Of a stretch of DNA of 64,000 nucleotides, positions 1 to 64,000 are shown piece after piece. A model generated the notes under the pieces. That model worked only from the letters and a program-made list of their open reading frames with translations. It did not search any database and was not told the origin of the DNA. Numbering within the stretch: position 1 is the first letter of the stretch; every line of letters starts with the position of its first letter. Origin of the DNA: Methanolobus chelungpuianus (GTDB lineage: Archaea > Halobacteriota > Methanosarcinia > Methanosarcinales > Methanosarcinaceae); the NCBI RefSeq assembly GCF_024500045.1, contig NZ_JTEO01000002.1, forward strand, positions 620,001 through 684,000. Reading direction: 5' to 3'. Position numbers and translations under genes: made by a program.

Positions 1-951
1 GAGGGCAGGCTGAACATGACTGTCCTGGCACTCAACCTTTCCGGCCATGTGAACGGGGTGGCCAAAAGACATAAGGAAGTATCTGAACAGATGTTTCCCG
101 GCTATAAGTTCAATTCCATTACCAACGGGGTCCACTCATACACCTGGGTCTGCCCTCAGTTCAGGGAGCTCTACGATCGCTATATTCCCGGCTGGGCTAA
201 TGAGCCTGAGCTTCTGGTGAGGGTCAGGAATATACCCAATGGAGAGATATGGAGGGCTCACAGGGATGCAAAGAAAGAGCTTATCGATTATGTCAACCGG
301 GAAAAAGGTATTGGCCTGTCCCATGATGTACTTACCATCGGCTTTGGGCGGCGCATGGCTGAATATAAGAGGCCTGCTTTTGTGTTCTCCGACCTGAAAA
401 GGCTGAGGAAGGTCAATGATGCCGGAAGGATACAGTTCATATTCGCAGGCAAGGCCCATCCCAGGGATGAGCGGGGGAAAGAGATCATCCGTGAGATATT
501 CGGTTATATGCATGAACTCAGGGAAAGCGTAAAGATCGTCTTCCTGGAGAACTATGATATGGACCTGGCCCTGAAGATGATCGCAGGCGTTGACGTATGG
601 CTCAATACCCCCAAGCAGCCCTATGAAGCCTCGGGTACAAGCGGCATGAAGGCCTCTCATAATGGCGTTGTGAACTTCAGCGTACTGGACGGCTGGTGGA
701 TAGAAGGCTGCGTTCCGGGAGTTACGGGTTATGCCATAGGGCCGGCTCCGGGTATGGAGAGGTCTCCTGAAGAGGCTGAATCCATGGAACTTGACGACCT
801 CTACTACAAACTGGAATATGTCATCATCCCGGAGTATTACAACAGGCGGGATGAGTGGATCAACATAATGAAGAACTCTATAGGAATGATAGCCTACTAT
901 TTCAATACCCACAGGATGATGCGCAGGTATGTGACAGAGACTTACTTCTGA
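1..951 (+). CDS. glgP: alpha-glucan (glycogen) phosphorylase, C-terminal part
   Basis: The frame is open from base 1, so this is the 3' part of a longer gene whose start lies outside the window; the ATG at 16 is internal. Phosphorylases release glucose 1-phosphate from the ends of alpha-1,4-glucan. The fragment carries the C-terminal half of the family, with the motif EASGTSGMKASHNG; its lysine (codon 649-651) is the expected pyridoxal-phosphate attachment site, followed by NFSVLDGWW. This wording matches the short bacterial/archaeal alpha-glucan phosphorylase branch rather than animal-type enzymes. The product would feed on the glycogen made by the synthase at 28173-29969. It converges on the pyrophosphatase gene. 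Confidence 0.92.
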   Translation, partial: EGRLNMTVLALNLSGHVNGVAKRHKEVSEQMFPGYKFNSITNGVHSYTWVCPQFRELYDRYIPGWANEPELLVRVRNIPNGEIWRAHRDAKKELIDYVNREKGIGLSHDVLTIGFGRRMAEYKRPAFVFSDLKRLRKVNDAGRIQFIFAGKAHPRDERGKEIIREIFGYMHELRESVKIVFLENYDMDLALKMIAGVDVWLNTPKQPYEASGTSGMKASHNGVVNFSVLDGWWIEGCVPGVTGYAIGPAPGMERSPEEAESMELDDLYYKLEYVIIPEYYNRRDEWINIMKNSIGMIAYYFNTHRMMRRYVTETYF

Positions 952-971
952 GCGCCGGTCAGAGCCTCAGT

Positions 972-1469
972 TCACTTATTTTGTTCCTTGTATCTGGACT
1001 TAGCTTCCCTGAGTATCTTCACGGCCGCGTCCAGGCCTTCCCAGCCGATGATCTCCACATGCTTATTTTCCAGGTGCTTGTATGTCTCGAAGAAATGCGG
1101 TATTTCCTTTAGCAGATGAGGCGGAACCTGTTCAATGCTCTCTATATGGTTCCACAGCGGGTCGCTCTCCGGGACACAGAGTATCTTCTCGTCCCGTCCC
1201 TTGTCATCCTCCATATCAAACAGTGCGACAGGATGAACATCTATGAGACATCCGGGAAATGTAGGCTCCCATGTAAGCACCAGGACATCAAGGGGATCAC
1301 CGTCAAGCGCCAGGGTGTCCGGGAAGAAGCCATAGTCGCACGGATACACCATTGAGGAGAAAAGCATCCTGTCAAACTTGACCATTTTCTTTTCCTTATC
1401 ATATTCATACTTATTCCGGCTTCCTTTCGGTATCTCGATGATCACGCTCTCGATCTGTCTTTCAGTCAT
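972..1469 (-). CDS. ppa: inorganic pyrophosphatase (class I, soluble)
   Basis: A 165-residue protein that hydrolyses pyrophosphate to two phosphates and so pulls biosynthetic reactions such as sugar-nucleotide formation forward. The family signature DGDPLDVLVL lies at residues 56-65, with the metal-binding aspartates D56, D58 and D61; the preceding CDYGFFPDT segment is also typical. Length is normal for archaeal family I enzymes. It stands alone, convergent with the phosphorylase and 21 bp downstream of the radical SAM gene on the same strand, so the two may be cotranscribed. Confidence 0.96.
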   Translation of the reverse strand: MTERQIESVIIEIPKGSRNKYEYDKEKKMVKFDRMLFSSMVYPCDYGFFPDTLALDGDPLDVLVLTWEPTFPGCLIDVHPVALFDMEDDKGRDEKILCVPESDPLWNHIESIEQVPPHLLKEIPHFFETYKHLENKHVEIIGWEGLDAAVKILREAKSRYKEQNK

Positions 1470-1490
1470 TTCAGCAATCTCCTCAGTAAT

Positions 1491-3026
1491 TTACTCTTTC
1501 AGGGCCATGGGCATTGGATCCTGTTCCGTACACTCTTCTTTGGCTGGTACGTAAGGTCTTGAGAACAGGGCTTCCACTCTTTCCCGGTGAAGCGTATTAT
1601 AGGTGCAGAATGGTATGACCTTGCCATCAGGTGTTGCATAGTGTATCCCGCACCTTTGTATCCTCTCCATGTCCAGGTTGTACATATCCTGGAAGTGCAT
1701 GGCACCCAGGAAGAGGCTCTCCCTGTGGAACTGCTTTACCACGCTTTCCCCGCCTTCCCGCAGGACGTTGAGCAGCATCCTCGTAACATTGACCGATCTT
1801 GGCTCTTTGTCATGATCTATGAAACCGGGCACCTTGCGCAGTACATTAGCCAGCACGAGCAGGTTCCGGCTGTCATGGTTAAGTTCATGGGAAGCTTCAT
1901 CGATCATCTCCATGAACCCTTCCACATCCACAAATTCAGTGATGGGGATGATATTGCCTTCATCCACGAAGATATAGGTAGCTGCCCCGCAGTGGGGATG
2001 TACTGTCATTTCAGGCAGGGGTTTGTGCCTGGCCTTTGAAAGGAACCTTGATATGGGCACCACAAAGGGTACAGGGTACCAGGCATCACACGGTATTTTC
2101 CCATCCGTCTGCTCCTCTGTGAGCTTGGCAAGGTCAGGGATAGTGATCCTGCTCATTTCTCTCTCTTCCTGTCGGATGCGTCCTGTGAACGATACCGGCT
2201 GGAAGTTCACCCCTTTGACAACATCCCTGTTCTTCACAGCGTACCTTATCAAATCTCCCACCTGGTGGTCATTGACACCTTTTGTAAGAGTGGGGACAAG
2301 AGTGATACTGCGGATGCCTGCATTCCGCGCATTCTCTATTGCCTTCTCTTTGATCGGGAAGGCGTTGAATCCCCTCATCCTTATATATGGATCAGGCGTT
2401 ACCCCGTCAAACTGCAGGTATATGGTATGCAGCCCTGCCTGTACCATCTTTTCTCCGTAGGCAACGCTTTGGGCAAACTTTATCCCGTTGGTGGCAACCT
2501 GTATCTGCACAAAACCAAGGTCTTTGGCCATCTCCACTATCTCCGGGAGGTCTTCACGCACAGTAGGCTCTCCTCCCGAGAACTGTACCGCGAAACATGG
2601 TACAGGCTTCTGGTCCCTCAGCATTGTCATCATGCTGCGTATCTGTTCCATGTCAGGCTCATATATCCTTCCCGAGACCCGGGCGTTTGCAAAGCATACG
2701 GGACATGACATATTGCACCTGTTAGTGACATCGATGTTTGCCAGGATAGTGCCTGTCTTATGGGATGTGCATAATCCGCACTGGAAGGGGCAGTCCGAGT
2801 TGAAGTTCACATTAGGGTTCAAAAGGCCGCAGCCAATACGTGAGAACTTCCCAAATCTCCTGTACATGGCAGCGTCCGACCAATATACCTCCCTGAAACG
2901 ACCATGAAGAGCGCATGTCTTTTCCATGATGATCCTGCCATCCTCCTCCAATAGGGCAGCATCTATCAATTCCCCGCACAGAGGGCACACTGAGCAAGTA
3001 TGTTCTTTCAGATATAATCCCCACAC
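1491..3026 (-). CDS. radical SAM protein of the tetraether lipid synthase (Tes/MJ0619) type
   Basis: A 511-residue radical SAM enzyme. The cluster-binding CxxxCxxC is at C104, C108 and C111 (TNRCNMSCPVCFANA). Before it lie two further cysteine sets, C11/C14/C17 with C38, and C79/C83/C86 (CPFQCGLC). A late CTYNTLHRER segment follows. This layout, including the HKTGTILANIDVTNRCN block, is that of the archaeal family containing MJ0619 and the Tes enzymes that join two archaeol tails into tetraether lipids. Assignment to Tes itself, rather than a paralogue acting on another C-H bond, is inference; methanogens often carry several paralogues. No accessory gene sits next to it. Confidence 0.8.
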   Translation of the reverse strand: MWGLYLKEHTCSVCPLCGELIDAALLEEDGRIIMEKTCALHGRFREVYWSDAAMYRRFGKFSRIGCGLLNPNVNFNSDCPFQCGLCTSHKTGTILANIDVTNRCNMSCPVCFANARVSGRIYEPDMEQIRSMMTMLRDQKPVPCFAVQFSGGEPTVREDLPEIVEMAKDLGFVQIQVATNGIKFAQSVAYGEKMVQAGLHTIYLQFDGVTPDPYIRMRGFNAFPIKEKAIENARNAGIRSITLVPTLTKGVNDHQVGDLIRYAVKNRDVVKGVNFQPVSFTGRIRQEEREMSRITIPDLAKLTEEQTDGKIPCDAWYPVPFVVPISRFLSKARHKPLPEMTVHPHCGAATYIFVDEGNIIPITEFVDVEGFMEMIDEASHELNHDSRNLLVLANVLRKVPGFIDHDKEPRSVNVTRMLLNVLREGGESVVKQFHRESLFLGAMHFQDMYNLDMERIQRCGIHYATPDGKVIPFCTYNTLHRERVEALFSRPYVPAKEECTEQDPMPMALKE

Positions 3027-3393
3027 TTAATGTATCCACTACCCATAAATGAAATGTATGTAGTTGGTTTGTAGTAATCTTATTTATCTTTTTGCAGCTT
3101 GTTCCATTTTTAATACCTGAAGCAGGTGTAACATCCTTTCTTAAGGATTTATATGCAACAGAGACAGATAGTTTCTTGCGAGAGGGAGTTGGGGTTATCA
3201 TTACGAGCGAAGAGCAGTGCAAATAGCTGCAGAAGCAGTTCATGCAGGGTCTGTATCCTTAATAGTCAACTTTCCACGATAAATTGCCACATCGCTCGTC
3301 TCTCTCGCAAATCAACGATCTGATGAATATTCCGTTCACATTTCCCATCTGCCGGGCTTGAGGCAGTTTACTCGGACATAGGTGGAGGAAAGC
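3027..3393. other. intergenic region with TATA box and structured element
   Basis: A gap of 367 bp with no convincing gene. It starts with the AT-rich promoter side of the radical SAM gene and contains the TATA-like TTTATAT at 3148-3154 on the plus strand and the paired segments described in the ncRNA entry that follows. The last 80 bp form the leader of the PRC-barrel gene. The minus-strand open stretches here overlap the radical SAM start and have no recognisable product. Confidence 0.6.
3176..3310 (+). ncRNA. putative structured small RNA, copy 1
   Basis: The ends are complementary: TTGCGAGAG at 3176-3184 pairs with CTCTCGCAA at 3302-3310. A second stem pairs ACGAGCGA (3203-3210) with TCGCTCGT (3292-3299). 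A small hairpin CTGC-AGAA-GCAG is at 3227-3238. The TATA-like box TTTATAT (3148-3154) is about 25 nt before the first stem, which is where an archaeal transcript would begin. The interior resembles the element at 43144-43260: both have TTCAT, then GGGTCTG, then CTTTCC, with TTCAT starting 46-53 nt before the closing stem. It could instead be the 5' leader of the PRC-barrel gene 84 bp downstream. Confidence 0.45.
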
Positions 3394-3756
3394 ATGAAGA
3401 CTGGTACCGCGCAGGGTTTTCTGCCTGCGGACAAGATGATAAACGTCAAAGTAAGGAATCCAGAAGGTGAAGATCTTGGTAAGATAAAGGAACTGATGAT
3501 AGACCTGCGGTATGGCAGGATCGCTTATGCGGTGCTGTCTTTCAGCGGCCTGTTCGGCATAGCTGAGAAATTGTTTGCCATTCCCTGGAAATCGCTCACC
3601 TATCTGAAGGAGGATAAGCAATTTGTGCTTAATGTGCACAAGAGCATTCTTGAGGAGTCAGTGGGCTTTGACCGGGTAAACTGGCCTCTCAGCGACCGGA
3701 GGTGGCTGTGCGACCTTTATGAGGAATATAAGTGCGAGCCTTACTGGACAGAATGA
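3394..3756 (+). CDS. PRC-barrel domain protein
   Basis: A 120-residue cytosolic protein. Almost the whole chain is one PRC-barrel: the N-terminal strand region NVKVRNPEGEDLGKIKELMIDLRYGRIAYAV is followed by the IPWKSL element characteristic of the family. A GTG at 3382 would add four residues, but the ATG at 3394 has GGAGG five bases upstream and is preferred. PRC-barrels act as small binding or assembly modules, for example in RimM and in photosynthetic and division proteins. What this stand-alone copy binds cannot be read from the sequence. The C-terminal 30 residues, rich in Trp, Tyr and Glu, are not part of the usual domain. Confidence 0.85.
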   Translation: MKTGTAQGFLPADKMINVKVRNPEGEDLGKIKELMIDLRYGRIAYAVLSFSGLFGIAEKLFAIPWKSLTYLKEDKQFVLNVHKSILEESVGFDRVNWPLSDRRWLCDLYEEYKCEPYWTE

Positions 3757-3797
3757 GTTTACTCTTTTATATTGTTAATAATTCCTCTTTTATATTC

Positions 3798-4511
3798 TTA
3801 GTACCTGACGCTCTTTACCTGTCTTTCCTCTGCGCTTGCACCCATGTAGATGAATATGGCTATGATCACGAGCCAGAAGCTGGTCAGCAGGCCGACCACT
3901 CCCATAAGGAGGGCAAGTATCTTCCCTACTGCTGCTGCTTTCTCAGTGGCTTCCACAAAGCTCATACGGCTTGCAAGCAGAGCCCGCAGTATCCTTCCAC
4001 CGTCCATGGGGAAGGCAGGTATGAGATTGAACAATGCAAGTACCACATTGATATAACCCAGGATGAAGATCATCATGAACAGGGCATTTCCTTCCGCCGT
4101 ACTTGCAGCAGGATTGAGGAGATAGTTGACTGCAAGAAGCACAATTCCTATGACCAGGCTGGAGAAAGGCCCGGCAAAAGCCATGGCAGCTTCTTTTGAA
4201 GAGTCCCTGAGCTCACCTTCCATCGCCGATACTCCGCCTATGAGGTATAGCGATATCTCTCTTATACCAGTCCCGTATCTCAGGGAAAAGTATGAATGGG
4301 AGAGCTCGTGGACAAGTACGGATGCAAACAGCAGTATCGCTGTGGCCAGGGCAAATGCGTACTTCAACACCTCAGGATGTGTTCCCGCAAATCCGTAAGG
4401 TTCGGGCTGCACTGCAAACACCCAGGCAAAAAAGGGCAGTACTATCAGGAACGATACATGGATCTTGATCGGTATGCCAAATATCCTGGCGATCTGGATC
4501 GAATTTTCCAT
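3798..4511 (-). CDS. M50-family (site-2 protease type) membrane metalloprotease
   Basis: A 237-residue membrane protein. The zinc-binding HELSH is at residues 68-72 and the second metal-ligand motif NLIPAFPMDGGRIL is at about 162-175 (D170), both inside hydrophobic segments, as in site-2 proteases that cut transmembrane helices. There is no PDZ or CBS domain, so this is the minimal form common in archaea. The start MENSIQIARIFGIPIKIH matches the usual N terminus of this group. The natural substrate is unknown. It lies between the PRC-barrel gene (convergent) and the F420 enzyme (same strand). Confidence 0.9.
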   Translation of the reverse strand: MENSIQIARIFGIPIKIHVSFLIVLPFFAWVFAVQPEPYGFAGTHPEVLKYAFALATAILLFASVLVHELSHSYFSLRYGTGIREISLYLIGGVSAMEGELRDSSKEAAMAFAGPFSSLVIGIVLLAVNYLLNPAASTAEGNALFMMIFILGYINVVLALFNLIPAFPMDGGRILRALLASRMSFVEATEKAAAVGKILALLMGVVGLLTSFWLVIIAIFIYMGASAEERQVKSVRY

Positions 4512-4631
4512 CAGTTTTTCTCCCTCATATCCTCTGCATAGGATCTCTTGACCGTGCTCTTATTGCTGCTATAGGTGTGCCCGGACTTATGTCTTTCCTG
4601 CCTTTCTCCGTCCCGTGAGGTCGCTGGGATC

Positions 4632-5633
4632 TCATGCTGATCTCTGTTCCCTTATAAGTGGCAGCACATCCTCCGCATAGGATTTTATGAACTTCAGTTC
4701 ATCGGGGCCGGCATAATGGATGTAGATATGTGTGAAACCTGCGTTCATATACTGTTTTATGTACTTTGCGTGCTCTTCAGGGTCTGATGAGATGCATGCC
4801 TTCTGCCTGAGGATATCATCGCCCACGACCTCCCCGTTCTGCTGTGACATTGCGGGAGTGTATATCTTATTAGTGAACAGGGCAGGAATGAAAGCGCCGG
4901 CCCAGTATTTATGAAGTCTTTCCAGAGACTCTTCAAGCCGGTCTCCGTATGCCACGAAGAGCTCGACCATCCGTGGCATGTTTGATATATCCTTGCCTGC
5001 CCGTTTTGCCCCGTTCTCGAATTTCTCCATGAGCTGCTTATATACCTTCATCCTGGAGCCGCCCACCGATATCATGCCATCCCCGTGGTACCCTGCAAAC
5101 TGCGCACTCTCGGGCACCATGGTAGAGATATATATGGGAATATCCCGGGGAGGCAGTGTGTATAGTTTTGCGTCCTGGGTGCAGTAGTACATGCCGTCAA
5201 ATGTGATCTTTTCCCCGCTCCAGAGTTCCCTGATGAGCTTGATGGACTCGGCCAGCATCTCCTGCCTCTCGTTATATTCAGGCCACTCGCATGTCACAGG
5301 ATATTCGTTAAGGGCCTCCCCTGTCCCCAGACCCAGGTAAGTCCTTCCCCCGGCCAGCGAAGCTACGGTTGCAGCTGCCTGGGCAATAATGGCAGGATGA
5401 TACCTGAGGATAGGACAGGTGACACCGGTGCCTATCTTAATCTTCTTTGTACTGACCGCAGCGGCTCCCAGCCAGCTCCATGTAAAGCAGGACTGCCCTT
5501 CCTCGCTCCAGGGATGGAAATGGTCACTTACGTCTATACTGTCAAAACCGTTTTCCTCCACTGCAATTGTCTGCTCCAGCATCTCGGATGGAGTATACTG
5601 TTCGGGACCTATCTTGTAACCTATCTTTATCAT
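4632..5633 (-). CDS. F420-dependent LLM-class oxidoreductase (Fgd-like)
   Basis: A 333-residue TIM-barrel of the luciferase-like monooxygenase superfamily that uses coenzyme F420. The N terminus (IGYKIGPEQYTPSEML), SDHFHPW, the G-rich YLGLGTGEALNEYPV and WPEYNERQEML blocks match the branch containing F420-dependent glucose-6-phosphate dehydrogenase and secondary alcohol dehydrogenase, rather than methylene-tetrahydromethanopterin reductase. In methanogens the natural substrate of these homologues is generally not known, so a specific reaction is not assigned. The run GGGGGT lies just upstream of the ATG as a ribosome site. Confidence 0.85.
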   Translation of the reverse strand: MIKIGYKIGPEQYTPSEMLEQTIAVEENGFDSIDVSDHFHPWSEEGQSCFTWSWLGAAAVSTKKIKIGTGVTCPILRYHPAIIAQAAATVASLAGGRTYLGLGTGEALNEYPVTCEWPEYNERQEMLAESIKLIRELWSGEKITFDGMYYCTQDAKLYTLPPRDIPIYISTMVPESAQFAGYHGDGMISVGGSRMKVYKQLMEKFENGAKRAGKDISNMPRMVELFVAYGDRLEESLERLHKYWAGAFIPALFTNKIYTPAMSQQNGEVVGDDILRQKACISSDPEEHAKYIKQYMNAGFTHIYIHYAGPDELKFIKSYAEDVLPLIREQRSA

Positions 5634-5874
5634 TACAATACCCCCACTTTAGATCAATTCAAAACTTTCCCGAATCTATATTGGTATCTGACTTTATTTA
5701 AGATCGGAGTAAACTTGTTTAAGTAGCATCTTTACGCCTTCTGCTTCTCCTGTCATAATATATCATAGAACCGTATCTGTCTTACAGGTTATGCTTTCCG
5801 GAAACGGTTAATTACTTAAGTGGAAAGTCTTATCTTACTTTAAAAAGGATTCTGAAGTGCGGGAGAAGAGTTCA

Positions 5875-6060
5875 ATGAGCGTAGTGGAAACTATATGGGG
5901 CCTGATATTACTCCTTTCAATCATCTGGGTGATATATGACCTGTTCACTTACAACAGAGCGATGAGTACACTCAAAAAGGTATTGTGGATAATTGTCGTT
6001 CTATTGCTGGGCATACTAGGGGTTATACTTTACTATCTTATCGGAAGGAGGAGAAGGTAA
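5875..6060 (+). CDS. small PLDc_N-type membrane protein
   Basis: A 61-residue protein with two hydrophobic segments (about residues 3-20 and 32-55) separated by YDLFTYNRAMSTLKKVLW and ending in a basic tail GRRRR. This is the pattern of the phospholipase D N-terminal (PLDc_N) domain, which in archaea and bacteria often occurs alone as a small membrane protein of unknown role. The ATG at 5875 is chosen over the in-frame GTG at 5857 because GGGAG (5861-5865) stands nine bases before it. A stem-loop with a T run follows directly. Confidence 0.75.
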   Translation: MSVVETIWGLILLLSIIWVIYDLFTYNRAMSTLKKVLWIIVVLLLGILGVILYYLIGRRRR

Positions 6061-6061
6061 A

Positions 6062-6127
6062 GGCCGGAAAAAAATCATCTCCGGCAGACCGGCTGGTGCT
6101 GTACCGGCCTTCCCTCCGGCCTTTTTT
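6062..6127 (+). terminator. stem-loop terminator after the PLDc_N gene
   Basis: GGCCGGA at 6062-6068 pairs with TCCGGCC at 6115-6121, followed by six T at 6122-6127. An inner CCGG/CCGG stem lies in the loop. It starts one base after the stop codon of the small membrane protein. Confidence 0.65.
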
Positions 6128-6303
6128 ATTTTTATCCGGGCCGGAGTTTAGCATTTTTAATTATCATTTCTGCCTGCCTTCTTCGCTACTGTTCTTACCC
6201 ACCACTATCTATATTACTACCATTTCATCCGGATTGAATACAAACCTTCATCGCGCTGCGCATGAGCAGGCAGGCGCAGGAAAAGATGTGGTCCTCCGTC
6301 TGC

Positions 6304-7599
6304 TCATAATCTCGGTGAGACTGTATATATACTCCATATAAGAAGAGAAACGGCGCCAAAAGCAGTTATTATCACAAAGTGGATTGCAGCTTTGCGGAAG
6401 AGCTGGTCGGCACCCATGAGCTTCATATAGAACGGCTTTGCCAGGGTGCTTATCAGCCCTGCCATGACTGCTATCTGGGCAGCCTGGTTATAGGGGATGA
6501 TACCGTTCAGTGCAAGCGTTGCTATAGAGACTGTGACTGCTGAGCTGCTTACTACCCCTCCTATGGCGGTTGCGTAAATTCCCATGTTGCCTCCATGGGA
6601 TTGGGCTATATCGGCGACCATCGTTATTATCATGAACAGTATGCCGAATCGCAAAGCCGGGACAATGGCAAAAGGGGACCTGAGTTCTATGGTCTCGTTG
6701 ACTGGTGTTGCTTTTCTTTTCCGCCATGCTATCAGAAGAGTAGTCAGGGACATCACCAGAAAAGGTGGTATCATCAGGAAGGCCATCTTTCCGGAAGTGT
6801 CGATAAGGAAAGCAAAAGTAACATCCCGGATGGTCATGGAGACAATAGTCAGCAGAGCTCCCGTGCATATATGGCCTGTCAGTGACACTCTTCTTTTCGA
6901 AAGGTTTGAAAGTGAAATGACAGCTGCTCCGCTGCTTGCCAGCCCTCCCAGGAAACCGGAGTAGGCGATTCCTCCACGGGCGCCTATTCTCTTGAGGAGC
7001 ACATAGCTGACAAAACTGATGGAGGATATGAGCACGATAATAAGTATTGTAGATTTCAGGTCTATGACCCCAAAGGCAGGCTCCTCCGGAACCACAGGGT
7101 ACAGAATGAAGGCGATTGCTACGAACTGGAGTGCGTCAATGATATCCCTCTCTGACAGATTCTCGGCCAGGGAGTGGAGTGGTTTTTTCTCGATAAGCAG
7201 GAATGTGATTATGACTGCGCTGACAATGGATATTATGTAAAGGTCTGCTGCGATGAGCACTCCCAGAAGGTAGGTGCAAAAAAGGGATATGGATGTTGTA
7301 AGTCCCAGGCTCCCTTGCGCTTTGTTGATGTTGTAGGCAAGGAAGATACAGACCACTCCCGTGAATATCGTGGTTATCAGCAGGATAGAGGTCCCGGCAT
7401 AATCAATGAGGAAGGCAGACAGCATGCCAAGGATACATGTGAGCGTAAAAGTCCTGACGCCTGCGAAAAGTTTCTCCCCGCTTCTCTGCCTCTCCCTCTC
7501 AAGACCGATAAGGATACCTGTCATCAGTGAGAGAATGATCTTCTGCATAAAGTCCACTATAAGCGGATCCAGGCCAAACCTCAGTGCTATATCTACCAT
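6304..7599 (-). CDS. MgtC/SapB-DUF4010 family membrane protein
   Basis: A 431-residue polytopic membrane protein. The N-terminal third is MgtC/SapB-like (SLMTGILIGLERERQR, then FAGVRTFTLTCILGML), and the rest is a DUF4010 domain with the typical GFLGGLASSGAAVISLS stretch and a related GGVVSSSAVTVSIATLA near the C terminus. About a dozen transmembrane segments are evident. MgtC-type proteins are linked to growth at low magnesium and to membrane potential; the function of the fused form is not established. A TATA-like box (TATATATGG on the minus strand, near 7704-7713) lies upstream. The gene is monocistronic. Confidence 0.88.
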   Translation of the reverse strand: MVDIALRFGLDPLIVDFMQKIILSLMTGILIGLERERQRSGEKLFAGVRTFTLTCILGMLSAFLIDYAGTSILLITTIFTGVVCIFLAYNINKAQGSLGLTTSISLFCTYLLGVLIAADLYIISIVSAVIITFLLIEKKPLHSLAENLSERDIIDALQFVAIAFILYPVVPEEPAFGVIDLKSTILIIVLISSISFVSYVLLKRIGARGGIAYSGFLGGLASSGAAVISLSNLSKRRVSLTGHICTGALLTIVSMTIRDVTFAFLIDTSGKMAFLMIPPFLVMSLTTLLIAWRKRKATPVNETIELRSPFAIVPALRFGILFMIITMVADIAQSHGGNMGIYATAIGGVVSSSAVTVSIATLALNGIIPYNQAAQIAVMAGLISTLAKPFYMKLMGADQLFRKAAIHFVIITAFGAVSLLIWSIYTVSPRL

Positions 7600-7908
7600 T
7601 TTATCTTTCCGTGCTGAAGTATCTGATATCCATCAGGTTATTCCAGGTGTCCGGTCTACACCTGTCATTCTGCCTATAGTCATTCGGCGCATCGCTTAAA
7701 TAGCCATATATACAAGCTAAGGGAAATATATTTACCGGATAGAAGGTAGTTTTAAATAATATCCTCGTTAATCCTACATGGGAGATATGGGTTCTGCATT
7801 CGGAGACATTTTGTCAGCTGGCACTTTTCTTATGAATAATGTGAATGCCAGGCTGTCCGGGTCATAATACCGGTGGATAGTATCTTCTCAAAGGGATGGA
7901 GTAATCTA
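7600..7908. other. divergent promoter region with a possible 29-codon ORF
   Basis: This 309-bp gap separates two divergent genes. It has a minus-strand TATA box for the MgtC/DUF4010 gene near 7704-7713 and a plus-strand TTTAAATAA at 7750-7758. A plus-strand ORF of 29 codons (7778-7867, starting MGDMGSAFGDILSAGTF) lies between this box and the next gene. It has no clear ribosome site, and transcription would start almost at its ATG, so it is only noted. Confidence 0.4.
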
Positions 7909-8289
7909 ATGGCACACAGTGGGGTAAGGGATTTTTTGTCAGGTACAACTGAAAGCGTAGTCAGGATGGACGAGGGAAGCTTACGGAATGTTCCTGCGAC
8001 AGCAGAGAGCACACGTAACACTGCCGGGAGATATGCACGGGCGAGGAACCTGAGTGACTGGGCAAAGGATTACTACCGTATCAAGGTCACACCCAAGAAC
8101 CAGTTCTCGACTTTCAGGATAGAGCACCTGACAGAGAATGATTCCATGCATATAACGGGCCAGCTGGATGACGGTTCATGGGGCACTCAGCAGTGGCTGA
8201 TCAATAAAAAAGATGTCTACCTTGAGGATGGGAAGCTTGTTGCTGATAACCAGAGGATACAGGATGCCCTGAAGCATTTGCAGCGCTGA
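7909..8289 (+). CDS. hypothetical protein
   Basis: A 126-residue soluble protein that I do not recognise. The N-terminal half is polar and Arg/Ser-rich (FLSGTTESVVRMDEGSL, then ATAESTRNTAGRYARARN) and looks flexible. The C-terminal half, from YYRIKVTPKNQFSTFRIEHL to the end, alternates hydrophobic and polar residues like a small beta-rich domain and contains DGSWGTQQWLINK. The ATG at 7909 is preferred to the GTG at 7873 because GGAG (7898-7901) is seven bases upstream. There are no cysteines, signal peptide or membrane segment. Codon use is like that of the neighbours, so it is probably a real gene. Confidence 0.7.
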   Translation: MAHSGVRDFLSGTTESVVRMDEGSLRNVPATAESTRNTAGRYARARNLSDWAKDYYRIKVTPKNQFSTFRIEHLTENDSMHITGQLDDGSWGTQQWLINKKDVYLEDGKLVADNQRIQDALKHLQR

Positions 8290-8344
8290 CAGGTTCCTCT
8301 TTTATGCTCACACATTAAGGGGTATCGTTCCGGTGGAAGAGCCT

Positions 8345-8692
8345 ATGAGGATAGTGGTCGCATATCCGATAGTTTTGCAGCTGGAGTATCACAGAGAACT
8401 GGAAAGCATGGGTGACCTTAAGGTCTACAATACCTGCCTCTGTCAGACGATGAGTTCATAGAGAGGGTCAGGAATGCAAATATTGTCATTGTTGGCAGAT
8501 ATGGTTTTTGAGTATGAGCTTCTGCCTGCCAATAGTCCGCTGCTTGGTCTGGGCAATGTGCTCCTGACACCGCATATTGCTTTCCTTTCTGAGGAGTCGC
8601 TGGACGAGTGTACATCAGTGACTGTGGACAATATCAGGCAGTTCCTTAAGGGAAGCCCGCAGAATGTGATAGATTCGGAAGTCTTTCAGTAG
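8345..8692 (+). pseudogene. remnant of a D-isomer-specific 2-hydroxyacid dehydrogenase
   Basis: Only the two ends of this NAD-dependent dehydrogenase family remain. From the ATG at 8345 the frame reads MRIVVAYPIVLQLEYHRELE and GDLKVYNT. It then shifts near 8432 into another frame giving LPLSDDEFIERVRNANIVIV up to GRYGF. At about 8510 the frame shifts back and continues directly with the C-terminal piece ELLPANSPLLGLGNVLLTPH and IAFLSEESLDE. The whole central NAD-binding domain, roughly 170-200 residues in intact relatives, is missing. The pieces are in the right order and close to family consensus, so decay is probably recent. Confidence 0.82.
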
Positions 8693-8765
8693 TATGAATA
8701 AGTTCAGCTGAAGGCAGGAAACTATAAGAGTCATAGTGACCTAAGTCTAATGGGGAGTGATTTGA

Positions 8766-8846
8766 ATGCTTTACTGGATAATTCGTATTCTGATTGCCAT
8801 AATCGTCCTTGTGATATTATGGCAGATATTACTGCTTCTGCTCTAA
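8766..8846 (+). CDS. possible 26-residue membrane peptide
   Basis: An ORF of 26 codons beginning MLYWIIRILIAIIVLVILWQ and ending in a leucine run. It would be a single hydrophobic helix with one arginine. GGGGAG stands about nine bases before the ATG (8754-8759). Its length, composition and ribosome site suit a small membrane peptide, but an ORF this short could occur by chance. It lies downstream of the dehydrogenase remnant. Confidence 0.4.
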   Translation: MLYWIIRILIAIIVLVILWQILLLLL

Positions 8847-9049
8847 GTCGGATTGACTGTCAGTTATATGACAGGCTGCAGATATAAGTGATATCATACG
8901 TTAAATTTCAGCAGGGATTCTGTTAGAATTCCAGCCTTATTTTTATTGCCATACATGTCCGCTCAGCCCCAAGGCCGGCTGTATCATGTTTACCTTGCCG
9001 GTACACCTGCAGGCAGTCCGCTTATTCTCTTCGGGTTGCTGGCCAAGTT

Positions 9050-9262
9050 CTATTTGAGATTTATGGACCAGGCGTTACCATTCTTTTGCATGCAGATCTT
9101 GTCTTCCCTTGCAAGCCAACCTATAGCCATGAAGACAGTCTGGGAATCAAAACCGCTCTCCTTGAGTATTTTCTTTACGTTGGTAAGATTGGACCCGCCC
9201 TTTTCAAGCAGCCTGTAAACATGTCCGGCTGCATCCCCTATGTTAAGACATACCTCATCCAT
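9050..9262 (-). CDS. winged-helix (DUF2582-type) small protein
   Basis: A protein of about 70 residues. The segment DEVCLNIGDAAGHVYRLLEK, followed by NLTNVKKILKES and MAIGWLAREDKI, matches the compact winged helix-turn-helix fold known as DUF2582, in which the GWLARE stretch belongs to the recognition region. It is likely to be a nucleic-acid-binding protein, but no target is known. The upstream in-frame codon at 9271 is a GTG; the ATG at 9262 gives the usual family start and is preferred. It sits 36 bp beyond the end of the debranching-enzyme gene in divergent-promoter territory, and is transcribed in the same direction. Confidence 0.75.
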   Translation of the reverse strand: MDEVCLNIGDAAGHVYRLLEKGGSNLTNVKKILKESGFDSQTVFMAIGWLAREDKICMQKNGNAWSINLK

Positions 9263-9306
9263 AATATTCACTTGACTTAATTGTTTATAAGCTTTTATGA
9301 GTCATA

Positions 9307-11298
9307 TCAGTCCCTACTGCCGATATCCTCTACATAGGCACGCAATATTTCAGCCACGCTCCATGCCTGGGAGATAGTACCTCCGGGATTGTGGGGTGCG
9401 TCTCCGTCGAATACTTCGGAGACGGTGCCGATGCCTGCTTCTTCCAGATGCACTTCTATTCCCTTGAGCAGGTTCCTCATTTCATCCTTGCTTCGATTTG
9501 AACGTCCGTTGACCTTAATGTATGCCGTTATATATGGGCCGAGCAGCCAGGGCCAGACAGTACCGTTATGATAGGCTGTGTCCCTGCTTTCCGTATCGCC
9601 CTGGTAGATACCCATGTAGAACGGATCTGACGGGGAAAGTGTCCTGAGGCCATATGGAGTCAGCAATTCATCCTTAACAATTTGCATTATGCTTTTTTCA
9701 CTGACATGAGGAAGCATTGTAAAAGGCAGTGATACGGCAAGCACCTGGTTTGGTCTTACAGAGGCATCTTTCAGGCATACAGGTTCATTGCTGCCGGGCT
9801 TCTCAGGGCAGGGGATGCAATCATAGAGGCAGCCTTTATCCTCATTCCAGAATGCCCCTTCGAAATTCTCTTTCGTAAGCTCTGCAACCTCATAGAAAGC
9901 AGAGGTATCTTTGCCAAGTTTCTCCCCCATTGTCGATGCCTGCAGCAGGGCATTGTACCACAGAGCATTGATCTCGCATGTCTTTCCCCGGCGTGATGTC
10001 AGTTCCCTGCCTCTTACTTTTATATCCATCCATGTGAGCTGCCCGCCCTGTGATATCAGGCCGTCTGCTTCCATTCTTATGTCATGTTTTGTTCCCCTGC
10101 AATAGTGGTCGATTATGCTCTCAACAGTGTCCCATACACCTGCTACAAAGTCCAGGTCTTCTGTGTAGTCCAGGTACTTTCTGAGGGAATGGATAAACCA
10201 CAGGGAGGCATCCACCGTATTGTATGCAATCTCACCTGAAGGGCTTTCCGGGAAAAAATTGGGTATAAGTCCCCCACTGCAATTGGCTGCGAATGTTGCG
10301 AGTATGCTCCTAGCATCATCAAATCTTCCGGTAACAAGGGTGAGGCCGGGCAGTGAGATCATGGAATCCCTGCCCCAGTCCGAATACCAGTGATAGCCTG
10401 CTATGATAGATTTTGAACCGGTCGATTGCCGGTGTACTATGAATGAGTCTCCGGCCCTGATCAGCCTGTTAAGAAGATCGTCTTTATGGGCCTGCTTTTC
10501 AGTGAGCTGGTTCCGGCGCCGCATTTCATGGTTAAATATCCGGTCAACGTCATTCATATCCAGCGATATCCCTGAAGTTGAAGCTGCAATGAAGAACGAT
10601 GACTCACCCCTGCCGACCTCAGTCTCGAAGTAACCCGGATTGAAGTTATCCTCCCGGAATGGATATCCTCTTGAGAGCTCTGTCATGTATTCCATATTGT
10701 AATACCAGTAGGCTTTAGGCGTGAAGGGAATGTCCGAATCAATGTAGAGCCTCTCCCCTTCCCTCTCAAGAACCGTGCCGGTGTCGTGTAGTTGCTGCTC
10801 AAGCCGCAGATCTCCCGAGCTGGTAAGTTTATGTATGTCTCTGTTATTGACTAGCGGAAGCACCCTGAAAGTGACAGTGTCATGTGAAGGGTTGGAGATA
10901 TCATAGCGGACAACTGTCGTGTTCTCGCCGTGAACCATGGTTATCTTCTTTCTGACAGAGACGTCCTCCGCAAAATACCGGAATTCCGGAAAAGGTTCTG
11001 TGGAAAAGTTCTGAAGATGGCGATAGCCCTGCGGGTGCAAAGCGCCCGGGTACTGGTGTGCTGCAAACTGGCATGCCCGGCTGCCGACCTGTATCTCCTC
11101 GTCAAGGGATGAGAGCATCACTCTCCTGCGTACCGGGGGATTAATGGCTGCCACAAGCAGGCCATGGTATTTTCTTGTATTCATTCCTGTGGCTGTGGAT
11201 GAAGCATAGCCGCCAAGACCGTTGGTTATTATCCATTCCCTGTTTATGCCTTTTGCAGGCAGCTTTTCACTGTCTGTACTACCCTTAGTACTGTCCAT
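9307..11298 (-). CDS. glycogen debranching enzyme (amylo-alpha-1,6-glucosidase)
   Basis: A 663-residue protein of the archaeal glycogen-debranching family. The N-terminal domain starts with REWIITNGLGGYASSTATGM and RKYHGLLVAA, the classic opening of these enzymes. The C-terminal (alpha/alpha)6 barrel has GYHWYSDWGRDSMISLPGLT and GDTESRDTAYHNGTVWPWLL, which hold the conserved acidic residues. It would remove alpha-1,6 branch stubs left by phosphorylase. It lies 24 bp downstream of the GH15 gene, so the two form a degradative operon next to the larger glycogen operon at 20.9-30 kb. Confidence 0.94.
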   Translation of the reverse strand: MDSTKGSTDSEKLPAKGINREWIITNGLGGYASSTATGMNTRKYHGLLVAAINPPVRRRVMLSSLDEEIQVGSRACQFAAHQYPGALHPQGYRHLQNFSTEPFPEFRYFAEDVSVRKKITMVHGENTTVVRYDISNPSHDTVTFRVLPLVNNRDIHKLTSSGDLRLEQQLHDTGTVLEREGERLYIDSDIPFTPKAYWYYNMEYMTELSRGYPFREDNFNPGYFETEVGRGESSFFIAASTSGISLDMNDVDRIFNHEMRRRNQLTEKQAHKDDLLNRLIRAGDSFIVHRQSTGSKSIIAGYHWYSDWGRDSMISLPGLTLVTGRFDDARSILATFAANCSGGLIPNFFPESPSGEIAYNTVDASLWFIHSLRKYLDYTEDLDFVAGVWDTVESIIDHYCRGTKHDIRMEADGLISQGGQLTWMDIKVRGRELTSRRGKTCEINALWYNALLQASTMGEKLGKDTSAFYEVAELTKENFEGAFWNEDKGCLYDCIPCPEKPGSNEPVCLKDASVRPNQVLAVSLPFTMLPHVSEKSIMQIVKDELLTPYGLRTLSPSDPFYMGIYQGDTESRDTAYHNGTVWPWLLGPYITAYIKVNGRSNRSKDEMRNLLKGIEVHLEEAGIGTVSEVFDGDAPHNPGGTISQAWSVAEILRAYVEDIGSRD

Positions 11299-11322
11299 AC
11301 TGTTATCCCGCTCCTCTTAAGA

Positions 11323-13290
11323 TCATATTGACCCGGAATCTATTAATAATGCATTATCCAGTTCATCCAGTACTATTAAGTTCTCGAGCATAAGGGCGCA
11401 GCTCCAGCTTAAGGGAATGGCCCAAGCAGGTTCGCCGGTGTGCCTGTTTACCTGCTCCGGCAATAAACCGGTACTTGTAGCACCCCTGAGTGCCCATCTG
11501 ATATATTCCAGAGCCTCCGATTTGGCTTTCCAGCCTTCGGTTTCATTTCCTGTCCTCTCACCTGATCCTGCAAGGGCCAGCAGAGCCCTGGACAGCCATA
11601 GGGTTGTAACAATCCAGGGATTTCCATCAATATAATTGTCGGTTTCGTAGCGTTTTATCCCCCGATGTCCGTTCACAGGCACCCCTAGCTTTTTCTCAAC
11701 AGTGCGGATGGTCGAGAGTATCATCTCCCTTTCCCTTTCGTCGTCTGCACTGAGCATGCCGAAAGGTACGAATACCCCAAGGATACTGGCATCGACTTCG
11801 GTGTCCGTCCTGCCGTCCACCCTGCCCCTTGCGAAATACCCTTCAGGCAGCCAGAACTCTCGAACAGTCGCCTCCTTGATGAGCTTCGCCCTTCCAAGCC
11901 ATCTGCTTGCGAGTTCCTGCTCGCCGTATTCAGCAGCAATGTTCGCAGCCCCCGTAAGCCCTCCGTATATGGCAGCATTTGTGTGAGTGAACGTGCCCTT
12001 GTATGATTCCCACAGGCAGGTGCAGGAATCGTGAAGGCCACCGGTAGTTCTCCTCATCAGGTATTCGGCAGCAGGCAGTACACTTGGCCATATCTCGCTG
12101 AGAAAGGCGCTCCGGGACGCTGGTTGCAGGCCCTGGAAGTATCTGCCCATTGCAAAGAGTGTCGCCCCGGTCTCGTCCATCTGCGTGGAGAAGCTGAAGT
12201 TCCCCCAGGAAGAGCCCAGGCTCCCGTCCAGCCAGTAGCGCTGGAACCAGGAGCCGTCGGACAGCTGCGTCTTCCTGCACCATCTGAAGAAACGCATGCA
12301 GAAGTCAGGATAACCTGCATTGAGGAGCGCAAGCACTGTCTCGGCAGCGTCCCTGTTCCAGCAGTACCCATATCCTCCGCTCAGCTCAAACTCATGGTCG
12401 AACTCGGGAGCTGCGACAAAAGAACCTTCCTCCGGGTCGCTCAGAAGGGACAGGGTCAATAAGGACCGATTGAAAGCGCTGATAAGATCCTCACGGTTGT
12501 CATCCACGATCTGTGGTAGCGTGATCCTTCTGCTTCCCGACAGCCAGCCAGTCCGTTCCTCGTAAACCTTTTTTACCATTCTTTCCACATTTTCAGTGCC
12601 TGCTGTTCTCATTTTACTGTAGAGCATCTCCCTTGTGGGTGCTGCACCGATGAAAACTGTTATCTCCCTGCCTGAGCCCGGCTCTATGTCCAGCTTCCAT
12701 CCAATGGCGCTGTTGAGCCTGCCTATCTCCTCACGCTTGTTGTGCAGTTGCCCGTCCCGCATATCATATAGTGCGTTGGTCCATATATCCGAGTCAAGGG
12801 CCCTGCCCACCTGCCATTCTTCGAATGAGGGTCTTGAGCTAAGTCCCAGGTGATAGTTTCTCCAGTAGTGTACAAGTATTCGGGCTTCGGGGTCACAGAA
12901 GGCGGAGTTCTTCTTAACTGTCTCTCCTGCCTGGAACTTCGAGTAGTAATAGAATCTGCCATGGAATCCTTCAGAAGCGCTGATTCTGTAATTACGCACC
13001 ATTATGGGATGACTGGGATGAGCGAGGTCCAGGATGTCCATGCTCAGCCCTCCCTGCCGGCGGAGGTGAGTGACCACGACATTTGTATCTTCTATGTAGC
13101 TCTGGGTCGCATGCCATTCATGGTCATCGGACCAGATAAGCCTCTTCCCGTCATGCAGGCATGCCTGCGATTCCTCTACATGCTGGGCAAAGTCCCTGCC
13201 GGGATAGAAGAAACCGAAAATTTCCGCCTTCTTTCCCATTGTAACAAGCAGTTTCTCGTTACCAAGTATCGCATTGGGTTGCCTTATCAT
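11323..13290 (-). CDS. GH15 family glucoamylase / glucan glucosidase
   Basis: A 655-residue glycoside hydrolase of family 15. The N-terminal beta-sandwich is followed by the (alpha/alpha)6 barrel with GYGYCWNRDAAETVLALLNA, DGSWFQRYWLDG and the FSTQMDETGATLFAMGRY segment, in which the QxDExG glutamate is a conserved catalytic-site residue. The late LPEQVNRHTGEPAWAIPLSW carries the second conserved Glu. These enzymes release glucose from ends of maltodextrin or glycogen. GGGGAG lies upstream of the ATG. A 7-bp hairpin in the leader is described separately. It is expressed with the debranching enzyme. Confidence 0.93.
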   Translation of the reverse strand: MIRQPNAILGNEKLLVTMGKKAEIFGFFYPGRDFAQHVEESQACLHDGKRLIWSDDHEWHATQSYIEDTNVVVTHLRRQGGLSMDILDLAHPSHPIMVRNYRISASEGFHGRFYYYSKFQAGETVKKNSAFCDPEARILVHYWRNYHLGLSSRPSFEEWQVGRALDSDIWTNALYDMRDGQLHNKREEIGRLNSAIGWKLDIEPGSGREITVFIGAAPTREMLYSKMRTAGTENVERMVKKVYEERTGWLSGSRRITLPQIVDDNREDLISAFNRSLLTLSLLSDPEEGSFVAAPEFDHEFELSGGYGYCWNRDAAETVLALLNAGYPDFCMRFFRWCRKTQLSDGSWFQRYWLDGSLGSSWGNFSFSTQMDETGATLFAMGRYFQGLQPASRSAFLSEIWPSVLPAAEYLMRRTTGGLHDSCTCLWESYKGTFTHTNAAIYGGLTGAANIAAEYGEQELASRWLGRAKLIKEATVREFWLPEGYFARGRVDGRTDTEVDASILGVFVPFGMLSADDEREREMILSTIRTVEKKLGVPVNGHRGIKRYETDNYIDGNPWIVTTLWLSRALLALAGSGERTGNETEGWKAKSEALEYIRWALRGATSTGLLPEQVNRHTGEPAWAIPLSWSCALMLENLIVLDELDNALLIDSGSI

Positions 13291-13645
13291 CTTGAATCTC
13301 CCCTAATAACAATTCCGGTTGCCGGGCACTGTCTTCGGAATACGTGCCCGTCCCTTCTTTTAACTTCGAGAACAGGTCCGTATTTCCATATGCTATTGAA
13401 TACATATACACGCTCTGTAACACCTTTACCCGGCACAGAGGATTATATTTTTATGACGACTTTGCAAATGAAGATTCCGACTAAATGATAATGTTACTCT
13501 TATTAGTTATTAACTTAAGTCTGTATTTGAAACTATTACTGGAAGCCGCTGATTTGTCTGATTGTAGGTTTGTAGGACGTTGAGACTGATTCGAAACAGT
13601 ATATTTTGTGCAAATAGCGAATGAACTGTACAGCAGTTACAAGTT
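13291..13645. other. AT-rich spacer with GH15 promoter
   Basis: A gap of about 355 bp. The right-hand side near the GH15 gene holds its TATA-like box and leader hairpin; the remainder, 13450-13645, is AT-rich and shows no gene or repeat that I can support. Confidence 0.5.
13323..13350 (-). promoter_or_regulatory. hairpin in the 5' leader of the GH15-debranching operon
   Basis: CGGGCAC and GTGCCCG (13323-13329 and 13344-13350) form a perfect 7-bp stem with a 14-nt loop, 32 bases before the start codon on the minus strand. A TATA-like TGTATATG near 13396-13405 would place the transcript start near 13375, so the hairpin falls in the untranslated leader. The role is unknown. Confidence 0.4.
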
Positions 13646-13951
13646 TCATACGAATCTAAACGTAGCAATGATGCAAATAATGACCCAGATAAACCATAAA
13701 ATGGCGGTTAAAATTCCAACAATGACTGCTTTTGATAGATTTTTTGTTAGTATTGCATATGCGATGGCTGAAGTGATGCCAGGTAGCATAAACCATAGAG
13801 TTGGTATATTTCGCAGAAGCCCTCTCAGGAGTTGGCTTTCTAGAGAAAAAGATGCAATGTGATATAGTGCCACTGTTCCTAGAATGAGAAAAACTCCAAC
13901 CGTGTTTTCACTTAGATATTTACCTTTGATTTGCATAGTCCTCTTTGTCAC
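13646..13951 (-). CDS. small membrane protein, paralogue A
   Basis: An unrecognised protein of about 100 residues with three hydrophobic segments. Key stretches are KYLSENTVGVFLILGTVALYH, LRNIPTLWFMLPGITSAIAYA and TKNLSKAVIVGILTAILWFI. It is clearly related to the protein at 14587-14901 over its whole length (ENT-G, IPG, YA-LTKN, KA-VGILT-ILWFIW). The likely start is the MQIKGKYL methionine at 13936, which aligns with MQSKMKYL in the paralogue; the open frame runs five codons further. The surrounding DNA is more AT-rich than that of the flanking enzymes. Function unknown. Confidence 0.7.
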   Translation of the reverse strand: MTKRTMQIKGKYLSENTVGVFLILGTVALYHIASFSLESQLLRGLLRNIPTLWFMLPGITSAIAYAILTKNLSKAVIVGILTAILWFIWVIICIIATFRFV

Positions 13952-14138
13952 TATATTTTATAAGAATAGATTTCTTTCGTAATAATCCTCTATTTCTAGG
14001 CTAGAATGTGAATTATCTGGAGATGCAATTGCAAAGTGCTTCATTGTAAAAAATTGTCATAAACTGATATGGAGGATATGAAATGAAAGACAGGTTTTTC
14101 TGATTTGAATATTGCGAACCCAGCTAGTTGTTCTTACA

Positions 14139-14540
14139 TTATTGAACTATTTTATTTTTCAGGATCTTGATCAGCCGGGCAATTGAAATGCCTATAACTG
14201 ACCCGATCGATATGGTGAGGACCAGCGGCAACACAACCATTATTACAAGAAGCAAAACAGTTGTTATATCATTCCCTACTAAGATTTTCAATGTAACTGA
14301 AATAAGGGTGAATATATATTCAATAATAGGCTCCACGATGAGTACTACTATGGTATCAGCGATAAATGCTGGAAGTGATGCTAGAGCGTATATTGTATTT
14401 GTGGTGAGAGCCCGGATATAGTCATCGTATGCAATATGGGAAGGTGGATATGATGCATAAGCACTAAAGACGTAAAGCATGCCACTGTATAAACCCCATA
14501 CTGCACCTAGTACCCCTCCATTTTTTTCGTAGTTATCCAT
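14139..14540 (-). CDS. hypothetical membrane protein
   Basis: A 133-residue protein with a glycine-rich N-terminal segment (NGGVLGAVWGLYSGMLYVF), a central amphipathic or membrane region (ADTIVVLIVEPIIEYIF) and a strongly hydrophobic C-terminal pair of segments ending in a basic tail (RLIKILKNK). Three or four membrane passes are likely. I do not recognise the family. It lies between the two paralogous small membrane proteins, all on the minus strand, and may be functionally linked with them. Confidence 0.65.
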   Translation of the reverse strand: MDNYEKNGGVLGAVWGLYSGMLYVFSAYASYPPSHIAYDDYIRALTTNTIYALASLPAFIADTIVVLIVEPIIEYIFTLISVTLKILVGNDITTVLLLVIMVVLPLVLTISIGSVIGISIARLIKILKNKIVQ

Positions 14541-14586
14541 GTTTTCCCCAAATTAATAAAACAAATCTTCCATTAAATTGCAAATA

Positions 14587-14901
14587 TCAGTTTAATTCAA
14601 ATGTAGCTAGCATATAAGCAATAGCCCAGATGAACCATAGTATATTTGTTAAAACTCCAACAACAATTGCTTTTCTTATGTTCTTTGTCAGTACTGCATA
14701 TATAAGAGATGAAGCGATTCCAGGAATCATAAATACCCATACAACCGATATACTTCTTCTAAACTCTTGTAGTATGTCACTTTCCATATTCAGCATGTGA
14801 TACAGTACCAGTGTTCCGATTATGACAAGAATACCAATAGTATTCTCGTTCAAATATTTCATTTTTGACTGCATGTTTATTTTCCAAAAAATTGAAATCA
14901 T
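14587..14901 (-). CDS. small membrane protein, paralogue B
   Basis: A protein of about 95-104 residues with three hydrophobic segments, homologous to the product at 13646-13951: KYLNENTIGILVIIGTLVLY, FMIPGIASSLIYAVLTKNIR and VVGVLTNILWFIWAIAYM. The open frame starts at 14901, but the internal ATG at 14874 (MQSKMKYLNEN) gives an N terminus matching the paralogue. It is 46 bp upstream of the 133-residue membrane protein gene. The duplication around an unrelated membrane protein suggests a locally amplified accessory unit. Function unknown. Confidence 0.7.
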   Translation of the reverse strand: MISIFWKINMQSKMKYLNENTIGILVIIGTLVLYHMLNMESDILQEFRRSISVVWVFMIPGIASSLIYAVLTKNIRKAIVVGVLTNILWFIWAIAYMLATFELN

Positions 14902-15506
14902 TGTGAATATGTTATAAAATTCTGTGCAAATACTACATTATATTAACTTACTGAGCTAATTATGTTTAATGTACTTTGAACCTACATCTAACAACCATAA
15001 TTAATTATCGTGTTTCTACTCAAGTGCAAAGTTTAACAATTCGCCTTGAATGTTTATTCCATGTCATAAAATATGAGTATTGAGATCTGTAAATATTCTT
15101 ATTCTATTTTCTACTTTTTTTAGTATATAAAAGTAATGGAGCCTATTGTCAACTCATCATTTTTACTCTTATTTTTTAGCAGAACCTGATAAATTTTCTC
15201 TTCCCTGCTTTTACTTGTTAAAGTAAAGTTATGAAAAGTTCAGTTTAAATTTTTCTATTTAATATTGATTTGTAGAAATGGCTTCTAAGTTTTTAAAATA
15301 ATGTACGTATATTAAACACAAGAAATTAATTTAGAAATATTTAAGTATTAGTTAATATTTTTAAATCCTCTGTAATGGACTCTGTCTAAAAGCAATTATA
15401 ATTATCAATCTATTTCAATTATTTGGGTAGGATTGTGACAAAATCTATGTTCACTTTAGACTAGTTTAGACATGTGTTGCATTAATTATGTCAAAGAGGA
15501 GTAAAA
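14902..15506. other. long AT-rich non-coding stretch
   Basis: About 600 bp of very AT-rich sequence without a plausible gene on either strand. It includes the promoter region of the large surface-protein gene to the right. I see no inverted repeats, target duplications or tRNA fragment that would mark an integration end. Confidence 0.55.
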
Positions 15507-18500
15507 ATGAAACAAAAAACAAATTCTGACTTTAAACACAGAAGATGTATAGAAATATGTATACTGATAGCGCTTATACTACTTTGTTCGGCTATTCCTG
15601 CATTTGCTGCTGAAGACACCATCGATGTAAACATCATTGCGCCAACTCAAGTGGCGCCGGGTAGTTTATTGAAGGTTCGCGTATCCATATTCAATACGCA
15701 AGAACTTCCCTCACTTCAGGCCGAATCTATGAGCATCGAGGAGCAAATAAATAATCAGGACGCTGAGTTGAAATCTGAAAAAAAGAAGATTACAATTAAA
15801 GAGATAGACTATGAAAATCCTTTCCAGCTTGTTGAGGAAAAGACAGTTGGCAACAAAGTTTCAGATGCCAATTCCAAGGATAAGCAAGGTAATGATCTTC
15901 TGGTCCAGTCTTTTGAGACTACAAATACTTCCATATTCTCAATCTCAAAGCCAAAACCTGAAAAAAAATCCGTTAATCAAAAACTTGAGCCAATAGGCAA
16001 TACATTGAAGATCAGAAATAATCTCAATGAAGAGTTTAATGCTAAGATTAAAAAAGAAAATCTTTCAACCGAGCAGATTGAATATTACGTTGATCTGGAC
16101 AAAAAACTTCAAAAAATGATAAGTAAGGGAAAGACAAGCATAGTTCTTGAGGTTCCTGTTCCTGATAAATTCCCAGAAGGTGAAATTCTCACTATACCTG
16201 TTGACGTGGTATATTCAACAGAGTCATCTGCAACAGAGACAATTTCCACATTGGCAACTGTTACTGTTACCTCTAATCCTGTACCAAAAAGAGCTATAAT
16301 CATAGATATAGATGGTCTGAAACGTGACGCTCTATACAATTCTCTTTCAGACATGCCAAATATGTCTGTAATCGCTGATAACGGTGTCAGGTTTACAGAT
16401 GCAAAAACTGTGTTTCCATCGGTAACTTTGGCAACACAAGCATCCATCTTCACAGGTAATTATCCTAAACAACATGAAATTGCTGGAAACAGATGGTTTG
16501 AAAAGAGTAGTCGAACTTATCGTGATTATTGGCTGGAGGTCTGGTATGACCTAGATTTCAATTCGTGGTATGGTCTCTTCTGGTATCCTATTTGGACCGA
16601 AGGAACAGCAAACAAAGACTTAAGCAGTGATGTCGATACTATATATGAAGCTGCAAGTAGCATTGGTATGGATAGTACAATAATCTATAATCATTATGGT
16701 AGACATATTGATGATGTTGGCGATAAGACTAAGTGGGTAAAGCCTTTATTAGCGGGATGGTACCATTATGACCATCAACATGATAAGGAGGATGAAAAAG
16801 CAATATCTGCAGCTATGTGTGAACTTGATGATCATGCACCGAGTATTTTTACTATTTACCTGCCTGGGTTAGATGGATATAGCCATTATTATGGATCAAA
16901 CGGAGTGGATCCTTACAACCAAGAATACTATCTAAAGAATCATGTCGATATAGAAGTCGGTCGTCTTCTCTATGGAGGTGAGTGTGATTATTTTGAATAT
17001 TACGATGGTCTAATTGATTCTGGTCTTATGTATGAAACCCTGTTTATAGTTGTGTCAGATCACGGCCATATTTCTGTTGATAATGAATTGGACATAAATA
17101 AAACTGAATTAGAAAACACTTTGACAATTGCGGGGTTTATAACTGACGATGAAGAAGATGATTCTGATGATTACGATGCAACAGCGGCACCAAATGGAGG
17201 CATGGCACAGATATATATCCGCGATACGGATACTAATGATTGGAACGACCAGCCAGAGTTGGATGATCTGCTTCCTGCTTTAGATGCATATAAGTCTCAC
17301 TCGTATGTTGATGTGATATTGGTCAGGTACTCAGGGTCGAACGGATACAGGGTTTATACAGGAGACGGCAATACTCAGGACTTAAAGACCTTCTTTGCAG
17401 GTAAAACGGATTATGTTGACGCTGTTAATCGTATAAACGGATTGAACTCCGCGAGAAGCGGGGACATAGTTTTACTGGCCAATTCTGCGGACGGATGGTA
17501 TTTTGATAACGACGAACAGGAAAGCGAACATGGTGGCCTCAGTCCTGATGAGTCGTACATTCCATTGATATTCTCAGGACCGACTATAAGAAAAGGCGTG
17601 GATACAACACCTGCAAGCAATATCGATATGGCAACAACGATTGCAGATCTGCTCGGTTTCTCAATGCCTAAAGCTGACGGAAAGGTTTTGCCGGTGCAGG
17701 ATTCCTTTGGATACAGGGTAAAGGACAGTAACACATACGGAGGACCTGACTATGACTGGATAGAAATCTCACAAACCGGTACGGGGATATTGGCCGATTC
17801 CGATGACGGCATAGTCAGTAATATTGACATTGGTTTCTTCTTCAATTATTATGGTACGGACTATAGCAGGCTGGGTGTAGCAAACAATGGTCTCCTATTC
17901 TCCGGTGCAACAACGTCTACATATGTAAATGAACCTATAGGACAATCTGCTTCTGCCCACGGTTTCATTTCACCTTACTGGGATGATCTTGTGACATGGG
18001 AGGGAGGTCGTGTTTATTATCAAACTCTAGGAACGGCTCCTAACAGGATCTTTGTTGTGGAATGGGTGGACAATCAACACTATTCTAGTTCTACGAGCGG
18101 AATAACCTTTGAAGCTATATTGTATGAGGGAAGTAACAATATCAGGTTCCAGTATAAGGATGTGGATTTTGGCTCAGTATATTGGGCAACCAGTTATGAC
18201 CGCCCTCCCTACAATAAAGGGGGTTCAGCTACAGTTGGAATTGAATCACCTGATGGAAATGGGGGAATTCAGTATTCTTACAATAAACAGGTGATAAATC
18301 CCGAACTGGCGATTCTCTTCAAATTCCCGCAGTATGCAGGAACCAATCTCTATCTCTCAGCACAAGCACCTGTAGCCAAAGACCGCGGCAGCAATATGAC
18401 TTATAGGCTGTACTACCACAACTTTGGGGACTCAGCAGCTCAAAATGCAGTGCTCACCGATAGCTTACCCAGTCAGGTTGAATTCATCTCTGCATCAGGC

Positions 18501-20906
18501 AACGGGATCTATAGTCCGGTTTCTAGGAAAATAACATGGAGCCTTGGAACTATAGGTACTATGGGCTGTGGTTATGAGACCGTAACTGTCAGGATACCCG
18601 AAAGTGTGGACGTGGGTGCGGTTCTGCTCAATCATGCAGAGATAAGCGCCTCAAATATCGAAGTAAGGTATGATGATAACGAATTTGAGACACAGACAAA
18701 AATTACAGGTTCACCCCTACCGGCAAATGTTAGAATAGAGCCCGTTAACTTCATTGGCAATACTCAGTCAGTCTACTGGGGTACCCCGGTTACATTCTCA
18801 TACCTGAGCTGCGAATCTGCAACTGGTGTTGATATAACCATACATGTCAATGATGGTGGAAGCGATATTACTGGCAGCATGGCGGGAGGTCCGGAGCGGT
18901 GGAAGTATACGACCACTTTCTATCCACGGCACGGGTATGCAACAGTGACTTACCAGGTTCACGGGTGCGAAAACGAAAAGATTGTGTTCAATTTATACAT
19001 CGATCCTGCCGGCTGCGTATATGATGTAGCCACAGGTCAGCGTATTGAAGGTGCTGCTGTATGGTTGCAAAGGCCCGACGGAGAAGGAGGTTGGGAGAAT
19101 GTTCCAACAGGACTCGAACCTCCCATTTCTCAACCTGATATAAATCCTCTGATTACTGATGAAAATGGCATGTATCAATGGGATGTTCTTGAAGGTTCAT
19201 ACAGAGTGCATGTTGAAGCTTCAGGCTATTATCCTGCAGATAGCATTGTGGTCAGTATACCACCACCAGTGACCGATCTCCATATAGGATTGACTGCTTT
19301 ACCAAGTGCAAACCACCCTCCCGTAGCAAACGCAAGCGGTCCATATATAGGAATAGAGGGGCATTCCATCTCATTTAATGCCAGTTCCTCCTATGATCCA
19401 GATGGTAATGAGGATATAGTCAGTTACGAATGGGACTTTGATATGGATGGAATTGCAGATTCCACAGGAATGGAAGTCGCACATATGTGGGATGATGATC
19501 ATAACGGGCAGGTTAGCCTCAAGGTTACTGACAGCAATGGGGCAAGTACTACTAATATCACCAATGTAACTGTGTTAAATGCGTTGCCTGTAGTGGACTG
19601 CAGCAACTTTACTGTGCAGTGGGGAGATACTATGACTCTCTCTGGAAACTCTACAGATCCAGGAAACGATTCGTGGAGTTGTGAAATCAATTGGGGGGAT
19701 GGCAGTCCGGTTGAGCCTGGAACGATGTCTGGCAATGAAGTAAGCGGAGTCCACATGTACTCCACACCAGGGGAATATGAAACTATGTTAAAGGTATTGG
19801 ATGATGATGGTGGTTTAGGTTCAGCAAGTTCGCATATCAATGTGTCTTGCCGTACCACTAGGCTTGAGTATATTGGAAATTTAACTGCTCAGTACTCGGA
19901 CAATACGACGCTGAAAGCACAGTTGAACGACTACGGAAACAGCACTCCACTTTCAGGCAAACCAATCAACTTTATTCTTGGTGATCAGACCGTCACAGCT
20001 GTTACGGGAACAGATGGTGTTGCCTCAGCGGCTTTAAAAATCGATCAGTCAGCAGGCAACTATAATGTACAGGCGGAGTTTGCCGGGGACAGTCACTACA
20101 GTGCAGATAGGCTTACAGAGTCATTCTCTATCAGCCATGAAGATGCTGCTATTACCTATACCGGTGACATGATCGTTCCAGTTACTTCTAGTTCGGTTGA
20201 TCTCAGGGCGACCCTTGAGGAAACTGATACTGACTATGGTGATCTGACCCAAGTAAAGGTGAATTTCACTATATACAAAAGCAGTGATGCGACATATTCA
20301 AATCCTATCACTACTGTGCCAGCCGTTGCATTGGTTACTGTGACTTCTTCGGGCATGGGCGTTGGGACAGCTAAAGCAACGATCAATAATCTTCCGGCAG
20401 ATGATTATATGATAATAGCCAGAATCGTGTCGGATGGCTATTATAGCCCAACGACGTCAGCACCTGCTCTGTTGACAGTTTATGAACCAACCGGCCAGTT
20501 CACGACAGGCGGCGGATGGATTTTGGATCCGACAGGAAGCCATGGCAACTTCGGTTTCACTGCTAAATATAACAATAAAGGAAATGTTCAGGGTAACTCT
20601 GTATACATATATCATCAGGATGGCCTGGACTATATTATTAAAAGCAACGCCTGGATAGGATTGGCAATTACAGGTGCTACATCCAGATTCCAGGGGAAAG
20701 CCTCGCTACAGATATATGACTCGACTACTGGCTTGTTACAGCCAGAAAGCAGTGGTAACTTCCAGTTTATCGTGGAAGCTGTTGATAATGAATCGAGTGG
20801 AACTCCAGATTCCTATTATATAACAGTACTCGACAAAAACGGAGTCGTTTACCACACGGCATCGGGGCAGCTACAAGGAGGAAATATAGTAATACACGAA
20901 AAATGA
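15507..20906 (+). CDS. secreted multidomain type I phosphodiesterase-like surface protein
   Basis: A 1799-residue secreted protein. A signal peptide covers about residues 1-35 (cleavage after PAFA). After a charged linker comes an alkaline-phosphatase-superfamily phosphodiesterase/nucleotide pyrophosphatase domain at about 260-730: IIDIDGLKRDAL, the nucleophile region FPSVTLATQASIFTG, VVSDHGH, and SEHGG. Then follow a nidogen-like beta domain (about 765-945), a DUF11 domain (about 945-1060), a carboxypeptidase-regulatory-like domain (about 1170-1265), two PKD domains (about 1270-1450), Ig-like repeats and a C-terminal domain opening TGGGWILDP. GAGGAG precedes the ATG. There is no C-terminal membrane anchor or PEF/PGF sorting tail, so attachment is unclear. 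The substrate is unknown. Confidence 0.88.
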   Translation: MKQKTNSDFKHRRCIEICILIALILLCSAIPAFAAEDTIDVNIIAPTQVAPGSLLKVRVSIFNTQELPSLQAESMSIEEQINNQDAELKSEKKKITIKEIDYENPFQLVEEKTVGNKVSDANSKDKQGNDLLVQSFETTNTSIFSISKPKPEKKSVNQKLEPIGNTLKIRNNLNEEFNAKIKKENLSTEQIEYYVDLDKKLQKMISKGKTSIVLEVPVPDKFPEGEILTIPVDVVYSTESSATETISTLATVTVTSNPVPKRAIIIDIDGLKRDALYNSLSDMPNMSVIADNGVRFTDAKTVFPSVTLATQASIFTGNYPKQHEIAGNRWFEKSSRTYRDYWLEVWYDLDFNSWYGLFWYPIWTEGTANKDLSSDVDTIYEAASSIGMDSTIIYNHYGRHIDDVGDKTKWVKPLLAGWYHYDHQHDKEDEKAISAAMCELDDHAPSIFTIYLPGLDGYSHYYGSNGVDPYNQEYYLKNHVDIEVGRLLYGGECDYFEYYDGLIDSGLMYETLFIVVSDHGHISVDNELDINKTELENTLTIAGFITDDEEDDSDDYDATAAPNGGMAQIYIRDTDTNDWNDQPELDDLLPALDAYKSHSYVDVILVRYSGSNGYRVYTGDGNTQDLKTFFAGKTDYVDAVNRINGLNSARSGDIVLLANSADGWYFDNDEQESEHGGLSPDESYIPLIFSGPTIRKGVDTTPASNIDMATTIADLLGFSMPKADGKVLPVQDSFGYRVKDSNTYGGPDYDWIEISQTGTGILADSDDGIVSNIDIGFFFNYYGTDYSRLGVANNGLLFSGATTSTYVNEPIGQSASAHGFISPYWDDLVTWEGGRVYYQTLGTAPNRIFVVEWVDNQHYSSSTSGITFEAILYEGSNNIRFQYKDVDFGSVYWATSYDRPPYNKGGSATVGIESPDGNGGIQYSYNKQVINPELAILFKFPQYAGTNLYLSAQAPVAKDRGSNMTYRLYYHNFGDSAAQNAVLTDSLPSQVEFISASGNGIYSPVSRKITWSLGTIGTMGCGYETVTVRIPESVDVGAVLLNHAEISASNIEVRYDDNEFETQTKITGSPLPANVRIEPVNFIGNTQSVYWGTPVTFSYLSCESATGVDITIHVNDGGSDITGSMAGGPERWKYTTTFYPRHGYATVTYQVHGCENEKIVFNLYIDPAGCVYDVATGQRIEGAAVWLQRPDGEGGWENVPTGLEPPISQPDINPLITDENGMYQWDVLEGSYRVHVEASGYYPADSIVVSIPPPVTDLHIGLTALPSANHPPVANASGPYIGIEGHSISFNASSSYDPDGNEDIVSYEWDFDMDGIADSTGMEVAHMWDDDHNGQVSLKVTDSNGASTTNITNVTVLNALPVVDCSNFTVQWGDTMTLSGNSTDPGNDSWSCEINWGDGSPVEPGTMSGNEVSGVHMYSTPGEYETMLKVLDDDGGLGSASSHINVSCRTTRLEYIGNLTAQYSDNTTLKAQLNDYGNSTPLSGKPINFILGDQTVTAVTGTDGVASAALKIDQSAGNYNVQAEFAGDSHYSADRLTESFSISHEDAAITYTGDMIVPVTSSSVDLRATLEETDTDYGDLTQVKVNFTIYKSSDATYSNPITTVPAVALVTVTSSGMGVGTAKATINNLPADDYMIIARIVSDGYYSPTTSAPALLTVYEPTGQFTTGGGWILDPTGSHGNFGFTAKYNNKGNVQGNSVYIYHQDGLDYIIKSNAWIGLAITGATSRFQGKASLQIYDSTTGLLQPESSGNFQFIVEAVDNESSGTPDSYYITVLDKNGVVYHTASGQLQGGNIVIHEK

Positions 20907-20940
20907 TTGGTAGGAAGTATTGTACCTCCTTGACTTCTTT

Positions 20941-22149
20941 TTATCCGTTCCTTCTATTTTCCTTCAATTTACGGAACACCTTTTCCTTGAAATCCATCAT
21001 CACAGCCATGAAGTTGACTCCTGCATCATAGGGTGAGGAGTGGATGCTGAAATATGAGTGCACATCCCCGTCCCCGAGCCATTTTGTGCTCATGTAGTAA
21101 TAGTGGTCCGAGGTGAGCAGGTACTTCCAAATGCTGATGAGCTCCCAGTCTCCGGTGGCTTTTACATAAGGCCCCAGTAATTTAGCTTCCTCAAAGCAGC
21201 GCCTCTGCATATCGTTCCCCAGCCAGGCGCTGGTGTCTCTTTCGATATCCGCCCATGAGATTGTGGAGAAATCTCCTACGTCGATATCTCCTGCAGGAGC
21301 GTACCTGCTGACGGTTTCCGAGGGTGTGAGAAAATCCACCCCTCTGTCTGTGACCTCGCCCGGGAGTGCCCTGAGGAATGCGAATATGCCTGTATCCGCC
21401 CACTGGTGCTCACCGAAGGTCTCATAGTCCATGAAAATATTGGCTGTCTCCCCTGCACTACGGGATAACCAGCTTGCCCATTTGTCAGCCGTGAGCGGGT
21501 ACTCTTCCCACCAGCGTGATGAGAAGCGATATCCGATGTCATCGCTCAGTTTGTAGTTCCTCAGCAGGACAGCTATATTGCTGTCCCTGGCGCTGTAGAC
21601 ATGGTTGGGGGACCGGCCTTCAAGGACCCGCTCGATCCCTTCCATGAGTATGGCCTTGTATCCCATTTCAGAAGCAAGGGCGGCTATGCTGTTGTTATAC
21701 AGCAGTTCTGTGTTCCTGAACACCTCAGGCACCACGCCAAGGAGGTCCGACATTGCCCTGCGATGCTCCGATACCTGGTCCATAAACTCATCACCGGACT
21801 CGAACAGGGAGGCAAGGGAGTGATAATATGTCTCGTCGATAAATTCCATGCATCCGGTATCTGCGAGATCGCGGAAGCTTTCCAGCACATCCTCGCCCCA
21901 TCTTTCGCACTGGTTCAGGAGAGTGCCCGTGACGGACATGCTGAGCTTTAGTTTTCCGTCACTCTCATCCATAAGTTCCAGGATTGTGCGGTTTGCAGGC
22001 AGGTAGCACTTCTCGGACACCCTCCTGAATATCTCCCTGTTGACATCGTCATCGAAATATCTCCCGAATCCTTCCGACCTGCTGTCGGGCCAGAACCACT
22101 TGAGCCTGTGGGGCTGATGAACCTCAAAGTAGAAACAAACCGATTTCAT
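20941..22149 (-). CDS. GH57 alpha-amylase-type glycoside hydrolase, catalytically complete
   Basis: A 402-residue member of glycoside hydrolase family 57. Conserved regions are intact: FEVHQP at 8-13, the catalytic-nucleophile region FRNTELLYNN (E148), the region holding the catalytic acid MDYETFGEHQ (D241, E243, H248), and TSDHYYYMSTK near the C terminus. Proteins of this type act on alpha-1,4-glucans as amylases or related glucan-modifying enzymes in the cytoplasm. Its start codon overlaps the stop of the upstream GH57 gene by four bases, so translation of the two is coupled. Last gene of the glycogen operon. Confidence 0.92.
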   Translation of the reverse strand: MKSVCFYFEVHQPHRLKWFWPDSRSEGFGRYFDDDVNREIFRRVSEKCYLPANRTILELMDESDGKLKLSMSVTGTLLNQCERWGEDVLESFRDLADTGCMEFIDETYYHSLASLFESGDEFMDQVSEHRRAMSDLLGVVPEVFRNTELLYNNSIAALASEMGYKAILMEGIERVLEGRSPNHVYSARDSNIAVLLRNYKLSDDIGYRFSSRWWEEYPLTADKWASWLSRSAGETANIFMDYETFGEHQWADTGIFAFLRALPGEVTDRGVDFLTPSETVSRYAPAGDIDVGDFSTISWADIERDTSAWLGNDMQRRCFEEAKLLGPYVKATGDWELISIWKYLLTSDHYYYMSTKWLGDGDVHSYFSIHSSPYDAGVNFMAVMMDFKEKVFRKLKENRRNG

Positions 22150-23276
22150 GTGCCAGCCTCTGTCAGTACGCGCTTTACATCCGAAAGTATGGAGAAATTA
22201 TTGACCGCCTTCTCATACCCTAAACGCCGGCCTTCGGCGTTCATCTCCAGGAAGATGTCAGTCTGCTGCAGGTAGCGGTAGATGGACTGCAGCTTTTCGT
22301 ATTCCTCATGTGACTTAAGATTCCCAAGCTCATTTCCTATGCTCTGCAGCTCATGCATGTAGAGGTGCTGGGCGTGGTTCCCCAGGAGGTTATGCATGCC
22401 GTAACGTGCTGTCTTCTTTGAGTAAAGGGAAGGCAGTTCCTCCTGCCTGAACCTGCCGACGGCCTCTTCCGGAAGAAGCATTTCTATGCCATGCCGTGCC
22501 AGAGAGAGGGGCAGTTCTTTCAGGAACTGCACGATCTCGGCATTTCTCTGGAGATGTACCTGAAGTGAATCGTACTTGGTGTATAGTGTTACAACATCTC
22601 CCTCCATGCCGGCTACCCATGACGCGAACTTCTCTGCTATCAGGGGATACCCGGGCCACTTCCTGTCCGACAACCTTTTTTCCACGTCCTCGCTGAGGTT
22701 TATATGACGCAGCAGGGTAGGAACCTCGTTCATGTAAACGTGCACCGGATCGCACCCGTTAACGATATTATGGGATCCTTCCGAGATAAAGCACTTAAAC
22801 CCGAGGCCCCTGCAAATTCCTATCGTCCTCTGATCAAGAAGAAGTTCCGGATTGGTGAAACTGACAGGCTTTACTCCAAAAATGTCCCTCAGGGAGTCCA
22901 TGTGCATGCTGACCTGTTCCCTGAACTCCTGAAGGTCCGGTAATATCGGGCAGATGGAGTGATAATAGGGCGATGCCATAAACCCTGCCCCCTTATCGGC
23001 AAGCTGCCTGAAACTGTCAAGTATCGCCGGTTCCCACTTGCATTGTTCCAGAAAGATCCCGGAGATATCAAATGCGTACCTGCCCCCTGCCTCCATGGAT
23101 GCCAGCAGGGCACTGTTAAGTATACTGGTATCCTTTTCTAGTCTCAGGAAACTGTTATAGCTCCTCCCTATCTCGAAATATTTGTCAAGTGCCGGGGCGC
23201 CGTATCCTTCCCGCGGCCAGTACCACTTAAGAGGTAAGGGAAGATGGACTTCAAAGCACACGCAGACAGCTTTCAC
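22146..23276 (-). CDS. GH57 paralogue with degenerate active site
   Basis: A 376-residue GH57 protein homologous along its length to its neighbour. It starts at the GTG at 23276 (KAVCVCFEVHLPL), with AAGGAAGG eight bases upstream and four bases after the mscS stop; longer readings would run into mscS. Compared with the partner, HQP is HLP, the nucleophile-region Glu is kept (NPELL, E144), but MDYETFGEH is replaced by TKYDSLQVH. That puts Lys234 at the catalytic Asp position, and the C-terminal TSDHYYYMSTK is lost. It is therefore probably not a hydrolase. It may bind glucan or regulate or partner the active paralogue (inference). Confidence 0.88.
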   Translation of the reverse strand: MKAVCVCFEVHLPLPLKWYWPREGYGAPALDKYFEIGRSYNSFLRLEKDTSILNSALLASMEAGGRYAFDISGIFLEQCKWEPAILDSFRQLADKGAGFMASPYYHSICPILPDLQEFREQVSMHMDSLRDIFGVKPVSFTNPELLLDQRTIGICRGLGFKCFISEGSHNIVNGCDPVHVYMNEVPTLLRHINLSEDVEKRLSDRKWPGYPLIAEKFASWVAGMEGDVVTLYTKYDSLQVHLQRNAEIVQFLKELPLSLARHGIEMLLPEEAVGRFRQEELPSLYSKKTARYGMHNLLGNHAQHLYMHELQSIGNELGNLKSHEEYEKLQSIYRYLQQTDIFLEMNAEGRRLGYEKAVNNFSILSDVKRVLTEAGT

Positions 23277-23280
23277 TGGT

Positions 23281-24228
23281 TCAACCTTCCTTTGTTCCTT
23301 CCTGCATTTCCGGGAGGCCATGTATTTCCTCCGTAAGGTCTGTTCTTTCCGCCAGGGGATACATGTTCCGGGCTTCAGGCAAAAGTTCTGTTTGTGTATC
23401 GGTGACCTTCCTTGTCTGGAGTTCGCCTGCAAACCATACGGTCCTCTGAGGGAAGGCTATCTCTATCCCGTTCTTTTCCAGCGTCTTCTTGATGACCCAT
23501 AGCAGCCTGGTCTTCATCTCGAACCATTCTGTGATAGGCGCCCATATCCTGACAATTATGTTAACCGCATTATCCCCGAGGGTATCCACAAACACCCCCG
23601 GAGACGGGTTCTTCAGGGCGAAGGGCTCGTTGTCAATGATCTCGCGTATGATCTTGATGGCCTCCTCAGCGTCGTCGCTATAACGGATGCCTACCACGTA
23701 TTCGAATCTCCTTGTAACGTTCGCGACATAATTGGTAATATTAGCTGTAAATACTGTCTGGTTAGGTATTCTCATGTAGAGTCCGTCATATGTCCTTATT
23801 ATCGTGGAGAATATATTGATGTCCTCCACAAACCCGATGTTATTGGCAATATTGATCTGGTCGCCTATCTTGATAGGCCTCTCCACTATGAGGAAAAAAC
23901 CTGATATGAGATTACCTACGATACTCTGGCTGGCAAAACCAATGACTATACCCAGCACCCCTCCTGTAACCAGAAGGCCGGAGCTTTCAATCCCTGTCAG
24001 CGGTAAAATGAAAACCACAATAACCAGTGTAATGAGGCCGTAATAACCAACTTTGAGTATTATATCGAGATGCCCCTTGTCAACCTTGTCCTTCAGGGAT
24101 CTCTGAAGGTAAATGGTCAGTGCTTTTCCCATTGCGATGGCTATAATAAGCACCAGTATGGCACCTACTATCTTGAGCACGGTCTCAGGGGTCTCCGGGA
24201 GGGAACTGATGGTTTCAGTAACATTCAT
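23281..24228 (-). CDS. MscS-family mechanosensitive channel
   Basis: A 315-residue membrane protein. Three N-terminal transmembrane segments are followed by the pore-lining and beta-domain signature FASQSIVGNLISGFFLIVER, then PIKIGDQINIANNIGFVEDI and the IPNQTVFTANITNY stretch, all characteristic of small-conductance mechanosensitive channels. It releases small solutes on osmotic downshift. Its start overlaps the DUF432 gene by four bases and its stop is four bases before the GH57 paralogue, so it is part of the glycogen operon. The C-terminal 40 residues are a charged extension. Confidence 0.92.
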   Translation of the reverse strand: MNVTETISSLPETPETVLKIVGAILVLIIAIAMGKALTIYLQRSLKDKVDKGHLDIILKVGYYGLITLVIVVFILPLTGIESSGLLVTGGVLGIVIGFASQSIVGNLISGFFLIVERPIKIGDQINIANNIGFVEDINIFSTIIRTYDGLYMRIPNQTVFTANITNYVANVTRRFEYVVGIRYSDDAEEAIKIIREIIDNEPFALKNPSPGVFVDTLGDNAVNIIVRIWAPITEWFEMKTRLLWVIKKTLEKNGIEIAFPQRTVWFAGELQTRKVTDTQTELLPEARNMYPLAERTDLTEEIHGLPEMQEGTKEG

Positions 24229-24935
24229 AGGCCATGCTCCATTATGCCTCTGTTCCCGTTCAATATTATCTTACGGGATGTGTAGAGCTCGATGGACCTT
24301 TTGAACTCCGCTGTAGTAGTGTAAGTCATAAACCCGGTCTCAGCGAGATTCCTGTTGATGATCCTCATGAAAGCTCTCATTGATAGCTGTTCTTTCCCGT
24401 AATATATCTTCATGCCGTAGGCATTGAACACAGCTTTTGTTACTTCCATCCAATAGGTTGTGTCATTGATGATATCAAGTTCTATGTCTCCCTCATATCG
24501 TGTATCCGGGTGGGGGTAGGATGTAAAGGCCTTACTTTTCCAGTATCTGCACACAACCCCGTTGTTAGGCGCCCCGTACAGGGTGTATTTTATATTACTG
24601 AGGGTAAGCACATCTATGAGCTCATGGTCTCCGTTCCTGCCGATGATAAATATCCCCGTCTCCACAGGGAATGTCAGGTATATCTTCTGCTTTGTTCCCG
24701 GGCCTACCACTACAGGGTGTTCAAAATCGATAAGCAGGAAGGAAGTTATGGGTTTTGGCAGGTTCACAGGTTCAATGGGGTTGATAAGAAAGTCTCCCTG
24801 AGTATTGAGGAGTATCTTTTCAACAGTCTCGTAACTGCAGGTCCTTCTGTATATGAGGTTTTCCCTGTCCTTCTCTACCGATATCTCATGGCCTTCAAAG
24901 TTTAGAGTGAAAGGGGGGGTATATTTGTCATACAT
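24225..24935 (-). CDS. DUF432 family protein
   Basis: A 236-residue soluble protein with the archaeal DUF432 pattern: FEGHEISVEKDRENLIYRR near the N terminus, then NPIEPVNLPKPITSFLLIDF and VETGIFIIG, and a C-terminal region with RKIILNGNRGIMEHG. DUF432 genes are commonly found beside mscS genes in methanogens, and here the two overlap by four bases, so a role with the channel is likely although no function is known. There are no membrane segments. Confidence 0.82.
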   Translation of the reverse strand: MYDKYTPPFTLNFEGHEISVEKDRENLIYRRTCSYETVEKILLNTQGDFLINPIEPVNLPKPITSFLLIDFEHPVVVGPGTKQKIYLTFPVETGIFIIGRNGDHELIDVLTLSNIKYTLYGAPNNGVVCRYWKSKAFTSYPHPDTRYEGDIELDIINDTTYWMEVTKAVFNAYGMKIYYGKEQLSMRAFMRIINRNLAETGFMTYTTTAEFKRSIELYTSRKIILNGNRGIMEHGL

Positions 24936-24951
24936 TTATATCATTCATTTA

Positions 24952-26007
24952 TTACAGCCATTTCTTCCTGCGGAAGTACATCAGCATGGAAACGGATACA
25001 AGTAGCATTGCTATCCAGGCTGCAGGATATCCCCATTTCCAGCCCAGCTCAGGCATGTGCTCGAAGTTCATGCCATACACTCCGGCTATAAATGTGAGCG
25101 GGATGAAGATGGTTGCTATTATTGTCAGGGTCTTCATGACCTCGTTCATCTTATTACTGACGCTTGACAGGTAAACGTCCATTATGCCTGAGGTTATGTC
25201 ACGATAGGTCTCCGCAGTCTCTATTATCCTTATAGTGTGGTCATACAGGTCCTTGAGGAACTCCATTGTGACCTTTTCTATAAGTGGTGATTCAGAGCGC
25301 TCCAGCCTGCTTATGACTTCCCGGAGAGGCCAGACTGATCTGCGGAGGTAGATTATCTCCTTTTTTATCCCGTGGATATCCTCAAGGATCTCCGGGGTAG
25401 GGTTCTCTATCATGTCCTCCTCGAGCAGCTCAAGGAACTCGCCGATCTTCTCAAGCACTATGAAGTAGTTGTCCACGATCGAGTCCATCAGAGCATAGGC
25501 AAGGTAGCTGGGACCTACAGAGCGTATGCGTCCCTTTGAGTTCCTGAGCCTTTCTCTTACAGGTTCAAAGGTATCTCCTTCATCCTCCTGGAATGACAGG
25601 ATAAAGCTGGGACCAAGGATGATGCTCACCTGCTCCGTGGTAACGGCTGCAGTTGCATCGTCAAATTGCAGCATTTTCAGCACGAGGTAAATGTAGGATT
25701 CGAACTCCTCCATCTTTGGGCGCTGGTCCGTGTGAACTATATCTTCCATTACAAGCGGGTGAAGCCCGCAATGCGTCCCTATCTTCTCAACAATGTCAAC
25801 CTGGTGGACACCATCAATGTTTATCCATGTGACTGAGCTGGAATCCTTGCAGAGGAAGCATGTTTCGATATCCTCAACTACGCGCTCTTCGTAGTTGTTC
25901 CTGTCGTAATTGATCAGGGTGATCTTCGGTCTTTCTGTCCTTGCCTCACCCACATGGACAATGGTACCGGGGGCAAGGCCGGCCTTTTTTGAATAATGTT
26001 TTTTCAT
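24952..26007 (-). CDS. corA: CorA-type magnesium/divalent cation transporter
   Basis: A 351-residue CorA family protein. The N-terminal two-thirds form the cytoplasmic funnel domain, and the C terminus has two transmembrane helices with the essential YGMNF motif in the loop (AGVYGMNFEHMPELGWKWGY). It ends MYFRRKKWL as usual. It imports Mg2+ or other divalent ions. Its start overlaps the end of the GT4 glycosyltransferase gene by four bases, and DUF432 starts 16 bp after its stop. Confidence 0.95.
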   Translation of the reverse strand: MKKHYSKKAGLAPGTIVHVGEARTERPKITLINYDRNNYEERVVEDIETCFLCKDSSSVTWINIDGVHQVDIVEKIGTHCGLHPLVMEDIVHTDQRPKMEEFESYIYLVLKMLQFDDATAAVTTEQVSIILGPSFILSFQEDEGDTFEPVRERLRNSKGRIRSVGPSYLAYALMDSIVDNYFIVLEKIGEFLELLEEDMIENPTPEILEDIHGIKKEIIYLRRSVWPLREVISRLERSESPLIEKVTMEFLKDLYDHTIRIIETAETYRDITSGIMDVYLSSVSNKMNEVMKTLTIIATIFIPLTFIAGVYGMNFEHMPELGWKWGYPAAWIAMLLVSVSMLMYFRRKKWL

Positions 26008-27167
26008 CCTGTTGCCTTCAGATAGACCTCGACTGTTTTTTCAGCTATCTTTTCCCAGTTGTACCTGTCCCGCAGGAGTTTCCTTCCTTCCCTGCCAAGC
26101 TGGCCGTCGGCATAGTTATCCAGCACATGGTTGATCCCCCATGCTATGGATTCAGGCTTCTGGTAGACGGTAATGCCGTTATGGAAGTTGTCAATGAGCT
26201 CCACTGCGTCAGTGGCCACAATGTTCTTGCCTGCATCCCAGGCTTCCAGCAGCACTATCCCGAAAGGTTCATTGCGGCTTGGTACGCACATAAGGTTACA
26301 TGCATTCACCCACTCCTTCTTCACGCTCTCTTTCGCGTAACCGAGGAAATGGCAGCTATTATAGACACCGAGCTTACGGGCAAGGTCCTCGCAAACAGGA
26401 CGCATTTCTCCCTCCCCTATCAGGACAAACCTCGCATCCCACCTGTTGCTGAGAACCGCTGGTATGGCCTTCACAAGGAGGTCGGGGCCTTTCTGGTAGT
26501 TCATGCGGCCAACGAACAGGATCACAGGGGCGTAAGGATGGATACCATAGGCGGACTTCACCTTGCCAGGGTCCACATCCATCCTTATCTTGCTCTCGTT
26601 GAGTCCGTTTGGTATTATCGATATCTTGTAGTCGGGTATCTGGTACAGGTGCTGGATCTCAGCTTTCAGTGCCCGGGAAGTGGATATCACCTGAGATGAT
26701 TCATATCCTTCTCTCCATTCCCTATGGCTTATCTCAATTGCTTCCCACCAGCTGCCGTGGACGTTCCCGTTCCTTCCCCACTCAGTGCTGTGGTATGTTG
26801 TGACAAAGGGCAGACCAGCATCGGCTTTGAGCCTGCTGACCACGTTCACAGGATGCCAGTCGTGAACATGCATTATATCAAAGTTCCCGAACCTCTGCAC
26901 GCTTTCCCAGAAAGCGGAATGCATGGCATCGCACATACTGTCCATCTGCTGGACTATGCCACCGGAGAGTGAATGGCTGACCCTGTGATAATGGACTCCG
27001 TTAACTATCTCATAGGGCATCATGTCCTGGTTACGGGTGAATATATGCACTTCATGGCCATGTTGTGCAAGGGCCTCCGCAAGTTCCGAAACATGAGGCG
27101 CAAGCCCTCCTACATTGACTGAATACAGGCTTTCCCATGAGAACATGGCAATTCTTAAGGTTTTCAT
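26004..27167 (-). CDS. GT4-family glycosyltransferase
   Basis: A 387-residue two-domain GT-B glycosyltransferase. N-terminal: RIAMFSWESLYSVNVGGLAP and DIMHVHDWHPVNV. C-terminal: ILFVGRMNYQKGPDLLV and the nucleotide-sugar binding region PSRNEPFGIVLLEAWDAGKN. This is the GT4 layout with the E-x7-E motif. Given its place between the GalT-like and CorA genes in the glycogen operon, it may be an alternative glucan synthase or transfer glucose in a related pathway; this is inference. GGGAG precedes the ATG. Confidence 0.88.
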   Translation of the reverse strand: MKTLRIAMFSWESLYSVNVGGLAPHVSELAEALAQHGHEVHIFTRNQDMMPYEIVNGVHYHRVSHSLSGGIVQQMDSMCDAMHSAFWESVQRFGNFDIMHVHDWHPVNVVSRLKADAGLPFVTTYHSTEWGRNGNVHGSWWEAIEISHREWREGYESSQVISTSRALKAEIQHLYQIPDYKISIIPNGLNESKIRMDVDPGKVKSAYGIHPYAPVILFVGRMNYQKGPDLLVKAIPAVLSNRWDARFVLIGEGEMRPVCEDLARKLGVYNSCHFLGYAKESVKKEWVNACNLMCVPSRNEPFGIVLLEAWDAGKNIVATDAVELIDNFHNGITVYQKPESIAWGINHVLDNYADGQLGREGRKLLRDRYNWEKIAEKTVEVYLKATG

Positions 27168-27192
27168 TATTTCACTCCCATTAGTATTAACA

Positions 27193-28176
27193 TCAGGCTT
27201 TTTCCAGAAGGTGTTCTACTGCTATCTCGGGTGGCATCGTGTTTATGTATATCCCTGTGCCCCTTTCAAATCCCGCAGCCACGGATGTGACCGGCTGTAT
27301 CCTCAGATTGAGGTGGTAGTCCCGGTAGTCTTCTGTCTGGAAGAACATGTAATTATATGCAAGTCCGGGGATTGTTGCATCCAGCCTTGAGATGGCAAAT
27401 CTGAGGCAATCCCCCAGAGAAGAGAGCATCTCCCGGGTAAAGCCTGACAGGTGATGCACATGCTTTAACGGGATTACCCAGAGCTCGTAGGGCACCCCCG
27501 AGCAGTAAGGTGCTATCACAATGAAATGCCCGTTGCTGTACACCTGCCTCCTGCCGTTCTTCTCCTTTCCTATCATGTCACAATACGGACACTTCTCAAG
27601 ACTCTTTATCGCATCAAGTTCCCTTTGAACATAGGCAGGCATGACAGGCAGTGCGATGAGTTGTGAATGGGTGTGCTCGATAGAGGCTCCTGCCTTCTTA
27701 CCCCAGTTCTTGAACAGAGACACATACTTAATCCCTTCCTGTGTCCCGTAGTGCATGACCCTGTCCCTGTACACCTGCATCAGTAGCAGCATCCCTTCAT
27801 CGGAGAACAGGTGCAGCCTGCTGTCGTGCGCAGGATGCTCAATGATCACTTCATGAAAACCGTAGCCTTGCAAGGCCTCAAACTCAGGTTTTACCAGTTC
27901 AGGTGCATCGGGAGAGAGCGCAGGATACATATTGGGGATGCACCTGACATCCCATCCAGTGACCCGCTGGTCTCCGGTATCCCTTAACACATGTCCACCC
28001 TTATATACCGCAGTTGCAGGAGGTGTCTTATCTTCCTGTCCCCGGCAGAACACACAGGATGATGAGTTTTTTCCAGCACTGCATGCCTCCGGCGCGGAGG
28101 GCCTTTTAGCCCTGCCGGTAGCGATGATGCAGTGCTCGTCAAGGAAGTAGTGCTTGCGTATCTCGGACATTTTCAC
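27193..28176 (-). CDS. galT: galactose-1-phosphate uridylyltransferase-like nucleotidyltransferase
   Basis: A 327-residue HIT-superfamily enzyme. The catalytic histidine motif is HTHSQLIALPVMP; two zinc-type cysteine pairs are visible, one near the N terminus (SSCVFCRGQ) and CPYCDMIGKEK in the middle. The family exchanges a nucleotide between sugar phosphates, classically UDP-glucose with galactose 1-phosphate. Because it overlaps the glycogen synthase gene by four bases and follows it in the operon, a role in making or breaking the nucleotide-glucose donor for glycogen is an alternative to galactose metabolism. The family call is firm, the substrate is not. Confidence 0.88.
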   Translation of the reverse strand: MKMSEIRKHYFLDEHCIIATGRAKRPSAPEACSAGKNSSSCVFCRGQEDKTPPATAVYKGGHVLRDTGDQRVTGWDVRCIPNMYPALSPDAPELVKPEFEALQGYGFHEVIIEHPAHDSRLHLFSDEGMLLLMQVYRDRVMHYGTQEGIKYVSLFKNWGKKAGASIEHTHSQLIALPVMPAYVQRELDAIKSLEKCPYCDMIGKEKNGRRQVYSNGHFIVIAPYCSGVPYELWVIPLKHVHHLSGFTREMLSSLGDCLRFAISRLDATIPGLAYNYMFFQTEDYRDYHLNLRIQPVTSVAAGFERGTGIYINTMPPEIAVEHLLEKA

Positions 28177-29969
28177 TCCATGCGTGTGCCCGTGAGAAGC
28201 TCAAAATATTCCCTGGTAGGCGCTTTCCAGTTCATGTCCTTTGCAAGCAGGCTCGCCTCCTGACAGAGCAGGTTGTACTTAACCTTGTCATCCGTATAGG
28301 TATCGATGAAATAGTCCATGGCAAGGGCATAGTCCGCTATTGATTCTATATAGGAGAGGTTGATGTTGTCCACCACGATGACACCGCCCATGCCCATCAC
28401 AAGCCTTTTGAGGGTGCTGAGGGCGTCGCTGAACCCACACACCTTGCTGACTATACTGGGGGTCGCCTCTTTCCCGGCCTCCAGTCCGGTGAGCAGGAAC
28501 GGCTCATACCTGGAAGGGAAGACCCCGGCGATACATCCGGACATGAACTCATCCGTTGTCATGTTCAGGCCGCCGTCGTGGTCTGAGAGCCACTGTGGGT
28601 ATAGAACAGCGGCCACATGCCGGCTGCCATCAGGGATCCTGGAGCACTCAAGTCCCCTGGAGTTTATCATCTGCTGAAGTCTCATCTCTTCGCCTATCAG
28701 TATCTCTTCGGGCAGGTAGATGGGGAAGTTCTCTGGTGTGTTTGTCTTTGGCCCGTGGGCTGCAACAATGAAACATATCACCCTGAAATTCTCATCAAGG
28801 TGACCTGCGTCTATCTCTGTCCTGACCATCCTGTCCAGCACCACAAGGGCATCAAGCAGGTCGGGGTATCCTTTGTTCTCTATCTCTATGCGGGATATGG
28901 AAAAGATAGGCACGATCCTGTCCGGGAGGATCACCCTGCTGTTGAATACATTATATATCTTCTCTGACAGGAATTCCTGTATCCTTTTCCGGTTCCTGAC
29001 CTTCTTGGGCCAGTCAACGTCGCTGCTTTCCAGGTCTATACCGTTGCGCACTACAATTGCATCGATGCCATAGAACAGCTTTACCTCCTTGCGCGTGGAA
29101 TCACCCACGGCAGTCACCACATCGGCATACGATGACAGTGACTCCAGTCTTGCGAAGTTGACAGGGACCCCGCTGTCCCAGGAACTGTCCTTGTCCCTTA
29201 TTTTCCGGATGGATCGATGGCCTGCCACCCTGCCTGGAATTGTCGCATGATAAGTTGCAACCGTGTGCACGCTCACACCAAGTCTCTCAAGCCGTGCAGC
29301 TGCATAGAAGGCCCCGAACTCGTGACAGTGAAGGGAGACCTCCACAGAAGGCATCAGGGAAGCCGCAAAATCAGATATGGCCCTGTCGCTGTATACGGGC
29401 GAGGCCGACCTGCCGGCATCCACAAGCAGGCGGACAAGTTCGGATATGGCGTAGGACAGGTTGAGGTAATGAGTGTATTCCATGCCGTTATTCATGGTTT
29501 CGTAGTGGAGCGAGTCCAGTCCGGTGAGCTCATATGCCTCGGCTTTCACTTTGCCTGAAAGGTACATTTTCTGGCCTTTGTATTCAGAACTGATCATATT
29601 GAAGTCGTTCGTTTTGAACATGATGTAAATGACGTCCGCATCATCCACTTTTACGGACCCGGTATGTGCTTCTATACCCATGGAACCAAGCTGCTCCAGG
29701 GCAAAGAGCAGTTCCCCTTCAGGCTCGTATTCGCTGAACCCGCTCATGTCAGTTATCCTGTTCAGTCCCTTGTTCCAGTCTGCTCCTGCGTGCCCGTAAT
29801 AAGGGCCTGCAACAATTATCCGCGTTGTCTTATCATCCCCGCTGACACCGTTGCTTATCATCTGTGCAAGGTTCCTGGCCTCAGCATCAATGACATTCCA
29901 GATACCTCCCATCTTGTTCGATCTTGGCCCTGCTTCCTCGCCTGCTATGACTATGAACCTGCTTTCCAT
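28173..29969 (-). CDS. glycogen synthase, GT3-like
   Basis: A 598-residue glycosyltransferase opening with the donor-side loop EAGPRSNKMGGIWNVIDAEA. Later it has HCHEFGAFYAAARLE, RNGIDLESSDVDWP and the acceptor-side catalytic region FPSRYEPFLLTGLEAGKEAT, in which the two glutamates are expected. The length and the SRYEPF wording are those of the eukaryote-like GT3 glycogen synthases rather than the GT5 bacterial GlgA. It extends alpha-1,4-glucan from a nucleotide-glucose donor. It is the first gene of the eight-gene leftward operon; GTGGGAG lies upstream of its ATG. Confidence 0.87.
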   Translation of the reverse strand: MESRFIVIAGEEAGPRSNKMGGIWNVIDAEARNLAQMISNGVSGDDKTTRIIVAGPYYGHAGADWNKGLNRITDMSGFSEYEPEGELLFALEQLGSMGIEAHTGSVKVDDADVIYIMFKTNDFNMISSEYKGQKMYLSGKVKAEAYELTGLDSLHYETMNNGMEYTHYLNLSYAISELVRLLVDAGRSASPVYSDRAISDFAASLMPSVEVSLHCHEFGAFYAAARLERLGVSVHTVATYHATIPGRVAGHRSIRKIRDKDSSWDSGVPVNFARLESLSSYADVVTAVGDSTRKEVKLFYGIDAIVVRNGIDLESSDVDWPKKVRNRKRIQEFLSEKIYNVFNSRVILPDRIVPIFSISRIEIENKGYPDLLDALVVLDRMVRTEIDAGHLDENFRVICFIVAAHGPKTNTPENFPIYLPEEILIGEEMRLQQMINSRGLECSRIPDGSRHVAAVLYPQWLSDHDGGLNMTTDEFMSGCIAGVFPSRYEPFLLTGLEAGKEATPSIVSKVCGFSDALSTLKRLVMGMGGVIVVDNINLSYIESIADYALAMDYFIDTYTDDKVKYNLLCQEASLLAKDMNWKAPTREYFELLTGTRME

Positions 29970-30103
29970 TATTGATAACTCCCACTCTCATTATATTGAC
30001 ACTTATATATGAGAATATCTCAAAAGTTAGGCAGGGATAGATCCGGAACAGATATACACGGATCAAAAGTACCTGACCCTCAGTACTGCCATGGCGACAG
30101 GGG

Positions 30104-32836
30104 TCACCATCCCAGCACATCACGCACGGATGCTGATCCGTGCCTTATGAGATATTTCCGGAGCTCGTCCGCAGTGAAGAGCAACAGGGCGAAAGGCACA
30201 GCCAGCAGTACATATTCCATTGATATGGGGGCTGTGTTGAATATTGTGTTCGCAAATGGATGCAGGACTATAAAGGCCAGTATCAGTAACTCACTGGCTA
30301 TACCAAGCAGTACCAGCCTGTTACTGAACATCCCTTTAGCGAACACCGATTGCCTGCGGGTCCTCGACGCGAACACATTGGCTATCTGGCAGACGATCAC
30401 GGCAGCAAAGAACGCTGTTATAGCCTGCCTGTACAGGGGATCTGAGAAGGCAAGCTGCTGACCCCAGCTCCATCCACCTCCGTACATGACCGCAAAGTAG
30501 CATGCAAAACCAGCGACTGCTTCTATGGGACCCTTGAGGCCGTAGGATGTGAGCAGCACCTGGGGTGTGAGCAGTTTCTCCTTACTGCTCCGGGGCGGGC
30601 GATCCATGATATCCCCTTCTCCCTTTTCCACGGCAAGTGCAATGGCAGGCAATATGTCCGTGCCAAGATCGATGGCAAGTATGAGCTGGACATTCATGGG
30701 AAGGGGAAGACCTAGCAGCACAAAGGCAATGAAGGGCAGTATTTCAGGCACGTTGCTTGTGAGGATATAGGCTATGAACTTCTTGATGTTATCAAAGACC
30801 GTTCTGCCCTCTTCCACGGCATTGACGATGGTTGCAAAATTGTCATCCAGCAGGACCATGTCTGCTGATTCCCTGGCAACGTCCGTGCCGCTGCCCATGG
30901 CAACGCCCATGTCCGCATTCTTGATCGCAGGCGCATCGTTGACCCCGTCCCCGGTCATTGTGACGATCTCGCCTGCTGCCTGGAAAGCCCTCACGATCTT
31001 GAGCTTCTGGAGAGGGGAAGTACGGGCGAATATTATGCTCCTTGACTTTAGTTTATGGCTGAGCTCCTCCGTTGGCATCAGCTCCAGTTCCGTGCCGGTG
31101 ATCATCACCGGGTCGCCGTCCTCATTGGTGAGCCCCACCAGCGAGGCTATGGATCTTGCTGTCACGGGATGGTCACCTGTGATCATGACAACCTTGATGC
31201 CGGCCCTGTAACACCTGTTAATGGCCTCTCTTGCTTCGGGGCGCGCAGGATCGAGTGCTCCGGAGAACCCCAGGAAGATGAAATGTTCCTTATACTCCTT
31301 TACCTCACCGGCTTTCCTGAAAGCGTATGCCAGCACTCTTTCCCCCCGCTTTGCCATCTTGAGGTACTCCTCTTCAAGCTGCCGCTTCTTAGGACCGGTC
31401 AGCTCACTCTCGTTCCCGTCTGCCATTATGCGGTCGCACATTTCCAGAAGCACTTCCGGAGCGCCCTTAAGGTAGGAGTCCATGTTTCCTTCCGGGGTCT
31501 TGCAAATGACCTGCATCCGCTTTACCCTGGAATCGAAGGGGTACTCAGCCAGCCGGGGGTATCCTTCCTGCATCTTCCTGATATCGCGGAACCTCTCCGC
31601 GTAGACCAGCAGGGAACCTTCTGTTGGATCTCCCCTGTAGCCGGGCGGCTCTTCCGACAGTCTTGCATTATTGCAGACCACGGCAACGCGGAGGAGGATC
31701 TCGGGTGGCTCCTGTCCGCTGGCAGCATCCATATAGCCGGAGCCGGTATATACGGTGTGTACCGCCATCTTGTTCTGCGTAAGGGTGCCTGTCTTATCTG
31801 TGCATATGACCGTGGTGGAGCCAAGTGTCTCTACGGATTCAAGCTGCTTTATGAGTGCATTCCTTTTAGCCATCCTCCTGGATGCCAGGCTCAGTGCAAG
31901 TGTCACTGTAGGCAAAAGGCCTTCAGGAACGTTGGCAACGATGATGCCTATGGCAAAGATGAGGCTGGCAAGGACAGTGTCCTGGATGAAGAAACCGATA
32001 ATGAAAAATGCTATCCCCAGGAAGATGGCGATGGATGATATTATCTTGACAAAATGGTTCAGTTCCCTGCGTATGGGTGTGTCCACGGAGGCAGTTTCCT
32101 CGGTGAGCAGGGACAGTTTCCCGATCTGCGTGTCCGACCCCGTGCTGAAGATGACCGCTTCCCCGTTGCCTGTCTGCACCAGGGTACTGGAGAACACCAT
32201 ATTCCTGCATTCAAGCATGTCCTCGTGGGTGCACTCAAGGGACCTTAACTGCGGCTCGGCTTCTCCTGTTATGGGTGAATTGTCCACTTTCAGGGTGTTC
32301 TGCACTATAAGCCGGCCGTCGGCGGGTATCTTGTCTCCCTCCTCAAGGTAGACTATATCCCCAACGACAAGCTCGGAAGCCGGCAGCTCCACGATCTCCC
32401 CGTCACGCTTCACCCTCGCAGTGGGTGGCATGAGGTTCTGGAAACTCTCCATTATCTTCTGGGCCTGGTATTCCTGGATGAACGTGAAGGTCGCATTGAG
32501 TATGACCACTCCAAGCAGGGCGATGGCGATGAATATATTACCCTGTCCCGGGTCCAGGTACTCCGCAGCGAAGGAAAGCACAGAGCCAAAGAGCAGGAGG
32601 AGGGCGAAAAAGTTCCCGTATTGTTTCAGGTATTTCTTCAGAAGGCTCTCTTTTTTTCTTTTTTCAAGCAGGTTAGGGCCGCAGAGCTCCTTCCGCCGGA
32701 GCGCCTCTTCGCTGGAGAGACCTTCGGCTGTGGTGTTCAGCCTTTGCAGGAATTCATCCAGCCCGATGAGATGCTCATCACCCTGGGAAGTACATTGGAA
32801 ACTATTCTCTTCTGCTGTCCTGTCCCCCATAACCAT
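30104..32836 (-). CDS. P-type cation ATPase, Na,K-ATPase-like (type II)
   Basis: A 910-residue P-type ATPase. Order: N-terminal cation-ATPase domain (LNTTAEGLSSEEALRRKELC), membrane helices 1-2, actuator domain with SPITGEAEP, helix 4 with the ion-site PEGLLPTVTLALSLA, phosphorylation motif CTDKTGTLTQN (D347), and hinge MTGDGVNDAPAIKNADMGVA, then six C-terminal helices. PEGLL followed by QLESVETLGSTTVICTDKTG and DNSPITGEAEPQ is closer to animal Na,K/H,K-ATPases (type IIC) than to Ca pumps (usually PEGLP). The transported ion is inferred, not shown. It is 58 bp from MarC on the same strand. Confidence 0.92.
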   Translation of the reverse strand: MVMGDRTAEENSFQCTSQGDEHLIGLDEFLQRLNTTAEGLSSEEALRRKELCGPNLLEKRKKESLLKKYLKQYGNFFALLLLFGSVLSFAAEYLDPGQGNIFIAIALLGVVILNATFTFIQEYQAQKIMESFQNLMPPTARVKRDGEIVELPASELVVGDIVYLEEGDKIPADGRLIVQNTLKVDNSPITGEAEPQLRSLECTHEDMLECRNMVFSSTLVQTGNGEAVIFSTGSDTQIGKLSLLTEETASVDTPIRRELNHFVKIISSIAIFLGIAFFIIGFFIQDTVLASLIFAIGIIVANVPEGLLPTVTLALSLASRRMAKRNALIKQLESVETLGSTTVICTDKTGTLTQNKMAVHTVYTGSGYMDAASGQEPPEILLRVAVVCNNARLSEEPPGYRGDPTEGSLLVYAERFRDIRKMQEGYPRLAEYPFDSRVKRMQVICKTPEGNMDSYLKGAPEVLLEMCDRIMADGNESELTGPKKRQLEEEYLKMAKRGERVLAYAFRKAGEVKEYKEHFIFLGFSGALDPARPEAREAINRCYRAGIKVVMITGDHPVTARSIASLVGLTNEDGDPVMITGTELELMPTEELSHKLKSRSIIFARTSPLQKLKIVRAFQAAGEIVTMTGDGVNDAPAIKNADMGVAMGSGTDVARESADMVLLDDNFATIVNAVEEGRTVFDNIKKFIAYILTSNVPEILPFIAFVLLGLPLPMNVQLILAIDLGTDILPAIALAVEKGEGDIMDRPPRSSKEKLLTPQVLLTSYGLKGPIEAVAGFACYFAVMYGGGWSWGQQLAFSDPLYRQAITAFFAAVIVCQIANVFASRTRRQSVFAKGMFSNRLVLLGIASELLILAFIVLHPFANTIFNTAPISMEYVLLAVPFALLLFTADELRKYLIRHGSASVRDVLGW

Positions 32837-32894
32837 CAGGAGTTATGTGAGGTTGGCATAAAAGGGTTGTTGATTTAAAATTAAAACACATTTT

Positions 32895-33536
32895 CTAGGT
32901 GAAACTGCTGAATGCCACATAAGTGTTCCATATACCTGTGGCAACAAAGTTCACAGCCAGGGCCGCAAGCAGGAGTCCCATGAGCCTTGTGAAGACCAGC
33001 ATTCCGGTATATCCCACGAACTTGTATATCCTCCTTGAGAACCTGAACAGTATAAGGCTGATCAGGAAGGTAAGCAATATAGCTACAATGACACTGGCGC
33101 TCTGGATAATGGAATCAGCAGTGTTCATCAGCACAATGACAGTGGATATCGTACCCGGGCCGGTGAGAAGGGGCAAAGCTATCGGGAATATCCATACGTC
33201 ACTGCGGTCCATGGAACTGTCTATCTCGCTCTCGGTTATACTTTCCCTGGACACTTTCCCGAGTATCATGTCAAAAGCCACAACAAAGAGCAAAGTGCCA
33301 CCTGCGATCCTGAGGGCGTCTATGGTTATCCCGAAAAAATCCAGGATAAGCCCTCCTGTGAACGCGAAGAACAGGGCTATGATGCAGGCAAGTGTTACTG
33401 ACTTGTTTGCAAGCGTATTCTTATCCTCGAATGTTATATTGTTAGTGAGTGAAACAAAGGTAACGACCCCGCTCAGAGGACTGACTATTGCAAAGAGGGA
33501 AAGAAAGGAACCAAGAAAGAATGCCAGATCCTGCAT
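32895..33536 (-). CDS. MarC family membrane protein
   Basis: A 213-residue integral membrane protein with six hydrophobic segments and the family landmarks FAIVSPLSGVVTFVSLT, RIAGGTLLFVVAFDMILGK and IALPLLTGPGTISTVIVL. MarC-like proteins are UPF0056 membrane proteins with no proven function; an antibiotic-resistance role once proposed is not supported. It lies upstream of the P-type ATPase on the same strand and could be cotranscribed with it. Confidence 0.92.
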   Translation of the reverse strand: MQDLAFFLGSFLSLFAIVSPLSGVVTFVSLTNNITFEDKNTLANKSVTLACIIALFFAFTGGLILDFFGITIDALRIAGGTLLFVVAFDMILGKVSRESITESEIDSSMDRSDVWIFPIALPLLTGPGTISTVIVLMNTADSIIQSASVIVAILLTFLISLILFRFSRRIYKFVGYTGMLVFTRLMGLLLAALAVNFVATGIWNTYVAFSSFT

Positions 33537-33808
33537 GTTGATAACTCCGTCCTGTTTTTAAGATGCTGCTGTTTCTATAAATATCAGTTGTGGTCTTCAT
33601 GGTCAGACTTATTCACGTTTATTCATATTTATTCAAAGGTATTACACTTATTTAAACTATCATTTTTATTTTTAGAATATAAACAATGTCAGCTTAACAT
33701 GTAATGGTATTAAAAAAGCGGATTCCTCATGAATATAATCTTCCATGCAATGTTAAGCAGCCACACCAAATTAAATAAGGTTTAGGTTATATAAAAACAG
33801 GACTTACT

Positions 33809-33889
33809 ATGTGTAGCGGGTCGTGGGGAATGAACTGCAATGGGAGTGGAATGATAGAGAGATGTTGGGGAACATCTCGGATTCGTTAA
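33809..33889 (+). CDS. possible 26-codon Gly/Cys/Trp-rich ORF
   Basis: The ORF begins MCSGSWGMNCNGSGMIERCW and ends in RIR. AGGA lies six bases before the ATG. Upstream are two possible TATA boxes, TTAAATAA near 33771-33779 (compatible with a short leader) and TTATATAA at 33787-33794 (which would start transcription inside the ORF). The 8-bp hairpin 33859-33878 is inside the ORF. It may be a real micro-peptide, or chance in a non-coding RNA. Confidence 0.3.
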   Translation: MCSGSWGMNCNGSGMIERCWGTSRIR

Positions 33890-33930
33890 GGAGAGAGGCG
33901 CCCTAAAGCGTGGTGGTTTCCGGGCGCCTC
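33815..33930 (+). ncRNA. putative structured RNA with two strong hairpins
   Basis: GAGATGTT (33859-33866) and AACATCTC (33871-33878) form an 8-bp stem with a GGGG tetraloop. GAGGCGCCC (33895-33903) and GGGCGCCTC (33922-33930) form a perfect 9-bp stem with an 18-nt loop. TTATATAA at 33787-33794 predicts a start near 33815. The segment is much more G-rich than the surrounding AT-rich spacer, as expected for a stable RNA. It does not resemble SRP RNA, RNase P RNA or tRNA. Confidence 0.42.
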
Positions 33931-34086
33931 ATCTTACCTTGAAGTTCTCATGTTTTACTGCCTAGAGTGGGCATACTCATATAAAAACTGATCTAATTGA
34001 TCTTTTTATTATCCTCATAAGGGATAAATCGTATTGTTGATCCTTTTTTATTGTCCTTGCTGTCACTCCGTTACATAGGAAGGAGT

Positions 34087-35046
34087 TCAGACCTGTAAGC
34101 TGCATTTTCCCGTCGCTTCCAGCGGTTCTACATGGATCGTCGTACCGGAAAGGTAGGTCACATGCCGGGTAAGTGATTCCCTTACCTCTATGGTTATGTC
34201 GTGGCCTTCACTGACAGAGAGCCCGGAGTCTACAATAACTGTGATCTCCGCATGCATCCTGTGTCCTATCCACCTGACCTTCACGTCTGCGATCTCCATA
34301 ACTCCTTCAATATGGCCGATGGCATGTATTATATCATCAACAACTTCAGGGTCTACACTGTCCATAAGCCTGCCAAAGACCAGTTTTCCTGAGTCCCAGA
34401 AGACCTTCAGTATGGCAAGGGTGATAAGAATCGCAACAACAGGGTCTGCCAGGGGATAGCCGAGCCAGACGCCGATAGCTCCCAGCACGACTGCCAGGCT
34501 TGTCAGGCCGTCAGTTCTGGCATGATACCCGTCAGCTATCAATGCTGCGCTGCCGATCTCCCTTCCTGTCCTGATCCTGTACTGCGCTATCATCTCGTTA
34601 CCTGCAAAACCCACTATGCCGGCAATAGCGACAACTTCCACATAGGCTATGGTGGCAGGTTCAAGTATCAGTCTGATGGCGTTATATGCAGCAAACAATG
34701 CGCTTATAAGGATCAGGAATACAATGGCCAGCCCTGCCACATCCTCCGCGCGCCCGTAGCCGTATGTGAATCTTTTGTCAGGCTTCCGGTTCGCAATGGA
34801 GAAGGCTATCCATAAAGGGACAGCAGTAACAGCATCGCTTAAACTGTGGAAAGTGTCTGCAAGCAGAGCCGAACTCCCCGAAATGAGTGCAATTACTACC
34901 TGTACTGATGCGATAGCCGCCAGTCCCAGAAAAGATACTTTGATGGCCTTTTTGCCCTTTTCTGTGCTGAGTATTAAAGGATCGATCGTTCCGTGCTCGG
35001 TACTGTGCGCATAATTCGGCTCATCCGGAAATACTTTACTAACCAT
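34087..35046 (-). CDS. CDF family cation efflux transporter
   Basis: A 319-residue cation diffusion facilitator. There are six transmembrane segments with the metal-site ALLADTFHSLSDAVTAVPLW in helix 2 and ALIADGYHARTDGLTSLAVV in helix 5, then a cytoplasmic C-terminal domain (HRMHAEITVIVDSGLSV). It exports Zn2+, Fe2+, Mn2+ or similar ions in exchange for protons; the ion cannot be told from sequence alone. The ATG at 35046 with AGGAGG four bases upstream is preferred to the ORF start at 35079. A minus-strand TATA box (ATATATAC) is at about 35106-35114. Confidence 0.9.
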   Translation of the reverse strand: MVSKVFPDEPNYAHSTEHGTIDPLILSTEKGKKAIKVSFLGLAAIASVQVVIALISGSSALLADTFHSLSDAVTAVPLWIAFSIANRKPDKRFTYGYGRAEDVAGLAIVFLILISALFAAYNAIRLILEPATIAYVEVVAIAGIVGFAGNEMIAQYRIRTGREIGSAALIADGYHARTDGLTSLAVVLGAIGVWLGYPLADPVVAILITLAILKVFWDSGKLVFGRLMDSVDPEVVDDIIHAIGHIEGVMEIADVKVRWIGHRMHAEITVIVDSGLSVSEGHDITIEVRESLTRHVTYLSGTTIHVEPLEATGKCSLQV

Positions 35047-35256
35047 CTTCCCTCCTTTCCATCTTCCGTCCGATCCCATTCCTTTGATTTAGTAGCGTTA
35101 TGTATATATCTTGTTCCCTTTTTTCCATTATCGGGTCAGGTCAGACCTACCTGTATTTGCTATCTGCCAAATCACGGCAACTGATTGTGCTTACAATGGC
35201 AAATCAGATTTATTTGTTTAATCATTTCACCGATGGGCTCTATTTAAGGGCAAGTT

Positions 35257-35337
35257 TTAAATAGAAGTTGTTATAATAACGGCGTCAACCTGAGTAAAGT
35301 AATACTCGGGTATTAGTGGTATGGGGTCTATTTCCAT
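35257..35337 (-). CDS. possible 26-codon ORF with perfect Shine-Dalgarno
   Basis: The ORF starts MEIDPIPLIPEYYFTQVDAV. The full Shine-Dalgarno AGGAGGT (minus strand, 35345-35351) stands exactly seven bases before the ATG and overlaps the TAG stop of the upstream tiny ORF, the layout of a translationally coupled pair. No family is recognised. Its third positions look like coding sequence, but 26 codons are too few to be sure. Confidence 0.4.
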   Translation of the reverse strand: MEIDPIPLIPEYYFTQVDAVIITTSI

Positions 35338-35349
35338 CTAAACTACCTC

Positions 35350-35475
35350 CTAAATTATACCTCCACTAACCCCTCCACTAAGGGAGAGTTCCGCCGATGC
35401 GGGGCTCTCTTCTCCACACACTTGTTCCATTATCCTTATCGTTATCCTTTGTGTCATTGCTTGTTTCTTGTTCAT
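35350..35475 (-). CDS. possible 41-codon ORF upstream of the tiny coupled ORF
   Basis: The ORF opens MNKKQAMTQRITIRIMEQVC and continues with a Ser/Ala/Gly-rich stretch ending SGGVSGGII. An internal ATG gives a 26-residue version (MEQVCGEESPAS) with AAGGAT just before it. No clear ribosome site precedes the first ATG. Its stop codon lies in the Shine-Dalgarno of the next ORF. It may be a leader or coupled peptide; alternatively the plus-strand inverted repeats are the functional element. Confidence 0.3.
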   Translation of the reverse strand: MNKKQAMTQRITIRIMEQVCGEESPASAELSLSGGVSGGII

Positions 35476-35571
35476 GCATTTGAGTGGTCTTCAGGAAAAG
35501 ACTTTTGTATTTGTTATCAGCTGACAACTGCTTGTCTTTTGTTGGTCAATATGCCGGGTATGTGGTTCATA

Positions 35572-36231
35572 ATGAAACTGACAGTGGTTTATGATAATGA
35601 GGCAAGGACAGGTCTAAGGAGCGGATGGGGCTTTTCCTGCTTAGTTGAGGTTCCGGGTCACAGGATTCTCTTTGACACCGGCTGGGATGGCCACCTATTA
35701 CTTGATAACATGCGCAAACTATCGATATCTCCCGCAGATATTGACACTCTTGTATTGTCCCACCAGCACTGGGACCACATCGGGGGCCTGCCGGCTTTAC
35801 TCAATTCAAGTCCGGATCTGCATATCTACGTACCATCAGGCTTTTCCTCAAATCTGAAAAAAGAGATATCCTCAAGGTGTGCAATTCTCCATGAGGTCAA
35901 AGATCCCCGGAATATATGTGAGAGCGTCTATACAACAGGAGAACTTGGTACAGACATCAAAGAACAGTCCCTTGTGCTCGACTCTGCTAAGGGGCTGTAT
36001 GTCATTGCAGGCTGTGCACACCCCGGGATTTCCTCAATACTGAGTGCAACATCCCGCTTTGGTACTGTTGCCGGCATAATAGGAGGGCTTCATGACACTC
36101 AGGAGCATTGTTTGCTCAAGGGGTTACAGCTCATCGGTGCAGGCCATTGTACTGTCCATAAGAACAAGTTCCGGGAAATGTACCCTGGGAGTTTTAAGGA
36201 TATCTTTGCAGGTTATTCTATGGATCTATAA
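35572..36231 (+). CDS. MBL-fold metal-dependent hydrolase (COG1237 type)
   Basis: A 219-residue metallo-beta-lactamase-fold protein. It has the metal motif LSHQHWDHIGGLPAL (HxHxDH-like, with Gln-His) and a later GCAHPGISSIL histidine, plus LFDTGWDG near the N terminus. The GCAHPGI wording is that of the COG1237 branch, which includes MJ0301, the enzyme joining pterin and ribofuranosyl-aminobenzene phosphate in methanopterin biosynthesis. Whether this protein catalyses that step is an inference. Upstream frame extends to 35422, but the family N terminus (KLTVVYDNEA) starts at the ATG 35572. Confidence 0.85.
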   Translation: MKLTVVYDNEARTGLRSGWGFSCLVEVPGHRILFDTGWDGHLLLDNMRKLSISPADIDTLVLSHQHWDHIGGLPALLNSSPDLHIYVPSGFSSNLKKEISSRCAILHEVKDPRNICESVYTTGELGTDIKEQSLVLDSAKGLYVIAGCAHPGISSILSATSRFGTVAGIIGGLHDTQEHCLLKGLQLIGAGHCTVHKNKFREMYPGSFKDIFAGYSMDL

Positions 36232-36283
36232 CAAGCACCTTGATCCGAAGCTGGAAAATACATGGTTGTATGTTGCCTGATGT

Positions 36284-37114
36284 TCACACTTTGAATGTGT
36301 TCCTGAAACTGTAAACAAGATAAGCCAAGGCCGTATTGATCGCGGAGAATATCACGGACAGCACCGTGAATATCAGCAGGTACATGGTGTAGAGGAATAT
36401 CCTTGCCAGCATATCCTCCGTATTCACTTTTAAAATGTATGCCAGCACATTTCCAATCACCAGCAGAAGGAATATTGCAGGCAGTCCCTTTGTGGCTCCC
36501 TTGAGGTCAGCAGTGCTCAGGGCCATGTGGGATGCAATACCCAGGGACAGGAACACGTATATCCAGAAGTTGACGTTACTGGCATTGGGTAAGCTGAACA
36601 GTCCAGAAAGAAGGCCTGTTAAAAAACCTGTAACATATTCAAACCCGGAAGATCCTAGTGCGCTGCTGCTACTGAACAGCAGCATCCTGCCTGTGATGTC
36701 CTCGAAGATCCCCGGAAGCAGCATATACATGCTCAGGATAAGAAATATGTTGGCGCTTATAAGGGGGCCTATTCCTATGAAGAAGTTGCCCATGTTCTGA
36801 TAGAGGCTTTTCTTGTTGTATGTGTGTTTTACGTAGCCTAGGGTTCCGTCCTTGCCCCTGAGGTCAAGCAGCTTTACCTTTGTTACCTTGTGCCTGAAGA
36901 GCCAGCACATCAGCAGGTGTCCTGTCTCATGCACAGGCACTCCTATCCAGGCGGTCATCAGAAGGGCAGTCTTCCCAAGGCTCTTACCCCAGTATTTGTT
37001 TGCATGTTTTTCCATACTTCCCAGCAGGAGGCCGAGCAACAGCACAGGACCGACGAATGCCAGCATTTCGAGGAGGCTCAGTTCCAGTATTCTCAGGATA
37101 TCCGCTGTTACCAA
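36284..37114 (-). CDS. polytopic membrane protein with HETGH zinc-protease motif
   Basis: A 276-residue membrane protein with about six to seven hydrophobic segments. The motif VPVHETGHLLMCWLF (HExxH) lies in the second segment, as in membrane metalloproteases, and a second region with FIGIGPLISANIFLIL follows. It does not have the usual NxxPxxxxDGG motif of site-2 proteases, so it is a divergent M50-like or putative peptidase. No substrate can be suggested. It is convergent with the MBL gene and divergent from the peroxiredoxin gene. Confidence 0.7.
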   Translation of the reverse strand: MVTADILRILELSLLEMLAFVGPVLLLGLLLGSMEKHANKYWGKSLGKTALLMTAWIGVPVHETGHLLMCWLFRHKVTKVKLLDLRGKDGTLGYVKHTYNKKSLYQNMGNFFIGIGPLISANIFLILSMYMLLPGIFEDITGRMLLFSSSSALGSSGFEYVTGFLTGLLSGLFSLPNASNVNFWIYVFLSLGIASHMALSTADLKGATKGLPAIFLLLVIGNVLAYILKVNTEDMLARIFLYTMYLLIFTVLSVIFSAINTALAYLVYSFRNTFKV

Positions 37115-37232
37115 TTATTCCTGCTCCCTGTATACATCGTTTTTATTCTTATCTAATGTTACTTCTACAGTTAAGTACTTATTCCATGAACATAGGATGT
37201 TCTTAGGATGTGGGGACATCAGAGGCCGGGAC

Positions 37233-38147
37233 ATGTCCGGTCATTCTGGCCTTGCTTCACATCTCATTGAGTTGATACGCATGGACGAGAAAAGGGATAC
37301 AAGGAAGTATATTGAGGATCAGTTCAGAGAACTGAAGGATAACATCTCCCGTAACATCCGGGAGCTTGAGCTGGATAAGGAGTTCGAAAGGCAGACAAAG
37401 GATCTGAACGAGTATATGGAGACCAATGTCCGCAGGATCAAGGAAAGTATTGCGGAGCGGACTTCAGGCGAGCCGGAAGTTACCATCATGCCCCTGATAG
37501 GTGAGGATGCCCCTTCATTCAAAGCTGTCACCACTGCAGGAGAGATAAACTTCCCACGGGACTATAAAGGCAAGTGGGTCATTCTCTTCAGCCATCCTGC
37601 AGACTTCACACCCGTATGCACCACCGAATTCATGACCTTCGCGAGCATGGAAAATGAGTTCAATGCCCTCAACTGCCAGCTCATCGGCCTGTCCATTGAC
37701 AGCATCTACGCTCACATCGCATGGCTGCGCACCATCAAGGAAAAGATAGAGTACAAGGGAATGAAAGATGTGGAGGTAACTTTCCCTGTGATAGCTGACC
37801 TCAAGATGGAAGTTGCAAAGAAATTCGGGATGCTCCAGGTAACGGCTTCGGACACCCAGGCTGTGCGGGCAGTGTTCGTGATAGACCCGAAGGCCAAGAT
37901 CAGGGCCATACTCTATTACCCGCTCTCGACTGGCAGGAACATTGCTGAGATAAAGAGACTGCTCATGGCGCTGCAGAAGGCAGATGCCGAAGGCGTCGCA
38001 ACACCTGCGAACTGGCAGCCGGGTGACGATGTGATCATTCCGCCGCCAGGTTCATGCGGAGTTGCAAAACAGAGGATGGAGGCCGCTGAGGAAGGCAAGT
38101 ACTGTCTCGACTGGTTCATGTGTCTCAGGAAAGAGAGGACTGAGTAA
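37233..38147 (+). CDS. peroxiredoxin (Prx6/1-Cys-type archaeal) with helical N-terminal extension
   Basis: A 304-residue protein. Residues about 85-304 are an AhpC/TSA peroxiredoxin: PLIGEDAPSFKAVTTAGEIN, the peroxidatic-cysteine motif HPADFTPVCTTEF (C129), DSIYAHIAWL, and an archaeal-type C-terminal tail with GSCGVAKQRM and YCLDWFMCLRKE, whose cysteines may act as resolving cysteines. The first about 85 residues are unusual: a charged, probably coiled-coil segment rich in E, K, R. The ATG at 37233 has AGAGG seven bases before; ATGs at 37197 and 37281 are alternatives. The longer open frame to 36852 overlaps the opposite gene. Confidence 0.85.
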   Translation: MSGHSGLASHLIELIRMDEKRDTRKYIEDQFRELKDNISRNIRELELDKEFERQTKDLNEYMETNVRRIKESIAERTSGEPEVTIMPLIGEDAPSFKAVTTAGEINFPRDYKGKWVILFSHPADFTPVCTTEFMTFASMENEFNALNCQLIGLSIDSIYAHIAWLRTIKEKIEYKGMKDVEVTFPVIADLKMEVAKKFGMLQVTASDTQAVRAVFVIDPKAKIRAILYYPLSTGRNIAEIKRLLMALQKADAEGVATPANWQPGDDVIIPPPGSCGVAKQRMEAAEEGKYCLDWFMCLRKERTE

Positions 38148-38180
38148 GCGGATATTTCTATCCGCTATATTTTTACGATC
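38147..38180 (+). terminator. terminator after the peroxiredoxin gene
   Basis: AGCGGATA (38147-38154) and TATCCGCT (38159-38166) form a perfect 8-bp stem with a 4-nt loop, followed by ATATTTTTA. It begins at the last base of the stop codon. Confidence 0.65.
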
Positions 38181-38204
38181 TTTTAATAAGACGCCGAATC
38201 GTAT

Positions 38205-39491
38205 TTATTTTCCTTCTTCCTCTTCTTCAAGCGCCTTGTTCACGATCTTCATAGCGCAGAGGTCTCCGCACATGGAGCATGCTCCGCTGCCGGTTATCCT
38301 GCTTTCCCTGATCTGCCTTGCGCGCTCGCCGTCTATGGCAATGCTGAACTGTGTGTCCCAGTCGAGGTTCCTGCGGGCGTGTGCCATCCTGTCGTCAATG
38401 GCCCTTGCACGCTCCTTCTGTCCTTCCTTTGCAAGGTCGGCTGCGTGGGCTGCTATCTTTGTTACGATGGTGCCTTCCCGGATGTCATCGTTGGTTGGGA
38501 GGGCCAGATGCTCAGCAGGGGTGGTCATGCACAGGAAATCCGTACCGCACATGCCTGCGAATGTCCCGCCGATGGCTCCGGTGATGTGGTCGTAGCCGGG
38601 TGCGATGTCGGTTACCAGGGGACCTAGCAGGTAAAGGGGGGCGTTGTCGCACAGGTTCTTCATTCCTTTGACACTAAGCTCTATCTCGTCAATGGGGACA
38701 TGCCCGGGACCTTCCACAAAGCACTGCACATCCGCTTCCCTTGTCCTTTTCACAAGCTCCCCGAGGGTGATGAATTCCATGAATGAGGGCCTGTCCGATG
38801 CGTCATGGATACAGCCTGGCCTCATGCCGTCTCCAAGGCTCACGGCCATGTCGTACTCACGGGCTATGTCGAGGAGATAATCATATTCTGAATAGAATGG
38901 GTTGTCCTCACCATTATGTATCATCCAGGCGTAAGTGAAAGAACCTCCTCTGCTGACGATATTGGTGATCCTGTCTCCCTTTTTGAGGCGCTGGATGGAG
39001 TTGAGGTTGACGCCTGCGTGCACGGTTACAAAGTCCACGCCGTCCCGGGCGTGCTTGCGTACTGCATTGAACATATCATCGGAAGTCATGTCGACAACAG
39101 CCTTCTGGCTCGCTGCCGCCTGGTAAATGGGGACGGAGCCAATGGGCAGTTCCACAGCATCCATGATCCTTTTTCTTATAAGGTCCAGATCACCTCCCGT
39201 GGAGAGGTCCATGATGGCATCGGCACCATATGCCTGTGCTGTTCTTGCCTTTTCCACCTCGTCATCTATGTTGATATAGTCCCTGGAAGTGCCTATGTTG
39301 GCATTGACCTTGGTGCTCAGGTACTTCCCGATACCTATCAGGCGGCACTCTCTCTGGGTGTTGTTCGGGATGGTTATCGTGCCCTTCGCAATGCAGGAAC
39401 ATATCATCTTTGCCTCCACTCCTTCGCTCCTGGCCACAGCTTCCATCTCGGAGGTGATCACACCTTTCTTTGCGTCTTCCATTAATGTCAT
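38205..39491 (-). CDS. thiC: phosphomethylpyrimidine synthase ThiC
   Basis: A 428-residue radical SAM enzyme that turns aminoimidazole ribotide into the hydroxymethylpyrimidine phosphate of thiamine. Visible family blocks: [58 protein letters not shown] and the C-terminal cluster motif [10 protein letters not shown] (CxxCx4C with the preceding Cys). Length is typical of the shorter archaeal/bacterial form. No thiamine-pyrophosphate riboswitch core is evident upstream; a minus-strand TATA box lies near 39541-39552, giving a leader of about 30 nt. GCAGGA precedes the ATG. Confidence 0.97.
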
Positions 39492-39540
39492 TCTTACTGT
39501 TCCTGCATTATGTCTGTTTACGGCAGCATGTATAGTTTAG

Positions 39541-39552
39541 GTAGATATATAT
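39541..39552 (-). promoter_or_regulatory. TATA box of thiC
   Basis: CATATATAT on the minus strand, about 50 bases upstream of the start codon, so transcription should start near 39520. The sequence between has no riboswitch-like pairing. Confidence 0.55.
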
Positions 39553-39721
39553 GTTTCATATTCTTATGTCTGTATCGCTGTTCTCCTGCCTTTTTAAGAG
39601 GTCAGTCACATTCACAGAAAAAACAAGGGCGAAGTGGTGCAGATAGCGGAATCTTAAACCAAAAGTTCTTCACCTTGTGTTCAATAAGACCTTTGTTTGC
39701 GTATGAAAGGATAAAATTTTA

Positions 39722-40536
39722 CTACAGTGTCTCTACTTCATTATTGTAATATTTTACACTATGAATTACTGACGTTTTATGAAACCCGGCCTTAGTAACT
39801 TCATTTATTCCTTCTTCAACATGCAAAGAGTAAAGCTGCTCTTTATAAAAATCAACATCTATCGACAACCAGCTGTCTTCATCATTCATAGTCACATCCA
39901 TGATGATGTACGGCTTCTCTTCATCAATAGGAAGTGGTTGCTGTGCATAAGCATATTTGGAATTTATCTCGTTTGCAACCGTTTCTACCTTATTTTCATC
40001 CAGGATGACTGTATAGTCCGACAGCACAAACATGATCTTGTTTGTTAAGGGATCGATTAGTTCTAAGGAGTTACCCTGTATGTTATACTTGTAGTCTTTT
40101 CCCTGCCCGTATGTTTCAGGCATTGTTACAACATTTTTATCATATATTCTTCCATTCTCCGGTTGCACATAGTAGGTGTGAATATCATATCTATCAAGGT
40201 CTGCTGCAAAAAACGTAACTGTTTCATCTTCACCAAAGTCAGCATGAGAGTAACTACGCCGTTAGAGTACCTCTTTGCCCCCTCAAACTTTATCATGATA
40301 TTATCTTTCGTTTCATAGTAAATGGTTGTAAGATGAACATACTTTGTATCAATACCTTCGTCTCCGATAGCTTTCTCGGCAATATCTGTTAAGTTTTTTC
40401 CATATTCCGATTGAGGGTCAATTACCACCGTTTTTCTGGCTTCAGATATCGCATAAACAGTCGTAATACATAACATCGAGATTAATATAATGCTAATCAG
40501 TGTGAGTTTGTAGTTCTTTTTATATTTCATATACAA
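39722..40536 (-). pseudogene. frameshifted gene for a membrane-anchored or secreted protein
   Basis: Two overlapping frames together read as one protein of about 270 residues. The first (from 40536) has a signal or anchor segment YKLTLISIILISMLCITTVY and an extracellular-looking beta-rich part up to KFEGAKRYSNG. Near 40258 one base seems to be missing: the other frame continues with YSHADFGEDETVTFFAADLD, then the ORF from 40168 runs to the end (NVVTMPETYGQG, ELIDPLTNKIM). There are no further stops, so the change is recent or a sequencing error. The family is not recognised. The gene is AT-rich compared with its neighbours. Confidence 0.72.
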
Positions 40537-40676
40537 ACCTCAAAATATACATTTTTATAATAATACAAATAATATGTTATCTATATATTATATTTTTGAC
40601 AGGAGTTCTCCACAGGAGACTACGATAATATTACTTTCACTCCGCAAGCTCAACTCTTATCTAATATCAACTCATA

Positions 40677-43052
40677 ATGGCGTGCATGTCTATCGTCGTA
40701 TTCACGGAAAAGAACAAGGCAGCAGCGCAGATAGCCGGCATACTGAGCGAGGGGGGTTTCAGCCGGGCATCCATAGAAGGCGTTCCCGTGTACGACTTTA
40801 AGAAGGACGGCAAGGAATGGAGGATAATGGGCCTCTCCGGCCACATCATGGGATATGACTTCCCTCCGGAGCTCAACAACTGGCGTGGCTGCGACCCTTC
40901 AGTGCTGCTTGATACCCCTCCTGTCAAGACCGTCACAAAACAACCTTTCGCATCGGCCATCGCTTTGCTCTGTAGTGGCGCCGATCAGATAATCCTGGCA
41001 TGCGACTTTGACAGGGAGGGAGAGAACATTGGCTTTGAGGCCAAGTCCCTTGCCGAGAAAGTATCGAACTGCCCTATGAAAAGGGCGCGCTTCTCCACCC
41101 TCTCCCCCGGAGAGATCAAGCAGGCATTCAGCAATCTTGTGGAGCCGGATGTCAACCTGGCAATGTCTGCAGAGGCGCGCCAGATACTGGACCTGAAGAT
41201 GGGTGCGGCCTTTACACGCTTCCTGACCCTGGCGGTGCAGCAGAGGGCACGCACCAAGGAAATAATCTCCATCGGTCCCTGCCAGACACCCACATGCGGC
41301 TTTGTTTACGAGCGTGAGAAGCTCATCAGGGATTTCAAGTCCAAGGATTTCTGGAAGATAGAGGCCACTTTCAATCACTCTGGCATCGACTTTACAGGCA
41401 TGCACCGCAGCGGCCATATCCACGATAAGGCCAAGGCAGACGAGATATTCAGCCGCATTAAAGGTTCCAAGACCGGTATCCTTGTAAAGAAGAGTGTCAA
41501 GGAGTCCACGACAAGTCCTCCCTATCCGCTGAACACCACCGAGTTCCTGAAGCGCGCTTCCAAGTTCCTCGGGATAAGCCCTGAGAATGCCCTTGAGATT
41601 GCGGAGCAGCTCTACCTATCAGGTTTTACCAGCTATCCGAGGACCGAGACCAATAAGTATGCCGATGATTTTGATTTCCAGGCCAAAGTCTTAGGTTTTG
41701 CTTCGGGAGAGTACCGTGAGTATGCCCTGGCTATACTCTCAAAGCCGCCCGTCACCTGCAGGAACGGAACCCGCGACGGTCATGACCATCCGCCTATATA
41801 TCCGATCAAGGCTGCAACGAAGGCTGATATTGAGAAGAGCGTGAGGATACCGGATGCCTGGAAAGTATATGATCTGGTCGCCCGGCATTTCCTTGCTAAC
41901 CTGATGCAGCCTGCTGTGTTCGAGAAGACGCATCTTGAGATCGGAGTGAAAGAGGAGATATTCGATACCACGGGTTCTGTAATGAAGGACCCTGGCTGGC
42001 TGGCCGCATATCCTTTTGAGACCAAGAACGATAAGTTCCTTCCGGATATAGCCGTGAAGGAGGAAGTTGTTATAAAAAAGCTGAGCAACACCAAATCCCA
42101 GACGACCCCTCCCAAGAGACTGACCGAGGCCGAGCTGCTCACGCTGATGGATAAGAACGGTATCGGCACCAAGGCAACTGCTCCCAGTCATATCGAGACG
42201 AACAAGAAGCGCGGTTACTTTGAGACGAAGGGTAAGACGATTTCCATCCTTGACACCGGTTTCACCCTCATGGAAGCTCTTGACTCCAGCGTGCCCATAC
42301 TTGTGAAGCCTGCCGTCCGTTCCCGTATCGAGGCCCTTATCCAGGAAGTGGAGGACGGAAAAAAAGGCTTTGAGGATGCACTCGAGGAAGGTTCGGTGCT
42401 TATCCGGGACATGTATTCACACCTGATAACAAACAAGGACCAGATAGTCAGGAATATCGCAGGCACCATAACCGACGAGCAGATAGCAGCGGATAAGAAG
42501 AACTTCATAGGGCAGTGCCCCGAATGTGGCCGGATGCTGCGTATGGTCAAGACCGACAATGGCAGGTTCGTGGGCTGCAGCGGCTACTCTGATTGCAGGA
42601 AGACGTATCCTCTGCCAAAGGAAGGTGCTCTTACAGTAGCCAGGTCGAAGGAATGTAAAAACGCAGGTATAGCCGTGCTGAAAGTCGGCACCAAGTACTT
42701 CTGGTCCGTGGGCGTGGGTCCCTGCTTTAAGTGTGAGCACGAGAAGGAGTGCTTCCCGCCTGATGTGGTAGGCCCGTGCCCGAAGTGTGAAGGTTCGATG
42801 TTCATCCTTGAAATGAAGGAGAATCGTTTCCTTGCCTGTACCAGGAAGTGCGGGCATACGCAGTCTCTTCCCAAAGAGGGTAAACTGACAATAGCCGGTG
42901 AATGTGAACAGTGCGGCTGGAAGAGACTGAGCATAAAGGAGACCGGAAAGGATAAGAAGGGAAAAGCCGTGGCAAACCCGGAAAAGGAGGCGGGTGTGCG
43001 GGAGCTCTGCATCAACCTCCGATGCCCCTCCAGGACGGGCAGGAAAGCTTAA
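40677..43052 (+). CDS. topA: DNA topoisomerase I (type IA, archaeal)
   Basis: A 791-residue type IA topoisomerase that relaxes negative supercoils by nicking and passing one strand. The N-terminal Toprim domain has MACMSIVVFTEKNKAAAQIA and the acidic DFDREGENIG. The active-site tyrosine is in GFTSYPRTETNKY (Y320). The C terminus carries zinc-ribbon modules: CPECGRMLRM, CSGYSDCRKTY, and a later pair with CPKCEGSM and CEQCGWKR. The in-frame ATG at 40686 (MSIVVFTEK) is an alternative start. A TATA box is near 40580-40592, and the neighbouring frameshifted gene is divergent. Confidence 0.95.
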   Translation: MACMSIVVFTEKNKAAAQIAGILSEGGFSRASIEGVPVYDFKKDGKEWRIMGLSGHIMGYDFPPELNNWRGCDPSVLLDTPPVKTVTKQPFASAIALLCSGADQIILACDFDREGENIGFEAKSLAEKVSNCPMKRARFSTLSPGEIKQAFSNLVEPDVNLAMSAEARQILDLKMGAAFTRFLTLAVQQRARTKEIISIGPCQTPTCGFVYEREKLIRDFKSKDFWKIEATFNHSGIDFTGMHRSGHIHDKAKADEIFSRIKGSKTGILVKKSVKESTTSPPYPLNTTEFLKRASKFLGISPENALEIAEQLYLSGFTSYPRTETNKYADDFDFQAKVLGFASGEYREYALAILSKPPVTCRNGTRDGHDHPPIYPIKAATKADIEKSVRIPDAWKVYDLVARHFLANLMQPAVFEKTHLEIGVKEEIFDTTGSVMKDPGWLAAYPFETKNDKFLPDIAVKEEVVIKKLSNTKSQTTPPKRLTEAELLTLMDKNGIGTKATAPSHIETNKKRGYFETKGKTISILDTGFTLMEALDSSVPILVKPAVRSRIEALIQEVEDGKKGFEDALEEGSVLIRDMYSHLITNKDQIVRNIAGTITDEQIAADKKNFIGQCPECGRMLRMVKTDNGRFVGCSGYSDCRKTYPLPKEGALTVARSKECKNAGIAVLKVGTKYFWSVGVGPCFKCEHEKECFPPDVVGPCPKCEGSMFILEMKENRFLACTRKCGHTQSLPKEGKLTIAGECEQCGWKRLSIKETGKDKKGKAVANPEKEAGVRELCINLRCPSRTGRKA

Positions 43053-43143
43053 TCAAGCAAATTTGATTTACTCTTATATCAAACAATCTTGAATTACTCC
43101 AAATCTGACAAAAACTTATATATATGGAACACATTTTAGAACT

Positions 43144-43260
43144 TGGAGACGAAGAGCAATCCATAACTACACGATATACACAAATCGCAATCAATGACCT
43201 TCATCGGTTGGGTCTGCGAAAATCTACCTGCTTTCTCCACAACCATTACCTTCGTCTCCA
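43144..43260 (+). ncRNA. putative structured small RNA, copy 2
   Basis: Ends pair perfectly over 11 bp: TGGAGACGAAG (43144-43154) with CTTCGTCTCCA (43250-43260). TTATATATAT at 43116-43125 lies about 25 nt upstream, so a transcript should begin at the first stem. There is no plus-strand gene downstream to which it could be a leader; the next gene is convergent. Inside are CGAT/ATCG and GGTTG/CAACC pairings and the TTCAT-GGGTCTG-CTTTC pattern also seen in copy 1 at 3176-3310. Alternatives are a miniature inverted-repeat element, or a minus-strand 36-41 codon ORF (containing CDLCISC) that fills the same interval. Confidence 0.5.
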
Positions 43261-43275
43261 TACCTCCATAGCGCT

Positions 43276-43800
43276 TTACTTCCATGCTTCTGCATAACTT
43301 TCTTCATAGCATATATCCCTGAGCTCCTTTCTTGAAGACACGGCGTTCTTTTCCGCAGGATGTCCTATTGCCAGTACCGCCATAAGCTCCATGGACTCGG
43401 GACAACTCAGAATCAAGTTAACTTTATCTTTCTGGTTCAGGATTTCTCCCAGCCAGACCGCTCCGAGCCCCAGCTCGCAGCAGGCAAGCAGCATGTTCTG
43501 TATGGCAGCCCCAATGGCCTGCAGGTCCTTTGTCCTGTTGTACATAGCGGCCTGGTCAAGGTACACTGCTATTAGCAAGGGGGCATTGCTGACGATATTT
43601 CCATAATGGGTGCATTCGGCCAGCTTTTTCCTGGTATCCTTTTCCTGGATGACGATAAACCTCCATGGCTGGTTGTTGAGGCCTGAGGGTGCCCACCTGC
43701 CTGCGTCCAGGATAGTAGCGATCTCTTCCCTTGTGATCTTCCCTTGCGTGTATTCCCTTATGCTGCGTCTTGAAAGGATAGTATCTATAGTTCCTGACAT
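43276..43800 (-). CDS. nitroreductase family protein
   Basis: A 174-residue FMN-dependent oxidoreductase. Family features are SRRSIREYTQGKITREEIAT, GRWAPSGLNNQPWRFIVI, and the late GLGAVWLGEILNQ. The length is typical of the short nitroreductase subfamily. These proteins reduce nitro-compounds, quinones or other electron acceptors with NAD(P)H, usually without a known natural substrate. It is transcribed alone on the minus strand and is convergent with the putative RNA element. Confidence 0.9.
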   Translation of the reverse strand: MSGTIDTILSRRSIREYTQGKITREEIATILDAGRWAPSGLNNQPWRFIVIQEKDTRKKLAECTHYGNIVSNAPLLIAVYLDQAAMYNRTKDLQAIGAAIQNMLLACCELGLGAVWLGEILNQKDKVNLILSCPESMELMAVLAIGHPAEKNAVSSRKELRDICYEESYAEAWK

Positions 43801-43844
43801 TGAAAACCTCCGGTTATCCGCTAAGAATTATCTTACATCAAAAA

Positions 43845-43871
43845 TAGAAAAAGGTAGCAGGCCGGGGGCCT
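43845..43871 (-). terminator. terminator of the ilv operon
   Basis: On the minus strand AGGCC-CCC-GGCCT (43859-43871) overlaps the ilvC stop codon and is followed by TGCTACCTTTTTC. It ends the cimA-ilvB-ilvN-ilvC operon. Confidence 0.55.
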
Positions 43872-44877
43872 ACTTCTCGTTGAGCCCGCTGTTGAGCCAG
43901 GGCATCTTTGCTCTGATCTGCTTGCCGATGACTTCAACCGGGTGCTCCCTGTCCATCCTTTCCATAGCTGTGAGCACCGGCCTGTTCGCCTTGCCCTCAA
44001 GCACGAACTCGCGGGCGAACTCGCCGTTCTGGATCCTGTCGAGCGCTTCGTACATGGCTTCCCTGGAAAGCTCATTTATTATCTTTGGACCCACGGTCAT
44101 GCCGCCGTACTCGGCAGTGTTGGAAACGGAGTACCACATCTTCTCAAGACCGCCCTCGTGTATGAGATCCACAATGAGCTTGAGCTCATGGCAGGTCTCG
44201 AAGTATGCCATCTCCGGCTGGTATCCTGCCTCGGTGAGCACTTCAAAGGACATCTTGATAAGTGAGGCGACACCGCCACAGAGGTCGACCTGCTCTCCGA
44301 AGAGGTCGGTCTCGGTCTCCTCGCGGAAGGTGGTCTCATAAACTCCTGCGCGTGTGCATCCCACACCTTTTGCATGTGCAAGTGCCAGCTTCTTTGCATT
44401 ACCGGTAGCGTCCTGGTAGACTGCGATAAGGCCGGGCACTCCTGCTCCGTCCCTGTAGGTCCTTCTTACCAGGTGCCCGGGGCTCTTTGGTGCCACCATG
44501 TAGACGTCGATGTCCTTCTGGGGGATGATCTGGTTGTAGTGGATGTTGAAACCGTGAGAGAACACAATAGCGTTCCCCGCTTCAAGGCCGGGCTCGATCT
44601 CGCTGTAGTATACCTGTGACTGGGTCTCATCGGGCAGGAGTATCTGTATGATGTCAGCAGCCTTTGCAGCATCTGCCACGGTCATGACCTTGAGACCGTC
44701 GTCCTCAGCCTGCTTCCAGCGCCTGCTGCCTTTCCTCAGGCCCACGACCACATCAAGGCCGGAGTCATGGAGGTTCTGGGCCTGGGCGTGTCCCTGGCTT
44801 CCATAACCCATAACTGCTATCTTCTTACCTTTCAGAACATTCAGGTCTGCATCGTTATCGTAAAACATCTGTGCCAT
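43870..44877 (-). CDS. ilvC: ketol-acid reductoisomerase
   Basis: A 335-residue class I enzyme that isomerises and reduces acetolactate to dihydroxy-isovalerate, and acetohydroxybutyrate likewise, in valine/isoleucine synthesis. N-terminal NADPH-binding site: [20 protein letters not shown]. Middle: [13 protein letters not shown]. Metal-binding region: [19 protein letters not shown] and [12 protein letters not shown]. It is the last gene of the operon, 64 bp after ilvN. Confidence 0.97.
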
Positions 44878-44941
44878 TATCTAGTACCTCTCTATGTGAA
44901 TTGACGTTAATGAACAATTAAATTTGCTGTAAACTGTACCT

Positions 44942-45433
44942 TCAGCTTGAAACACCTTTCGCCCCTCTTCTCAGGGCGACCTTGCCTGTCCTGACCATTT
45001 CCTTTATCCCGAAGGGGCGCAGGAGCTGCTCTATGGCCTCTATCTTTGTCTCGTCGCCTGTCACCTCGATGATCATGGACTTTGGAGCCACGTCGATTAT
45101 CCTTGCACGGAATATGTCCACTATCTGCATGATCTCGGAGCGGTTGCTGACGTCCGAGCTCACTTTGAACAGGGCCATTTCCCTCTCAACAGTGTCCTCC
45201 GCCTTCAGGTCGCTGACCCGGATGACGTCGATGAGCTTGTTGAGCTGTTTTGTGACCTGCTCCAGGACCTCGTCATCTCCCCTGACAACGATGGTCATGC
45301 GGGAGATGGTCGGGTCTTCGGTAACTCCGACTGTCAGGCTGTCAATGTTATATCCGCGCCTTGCGAACATGCCGGCTACCCTTGCCAGTACTCCGTGCCT
45401 GTTCTCCACCAGAACTGAAAGTGTATGCCTCAT
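44942..45433 (-). CDS. ilvN: acetolactate synthase small (regulatory) subunit
   Basis: A 163-residue regulatory subunit with an N-terminal ACT domain ([33 protein letters not shown] region) and a C-terminal ACT-like half ending with [17 protein letters not shown]. It binds valine or other branched-chain amino acids and controls the catalytic subunit. Its ATG overlaps the ilvB stop by four bases, so translation is coupled. Confidence 0.96.
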
Positions 45434-47127
45434 TCTTTTCTCTCCAGGTCAAGTATCTCGTTGATAGCGGCACCTGCAGGCACCATGGGTGAAACGTTCT
45501 CCTCGCACTCGACTATGAAGTCTATGAGCGTGGGCCTGCCTGAAGCTATGGCCTTCTCAAGGGCCGGGCGGACTTCACTGCACTTCGTGACCCTTATTCC
45601 AAGGGCACCATATGCTTCCGCAAGCTTGACAAAGTCCACGCTATCCCTTATGCAGGTCGATGAATACCTCTTGCCGTAGAATATCTCCTGCCACTGCCTG
45701 ACCATGCCCAGGAAACCGTTATTGAATATGGCTATGATGACCGGGATATTGTTCTGGACAATAGTGGCCATCTCCTGTGAGTTCATCTGGAAGGAGCCGT
45801 CACCCGAAACGTCGATAACGACCTTGTCGGGCCTGGCGACCTTTGCGCCTATGGCCGCAGGGAAGCCGTAGCCCATGGTCCCGAGCCCGCCTGAGGAAAT
45901 GAATGTCCTGGGTTCGGTATACTTGAAGTACTGGGCAGCCCACATCTGGTGCTGGCCGACCTCGGTGACTATGATGGCATCGGGGCAGACCTCATTGATC
46001 TGCTCGATGATATACTGGGGCTTGATATCGTCCCTGCATGCGGATTCCAGGTAGTGGAGCGGATACTGTTCCTTCCACCCGGCTATCTTCTCCAGCCATT
46101 CCTCTGACTGGGCTTTTCCTGTATGCTTGAGCAGATGGGAAAGGATCCACTTAGCATCTCCCACAATGGGGATATCGACCTTCACATTCTTGGATATCTC
46201 TGCAGGGTCAATGTCGATATGTATTATCTTTGCGTTGGATGCGAAGGATTTTATCTTGCCTGTGACCCTGTCATCGAACCTCACGCCCACGGCGATGAGC
46301 AGGTCTGCCTCTTGGATGGCATAGTTCGCATATTTAGTGCCATGCATTCCCGGCATTCCCATGAACAGGGGATGGTCTCCCGGGAAGCCGCCCATGCCCG
46401 TGAGGGTTGTGGTCACAGGTGCCCGGATCTTCTCAGCGAGCTTCTTAAGCTCTGTTGCCGCACCTGAGCTGATGACCCCTCCGCCTGCGTATATTACGGG
46501 GTTACTGCACTTCTCAATCTCTGCTGCGGCTTTCTTTATCTGCTGCAGGTTGCCCTGGTAGGTGGGGCTGTAGCCTCTCAGCTCCACCTTTTCCGGGTAA
46601 TGAAAATCTATCAGGTCCGTTGTGATGTCCTTGGGCAGGTCAACAAGTACAGGCCCGGGCCTGCCGGTGGATGCTATGTGGAACGCCTCCTTGATGATGC
46701 GAGGCAGTTCCTTCACGTCCTGCACAAGGTAGTTGTGCTTGGTGATGGGCATGGTTATGCCCGTGATATTAGCTTCCTGAAACGCATCGTTACCTATGAG
46801 CGAGCTGGGCACCTGTCCGGTGAATGCCACCATGGGTATGGAGTCCATGTATGCGTTAGCTATGCCGGTGACAAGGTTGGTTGCCCCGGGCCCGGATGTT
46901 GCAAGGCATACCCCTGTCTTGCCGGTGGCTCTGGCATACCCCTCGGCTGCATGCGCTGCAGCCTGCTCGTGCCGTACAAGTATGTGGCGTATATTGGAGC
47001 TGTACAGCTCGTCGTATATGGGGAGCAGCACGCCTCCGGGATATCCGAAGATGGTGTCGACTCCCTCCCTGTACAGGCACTCGATAAATGCTCGGGCGCC
47101 TGTCATTCTTTCGGTGGGTCCGGTCAT
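45430..47127 (-). CDS. ilvB: acetolactate synthase large (catalytic) subunit
   Basis: A 565-residue thiamine-pyrophosphate enzyme condensing two pyruvates, or pyruvate with 2-oxobutyrate. Visible: [52 protein letters not shown], the FAD-side domain ([12 protein letters not shown]) and the TPP motif [20 protein letters not shown]. It acts with the small subunit encoded immediately downstream and with the CimA-type product, which provides a route to 2-oxobutyrate. Confidence 0.97.
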
Positions 47128-47171
47128 ATGAATCCTCTGATTATTTTTGTAATGGATAATGTGATCTGTTC

Positions 47172-48657
47172 TCAGATAAGGCGGTTAATACCGTTCAGGA
47201 CAGCTTCCACGGATGCCATGACAATGTCCGTGCGTGCACCCCTGGATGTTACCATCTTCCCGTCCTTTGAGAGCTTCACAAGTACCTCGACGAGTGCATC
47301 CGTACCTCCGGTGATGGCGTCCACATGGTACTCCTCAAGCTGCACGTCTCCCAGGCTCTGGATGCCTTTCTTGATGCTTGCAAGGGTTGCATCCACAGGC
47401 CCGTCGCCTATGCTAGCCTCGATGACCTCTTTGCCGTCAACCTTCATTCTCACGGAAGCCGTAGGGATGACCTTGTTGCCTGAGACCACGGTGTACTCTT
47501 CCAGGACGACCTTTGCCTCCTTCTGGATGTTGAGCACGGTCTCTGCTATTGTCTGCAGGTCTGCATCCGTCACTCGCTTTCCATGGTCTCCCATCTCCTT
47601 TACCCTGTCGAGCACTTCATGGAGCTGGGTGTCATCAACGCTGAGCCCCATCTCTTTCAGTGCCAGGGTGACAGAGCTCTTGCCTGCATGCTTGCCAAGC
47701 ACTATCTTGCGTTCCCTGCCTATCACTTCGGGTTTGATGGGCTCATAGGTGGATGTGTCTGCCAGCAGGCCGTGCACATGGATGCCTGCCTCATGGGTGA
47801 ATGCGTTCCCTCCCACAAGGGATTTGTTCGGGGCCACAGGTATGCCTGTCAGCCTGCTCACAAGCCTGGAAGTCTTGAAAATCTCCTTGGTGTTAATGCC
47901 GGTCTTCTGCTTGTATAACCATTCAATGGTCATGACCACTTCTTCCAGAGACGTATTCCCGGAGCGCTCCCCAATACCGTTGATTGTCACATGGGCCTGC
48001 CTGGCGCCTCCCCGAAGGGCTGCAATGGTGTTCGCTGTGCCGAGTCCGAAGTCATTGTGGCAATGAATGCTCAGGGGTGCGCGTACTGCGGATGTGATGT
48101 CCCTGAACAGGGCCTCTGTCCTTTCCGGGACAAGCAGCCCTACGGTGTCACAGAAGCACAACCTGTCGGCTCCTGCTTCTACGCAGTCTATGTACAGTGA
48201 CTTAAGGAAGTCCATGTCGGCCCTTGAAGCGTCCTCGCCGCTCAACTCCACAATGAGGCCGTGCTCCCTGGCATACTCGGTTGTCTCAATGGCCATCTGC
48301 CTAACGGTCTCCCTGTCCTTGCGCAGCTTCACGCTGATATGCAGGTCGGATACAGGTGCCACGAGGTGGATGGAGTCCACATTGCTCGCCAGGGCAAAGT
48401 CAACGTCCTGCTTCATAATCCTGCAATAGCTGCAGATCTCTGCGTTAAGGCCCTCGGCCGCTACTGCTCTGATGGACTCGCGTTCACCCTCGGATGTGAT
48501 GGCAGAGCCTGCTTCGATCACATTCACACCCAGCTCGTCCAGTTTCCTGGCAATTGCTACCTTGTCCTCGCTGGTGAGTGCCACGCCTGGTGTCTGTTCG
48601 CCGTCTCTGAGAGTAGTGTCTAAAAACCGGACATTTTCAAATAATATAATCCCTCAT
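47172..48657 (-). CDS. cimA: (R)-citramalate / 2-isopropylmalate synthase, 5' frame disrupted
   Basis: An alpha-acyl synthase of the LeuA/CimA family; GTG 48584 would give 470 residues. [28 protein letters not shown], and the C-terminal allosteric LeuA-type domain ([25 protein letters not shown]) are intact. The sequence is closest by eye to methanogen citramalate synthase; isopropylmalate synthase is the alternative. The real N terminus lies upstream: [18 protein letters not shown] (about 48586-48635) is in frame, but no ATG/GTG/TTG exists before the TGA at 48654-48656. Removing one T near 48640 would give a clean start at ATG 48657 (MRDYIIENVRF). First gene of the ilv operon. Confidence 0.85.
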
Positions 48658-48700
48658 GATCTGTTGTCTGTTTTGAATAACAGCGTAGAGGGATATACTG

Positions 48701-48716
48701 AAGTGCTATATATGCG
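48701..48716 (-). promoter_or_regulatory. TATA box of the cimA-ilvBNC operon
   Basis: CATATATAG on the minus strand, centred near 48710. Predicted transcript start is near 48685, giving a leader of about 28 nt to ATG 48657. No attenuator or leader peptide is evident. Confidence 0.5.
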
Positions 48717-48742
48717 TGACGATTATTTTATCACGATTGTTC

Positions 48743-48779
48743 ACAAAAAAGAAGAATGGGAAATTTCCCTTCTTCTTAG
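48743..48779 (-). terminator. terminator after the M42 peptidase gene
   Basis: Minus strand: AGAAGAAGGGAAA pairs with TTTCCCATTCTTCT (one bulged A), followed by a T run ending TTTTTTG. It lies a few bases after the peptidase stop codon. Confidence 0.7.
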
Positions 48780-48782
48780 CGA

Positions 48783-49838
48783 TTAGAAATATTCGTTCAC
48801 ACTGATCATTGCCTTTGCGATAAGGTCCGAGCAGTGCTTGAGGTCGGCAACATCAAGCACCTCTACAGGTGAGTGGATGTACCTTGTTGCCACGCTGATG
48901 ACCGTGGATGGGATACCTTCCCTTGTGAGATGGATGGCCGTGGCATCGGTGGTGCCTCCGTCCCCGACATCCGTCTGGAAAGGGATGTCGTTCTTCTTCG
49001 CCGTCTCGACCAGCCATTTGACTACCTGCGGTGAGGCTATTATGCCCCTTCCCGCAGCATCAGCTATGGTGATGGCCCCTCCCTTGCCTATGTCAAGCAC
49101 GGAGTCCTTCTTGTCGATGCCGGGGTGGTCTCCGGGGATGGTAGTGTCTACTGCTAAGGCAATGTCCGGATTGAGGCCGAATGCGGATGTCCTGGCACCC
49201 TTAAGGCCCACTTCCTCCTGCACCGTACCCACTGCATAGACAGTAGCCTTGATGTCCATCTTTGAGATCTGGCGCATGGCATCAATGATGATGGCACAGC
49301 CTGCCCTGTTGTCAAAGGCTTTTCCGGTTATCTTGCCGTTCGCGAGCTTCACGACCTCGCGGTCCATGGACACAGGAGTGCCTATTGAGATGCCCATGTT
49401 CATTGCATCTTCCTTGTCCTTTGCACCCACATCGATGAACATGTCGTCCGCATTGACCGGCTTCTTCCTGTCCTCATCCTTCATCACATGGGGAGGCTTT
49501 GACCCGATGACTCCCGGTATGGGTCCTTTCTCGGTGTGCACTATGACCCTCTGGCTGTGCAGTGTCGGATCGAACCATCCTCCAATCTTGACAAACCTTA
49601 GGAATCCCTTATCATCGATGTACTTAACCATGAGTCCGATCTCGTCCATGTGCGCAGCAAGCATAATGGATGGTCCGTCACCTTTTTTCACAGTGATGAG
49701 GTTACCCATCTTGTCGACCCTCATCTCGTCCACATAGGGCCTGAGCTCTTCCTCAAGGATGGCCCTGATGTTCCCTTCACTGCCGGATATGCCGTGGGCA
49801 TTCGATAATTTAGTGATCAGTTCTTCCATGCTTATCAT
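48783..49838 (-). CDS. M42 family metallo-aminopeptidase
   Basis: A 351-residue co-catalytic zinc aminopeptidase of family M42 (TET-type; sometimes annotated as endoglucanase). Markers: MLAAHMDEIGLMV (first metal His), GKAFDNRAGCAIIIDAM, VGTVQEEVGLKGARTSAF (catalytic Glu pair), ALAVDTTIPGDHPG, GGTTDATAIH and TRYIHSPVEVLD. It trims peptides from their N termini, probably as a large oligomer. It is separated from the ilv operon by a terminator. Confidence 0.95.
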   Translation of the reverse strand: MISMEELITKLSNAHGISGSEGNIRAILEEELRPYVDEMRVDKMGNLITVKKGDGPSIMLAAHMDEIGLMVKYIDDKGFLRFVKIGGWFDPTLHSQRVIVHTEKGPIPGVIGSKPPHVMKDEDRKKPVNADDMFIDVGAKDKEDAMNMGISIGTPVSMDREVVKLANGKITGKAFDNRAGCAIIIDAMRQISKMDIKATVYAVGTVQEEVGLKGARTSAFGLNPDIALAVDTTIPGDHPGIDKKDSVLDIGKGGAITIADAAGRGIIASPQVVKWLVETAKKNDIPFQTDVGDGGTTDATAIHLTREGIPSTVISVATRYIHSPVEVLDVADLKHCSDLIAKAMISVNEYF

Positions 49839-49904
49839 CTTCTGATATTATCAGGGAAGAATGGGATTGCAGGAATATAAGGTTTGAGTAAACAGAAAAG
49901 AAAT

Positions 49905-49949
49905 GAAAAAAGAAAGAAAAAAGCAAGAGTAAGTTATTGGCTTACTCTT
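49905..49949 (-). terminator. terminator of the PEF-CTERM gene
   Basis: AAGAGTAAG (overlapping the stop codon) pairs with CTTACTCTT over nine bases; on the plus strand the arms are 49925-49933 and 49941-49949. T-rich sequence with six consecutive T follows on the minus strand. Confidence 0.7.
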
Positions 49950-50427
49950 CCTTGCGGCGCTGCATGAAGAATGCAAGGCCGAGGATTGCCGCTACAGGGA
50001 GTGCAATTGTTGGGAACTCCGGAATTTCGGATTCAACATTTGTTGTCGAAGTAGCCTTCTTTGCTATCCTGGCACCAGTGGCAATGTTCTCGAATTCCAG
50101 CTGGTAGTATCCGACAGGAGCATTGTTATTGGTGATTTCCACCTCGAATGGGATGTCAGTTCCTTCCCAATATATCTTCTCACCAAAAGCAGCATTGTTG
50201 CCCTGTACCTTTAGACTGAAATACTCAGAGGCATCATTGAAGTTTTCATCAACAATTTTCACGCTGAAATTGCTTGGGCTTGCTGCTCCTGTTACTGTGA
50301 CCTCATAAATAACTGTATTTCCTACTTTCAGGATTGTATCTTCTGGAGCATCAAGTGAATATGCACTGGCTGCACTTATGGATGCCAGGGCAATCAAAAT
50401 GGCAATTATTAATGCCTTTGTTCTCAT
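49942..50427 (-). CDS. PEF-CTERM sorting-domain surface protein
   Basis: A 161-residue secreted protein. N-terminal signal peptide: KALIIAILIALASISAASAY. A beta-rich domain of about 100 residues follows. The C terminus has the tripartite sorting signal: PEFPTIAL (PEF at 136-138), a hydrophobic segment PVAAILGLAFF and the basic tail MQRRKEE. This is the archaeal PEF-CTERM signal processed by archaeosortase C, which is encoded 3.5 kb downstream at 53924-54763. The domain's function is unknown; high-level surface expression is plausible. TATA box TTTAAATA lies near 50500; GGTGG precedes the ATG. Confidence 0.9.
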   Translation of the reverse strand: MRTKALIIAILIALASISAASAYSLDAPEDTILKVGNTVIYEVTVTGAASPSNFSVKIVDENFNDASEYFSLKVQGNNAAFGEKIYWEGTDIPFEVEITNNNAPVGYYQLEFENIATGARIAKKATSTTNVESEIPEFPTIALPVAAILGLAFFMQRRKEE

Positions 50428-50495
50428 TTTTGTACCACCTTTTTACCTTAGTTATATTGTAATTTTAAACAGTCACTTTCTCTTTCTCTCTTTCT

Positions 50496-50508
50496 ATTTA
50501 AATAATTC
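50496..50508 (-). promoter_or_regulatory. TATA box of the PEF-CTERM gene
   Basis: ATTTAAATAG on the minus strand, about 75 bases before the start codon; the leader between is purine-rich (AAAGAGAGAAAGAG). Confidence 0.5.
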
Positions 50509-50563
50509 GGGATAGTGCCGGATGATCATCATCATGATCATCATAACCCCTCTTTACAGAGTT

Positions 50564-53293
50564 TCAGGCAGCACTTACAGTGAAAGACCACCTCTTACTG
50601 TGACTATTGCCTGCTTGGTCAGTGACACTTAGATATACCTCGGCTTGTCCGTTCTCAAGTCCTGCTGCTTTATACGATATTGAACTCGATTTCACATCTG
50701 CAGAAGAAGTTACGTCGATGCCGTTTACCATAAGTATGACACTGCTTCTGTCTATACCTGCGCGATCGTCAGAATATGATGCTTTGATGGTTGGGCTGCC
50801 TGTATTGACAGTTGTACCTTCGGGGCTGTTGTTTTGTATGGTGGGTTTAATCCTGTCAATTACAAAACTGTCTTCTTCATAAAGGTTCTGTGAGTTAATT
50901 GACTTTGCAGTTACAATAATCCTTGCGGTGCCATCTGTGATGCTGTCATCTATTGTTGCACTATACCTGTATTCGTTATCTGACATAGTCAGATATTCTG
51001 TTTCTATAACCTTGCCAGTCCTGTCTTTCACGGTTATTGTGGGTATGTCCTGCAGGGCACTCGAAGAAGCTACACCTATCTCCACATCCCCTGATGTTTT
51101 TTCAGGGTAGGTTTGTATAACAAGTTCCTCAACTGATGTGCTGTAGTAGATTGTACCGAAGGCATAGGCAGTATTGTTTGAGAAGTCCTTGCCTATAACT
51201 TCTATGTCATAGTTGCTCTTCACTTCAAGAGTGTACTTGCCTGTCCAGGTCATCCCTCCGTTTATTGTGGCCAATTTAAGCGTATCTGAATCCCCAAAAC
51301 TTTGCGAGTTTATGATACAGGTAACTTCATTCAGCGGACGGGTGGATTCCACTATCAGGTTTGTGGATCCGCTTGTAGGGTTGGGTGTGATATCGAGCGT
51401 CAGTTCCAGCCGGGACACATCTACACTGGTGCTGGTATCTGCAGCCATATGCTCAGGCTCCTTATTTAGAGCATTATCGACCGCTCTTGACCTGAAATAA
51501 TAGGTTGAGCCGGCCCTGCCATTGAACTGGGCGGATGTCGCAGTCGTGTCGCCAAGCCACCTCTGCCATGTTGTGCCATCGGTACTGTAGTCTATATTAT
51601 AATATGCAATCCCTGAGCCTGCATCAGTTCCATTCCAGCTGACCATGAAACTATTCGTACTGACATATTTCGGAAGTGGCAGCACATATGAGACAGGGAG
51701 CTCAAATTCTATTGTATTGTTCTCCCTGAGGTAGGGCGAGATATGGGATACCGGCAGGAAACTGATCTCGTCGATCACCATTCCCACTGGCTCAAGTTTC
51801 TGGTTTCTGTTCTGCAGCAGTGTGAATGTCAGCGTGTTAGTTCCTTTCTTTACTTTCACAGGTACCTGCAGGCGCTGCCATCCTTCATTGCCGTTGATGC
51901 CGTCGGTCCATACGACTGCCCCGTTAAGCAGTACCTGCTTGAACTGGATCTCGTTTTTGTCTGGTGTGCCTTTGGTATATGTGTCTTTCAGGTACACGGA
52001 CAGGAGCACATTCTCGTCCCTGTCGCTCTGGAATTCCTGGTATATCGCGTGCCTGTTGGTAAGTGGCAGGGTTCCCTGATAAGTGCTGTTGATAACGTAT
52101 GCTCTGCCGGAATATATGCCTGTGCCGTTCATGTATAAGCCGCTGGCGACGGACTCATTGGTTGTTACGTATGCCCATCCGCTGCTCAGGTCCATGGAGG
52201 GATTATTGATGTTGATGAAATCTATTGTCTCGATTTTTCCACCGGAGTTCGAAGGGAATTCCTCGGTACCGAATTCTTGTGTGACCCAGAGGTGGACCGA
52301 GCGATAGGCTGGCCCGGCTGCTTTGTCTTTATAAAGTGCAAATTCCAGCTTCTGCCTGCTAGGGTTATATGCTTTTGGTATTATTTCCAGTTCATGTTCC
52401 CATTTCTCGTTATGGCTGAGTGCTATTTCCTGCTGGTTCAGGACAGTTCCATCCAGCTTTACTTGAAGTACGTAGTTGATATTCTCATGTTCGTGGTTTA
52501 CTATGCCGGCTACTATTTTTGTGGGTTGGCCTATATACAGCACTGAAGGATAATCCTCAGCTTTTCCGCCATCTCCTAGTATATAAAGTGCCGTGAAAGT
52601 TTCTTTTTCGCGTGCAATGTTTGCATAAACGAGCATTGCACTGGCAATAATAATGGATAGAACCAATGTGATAATAAGCGCCTTTATTAATGCAGGCGGG
52701 ACTCTTTCAGAAGTATTGAATCTATATTTTCTTATCTTATTTTCCGATACTGTTCTAATGGCGGATACCTTTGTGCGGCTCTTTGCCCTGAACCTTTTGT
52801 ATCCGAACTGCACTGTATCATTTTCCGCTTCTTCCAGTTCTTCCTGTTCCTCAGGCACGTCTCCTTCCGTTTTAAGAGATCTTATAAAGCCTCTATATGA
52901 AAAAATAAACTGTTCCTCTTGCGGCAGTCGGCGACGAGAAAGGTATGCCAGGGTCACAAATAGAATTGTTAACAGTGAAAGTGAGATGGTAATGGAGTCG
53001 GGCCTAAATCCCCATTGACTTAAACTTATTATAAATCCGCCAAATACCATTAACAGCATGCTGAAACCCACGCTCAGGGTGATCCTCTCAATGCCTGATA
53101 TCTCTCTGTTGCGGGGAAAAAGGACTGATATGAAGGAGTATCCGGGTACAAAGAATATTATTAGGAGCGCAAAAATTACCCTTAAAGGTGTGTTATTAAA
53201 TGGGGAAACCAGAATAAAAACAATTGACAAGAATGCCAGGGCCAGCATTATCAACAGGTCCTGCGTGTACAGACATTTTTTAGAGTTTGGCAT
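50564..53293 (-). CDS. large DUF1616 membrane protein with extracellular beta domains
   Basis: A 909-residue protein. The N terminus holds a DUF1616 domain with four hydrophobic segments (LIMLALAFLSIVFILVSPF, FALLIIFFVPGYSFISVLFP), a charged cytoplasmic loop, and a fifth transmembrane segment at about 210 (ALIITLVLSIIIASAMLVYA). The rest is extracellular: a carbohydrate-binding-like beta domain (about 345-500), a fibronectin-type-III domain (MVSWNGTDAGSGIAYYN) and Ig-like repeats, ending TDQAGNSHSKRWSFTVSAA. DUF1616 genes repeatedly sit near archaeosortases. It has no sorting tail itself. It lies between the PEF-CTERM gene and the archaeosortase. Confidence 0.85.
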   Translation of the reverse strand: MPNSKKCLYTQDLLIMLALAFLSIVFILVSPFNNTPLRVIFALLIIFFVPGYSFISVLFPRNREISGIERITLSVGFSMLLMVFGGFIISLSQWGFRPDSITISLSLLTILFVTLAYLSRRRLPQEEQFIFSYRGFIRSLKTEGDVPEEQEELEEAENDTVQFGYKRFRAKSRTKVSAIRTVSENKIRKYRFNTSERVPPALIKALIITLVLSIIIASAMLVYANIAREKETFTALYILGDGGKAEDYPSVLYIGQPTKIVAGIVNHEHENINYVLQVKLDGTVLNQQEIALSHNEKWEHELEIIPKAYNPSRQKLEFALYKDKAAGPAYRSVHLWVTQEFGTEEFPSNSGGKIETIDFININNPSMDLSSGWAYVTTNESVASGLYMNGTGIYSGRAYVINSTYQGTLPLTNRHAIYQEFQSDRDENVLLSVYLKDTYTKGTPDKNEIQFKQVLLNGAVVWTDGINGNEGWQRLQVPVKVKKGTNTLTFTLLQNRNQKLEPVGMVIDEISFLPVSHISPYLRENNTIEFELPVSYVLPLPKYVSTNSFMVSWNGTDAGSGIAYYNIDYSTDGTTWQRWLGDTTATSAQFNGRAGSTYYFRSRAVDNALNKEPEHMAADTSTSVDVSRLELTLDITPNPTSGSTNLIVESTRPLNEVTCIINSQSFGDSDTLKLATINGGMTWTGKYTLEVKSNYDIEVIGKDFSNNTAYAFGTIYYSTSVEELVIQTYPEKTSGDVEIGVASSSALQDIPTITVKDRTGKVIETEYLTMSDNEYRYSATIDDSITDGTARIIVTAKSINSQNLYEEDSFVIDRIKPTIQNNSPEGTTVNTGSPTIKASYSDDRAGIDRSSVILMVNGIDVTSSADVKSSSISYKAAGLENGQAEVYLSVTDQAGNSHSKRWSFTVSAA

Positions 53294-53923
53294 CGACTCA
53301 CTGTATCCTGAATTACTTCCTTAGGTCCGTATTTGATCTACATCTGCGAAGGTTACTATACTCTCACAGCAGGTAACAATTTACTTAAATATATATGTAT
53401 GGCCTACTATGTAAAGATAAACACCCGTACGTTTAATTGTGCTAACATCGATCACTGAAAGGTAAAGTAAAAGTGGTATTCCATATATAATAATTAACGT
53501 TTTATTTGATATGACTTCAGGCAATTCTTCCTGTTGCCTTTACGATTATCGTGTTCATAGTCTCCCAGATTTAAACCATTTTGACCCGACTGTAGTGGCA
53601 GGTATCATTATCGGCCTTTATATTATCTAATGCCTTTCATGAGTGTGAGAAACATTAATCCGACGTCTTAAGCCGTGGCCTCCATTGGACCTGAATATTT
53701 TTATAGTTCTCGCTAGAGATCAGATGAATATCGGTTATTGAGCAGATCAAGGGCAAAACTATAAGGGCGGGCATCAACCAGTGAAGAGTGATTATACTGG
53801 ATAAATAAAAGAATCAAGACTCTTCTGAGTTGCTAAAAATGAAATACATGCGGAGATCAAAAAGATCCCCGGGTCTTCTACTTGCTTTACTTTAACAAAA
53901 TACTTCCAGGATTCTGCATATCT
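53294..53923. other. 630-bp intergenic region
   Basis: AT-rich. A minus-strand TATA box (TTAAATATATA near 53393-53404) probably serves the DUF1616 gene. The right end has AAGA-TCCCCGGG-TCTT next to the archaeosortase stop, a weak terminator candidate. I see no gene of convincing length or codon use. Confidence 0.5.
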
Positions 53924-54763
53924 TCATAGCAGATCCTTTCGGTTCAAAATGTACATTATGATACCTGCAGTTCCCGCAAATAGTATCCACCCCAGATGCG
54001 TGTGGAACGTCATCATTGTCTGTATGCCGTATTGATAAGCTATCACATATAATGCGAACACTCTTGCAAGATTGGCAACATAAGCGATGCAAACAGCAAA
54101 TACTAATAGCAGGATTGATTTCTCCATTCTCATTTTCTCTATTCTGGAGTAAGCTACCACAATACCGACCAGCAGGAACATTGAGTATAGTCCCGAACAG
54201 GGTCCGCCAATCACTATAGTCATCGTTTCAGTGAGCCCATATAGTTTGATGGTTTCAATGGAGGTAATCTCTACAGGAATGTTGACAAGTTTGAGCAGGA
54301 TGACCGTCGGCATAAGTACAAAATAATGATCGAATAGATGTATGAAGTTTATTTTGAGCATCCCTAAGAATGAGTAGAATATGAAGAACAGACCTGTGAA
54401 GACAGTCGATATATATAAGCCAAATTCTCCAAGCTGCCTTACTTCTTTTTTGGAAGTTCCCATTGCAATAAGAGAAGCGCCTATCAGGATCGTCATCGAA
54501 TCAAGGGTACCTATGCTGCCTTCAGTGGCAATATTATATGTGACAATTGCAGCTACAATGCATAAGCCGCTGAAAATGTATGTCTTAGAACTTCTAAATG
54601 CCGAATTTTCTCCTGTCAGTTTAATTCTAGAAATTAGTCCAGCTGCTATTATAAATAATAAAATTCCAATGGCAACTGATCCTTCACTATACTCGATTGT
54701 AGCTCCTGTAAAAAGAGCAAGTGCCACAAGGATTAGAACTATGTTTTTACTTTCATCCTTCAT
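53924..54763 (-). CDS. artC: archaeosortase (PEF-CTERM variant, ArtC-like)
   Basis: A 279-residue polytopic membrane protein of the exosortase/archaeosortase family. The proposed catalytic triad is visible: Cys189 in GGPCSGLYS, Arg234 in LARVFAL, and a histidine at 254 or 256 in HTHLGW. These enzymes cleave the C-terminal sorting signal and are thought to attach the protein to a lipid. Proximity to a PEF-CTERM protein gene (49942-50427) makes the ArtC specificity likely. It lies at the edge of the surface-glycan locus. Confidence 0.9.
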   Translation of the reverse strand: MKDESKNIVLILVALALFTGATIEYSEGSVAIGILLFIIAAGLISRIKLTGENSAFRSSKTYIFSGLCIVAAIVTYNIATEGSIGTLDSMTILIGASLIAMGTSKKEVRQLGEFGLYISTVFTGLFFIFYSFLGMLKINFIHLFDHYFVLMPTVILLKLVNIPVEITSIETIKLYGLTETMTIVIGGPCSGLYSMFLLVGIVVAYSRIEKMRMEKSILLLVFAVCIAYVANLARVFALYVIAYQYGIQTMMTFHTHLGWILFAGTAGIIMYILNRKDLL

Positions 54764-55826
54764 ATTGAAACCTTGCTTTACTCCTATCTCCCAATTGATT
54801 CTGATAGAATATAATCTTAATGATTAAATATAATTTTGACCTATTATTGTATGGCTCGATGTCATGTTTTTCCGAGTTTTTCATTAATAAAAGACCATCA
54901 AGTGAGATTTTCAAATGAGATTTTTAATTTAAAAGCCGATATTATTCCTGAAGAACTGTATTTAATTATCCTGCATATTTTACTTGCCTTTGTTTCTTCC
55001 CTGTATTTCTCTTAAGGACTGAAAAATTGTTTCGGCCAAGTCTCTTATATTATAGATCCTTCATTTAACTCCTTGCCGTTTTCCTGCAGAACTTACCCTT
55101 GATCCTTTTTCTCTTTATTTTTCTTGGAAAATGCCTCGCGTGTTTTGCATCATGAACAGGTTCTTAAAGTCGTTGATGACCAACTTCTCAGACAAGCAAC
55201 GCTTTGGGGCTTTATTCTTTTTAAAGCACCCTGATTCCAGCAGAAGGTAGGCTTTCTACAGAGCTATTTTTATTGGTAGTAATCTATTTATTCCAATAAA
55301 CACCACAACATCTGAACTATAACGAAAAAGGCCCTGGTGTGCAGGTTCAATTTAAAATCTGGAAATAAAGTATTATTAAGGAATGGGCACAAAAATCAAG
55401 TTTAAGGCAAAAGCTGTCTGATAAGCTGAAAATGCTATACCTTCTCGCGAACATAAAAATCATTAATTATTTGCTTCAGGTGAATCATACATCGTTTAAA
55501 ATCAGGTTGATATCAAAGCTAAGTGAATATTCTGAAAAAGGTACTTATATCTAGCCTATTTTCTATAAGTGCATGATTAAAGTCTTTGCACATTGGATTA
55601 GTTGTCCAACTATATATTTATAATAAATAGATATAATCAATTATCGGGATTATCTTAAAAATGGAGAAATTATATATATGCATTGTCTCATCGCCGGCAA
55701 TACATGCTGATTTGGGTCTCTTCCACGAGCAATCTCATGTTTTTGCCAGTGATCCAGAAATCAACAGAATGTCTAAGGTTACCGATAAACTAGTTTATAG
55801 AAGCTGTACATAAATGAGGGTTGATA
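54764..55826. other. long non-coding or decayed region before the glycan locus
   Basis: More than 1 kb with no convincing gene. A minus-strand stretch of about 40 codons (55115-55237, with CLSEKLVINDFKNLF) could be a remnant of some gene but is not identified. A plus-strand ORF of 50 codons at 55661-55813 (MEKLYICIVSSPAIHADLGL) ends 13 bp before the DUF354 gene and has no ribosome site. Composition is AT-rich, with no inverted repeats of insertion-sequence type. Confidence 0.5.
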
Positions 55827-56861
55827 ATGAATATTATGGTTGAGCTCCAGCATCCTGCACATGCACATCAATTCAGATATTTCATAAAGGAAATGGAAAA
55901 AAGAGGGCATAAAATCCATATCATTACTACAGACAAAGAAATAACTCTTCAACTGCTTGATTCTTTTGGTTTGAAATATGATGTGATTCGAATAAGTGTT
56001 GGCAGTCTCTTTAAGAAACTAATCTCTTTACCAGTCTGCTGCTGGAAGGCCTATAAGATATCCAGGAAGTTCAAGCCTGACATATTCGTGAGCAGGGAGT
56101 CTCCCATCTCAGGAGTGGTCAGCAGGGTCATTAACAAACCACACGTAGGCTTTTCAGATACCGATCATGTAGTGCTTTTAAGCAAGATTACAAACAGGCT
56201 GACGGATATAATAGTAACCCCTGCCTGCTATACGCGGGATCTGGGAAAGAGACAGGTGCGAATTGCAGGATATAAAGAACTGATGTACCTTCATCCTAAT
56301 TATTTTACACCTGATCCCCGGGTTTTGGATGAGTTGGGATTATCTAGGAATGATCGATTCATTATCCTGCGTTTTGTGTCCTGGAAAGCATACCATGATG
56401 TCGGACATAGCGGAATCAAGCGCAAAGTCGATCTTGTGAAGAAACTCGAAAGATATGGGCGCGTAATAATTACTTCAGAAAGTCCGTTGGAGCCTGAATT
56501 AGAGCAATATAAGTTAAAGGTGCCTCCTGAGAAACTTCATGATTTGTTGTATTATGCTACCTTGTATATTGGTGAAGGGGCAACAATAGCGTCAGAATGT
56601 GCCATATTAGGAACGCACGCAATATACGTGAATCCACTGCGCCTCGGTTACACTGATGAAGAAGAGAAAAAGTACGATCTGGTGTATAATTTCTCAAATC
56701 CTGAAACAATGGAGCAGGATTCATTCGACAAAGCTGTTGAATTATTAGAAAACCCGGATCTTGCTGCAGAAGGAAAGAAAAAGAGAGAAAAGCTGCTCAA
56801 TAATACGATAGATGTTACAGACTTTATGGTAAACATCGTAGAGCAGTACAAAGTATTGTAA
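55827..56861 (+). CDS. DUF354 family glycosyltransferase-like protein
   Basis: A 344-residue protein of the DUF354 family, GT-B-like and related in fold to UDP-GlcNAc 2-epimerases and glycosyltransferases. Start MNIMVELQHPAHAHQFRYFI is typical; later RESPISGVVSRVINKPHVGF and the GEGATIASECAILGTHAIYVN region match the family. DUF354 genes are usually found in archaeal and bacterial surface-polysaccharide loci; the donor is unknown. The ATG at 55827 has GAGG eight bases upstream, so the TTG at 55821 is not needed. It leads the plus-strand pair with the UDP-sugar dehydrogenase. Confidence 0.85.
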   Translation: MNIMVELQHPAHAHQFRYFIKEMEKRGHKIHIITTDKEITLQLLDSFGLKYDVIRISVGSLFKKLISLPVCCWKAYKISRKFKPDIFVSRESPISGVVSRVINKPHVGFSDTDHVVLLSKITNRLTDIIVTPACYTRDLGKRQVRIAGYKELMYLHPNYFTPDPRVLDELGLSRNDRFIILRFVSWKAYHDVGHSGIKRKVDLVKKLERYGRVIITSESPLEPELEQYKLKVPPEKLHDLLYYATLYIGEGATIASECAILGTHAIYVNPLRLGYTDEEEKKYDLVYNFSNPETMEQDSFDKAVELLENPDLAAEGKKKREKLLNNTIDVTDFMVNIVEQYKVL

Positions 56862-56878
56862 AGTAATCGGTGAGATAT

Positions 56879-58201
56879 ATGAAGAACTTAATTTCACTTA
56901 TCAGTAAGGGAGATGCATGTATAGGAATAATCGGTCTTGGATACGTAGGACTGCCTTTAGCGATTGAATTTTCAAAGAAGTTCAATGTTATAGGGTACGA
57001 TGTCAATAAATCGGCAATTGATAAACTTTTGAGTGGACGATCATATATTCAGGATATTCCTGACTCCCTGATCTCTTCGCAGACAGGTGCTTCTTTCCAT
57101 CCTACTGCCAATGAGAAAGAACTTTCGAAATGTGACTTTATAATAATCTGTGTTCCAACACCTTTGACTGCAGAGAACGAACCTGACCTGGGTTATATTA
57201 AAAGTGCTTGTGAGACTATAGTTAAAATACTGAGGAAAGGACAGTTTGTTATTCTTGAGAGTACTACTTACCCAGGTACCACCGAAGAGATAGTACTTTC
57301 AATACTCGAGTCATCCGGCCTTAAGGTTTTAGAGGACTTTGGCCTGGCTTATTCACCTGAAAGGATCGACCCCGGAAATCCATGTTTCAATGTATCGAAC
57401 ACAGCTAAAGTGGTAGGTGGCATTGATCAGGAATGCACGGATATTGCTTCCAGGCTTTACGGCAGCATTATCGAACAGATCGTTCCTGTAAAGGACGCCA
57501 GGACTGCCGAGGCTGTAAAGATCGTAGAGAATATATTCAGGAACGTCAACATTGCACTTGTAAACGAACTGGCTCTCATCTTCGAGAGAATGGATATCGA
57601 TACATGGGAAGTCATTGACGCAGCCGCAACAAAACCATACGGTTTCATGGCATTTTATCCGGGGCCCGGCATTGGAGGTCATTGCATCCCTCTTGATCCG
57701 TTCTATATGTCGTACAAAGCAAAAAAGTACGGTTTTATCCCCCGGTTCATTGAAACTTCCGGCGAGATCAATAATTTCATGAGAATCCATGCGATCAATC
57801 TGATAGAAAGGGGGTTAAAGCAAGTAAATAAAGGCCTATATGGTTCAAATGTGACTGTAATGGGACTAGCTTACAAAAAGAACATTACCGATACAAGGGA
57901 GTCTCCCTCTAAAAAGATCATTGAAGAACTCATTAATCTTGGAGCGCACGTAAAAGCTTATGATCCCTATGCTTCTTCAATTACAACCCATTATGGAGTG
58001 ATAGCCTCTGAGGAAAATATGGAAAGTGCATTAGACAAAGCTGATTGTGCCATATTTGTTGTTGATCATGCCCAGTTCAAGGAAATTGATATCCAGGATG
58101 CAGTCAAAAGAATGGTATCTCCGGTCATAGTTGATTGCAAGAATATGTTTGCAAACACAGATAGCCTGATATATCTGGGAATTGGGAAAAGCAACAAATA
58201 A
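56879..58201 (+). CDS. nucleotide-sugar dehydrogenase (UDP-ManNAc/GlcNAc type)
   Basis: A 440-residue NAD-dependent UDP-sugar 6-dehydrogenase. Motifs: ACIGIIGLGYVGLPLAIEF (NAD site), VGGIDQECTDIA, the central FYPGPGIGGHCIPLDPFYMS with the catalytic Cys, and the C-terminal domain (ESPSKKIIEELINLGAHVKA). The C-terminal wording fits UDP-N-acetyl-hexosamine dehydrogenases making uronic acids rather than UDP-glucose dehydrogenase. GGTGA lies five bases before the chosen ATG 56879. It follows DUF354 by 17 bp. Confidence 0.88.
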   Translation: MKNLISLISKGDACIGIIGLGYVGLPLAIEFSKKFNVIGYDVNKSAIDKLLSGRSYIQDIPDSLISSQTGASFHPTANEKELSKCDFIIICVPTPLTAENEPDLGYIKSACETIVKILRKGQFVILESTTYPGTTEEIVLSILESSGLKVLEDFGLAYSPERIDPGNPCFNVSNTAKVVGGIDQECTDIASRLYGSIIEQIVPVKDARTAEAVKIVENIFRNVNIALVNELALIFERMDIDTWEVIDAAATKPYGFMAFYPGPGIGGHCIPLDPFYMSYKAKKYGFIPRFIETSGEINNFMRIHAINLIERGLKQVNKGLYGSNVTVMGLAYKKNITDTRESPSKKIIEELINLGAHVKAYDPYASSITTHYGVIASEENMESALDKADCAIFVVDHAQFKEIDIQDAVKRMVSPVIVDCKNMFANTDSLIYLGIGKSNK

Positions 58202-58218
58202 GGATCTTTACATGATAG

Positions 58219-58290
58219 ATAATATCTGCCAGAAGCCCCTGAATCCCATCCGTTCCGGTGAACCGGCTCCTGGCAGATATTATTTTATAC
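58219..58290. terminator. large bidirectional terminator-like stem
   Basis: ATAATATCTGCCAG (58219-58232) is complementary to CTGGCAGATATTAT (58270-58283) over 14 bp; CCGGT/ACCGG makes a second small stem inside. T-rich sequence follows on the plus strand, A-rich on the other. It lies between convergent genes. Confidence 0.75.
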
Positions 58291-58367
58291 CGATCGTTAC
58301 GCAGGCATTCCGGAACAGCCTCCAAAGGTTCCTTTTTTGAGAACCGGATGCTTTATTCCCTTACATT

Positions 58368-59237
58368 TCATTTCTTCCGGATAAGCTCTTTGGGTCTCAT
58401 ATGCCTGTAATAGTGCAGTATGTCCTTCTCCTGAATCTGCTTGCCCTTCAATAGAAATGAGAAATACCCTGAAAGATAAGCGGCCCCCAGGTAAAACGGT
58501 GGCCTTACAGAGTGTTTCAACGCTTTCATAAATGCGAAATACAATGGGAATCCCAGGTAATAATTCCTCTTGCCAATGGAGGCCCATCCATTCCATAATC
58601 CTTTAGCGCTGGCTGTCTCCCTGAGCTGGACAAAGGATATCTCGCTGCAACGCCTGATAGACCATCCCTTCAGTTTTGCTTTAATATTGGAAACGCTGTC
58701 AGGAGCAAATGCAGGGATGTAACCGCCGGTTTCCTCAAAGCATTCCTTCCTCCACACCCTTGCCGCCCCTGAGGGTAGTTTCTCACTTTGGTCGGGACAT
58801 ATGAACTTGTCATTAACGAGGCATGTGGTGCTGCCGCTCAATATCCCAAAAGATGGATACTGAACTAATTTCTCTATCAGATACTCATAGTAGTTGGTAG
58901 GTAGAACAATATCCGCATCCTGTAAAGCGATAAACCTGTAATCGATGTTCTCTCTGCTGCATATATCGGTAGCTGCCTTGAAGCCTTCTATGCACACATA
59001 GGAATAATGGGCACCAAGATCTCTTTTACTGGGTCCCAGCCTGACACTCTTTATCCATTGATACCTGGAACTGGCCTTTTGAATAATTTCGGGAGTGCCA
59101 TCATCACTGCCATCGTCGACTATGACCCACAACGAAGGCAATTTGATTTGGGATGCCACAGACTCTATGCATTTATCAAGGATTTCTTCTTCATTCTTCG
59201 CAGGAGTGACCAGGATATAATCATTCATTTCGGGCAT
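58368..59237 (-). CDS. GT2-family glycosyltransferase
   Basis: A protein of about 290 residues with the GT-A nucleotide-binding start NDYILVTPAKNEEEILDKCI, WVIVDDGSDDGTPEII, and the metal-site DADIVLPTNYYEYL, then an acceptor region and a hydrophobic C-terminal third (YLGAAYLSGYFSFLLKGK) that may touch the membrane. It adds a sugar in the surface-glycan pathway. The open frame begins at 59249; the ATG at 59237 is preferred because GGTGG lies four bases before it. It follows CapK on the same strand. Confidence 0.85.
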   Translation of the reverse strand: MPEMNDYILVTPAKNEEEILDKCIESVASQIKLPSLWVIVDDGSDDGTPEIIQKASSRYQWIKSVRLGPSKRDLGAHYSYVCIEGFKAATDICSRENIDYRFIALQDADIVLPTNYYEYLIEKLVQYPSFGILSGSTTCLVNDKFICPDQSEKLPSGAARVWRKECFEETGGYIPAFAPDSVSNIKAKLKGWSIRRCSEISFVQLRETASAKGLWNGWASIGKRNYYLGFPLYFAFMKALKHSVRPPFYLGAAYLSGYFSFLLKGKQIQEKDILHYYRHMRPKELIRKK

Positions 59238-59250
59238 ATAACCACCCATT

Positions 59251-60591
59251 TCATAGTTCTAGAGGTATATTGGATATAACCAGTTGCAACTTACCGGACC
59301 TTGCAGGTTCGATATGGCTCACATGGCTCAGGTTGATATCGAACTCCCCAAGGTTCTCTCTCAGGAGTAAGAGTATCTTTTCTCTTTCTGAGGCATCGGA
59401 GCCCTGTATACGAACGTCAGCACTGCTGGGGCTGTTTTGTATTATCTGGAAGTTCTCAACTAAGTGTGAATCTATCAGAAGGTCTGCAAAGAATGAACTT
59501 TTCAATAGTCCCTTATCCTTTGTCTGGACAATACTGTTCGATCTTCCCTCGATCGAGTGTAGGAGTGGTAAACCTCTTCCACAGGAACACGTTTCATCAG
59601 AAGGGATGCCAACATCGCCTATCCTGTATCGCAAAAAAGGCATTGCGAAGTTAGTAAGGTCTGTAATTATAATCTCGCCGAGCTCTCCGGGGGAGGTCTT
59701 TTCGCCATTGCTCAAGAACTCGATCACGACATTCTCTACCGATATATGATAACCGCAGTGTTCTTCACATTCATAGGCCATTGCTCTTATTTCATTACTT
59801 CCGTAGCTATCGAAGACATCACAAGAGAAGATCGATTCTATTCTTTTCCTCTGGAAGGAATACAGTTTTTCAGCAGCTGTAAAGAATGCCATGGGACTTG
59901 GCCTTTCCACACTTTCTGCTCCAAGGAATTCTGCCATTGCAAAACCTGCTGAAGGAGATGACCTTATTATTTTGGGTTTGTACTTGTTCAAGGTAACAGC
60001 ATGTGCATACATATTTTCCCGGCCAATGTCGAAACAGTTCAGCAGTAAGTTCCGGCGCAATGCATTTTGCACTCTGTTTATCCCTGAACTGTACTTATTG
60101 ATAGTATCGGGTGATCTCCATAAAGTTGCATATCTGTCACCGGGGTTATATCCCCCCCAGCTCCAGCCCCTATACGTTGAAGATAAACTGCAGCCCATGG
60201 TGTTCAGATCTTTGTATGATACCAGTGGATCTCCTGTAGTCCCGCCGCTTGTGTTCCGATACATTCTGGACACGGAACTTGATAAAAGATCGGGGCCATT
60301 AGCTCTGATCAGATCTTTGGTCAGTGGAGGTATCTTTGACAAATCATCTACCGTTCTTATCTGATCGGGCGTTAAACCATTGCTCCTGAATAACTTATGG
60401 TAGTATGGTACATTATTATAGGCATACTCTATAAGGTGACGCAGTTTTTGTTCCTGTATTTGCCTGAGTTCTTCAGGCTTCAACCACTGGGTCCTGTTCA
60501 GGTACTTCAGGTATTGCAAGCTTTTTGTCCGCTTGATGTAATCCCCTGCAGGAAAAATCAAATGTCGTGATAATATAGAATCAATTGGCAT
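59251..60591 (-). CDS. CapK/PaaK-like adenylate-forming ligase
   Basis: A 446-residue AMP-binding enzyme of the phenylacetate-CoA ligase (CapK) subfamily. Markers: RHLIEYAYNNVPYYHKLF, the ATP-binding RNTSGGTTGDPL, FDSYGSNEIRAMAYEC, MPFLRYRIGDVGIPSDETC, and a C-terminal lid domain. CapK-type members in polysaccharide clusters activate carboxylates; the carboxylate here could be a uronate or an amino acid (inference). A cysteine pair CSCGRG is characteristic of this branch. Confidence 0.82.
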   Translation of the reverse strand: MPIDSILSRHLIFPAGDYIKRTKSLQYLKYLNRTQWLKPEELRQIQEQKLRHLIEYAYNNVPYYHKLFRSNGLTPDQIRTVDDLSKIPPLTKDLIRANGPDLLSSSVSRMYRNTSGGTTGDPLVSYKDLNTMGCSLSSTYRGWSWGGYNPGDRYATLWRSPDTINKYSSGINRVQNALRRNLLLNCFDIGRENMYAHAVTLNKYKPKIIRSSPSAGFAMAEFLGAESVERPSPMAFFTAAEKLYSFQRKRIESIFSCDVFDSYGSNEIRAMAYECEEHCGYHISVENVVIEFLSNGEKTSPGELGEIIITDLTNFAMPFLRYRIGDVGIPSDETCSCGRGLPLLHSIEGRSNSIVQTKDKGLLKSSFFADLLIDSHLVENFQIIQNSPSSADVRIQGSDASEREKILLLLRENLGEFDINLSHVSHIEPARSGKLQLVISNIPLEL

Positions 60592-60748
60592 TAATATACA
60601 TCCCGTATAATGTTACTTGTTCCCCTTGTGTGATACTATCTTGCAGCTCTTTCATAGATATCATTGCATGCGCCAAAGAGGCATCAGGAAAATGTCAAAT
60701 GCAAATATCTTATTCAATCCTGACAATTATCCTCGTTCAAACCATCGC

Positions 60749-61930
60749 CTAACGTGTGAGCCACAGATAAGGAAGGAGCAATGTTTCTGCTATGAACGGC
60801 AAGGGGTCATCCGTGGAGAACACAGCAAGCTCTTTTTCACCTTTGACCGAAGAGAGATACTCTTTAATGCTCATCCTGCTATTCAAGATCTCCCGGAGCA
60901 CCATAGCGCTGTCTGTATAGAAGTGGTACCATTTTATGTCCACTTTGAAGGAATCGACGGTTATAGTCTCATTTTTGATCATATCGGAATACAAGATATA
61001 TGGCAGGTCCACGCCGCATCTGATGGCCAGACTTACCCACAGCCAGGTCCTTGCATTCATTTCCAGTAACTTGAACACGCCATCCCTCGGATCAAGTTTG
61101 AACTCGATCTCTGAAACTCCATAGTAACCCATTGCATTCAAAAGTCTGGACCCGTATTCCAAAAGAGAAGGATCATGAACACTCTCAGCTAATGTGGCTG
61201 TGCCATAGAGCATTGGATGAGCGCGGATCTTTTTACCGGACCACCAGGCGTAGACCTGACCTTCCTTGAAAAAGGAACAAAAGGAATGAACATTCTCTGT
61301 AGGGCCATCTATCAATTCCTGTATGATGGTATCGGAAGGTTGTATCGACCCTTTATATTTTTGATAGAAATCAAGTATTTCCTCTTTGCTGTTCACTACA
61401 AACAGTTTGGTTCCTGTCGTTTTATAAAAGATGTGGCCTATAGAGCCTTTTATAATCAAGGGGTAGGACACATCGGATAAAAGGGTATCTAGATTCTCAA
61501 CACTGCTTGGGAATATGGTGTTAGGGATGGGGACGCCCAGTCTTTTCGCCAGTTCAAAGGTACGTCTCTTGTTGTAGATCAGTTCAATTGCATCTAGGTT
61601 CGGAGTTGAGATCGTGTATATGGAAGACAGAATCTCTTTGTTCTTTGAGACGATACGGACAGCAAGGTCATTTGTTGGTATTATAAGGAACTTATGCAGT
61701 CCTTTCCTTTTTCCTATATCCATCAAATAAGATACCAGTCCTTGCTCATCATTGAATTCTGGAGATTTTAAGAATCCGGTAAGGAAGCGGGAAAATCTTC
61801 CAACGCACAATCCCTTGTCATTTACAAGGTAAACTGGTATTTTCTTTCTTCCAAAACAGCGAATTATTCCAAGACCTTGGACATGGTCTCCCAATACAAC
61901 GACTCCCTCTTGCACGCCTGCATCATTCAT
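60749..61930 (-). CDS. ATP-grasp carboxylate-amine ligase
   Basis: A 393-residue ATP-grasp protein. N-terminal VVVLGDHVQGLGIIRCFGRK is a pre-ATP-grasp fold; then KRRTFELAKRLGVPIPNTIF, SYPLIIKGSIGH, IIQELIDGPTENVHSF and the catalytic EIEFKLDP and LLEMNARTWLW blocks. These enzymes join a carboxylate to an amine through an acyl phosphate. No peptide-synthesis partners are nearby, so in this locus it probably amidates a sugar or lipid acid (inference). Confidence 0.82.
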   Translation of the reverse strand: MNDAGVQEGVVVLGDHVQGLGIIRCFGRKKIPVYLVNDKGLCVGRFSRFLTGFLKSPEFNDEQGLVSYLMDIGKRKGLHKFLIIPTNDLAVRIVSKNKEILSSIYTISTPNLDAIELIYNKRRTFELAKRLGVPIPNTIFPSSVENLDTLLSDVSYPLIIKGSIGHIFYKTTGTKLFVVNSKEEILDFYQKYKGSIQPSDTIIQELIDGPTENVHSFCSFFKEGQVYAWWSGKKIRAHPMLYGTATLAESVHDPSLLEYGSRLLNAMGYYGVSEIEFKLDPRDGVFKLLEMNARTWLWVSLAIRCGVDLPYILYSDMIKNETITVDSFKVDIKWYHFYTDSAMVLREILNSRMSIKEYLSSVKGEKELAVFSTDDPLPFIAETLLLPYLWLTR

Positions 61931-62101
61931 ACGATTACCTTCCGTTATTGTAAGAATCGCCCCACTTATGAAGTCTCAGTCAATATTATTTTGTTTAACT
62001 CGCGAGTTTGAATATTATTCAGTAGATTGAGAGCATTCAGCATATTGGCCTACTTAGTTTATGTAAATATTTGAGTTTTATGACACGAGAATTGAAAGTA
62101 T

Positions 62102-62896
62102 TTATCTCACAGTTGTTTTTGATCTGTATCGTATGATCCCCGCTTTTCCAATATTTTTAATATTCTGGAAAACAAGTTCTGTCATCCATCCATATATGTT
62201 GTCACACCATCTGTTAGGATGCATAAGTATACATATCTGATCTATTTCTTCGGATCTTATCAATTCGCATACATCTTCCGTTGATCTTATATTACTGGCA
62301 TGCTGGTTGATCTTTCCCTGATAGGAGGTATTCACGACATCTTTAACACGTATATTGGTGTTTGCCCAGGTTCTTCCGGTGTCAGTTAAATAAAACACCT
62401 TCCCATAATCGATTGAAAGGTACGGCTCTCCTATGATTCCAAATTCCGTGAAGTCATAATTATTCCACAAATCTCTGTTAGACCAGGAGGCAAAAGGGTT
62501 CCCATGCATACAGATAGTCTTTACGTCTGCATACTTGCGTAGATCTTCCAATTCCTCCCTGAAGATCTGAATAGCTTTTTCCTCATCTCCTTTTGCTTTG
62601 TCCAATACTTCATAATGATATCCTATTTCGTGCCCAATACTGGATATTTCCTCAATGACAGCAGGGATGAAAACGCCCTTTACATGCCTGAAATAATAAG
62701 TTGATTTTATGTCATACTCAGCTTCAAGCCTGGCTGTCGAAAGATTTCTCCCCACTTCTCGGTCTACATCATGTCGCAGAATTATGCACTTCTTCTTAGG
62801 CGCAACTAGAAAATCGTGAACTGTTGTTGTTTCATAACCTGACGATTTTATAGTTTCAAGCAATTCTTTATATTTCATTAATGTGAAATCTCTCAA
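62102..62896 (-). CDS. polysaccharide deacetylase-like protein
   Basis: A 264-residue NodB-type protein. The metal motif begins ILRHDVDREVGRNLS (first Asp), with the later HEIGYHYEVLDKAKGDEEKA (His motif), MHGNPFASWSNRDLW and ILMHPNRWCDN (C-terminal His). These enzymes remove N-acetyl groups from amino sugars. There is no signal peptide, so it probably acts on a precursor in the cytoplasm, although the catalytic details of this divergent branch are not established. Together with the ATP-grasp gene it could create and then acylate a free amino sugar. Confidence 0.8.
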   Translation of the reverse strand: MRDFTLMKYKELLETIKSSGYETTTVHDFLVAPKKKCIILRHDVDREVGRNLSTARLEAEYDIKSTYYFRHVKGVFIPAVIEEISSIGHEIGYHYEVLDKAKGDEEKAIQIFREELEDLRKYADVKTICMHGNPFASWSNRDLWNNYDFTEFGIIGEPYLSIDYGKVFYLTDTGRTWANTNIRVKDVVNTSYQGKINQHASNIRSTEDVCELIRSEEIDQICILMHPNRWCDNIYGWMTELVFQNIKNIGKAGIIRYRSKTTVR

Positions 62897-63347
62897 TGTA
62901 GAACCTCTTTTGACGTATTGGATACAGCAATTGACTGTTTATTTTTATCGATAATTGGAGATTATATCCATTATTAATTGCAGCATACTATATTAGACTT
63001 AGCATACATATTTTTCTATGCTTATAAAAATAATTAAATCCGGGCTATGTGAAACTAAGACCCATGCTCCGTTTGTGACCTGCAATATTGTGATTATAAT
63101 ATTGGCGCAAGACTTTTAATTGTTAACTCCGATAACACGTAAAGATGGGAGATCATAGTAAAAAGAGGATTGGATGGATTCTGAAAAGTTTTATGTGTAT
63201 CTTTGAGCTTTAATTCAGAGGAATATAAAGCAACTCATTATTGGTGGGAGATATTTAATGAACGGCGTTGTTAACAAAAATACTTTTTTTCATTTGAATG
63301 GGAAATAATGTGGATTTAAACAACAGCTACCCAAGGAGTTTTCGCTC
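62897..63347. other. intergenic region with possible leader peptide
   Basis: A 451-bp AT-rich divergent-promoter region. A 16-codon ORF at 63258-63308 (MNGVVNKNTFFHLNGK) has GGGAG seven bases before its ATG and ends 39 bp before the ATP-grasp gene. Otherwise nothing recognisable. Confidence 0.45.
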
Positions 63348-64000
63348 ATGAAAAAAGTTATGATTCTTGGAGCCGGCATTAATCAGGTTCCGATAATTAA
63401 ATTAGCCAAGGAACGTGGTTTTGAAACGGTCGTCGTTAGCATCCCGGGTGATTATCCCGGTTTAAAATATGCAGATAAGATATGCGAAATTGACATAACC
63501 GACAAAGAAAAAGTATTGGAAGCTGCTGCAAAAGAGCAGGTTGACGGGATAGTTACGGATCAGCTTGATTTCCCGGTTCCAACCATTGCTTATGTCACTG
63601 AGAAACTGAGCCTGCCAGGTATCGGATATGACTGTGCTCTGAAATTCACTAATAAGTATTTAATGCGCAACGAGTGCACTAAATTAGGAATAAAGAACCC
63701 GGAATACTATAGGGTTTCAACTTTGGACGAGGCCAGGGAAAAGTGCCTGGATATTGGTCTTCCGGTGATCATAAAGCCCACGGATAGTGCGGGCAGCAGA
63801 GGCATATATGTCATACGGAACATCAATGAGCTGGAGGATAAATTCAAGCATTCAATTGCTTTCTCTAAAGAGGACTGCTTGATAGTAGAAAAGTACATTG
63901 AGGGGCCAGAGTATGTAATTGCAGGCTTTGCTTCAAATTATAAACATACGAATTTAATGCTGGGAAAAAGAGGATTCTTTGACATCTCTGGTCTATTCAT
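63348..64000 (+). CDS. ATP-grasp domain protein, 5' part
   Basis: The gene runs off the window; 217 codons are visible. It begins MKKVMILGAGINQVPIIKLA, followed by LKFTNKYLMRNECTKLGI, PVIIKPTDSAGSRGIYVI and VEKYIEGPEYVIAGFASN. This is the PurK/carbamoyl-phosphate-synthase-like ATP-grasp layout that ligates a carboxylate to an amine. AAGGAG is ten bases before the ATG. It is divergent from the deacetylase gene and is the second ATP-grasp gene in the locus. The catalytic C-terminal half lies beyond the window, so the substrate class cannot be told. Confidence 0.88.
   Translation, partial: MKKVMILGAGINQVPIIKLAKERGFETVVVSIPGDYPGLKYADKICEIDITDKEKVLEAAAKEQVDGIVTDQLDFPVPTIAYVTEKLSLPGIGYDCALKFTNKYLMRNECTKLGIKNPEYYRVSTLDEAREKCLDIGLPVIIKPTDSAGSRGIYVIRNINELEDKFKHSIAFSKEDCLIVEKYIEGPEYVIAGFASNYKHTNLMLGKRGFFDISGLF

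Follow-up and report, generated by a model that had tools for sequence, protein, structure and literature searches.

The window (the whole stretch of 64,000 nucleotides analysed here) belongs to an archaeal genome of 2.6 Mb, that of a Methanolobus; among named contigs, those nearest to its topA region come from Methanolobus sp. (family Methanosarcinaceae). On its plus strand, positions 40677-43052 are occupied by topA, whose product contains a Pfam topoisomerase and zinc ribbons. The minus strand harbors a gene of the nitroreductase family at 43276-43800. The element under study sits in the gap between these convergent genes. The original prediction stated that no plus-strand gene follows the element, which is correct, the nitroreductase gene converging on it. 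The following features were assigned:

43063-43098, plus strand: upstream conserved dyad, TTGATTTA..TATATCA..TTGAATTA in the window copy (conserved upstream sequences in orthologues of Methanolobus and Methanomethylovorans)
43110-43123, plus strand: putative BRE/TATA promoter, AAAAACTTATATAT, with the TATA box at 43116-43123 (from the sequence)
43144-43260, plus strand: body of the candidate small RNA (R1 covariance model match at 43146-43258, 69.8 bits, E 2e-13)
43144-43154, plus strand: 5′ arm of the closing stem P1 (covariation across orthologues)
43185-43219, plus strand: inner hairpin P2, weak in the window copy (TCGCA/TGCGA; per-sequence hairpin search)
43224-43240, plus strand: single-stranded anti-Shine-Dalgarno (anti-SD) region, decayed in the window copy (CUACCUGCUUUCUCCAC), ACUACCUCCAAUAUACCUCCAAU in many Methanolobus
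43250-43260, plus strand: 3′ arm of the closing stem P1 (covariation across orthologues)
43262-43267, plus strand: tail anti-SD motif ACCUCC (28 of 39 orthologues have CCTCC in the tail)

A closing stem of 11 bp had been predicted, and TGGAGACGAAG at 43144-43154 indeed pairs perfectly with CTTCGTCTCCA at 43250-43260 across a loop of 95 nt. Exact inverted repeats of this length with loops of 60-140 nt occur 1.1 times per dinucleotide-shuffled 64-kb window and at least once in 70% of the shuffles. Since such a repeat is expected about once per window by chance, the stem alone is not significant and gains its significance from the comparative evidence. The window element folds better than shuffled sequences (z -4.7). 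After anchoring of the arms in 39 distinct orthologues, pairing of P1 was observed in 93% of the cells, compared to 40-57% in slid controls, and nine of the 12 pairs revealed changes on both sides (43 cells versus 14.9 in shuffles). Examples of such arms are GAGACGAAG/CTTCGTCTC, GAGATGAAG/CTTCATCTC, GAGGCAAAGG/CCTTTGCCTC and GGGACGAATT/AATTCGTCCC. The sequence conservation of the arms exceeds what pairing alone would need, and this surplus could reflect a protein site.

Inside the loop, the hairpin P2 beat shuffled sequences at the 5% level in 23 of the 39 orthologues, to which the window copy does not belong. Its letters are unrelated between clades (GACCUAUUU/AAAUGGGUC, CAACCAAA/UUUGGUUG, AGCUUGAUU/AAUCAAGCU, UGCUUGA/UCAAGCA). 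By the per-sequence hairpin search, P2 was demonstrated neither in the window subclade, which has a weak candidate, nor in Methanomethylovorans.

The anti-SD of archaeal 16S rRNA, at its 3′ end, reads ACCUCC. In the element, this sequence is placed behind P2, often in doubled form (ACUACCUCCAAUAUACCUCCAAU); in most orthologues it is located outside P1 and P2 and is predicted to be accessible. CCTCC was detected in the loops of 35 of the 39 orthologues (6.7 expected), GGAGG in none of the 39. The loop motif of the window copy is damaged (ACCUGC) and its tail motif is intact; some copies retain just one clean anti-SD motif. T-tracts follow the 3′ tail motif in many species, and a CCUCC close to a T-tract may in part belong to a terminator. 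A genome-wide count of CTACCTCCWA showed no enrichment above the reversed control.

A TATA-like box ahead of the stem had also been predicted. The box itself is real (TTATATAT at 43116-43123); the ten-letter form in which it had been given (TTATATATAT) is slightly wrong, as GG comes next. It starts 32-37 nt ahead of the stem core in 37 of the 39 orthologues, and the remaining two are misassignments of the scan, CTAAATA being present there at the right distance. Homologues without a TATA box, which would have spoken against an RNA gene, were not encountered among the orthologues, in which the box is kept at a near-constant distance. In Methanolobus psychrophilus, the distance from promoter to transcription start is 19-22 nt (PMC5378194). 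Due to this value and the near-constant distance between TATA box and stem, the 5′ end of the RNA should fall at the stem. In the window, it would be at or just before 43144 and the 3′ end would be past 43267, as judged from the sequence.

Upstream of the promoter, a dyad of the form TAAATCA-N7-CTTGATTTA exists in most species and is kept in most Methanolobus and in Methanomethylovorans. The dyad (43063-43098 in the window) is a possible regulator site, i.e. a candidate activator or operator site. The form AAATCA-N8-TTGATTT recurs at the locus of the element in many Methanolobus genomes. As a regulon signal, the AAATCA/TTGATTT dyad was rejected, because there are a few copies per genome, with unrelated spacers; its conserved spacer recurs only in the copy at the element's locus, and a genome pattern search detected no regulon for it.

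The original prediction had proposed a search of related genomes, and this search placed orthologues at a single syntenic position across several genera. A DNA search identified close copies in the genomes G023, G021 and G015 and partial copies in G018 and G014. Within Methanolobus, the element occupies the same gap between topA and the nitroreductase gene at 26 of 26 loci, corresponding to the genomes in which the 3′ end of topA was found. It also exists in five related genera, giving 39 distinct sequences overall; among named relatives, Methanomethylovorans contigs and one contig labelled Methanococcoides carry it. A covariance model of 103 positions (R1) matched 25 Methanolobus genomes, missing L028, the most divergent copy. 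Its matches in nine genomes from other genera were weak (E values between 9e-5 and 0.05). Eight of these nine weak matches immediately adjoin the 3′ end of the nitroreductase gene and are confirmed by this position. In the other genera, the element lies by the nitroreductase gene even if topA is farther off or missing from the fetched stretch. Retrieval of nitroreductase regions added the genus g22 and more Methanomethylovorans-like genomes. Every matched genome contains one copy, and the R1 match is the sole one in the window. The element is absent at the nitroreductase locus from Methanosarcina-like genomes (g23) and, for g14-g17 and g20, from the genomes sampled, and R1 with strict filters gave no match in Methanosarcina genomes. 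No match at the Rfam gathering threshold was obtained anywhere in the window, the single sub-threshold match over the element being due to chance, and a plasmid collection yielded nothing.

It is extremely unlikely that the region encodes a small protein on one strand. Two open reading frames do exist in the window, one of 57 aa on the plus strand that begins at the TATA box and one of 49 aa on the minus strand, but frames are open through the element in only 14 (plus) and two (minus) of the 39 orthologues, and the element length changes in steps that are not divisible by three. Homologues conserving the minus-strand frame instead of the pairing would have contradicted the prediction; what is kept is the pairing. 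Coding on either strand was rejected, since the frames are not kept among the 39 orthologues. The inverted repeat and T-tract might also form a terminator or 3′-end processing signal common to topA and the nitroreductase gene, an idea that suits the location between convergent genes and the T-tracts behind the element in many species. We consider it unlikely, because the element possesses its own conserved TATA box at a fixed distance and a conserved loop of 70-95 nt, and stays by the nitroreductase gene in other genera where topA is farther off. Moreover, archaeal terminators are not known to need such a stem. A small RNA with its own promoter is supported by the conserved synteny, the compensatory changes, the fixed promoter distance, the lack of a kept frame and the lack of an Rfam match. 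The view that the element is a real, independent intergenic and previously unclassified archaeal small RNA is thus strongly supported by sequence comparison. Of the undescribed RNA family that had been suggested, this part stands, namely a small RNA with promoter and closing stem that is not in Rfam; its union with a second element at 3176-3310 does not. Although the two elements share several short words, and each has a TATA box and a long closing stem, two copies of one RNA family are very improbable here. The proposed alignment gave a score within that of shuffles (for the window copy, 38 of 300 shuffles equalled or exceeded it; for other orthologues, 69-291 of 300 did), and the covariance model of each element missed the other one. 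In neither element do the orthologues preserve the words of the supposed shared internal pattern (AGCA, TTCAT, GGGTCTG) as a set, and these words are best ascribed to chance. Furthermore, the element at 3 kb was detected in six Methanolobus genomes only, in contrast to the 26 Methanolobus genomes and other genera of the present one.

There remains the question of what the RNA does. Our preferred explanation, to which we assign a probability of roughly 0.6, is a stand-alone anti-SD small RNA acting in trans by masking ribosome-binding sites. An archaeal promoter of its own would drive plus-strand transcription of an RNA gene of approximately 120-140 nt. The transcript would be closed by a stem of 11-15 bp at its 5′ end and, in most species, carry a single inner hairpin. 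One or more copies of ACCUCC would be exposed between hairpin and closing stem, with the motif repeated in the tail. ACCUCC may then pair in trans with the SD (GGAGGU) of selected mRNAs, which would block 30S binding and repress translation. We infer transcription, RNA ends, mRNA pairing, repression and targets from the sequences. A doubtful but arguable alternative is that the RNA is real and structured, with ACCUCC binding a protein or the RNA serving as a scaffold or decoy, so that no mRNA is silenced by SD pairing. The near constancy of GAGACGAAG across genera, as expected of a protein-binding stem, and the copies with just one clean anti-SD motif would fit this explanation. On the other hand, the letters that are both conserved and unpaired match the 16S tail motif exactly, and the module containing them recurs in otherwise different candidate RNAs, which argues against this alternative.

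The region 3145-3330 (plus strand) is a separate conserved structured element with a TATA box and two nested stems, occurring in six Methanolobus genomes. Downstream of it, a PRC-barrel gene starts at about 3394, and a tetraether lipid synthase gene is divergent from it; in the six genomes, orthologues of 3176-3310 were always found between these two genes. Both of its stems are paired in 98% of the cells and are almost invariant, so covariation is uninformative there. This element probably represents either a leader or a small RNA and is unrelated to the present one.

When complements of the anti-SD motif that resemble an SD were searched for, further elements surfaced on the opposite strand. 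The present RNA shares a module consisting of UCUACCUCC-NN-CUCCACAA or ACUACCUCCAAUA-UACCUCCAA with two other candidate RNA scaffolds of the genus. Element (a), located in the window at approximately 35255-35420 (plus strand), is a candidate small RNA with a TATA box at 35255-35263, hairpins and repeated CUACCUCC motifs. It was found between a cation-efflux gene and an open reading frame in ten genomes on the window's side of Methanolobus. Element (b) is highly conserved at 14 or more Methanolobus loci (at the centre of each of L183, L185, L186, L189, L194, L195, L198, L199, L202, L203, L207, L210, L224, L233). Its closing stem compensates (AGGCUUUACAG/CUGUAAAGCC to GGCCUUGCAGG/CCUGCAGGCC), it contains a GCCAU/AUGGC hairpin, GCCAUCAAUUCUACCUCCAACUCCAC and UCUACCUCCAACUCCAC are almost invariant, and Rfam yielded no match to it. 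It is probably another small RNA, apparently lacking a clear TATA box. Alignments of the present RNA with (a) and (b) beat shuffles for most orthologues, a result that is biased since both elements were found via the motif. A structural model does not unite the three, and (a) and (b) may be paralogous or convergent to the present RNA. Element (c), short and found near position 1500 of L201, L211 and L212 on the strand opposite to the SD-like match, has a TATA-like sequence, a UACUACCUCCAA-type motif and a long T-tract, and is possibly a further small RNA. Near position 1500 of L230 and L239 (genomes G016 and G001), a conserved stretch resembling AAGACAAGUAAAUUGGACUACCUCCAAAGAU follows a TATA box and may likewise represent a small RNA or a leader with the same motif.

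The search for motif complements also matched the SD of a gene encoding an EamA permease, which is present in 24 of 27 genomes. Its flanking genes are, to judge from their sequence, probably those of the corrinoid protein and the trimethylamine methyltransferase of the mtt operon. The SD of this mttP-like gene is perfectly complementary to the genome's own RNA over 13 nt in seven Methanolobus genomes and over 9-11 nt in eight more. The remaining genomes including the window subclade reach 6-8 nt, and the window copy 7 nt. As a control, 64 SD-bearing start regions gave averages of 6.6-7.1 nt, one other gene also reaching 13 nt. Because of this control match, because such a genome has thousands of genes, and because ACCUCC in any RNA pairs with many SDs, the permease gene of the trimethylamine operon is a lead, i.e. 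a candidate target. Duplex energies between the RNA and the mttP-like start regions overlap with those of a control gene and were discarded as evidence. In some genomes, TTGGAGGTAG is located in the SD of the permease gene, in others near its coding end (L254, L258, L260, L265). In the window subclade, element (a) fits the mttP-like SD and varies with it (CUCCUA/UAGGAG in G000 and G023, CUCCAA/UUGGAG in G015). One may tentatively speculate that Methanolobus and its relatives possess RNAs of differing scaffolds with one module mimicking the 16S tail (GGGUC..AUC..CUACCUCC..CUCCAC), that these jointly control translation of genes for methylamine use such as mttP, and that the RNA at about 35255-35420 took over the pairing within the window subclade.

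A conserved mechanism is known for very few archaeal small RNAs. The present RNA is single copy, syntenic and endowed with a clear motif, and the genera carrying it include cultured methanogens. If the anti-SD reading holds, it would be a conserved archaeal model for SD masking. The possible link to methylamine uptake would concern a main route to methane in saline sediments.

Among known RNAs, sRNA154 of Methanosarcina mazei, a regulator of nitrogen fixation, masks the ribosome-binding site of glnA2 by a loop with an anti-ribosome-binding-site sequence (PMC5867862). Like the present candidate, for which masking by a loop sequence is proposed, it is an intergenic archaeal small RNA from the family Methanosarcinaceae. 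By description, it differs in having two stem loops, and the syntenic place in Methanosarcina is devoid of the present element. The mechanism of M. mazei sRNA41 is also similar to the one proposed here (PMC5867862), but, by description, this RNA targets acetyl-CoA decarbonylase/synthase mRNAs. The alpha-r14 and NfeR1 RNAs have variable stems and unpaired anti-SD motifs (CCUCCUCCC), which redundantly silence mRNAs (PMC10746234). What they have in common with the present RNA is the presence of several unpaired anti-SD motifs; what separates them is their alphaproteobacterial origin and a structure of three hairpins, each with CCUCCUCCC unpaired, as against the single closing stem, single hairpin and single-stranded repeat of the present RNA. 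The three CCUCCUCCC hairpins that define alpha-r14 were not found in the present RNA, whose motif ACCUCC is single or double. In M. psychrophilus, which belongs to the same genus as the window, 195 intergenic small RNAs have been mapped, nine of which are conserved and cold-induced with a "cold box" (PMC5378194). The upstream dyad described above is perhaps related to this box, and the present RNA may be one of the 195 and thus already have been seen as a transcript.
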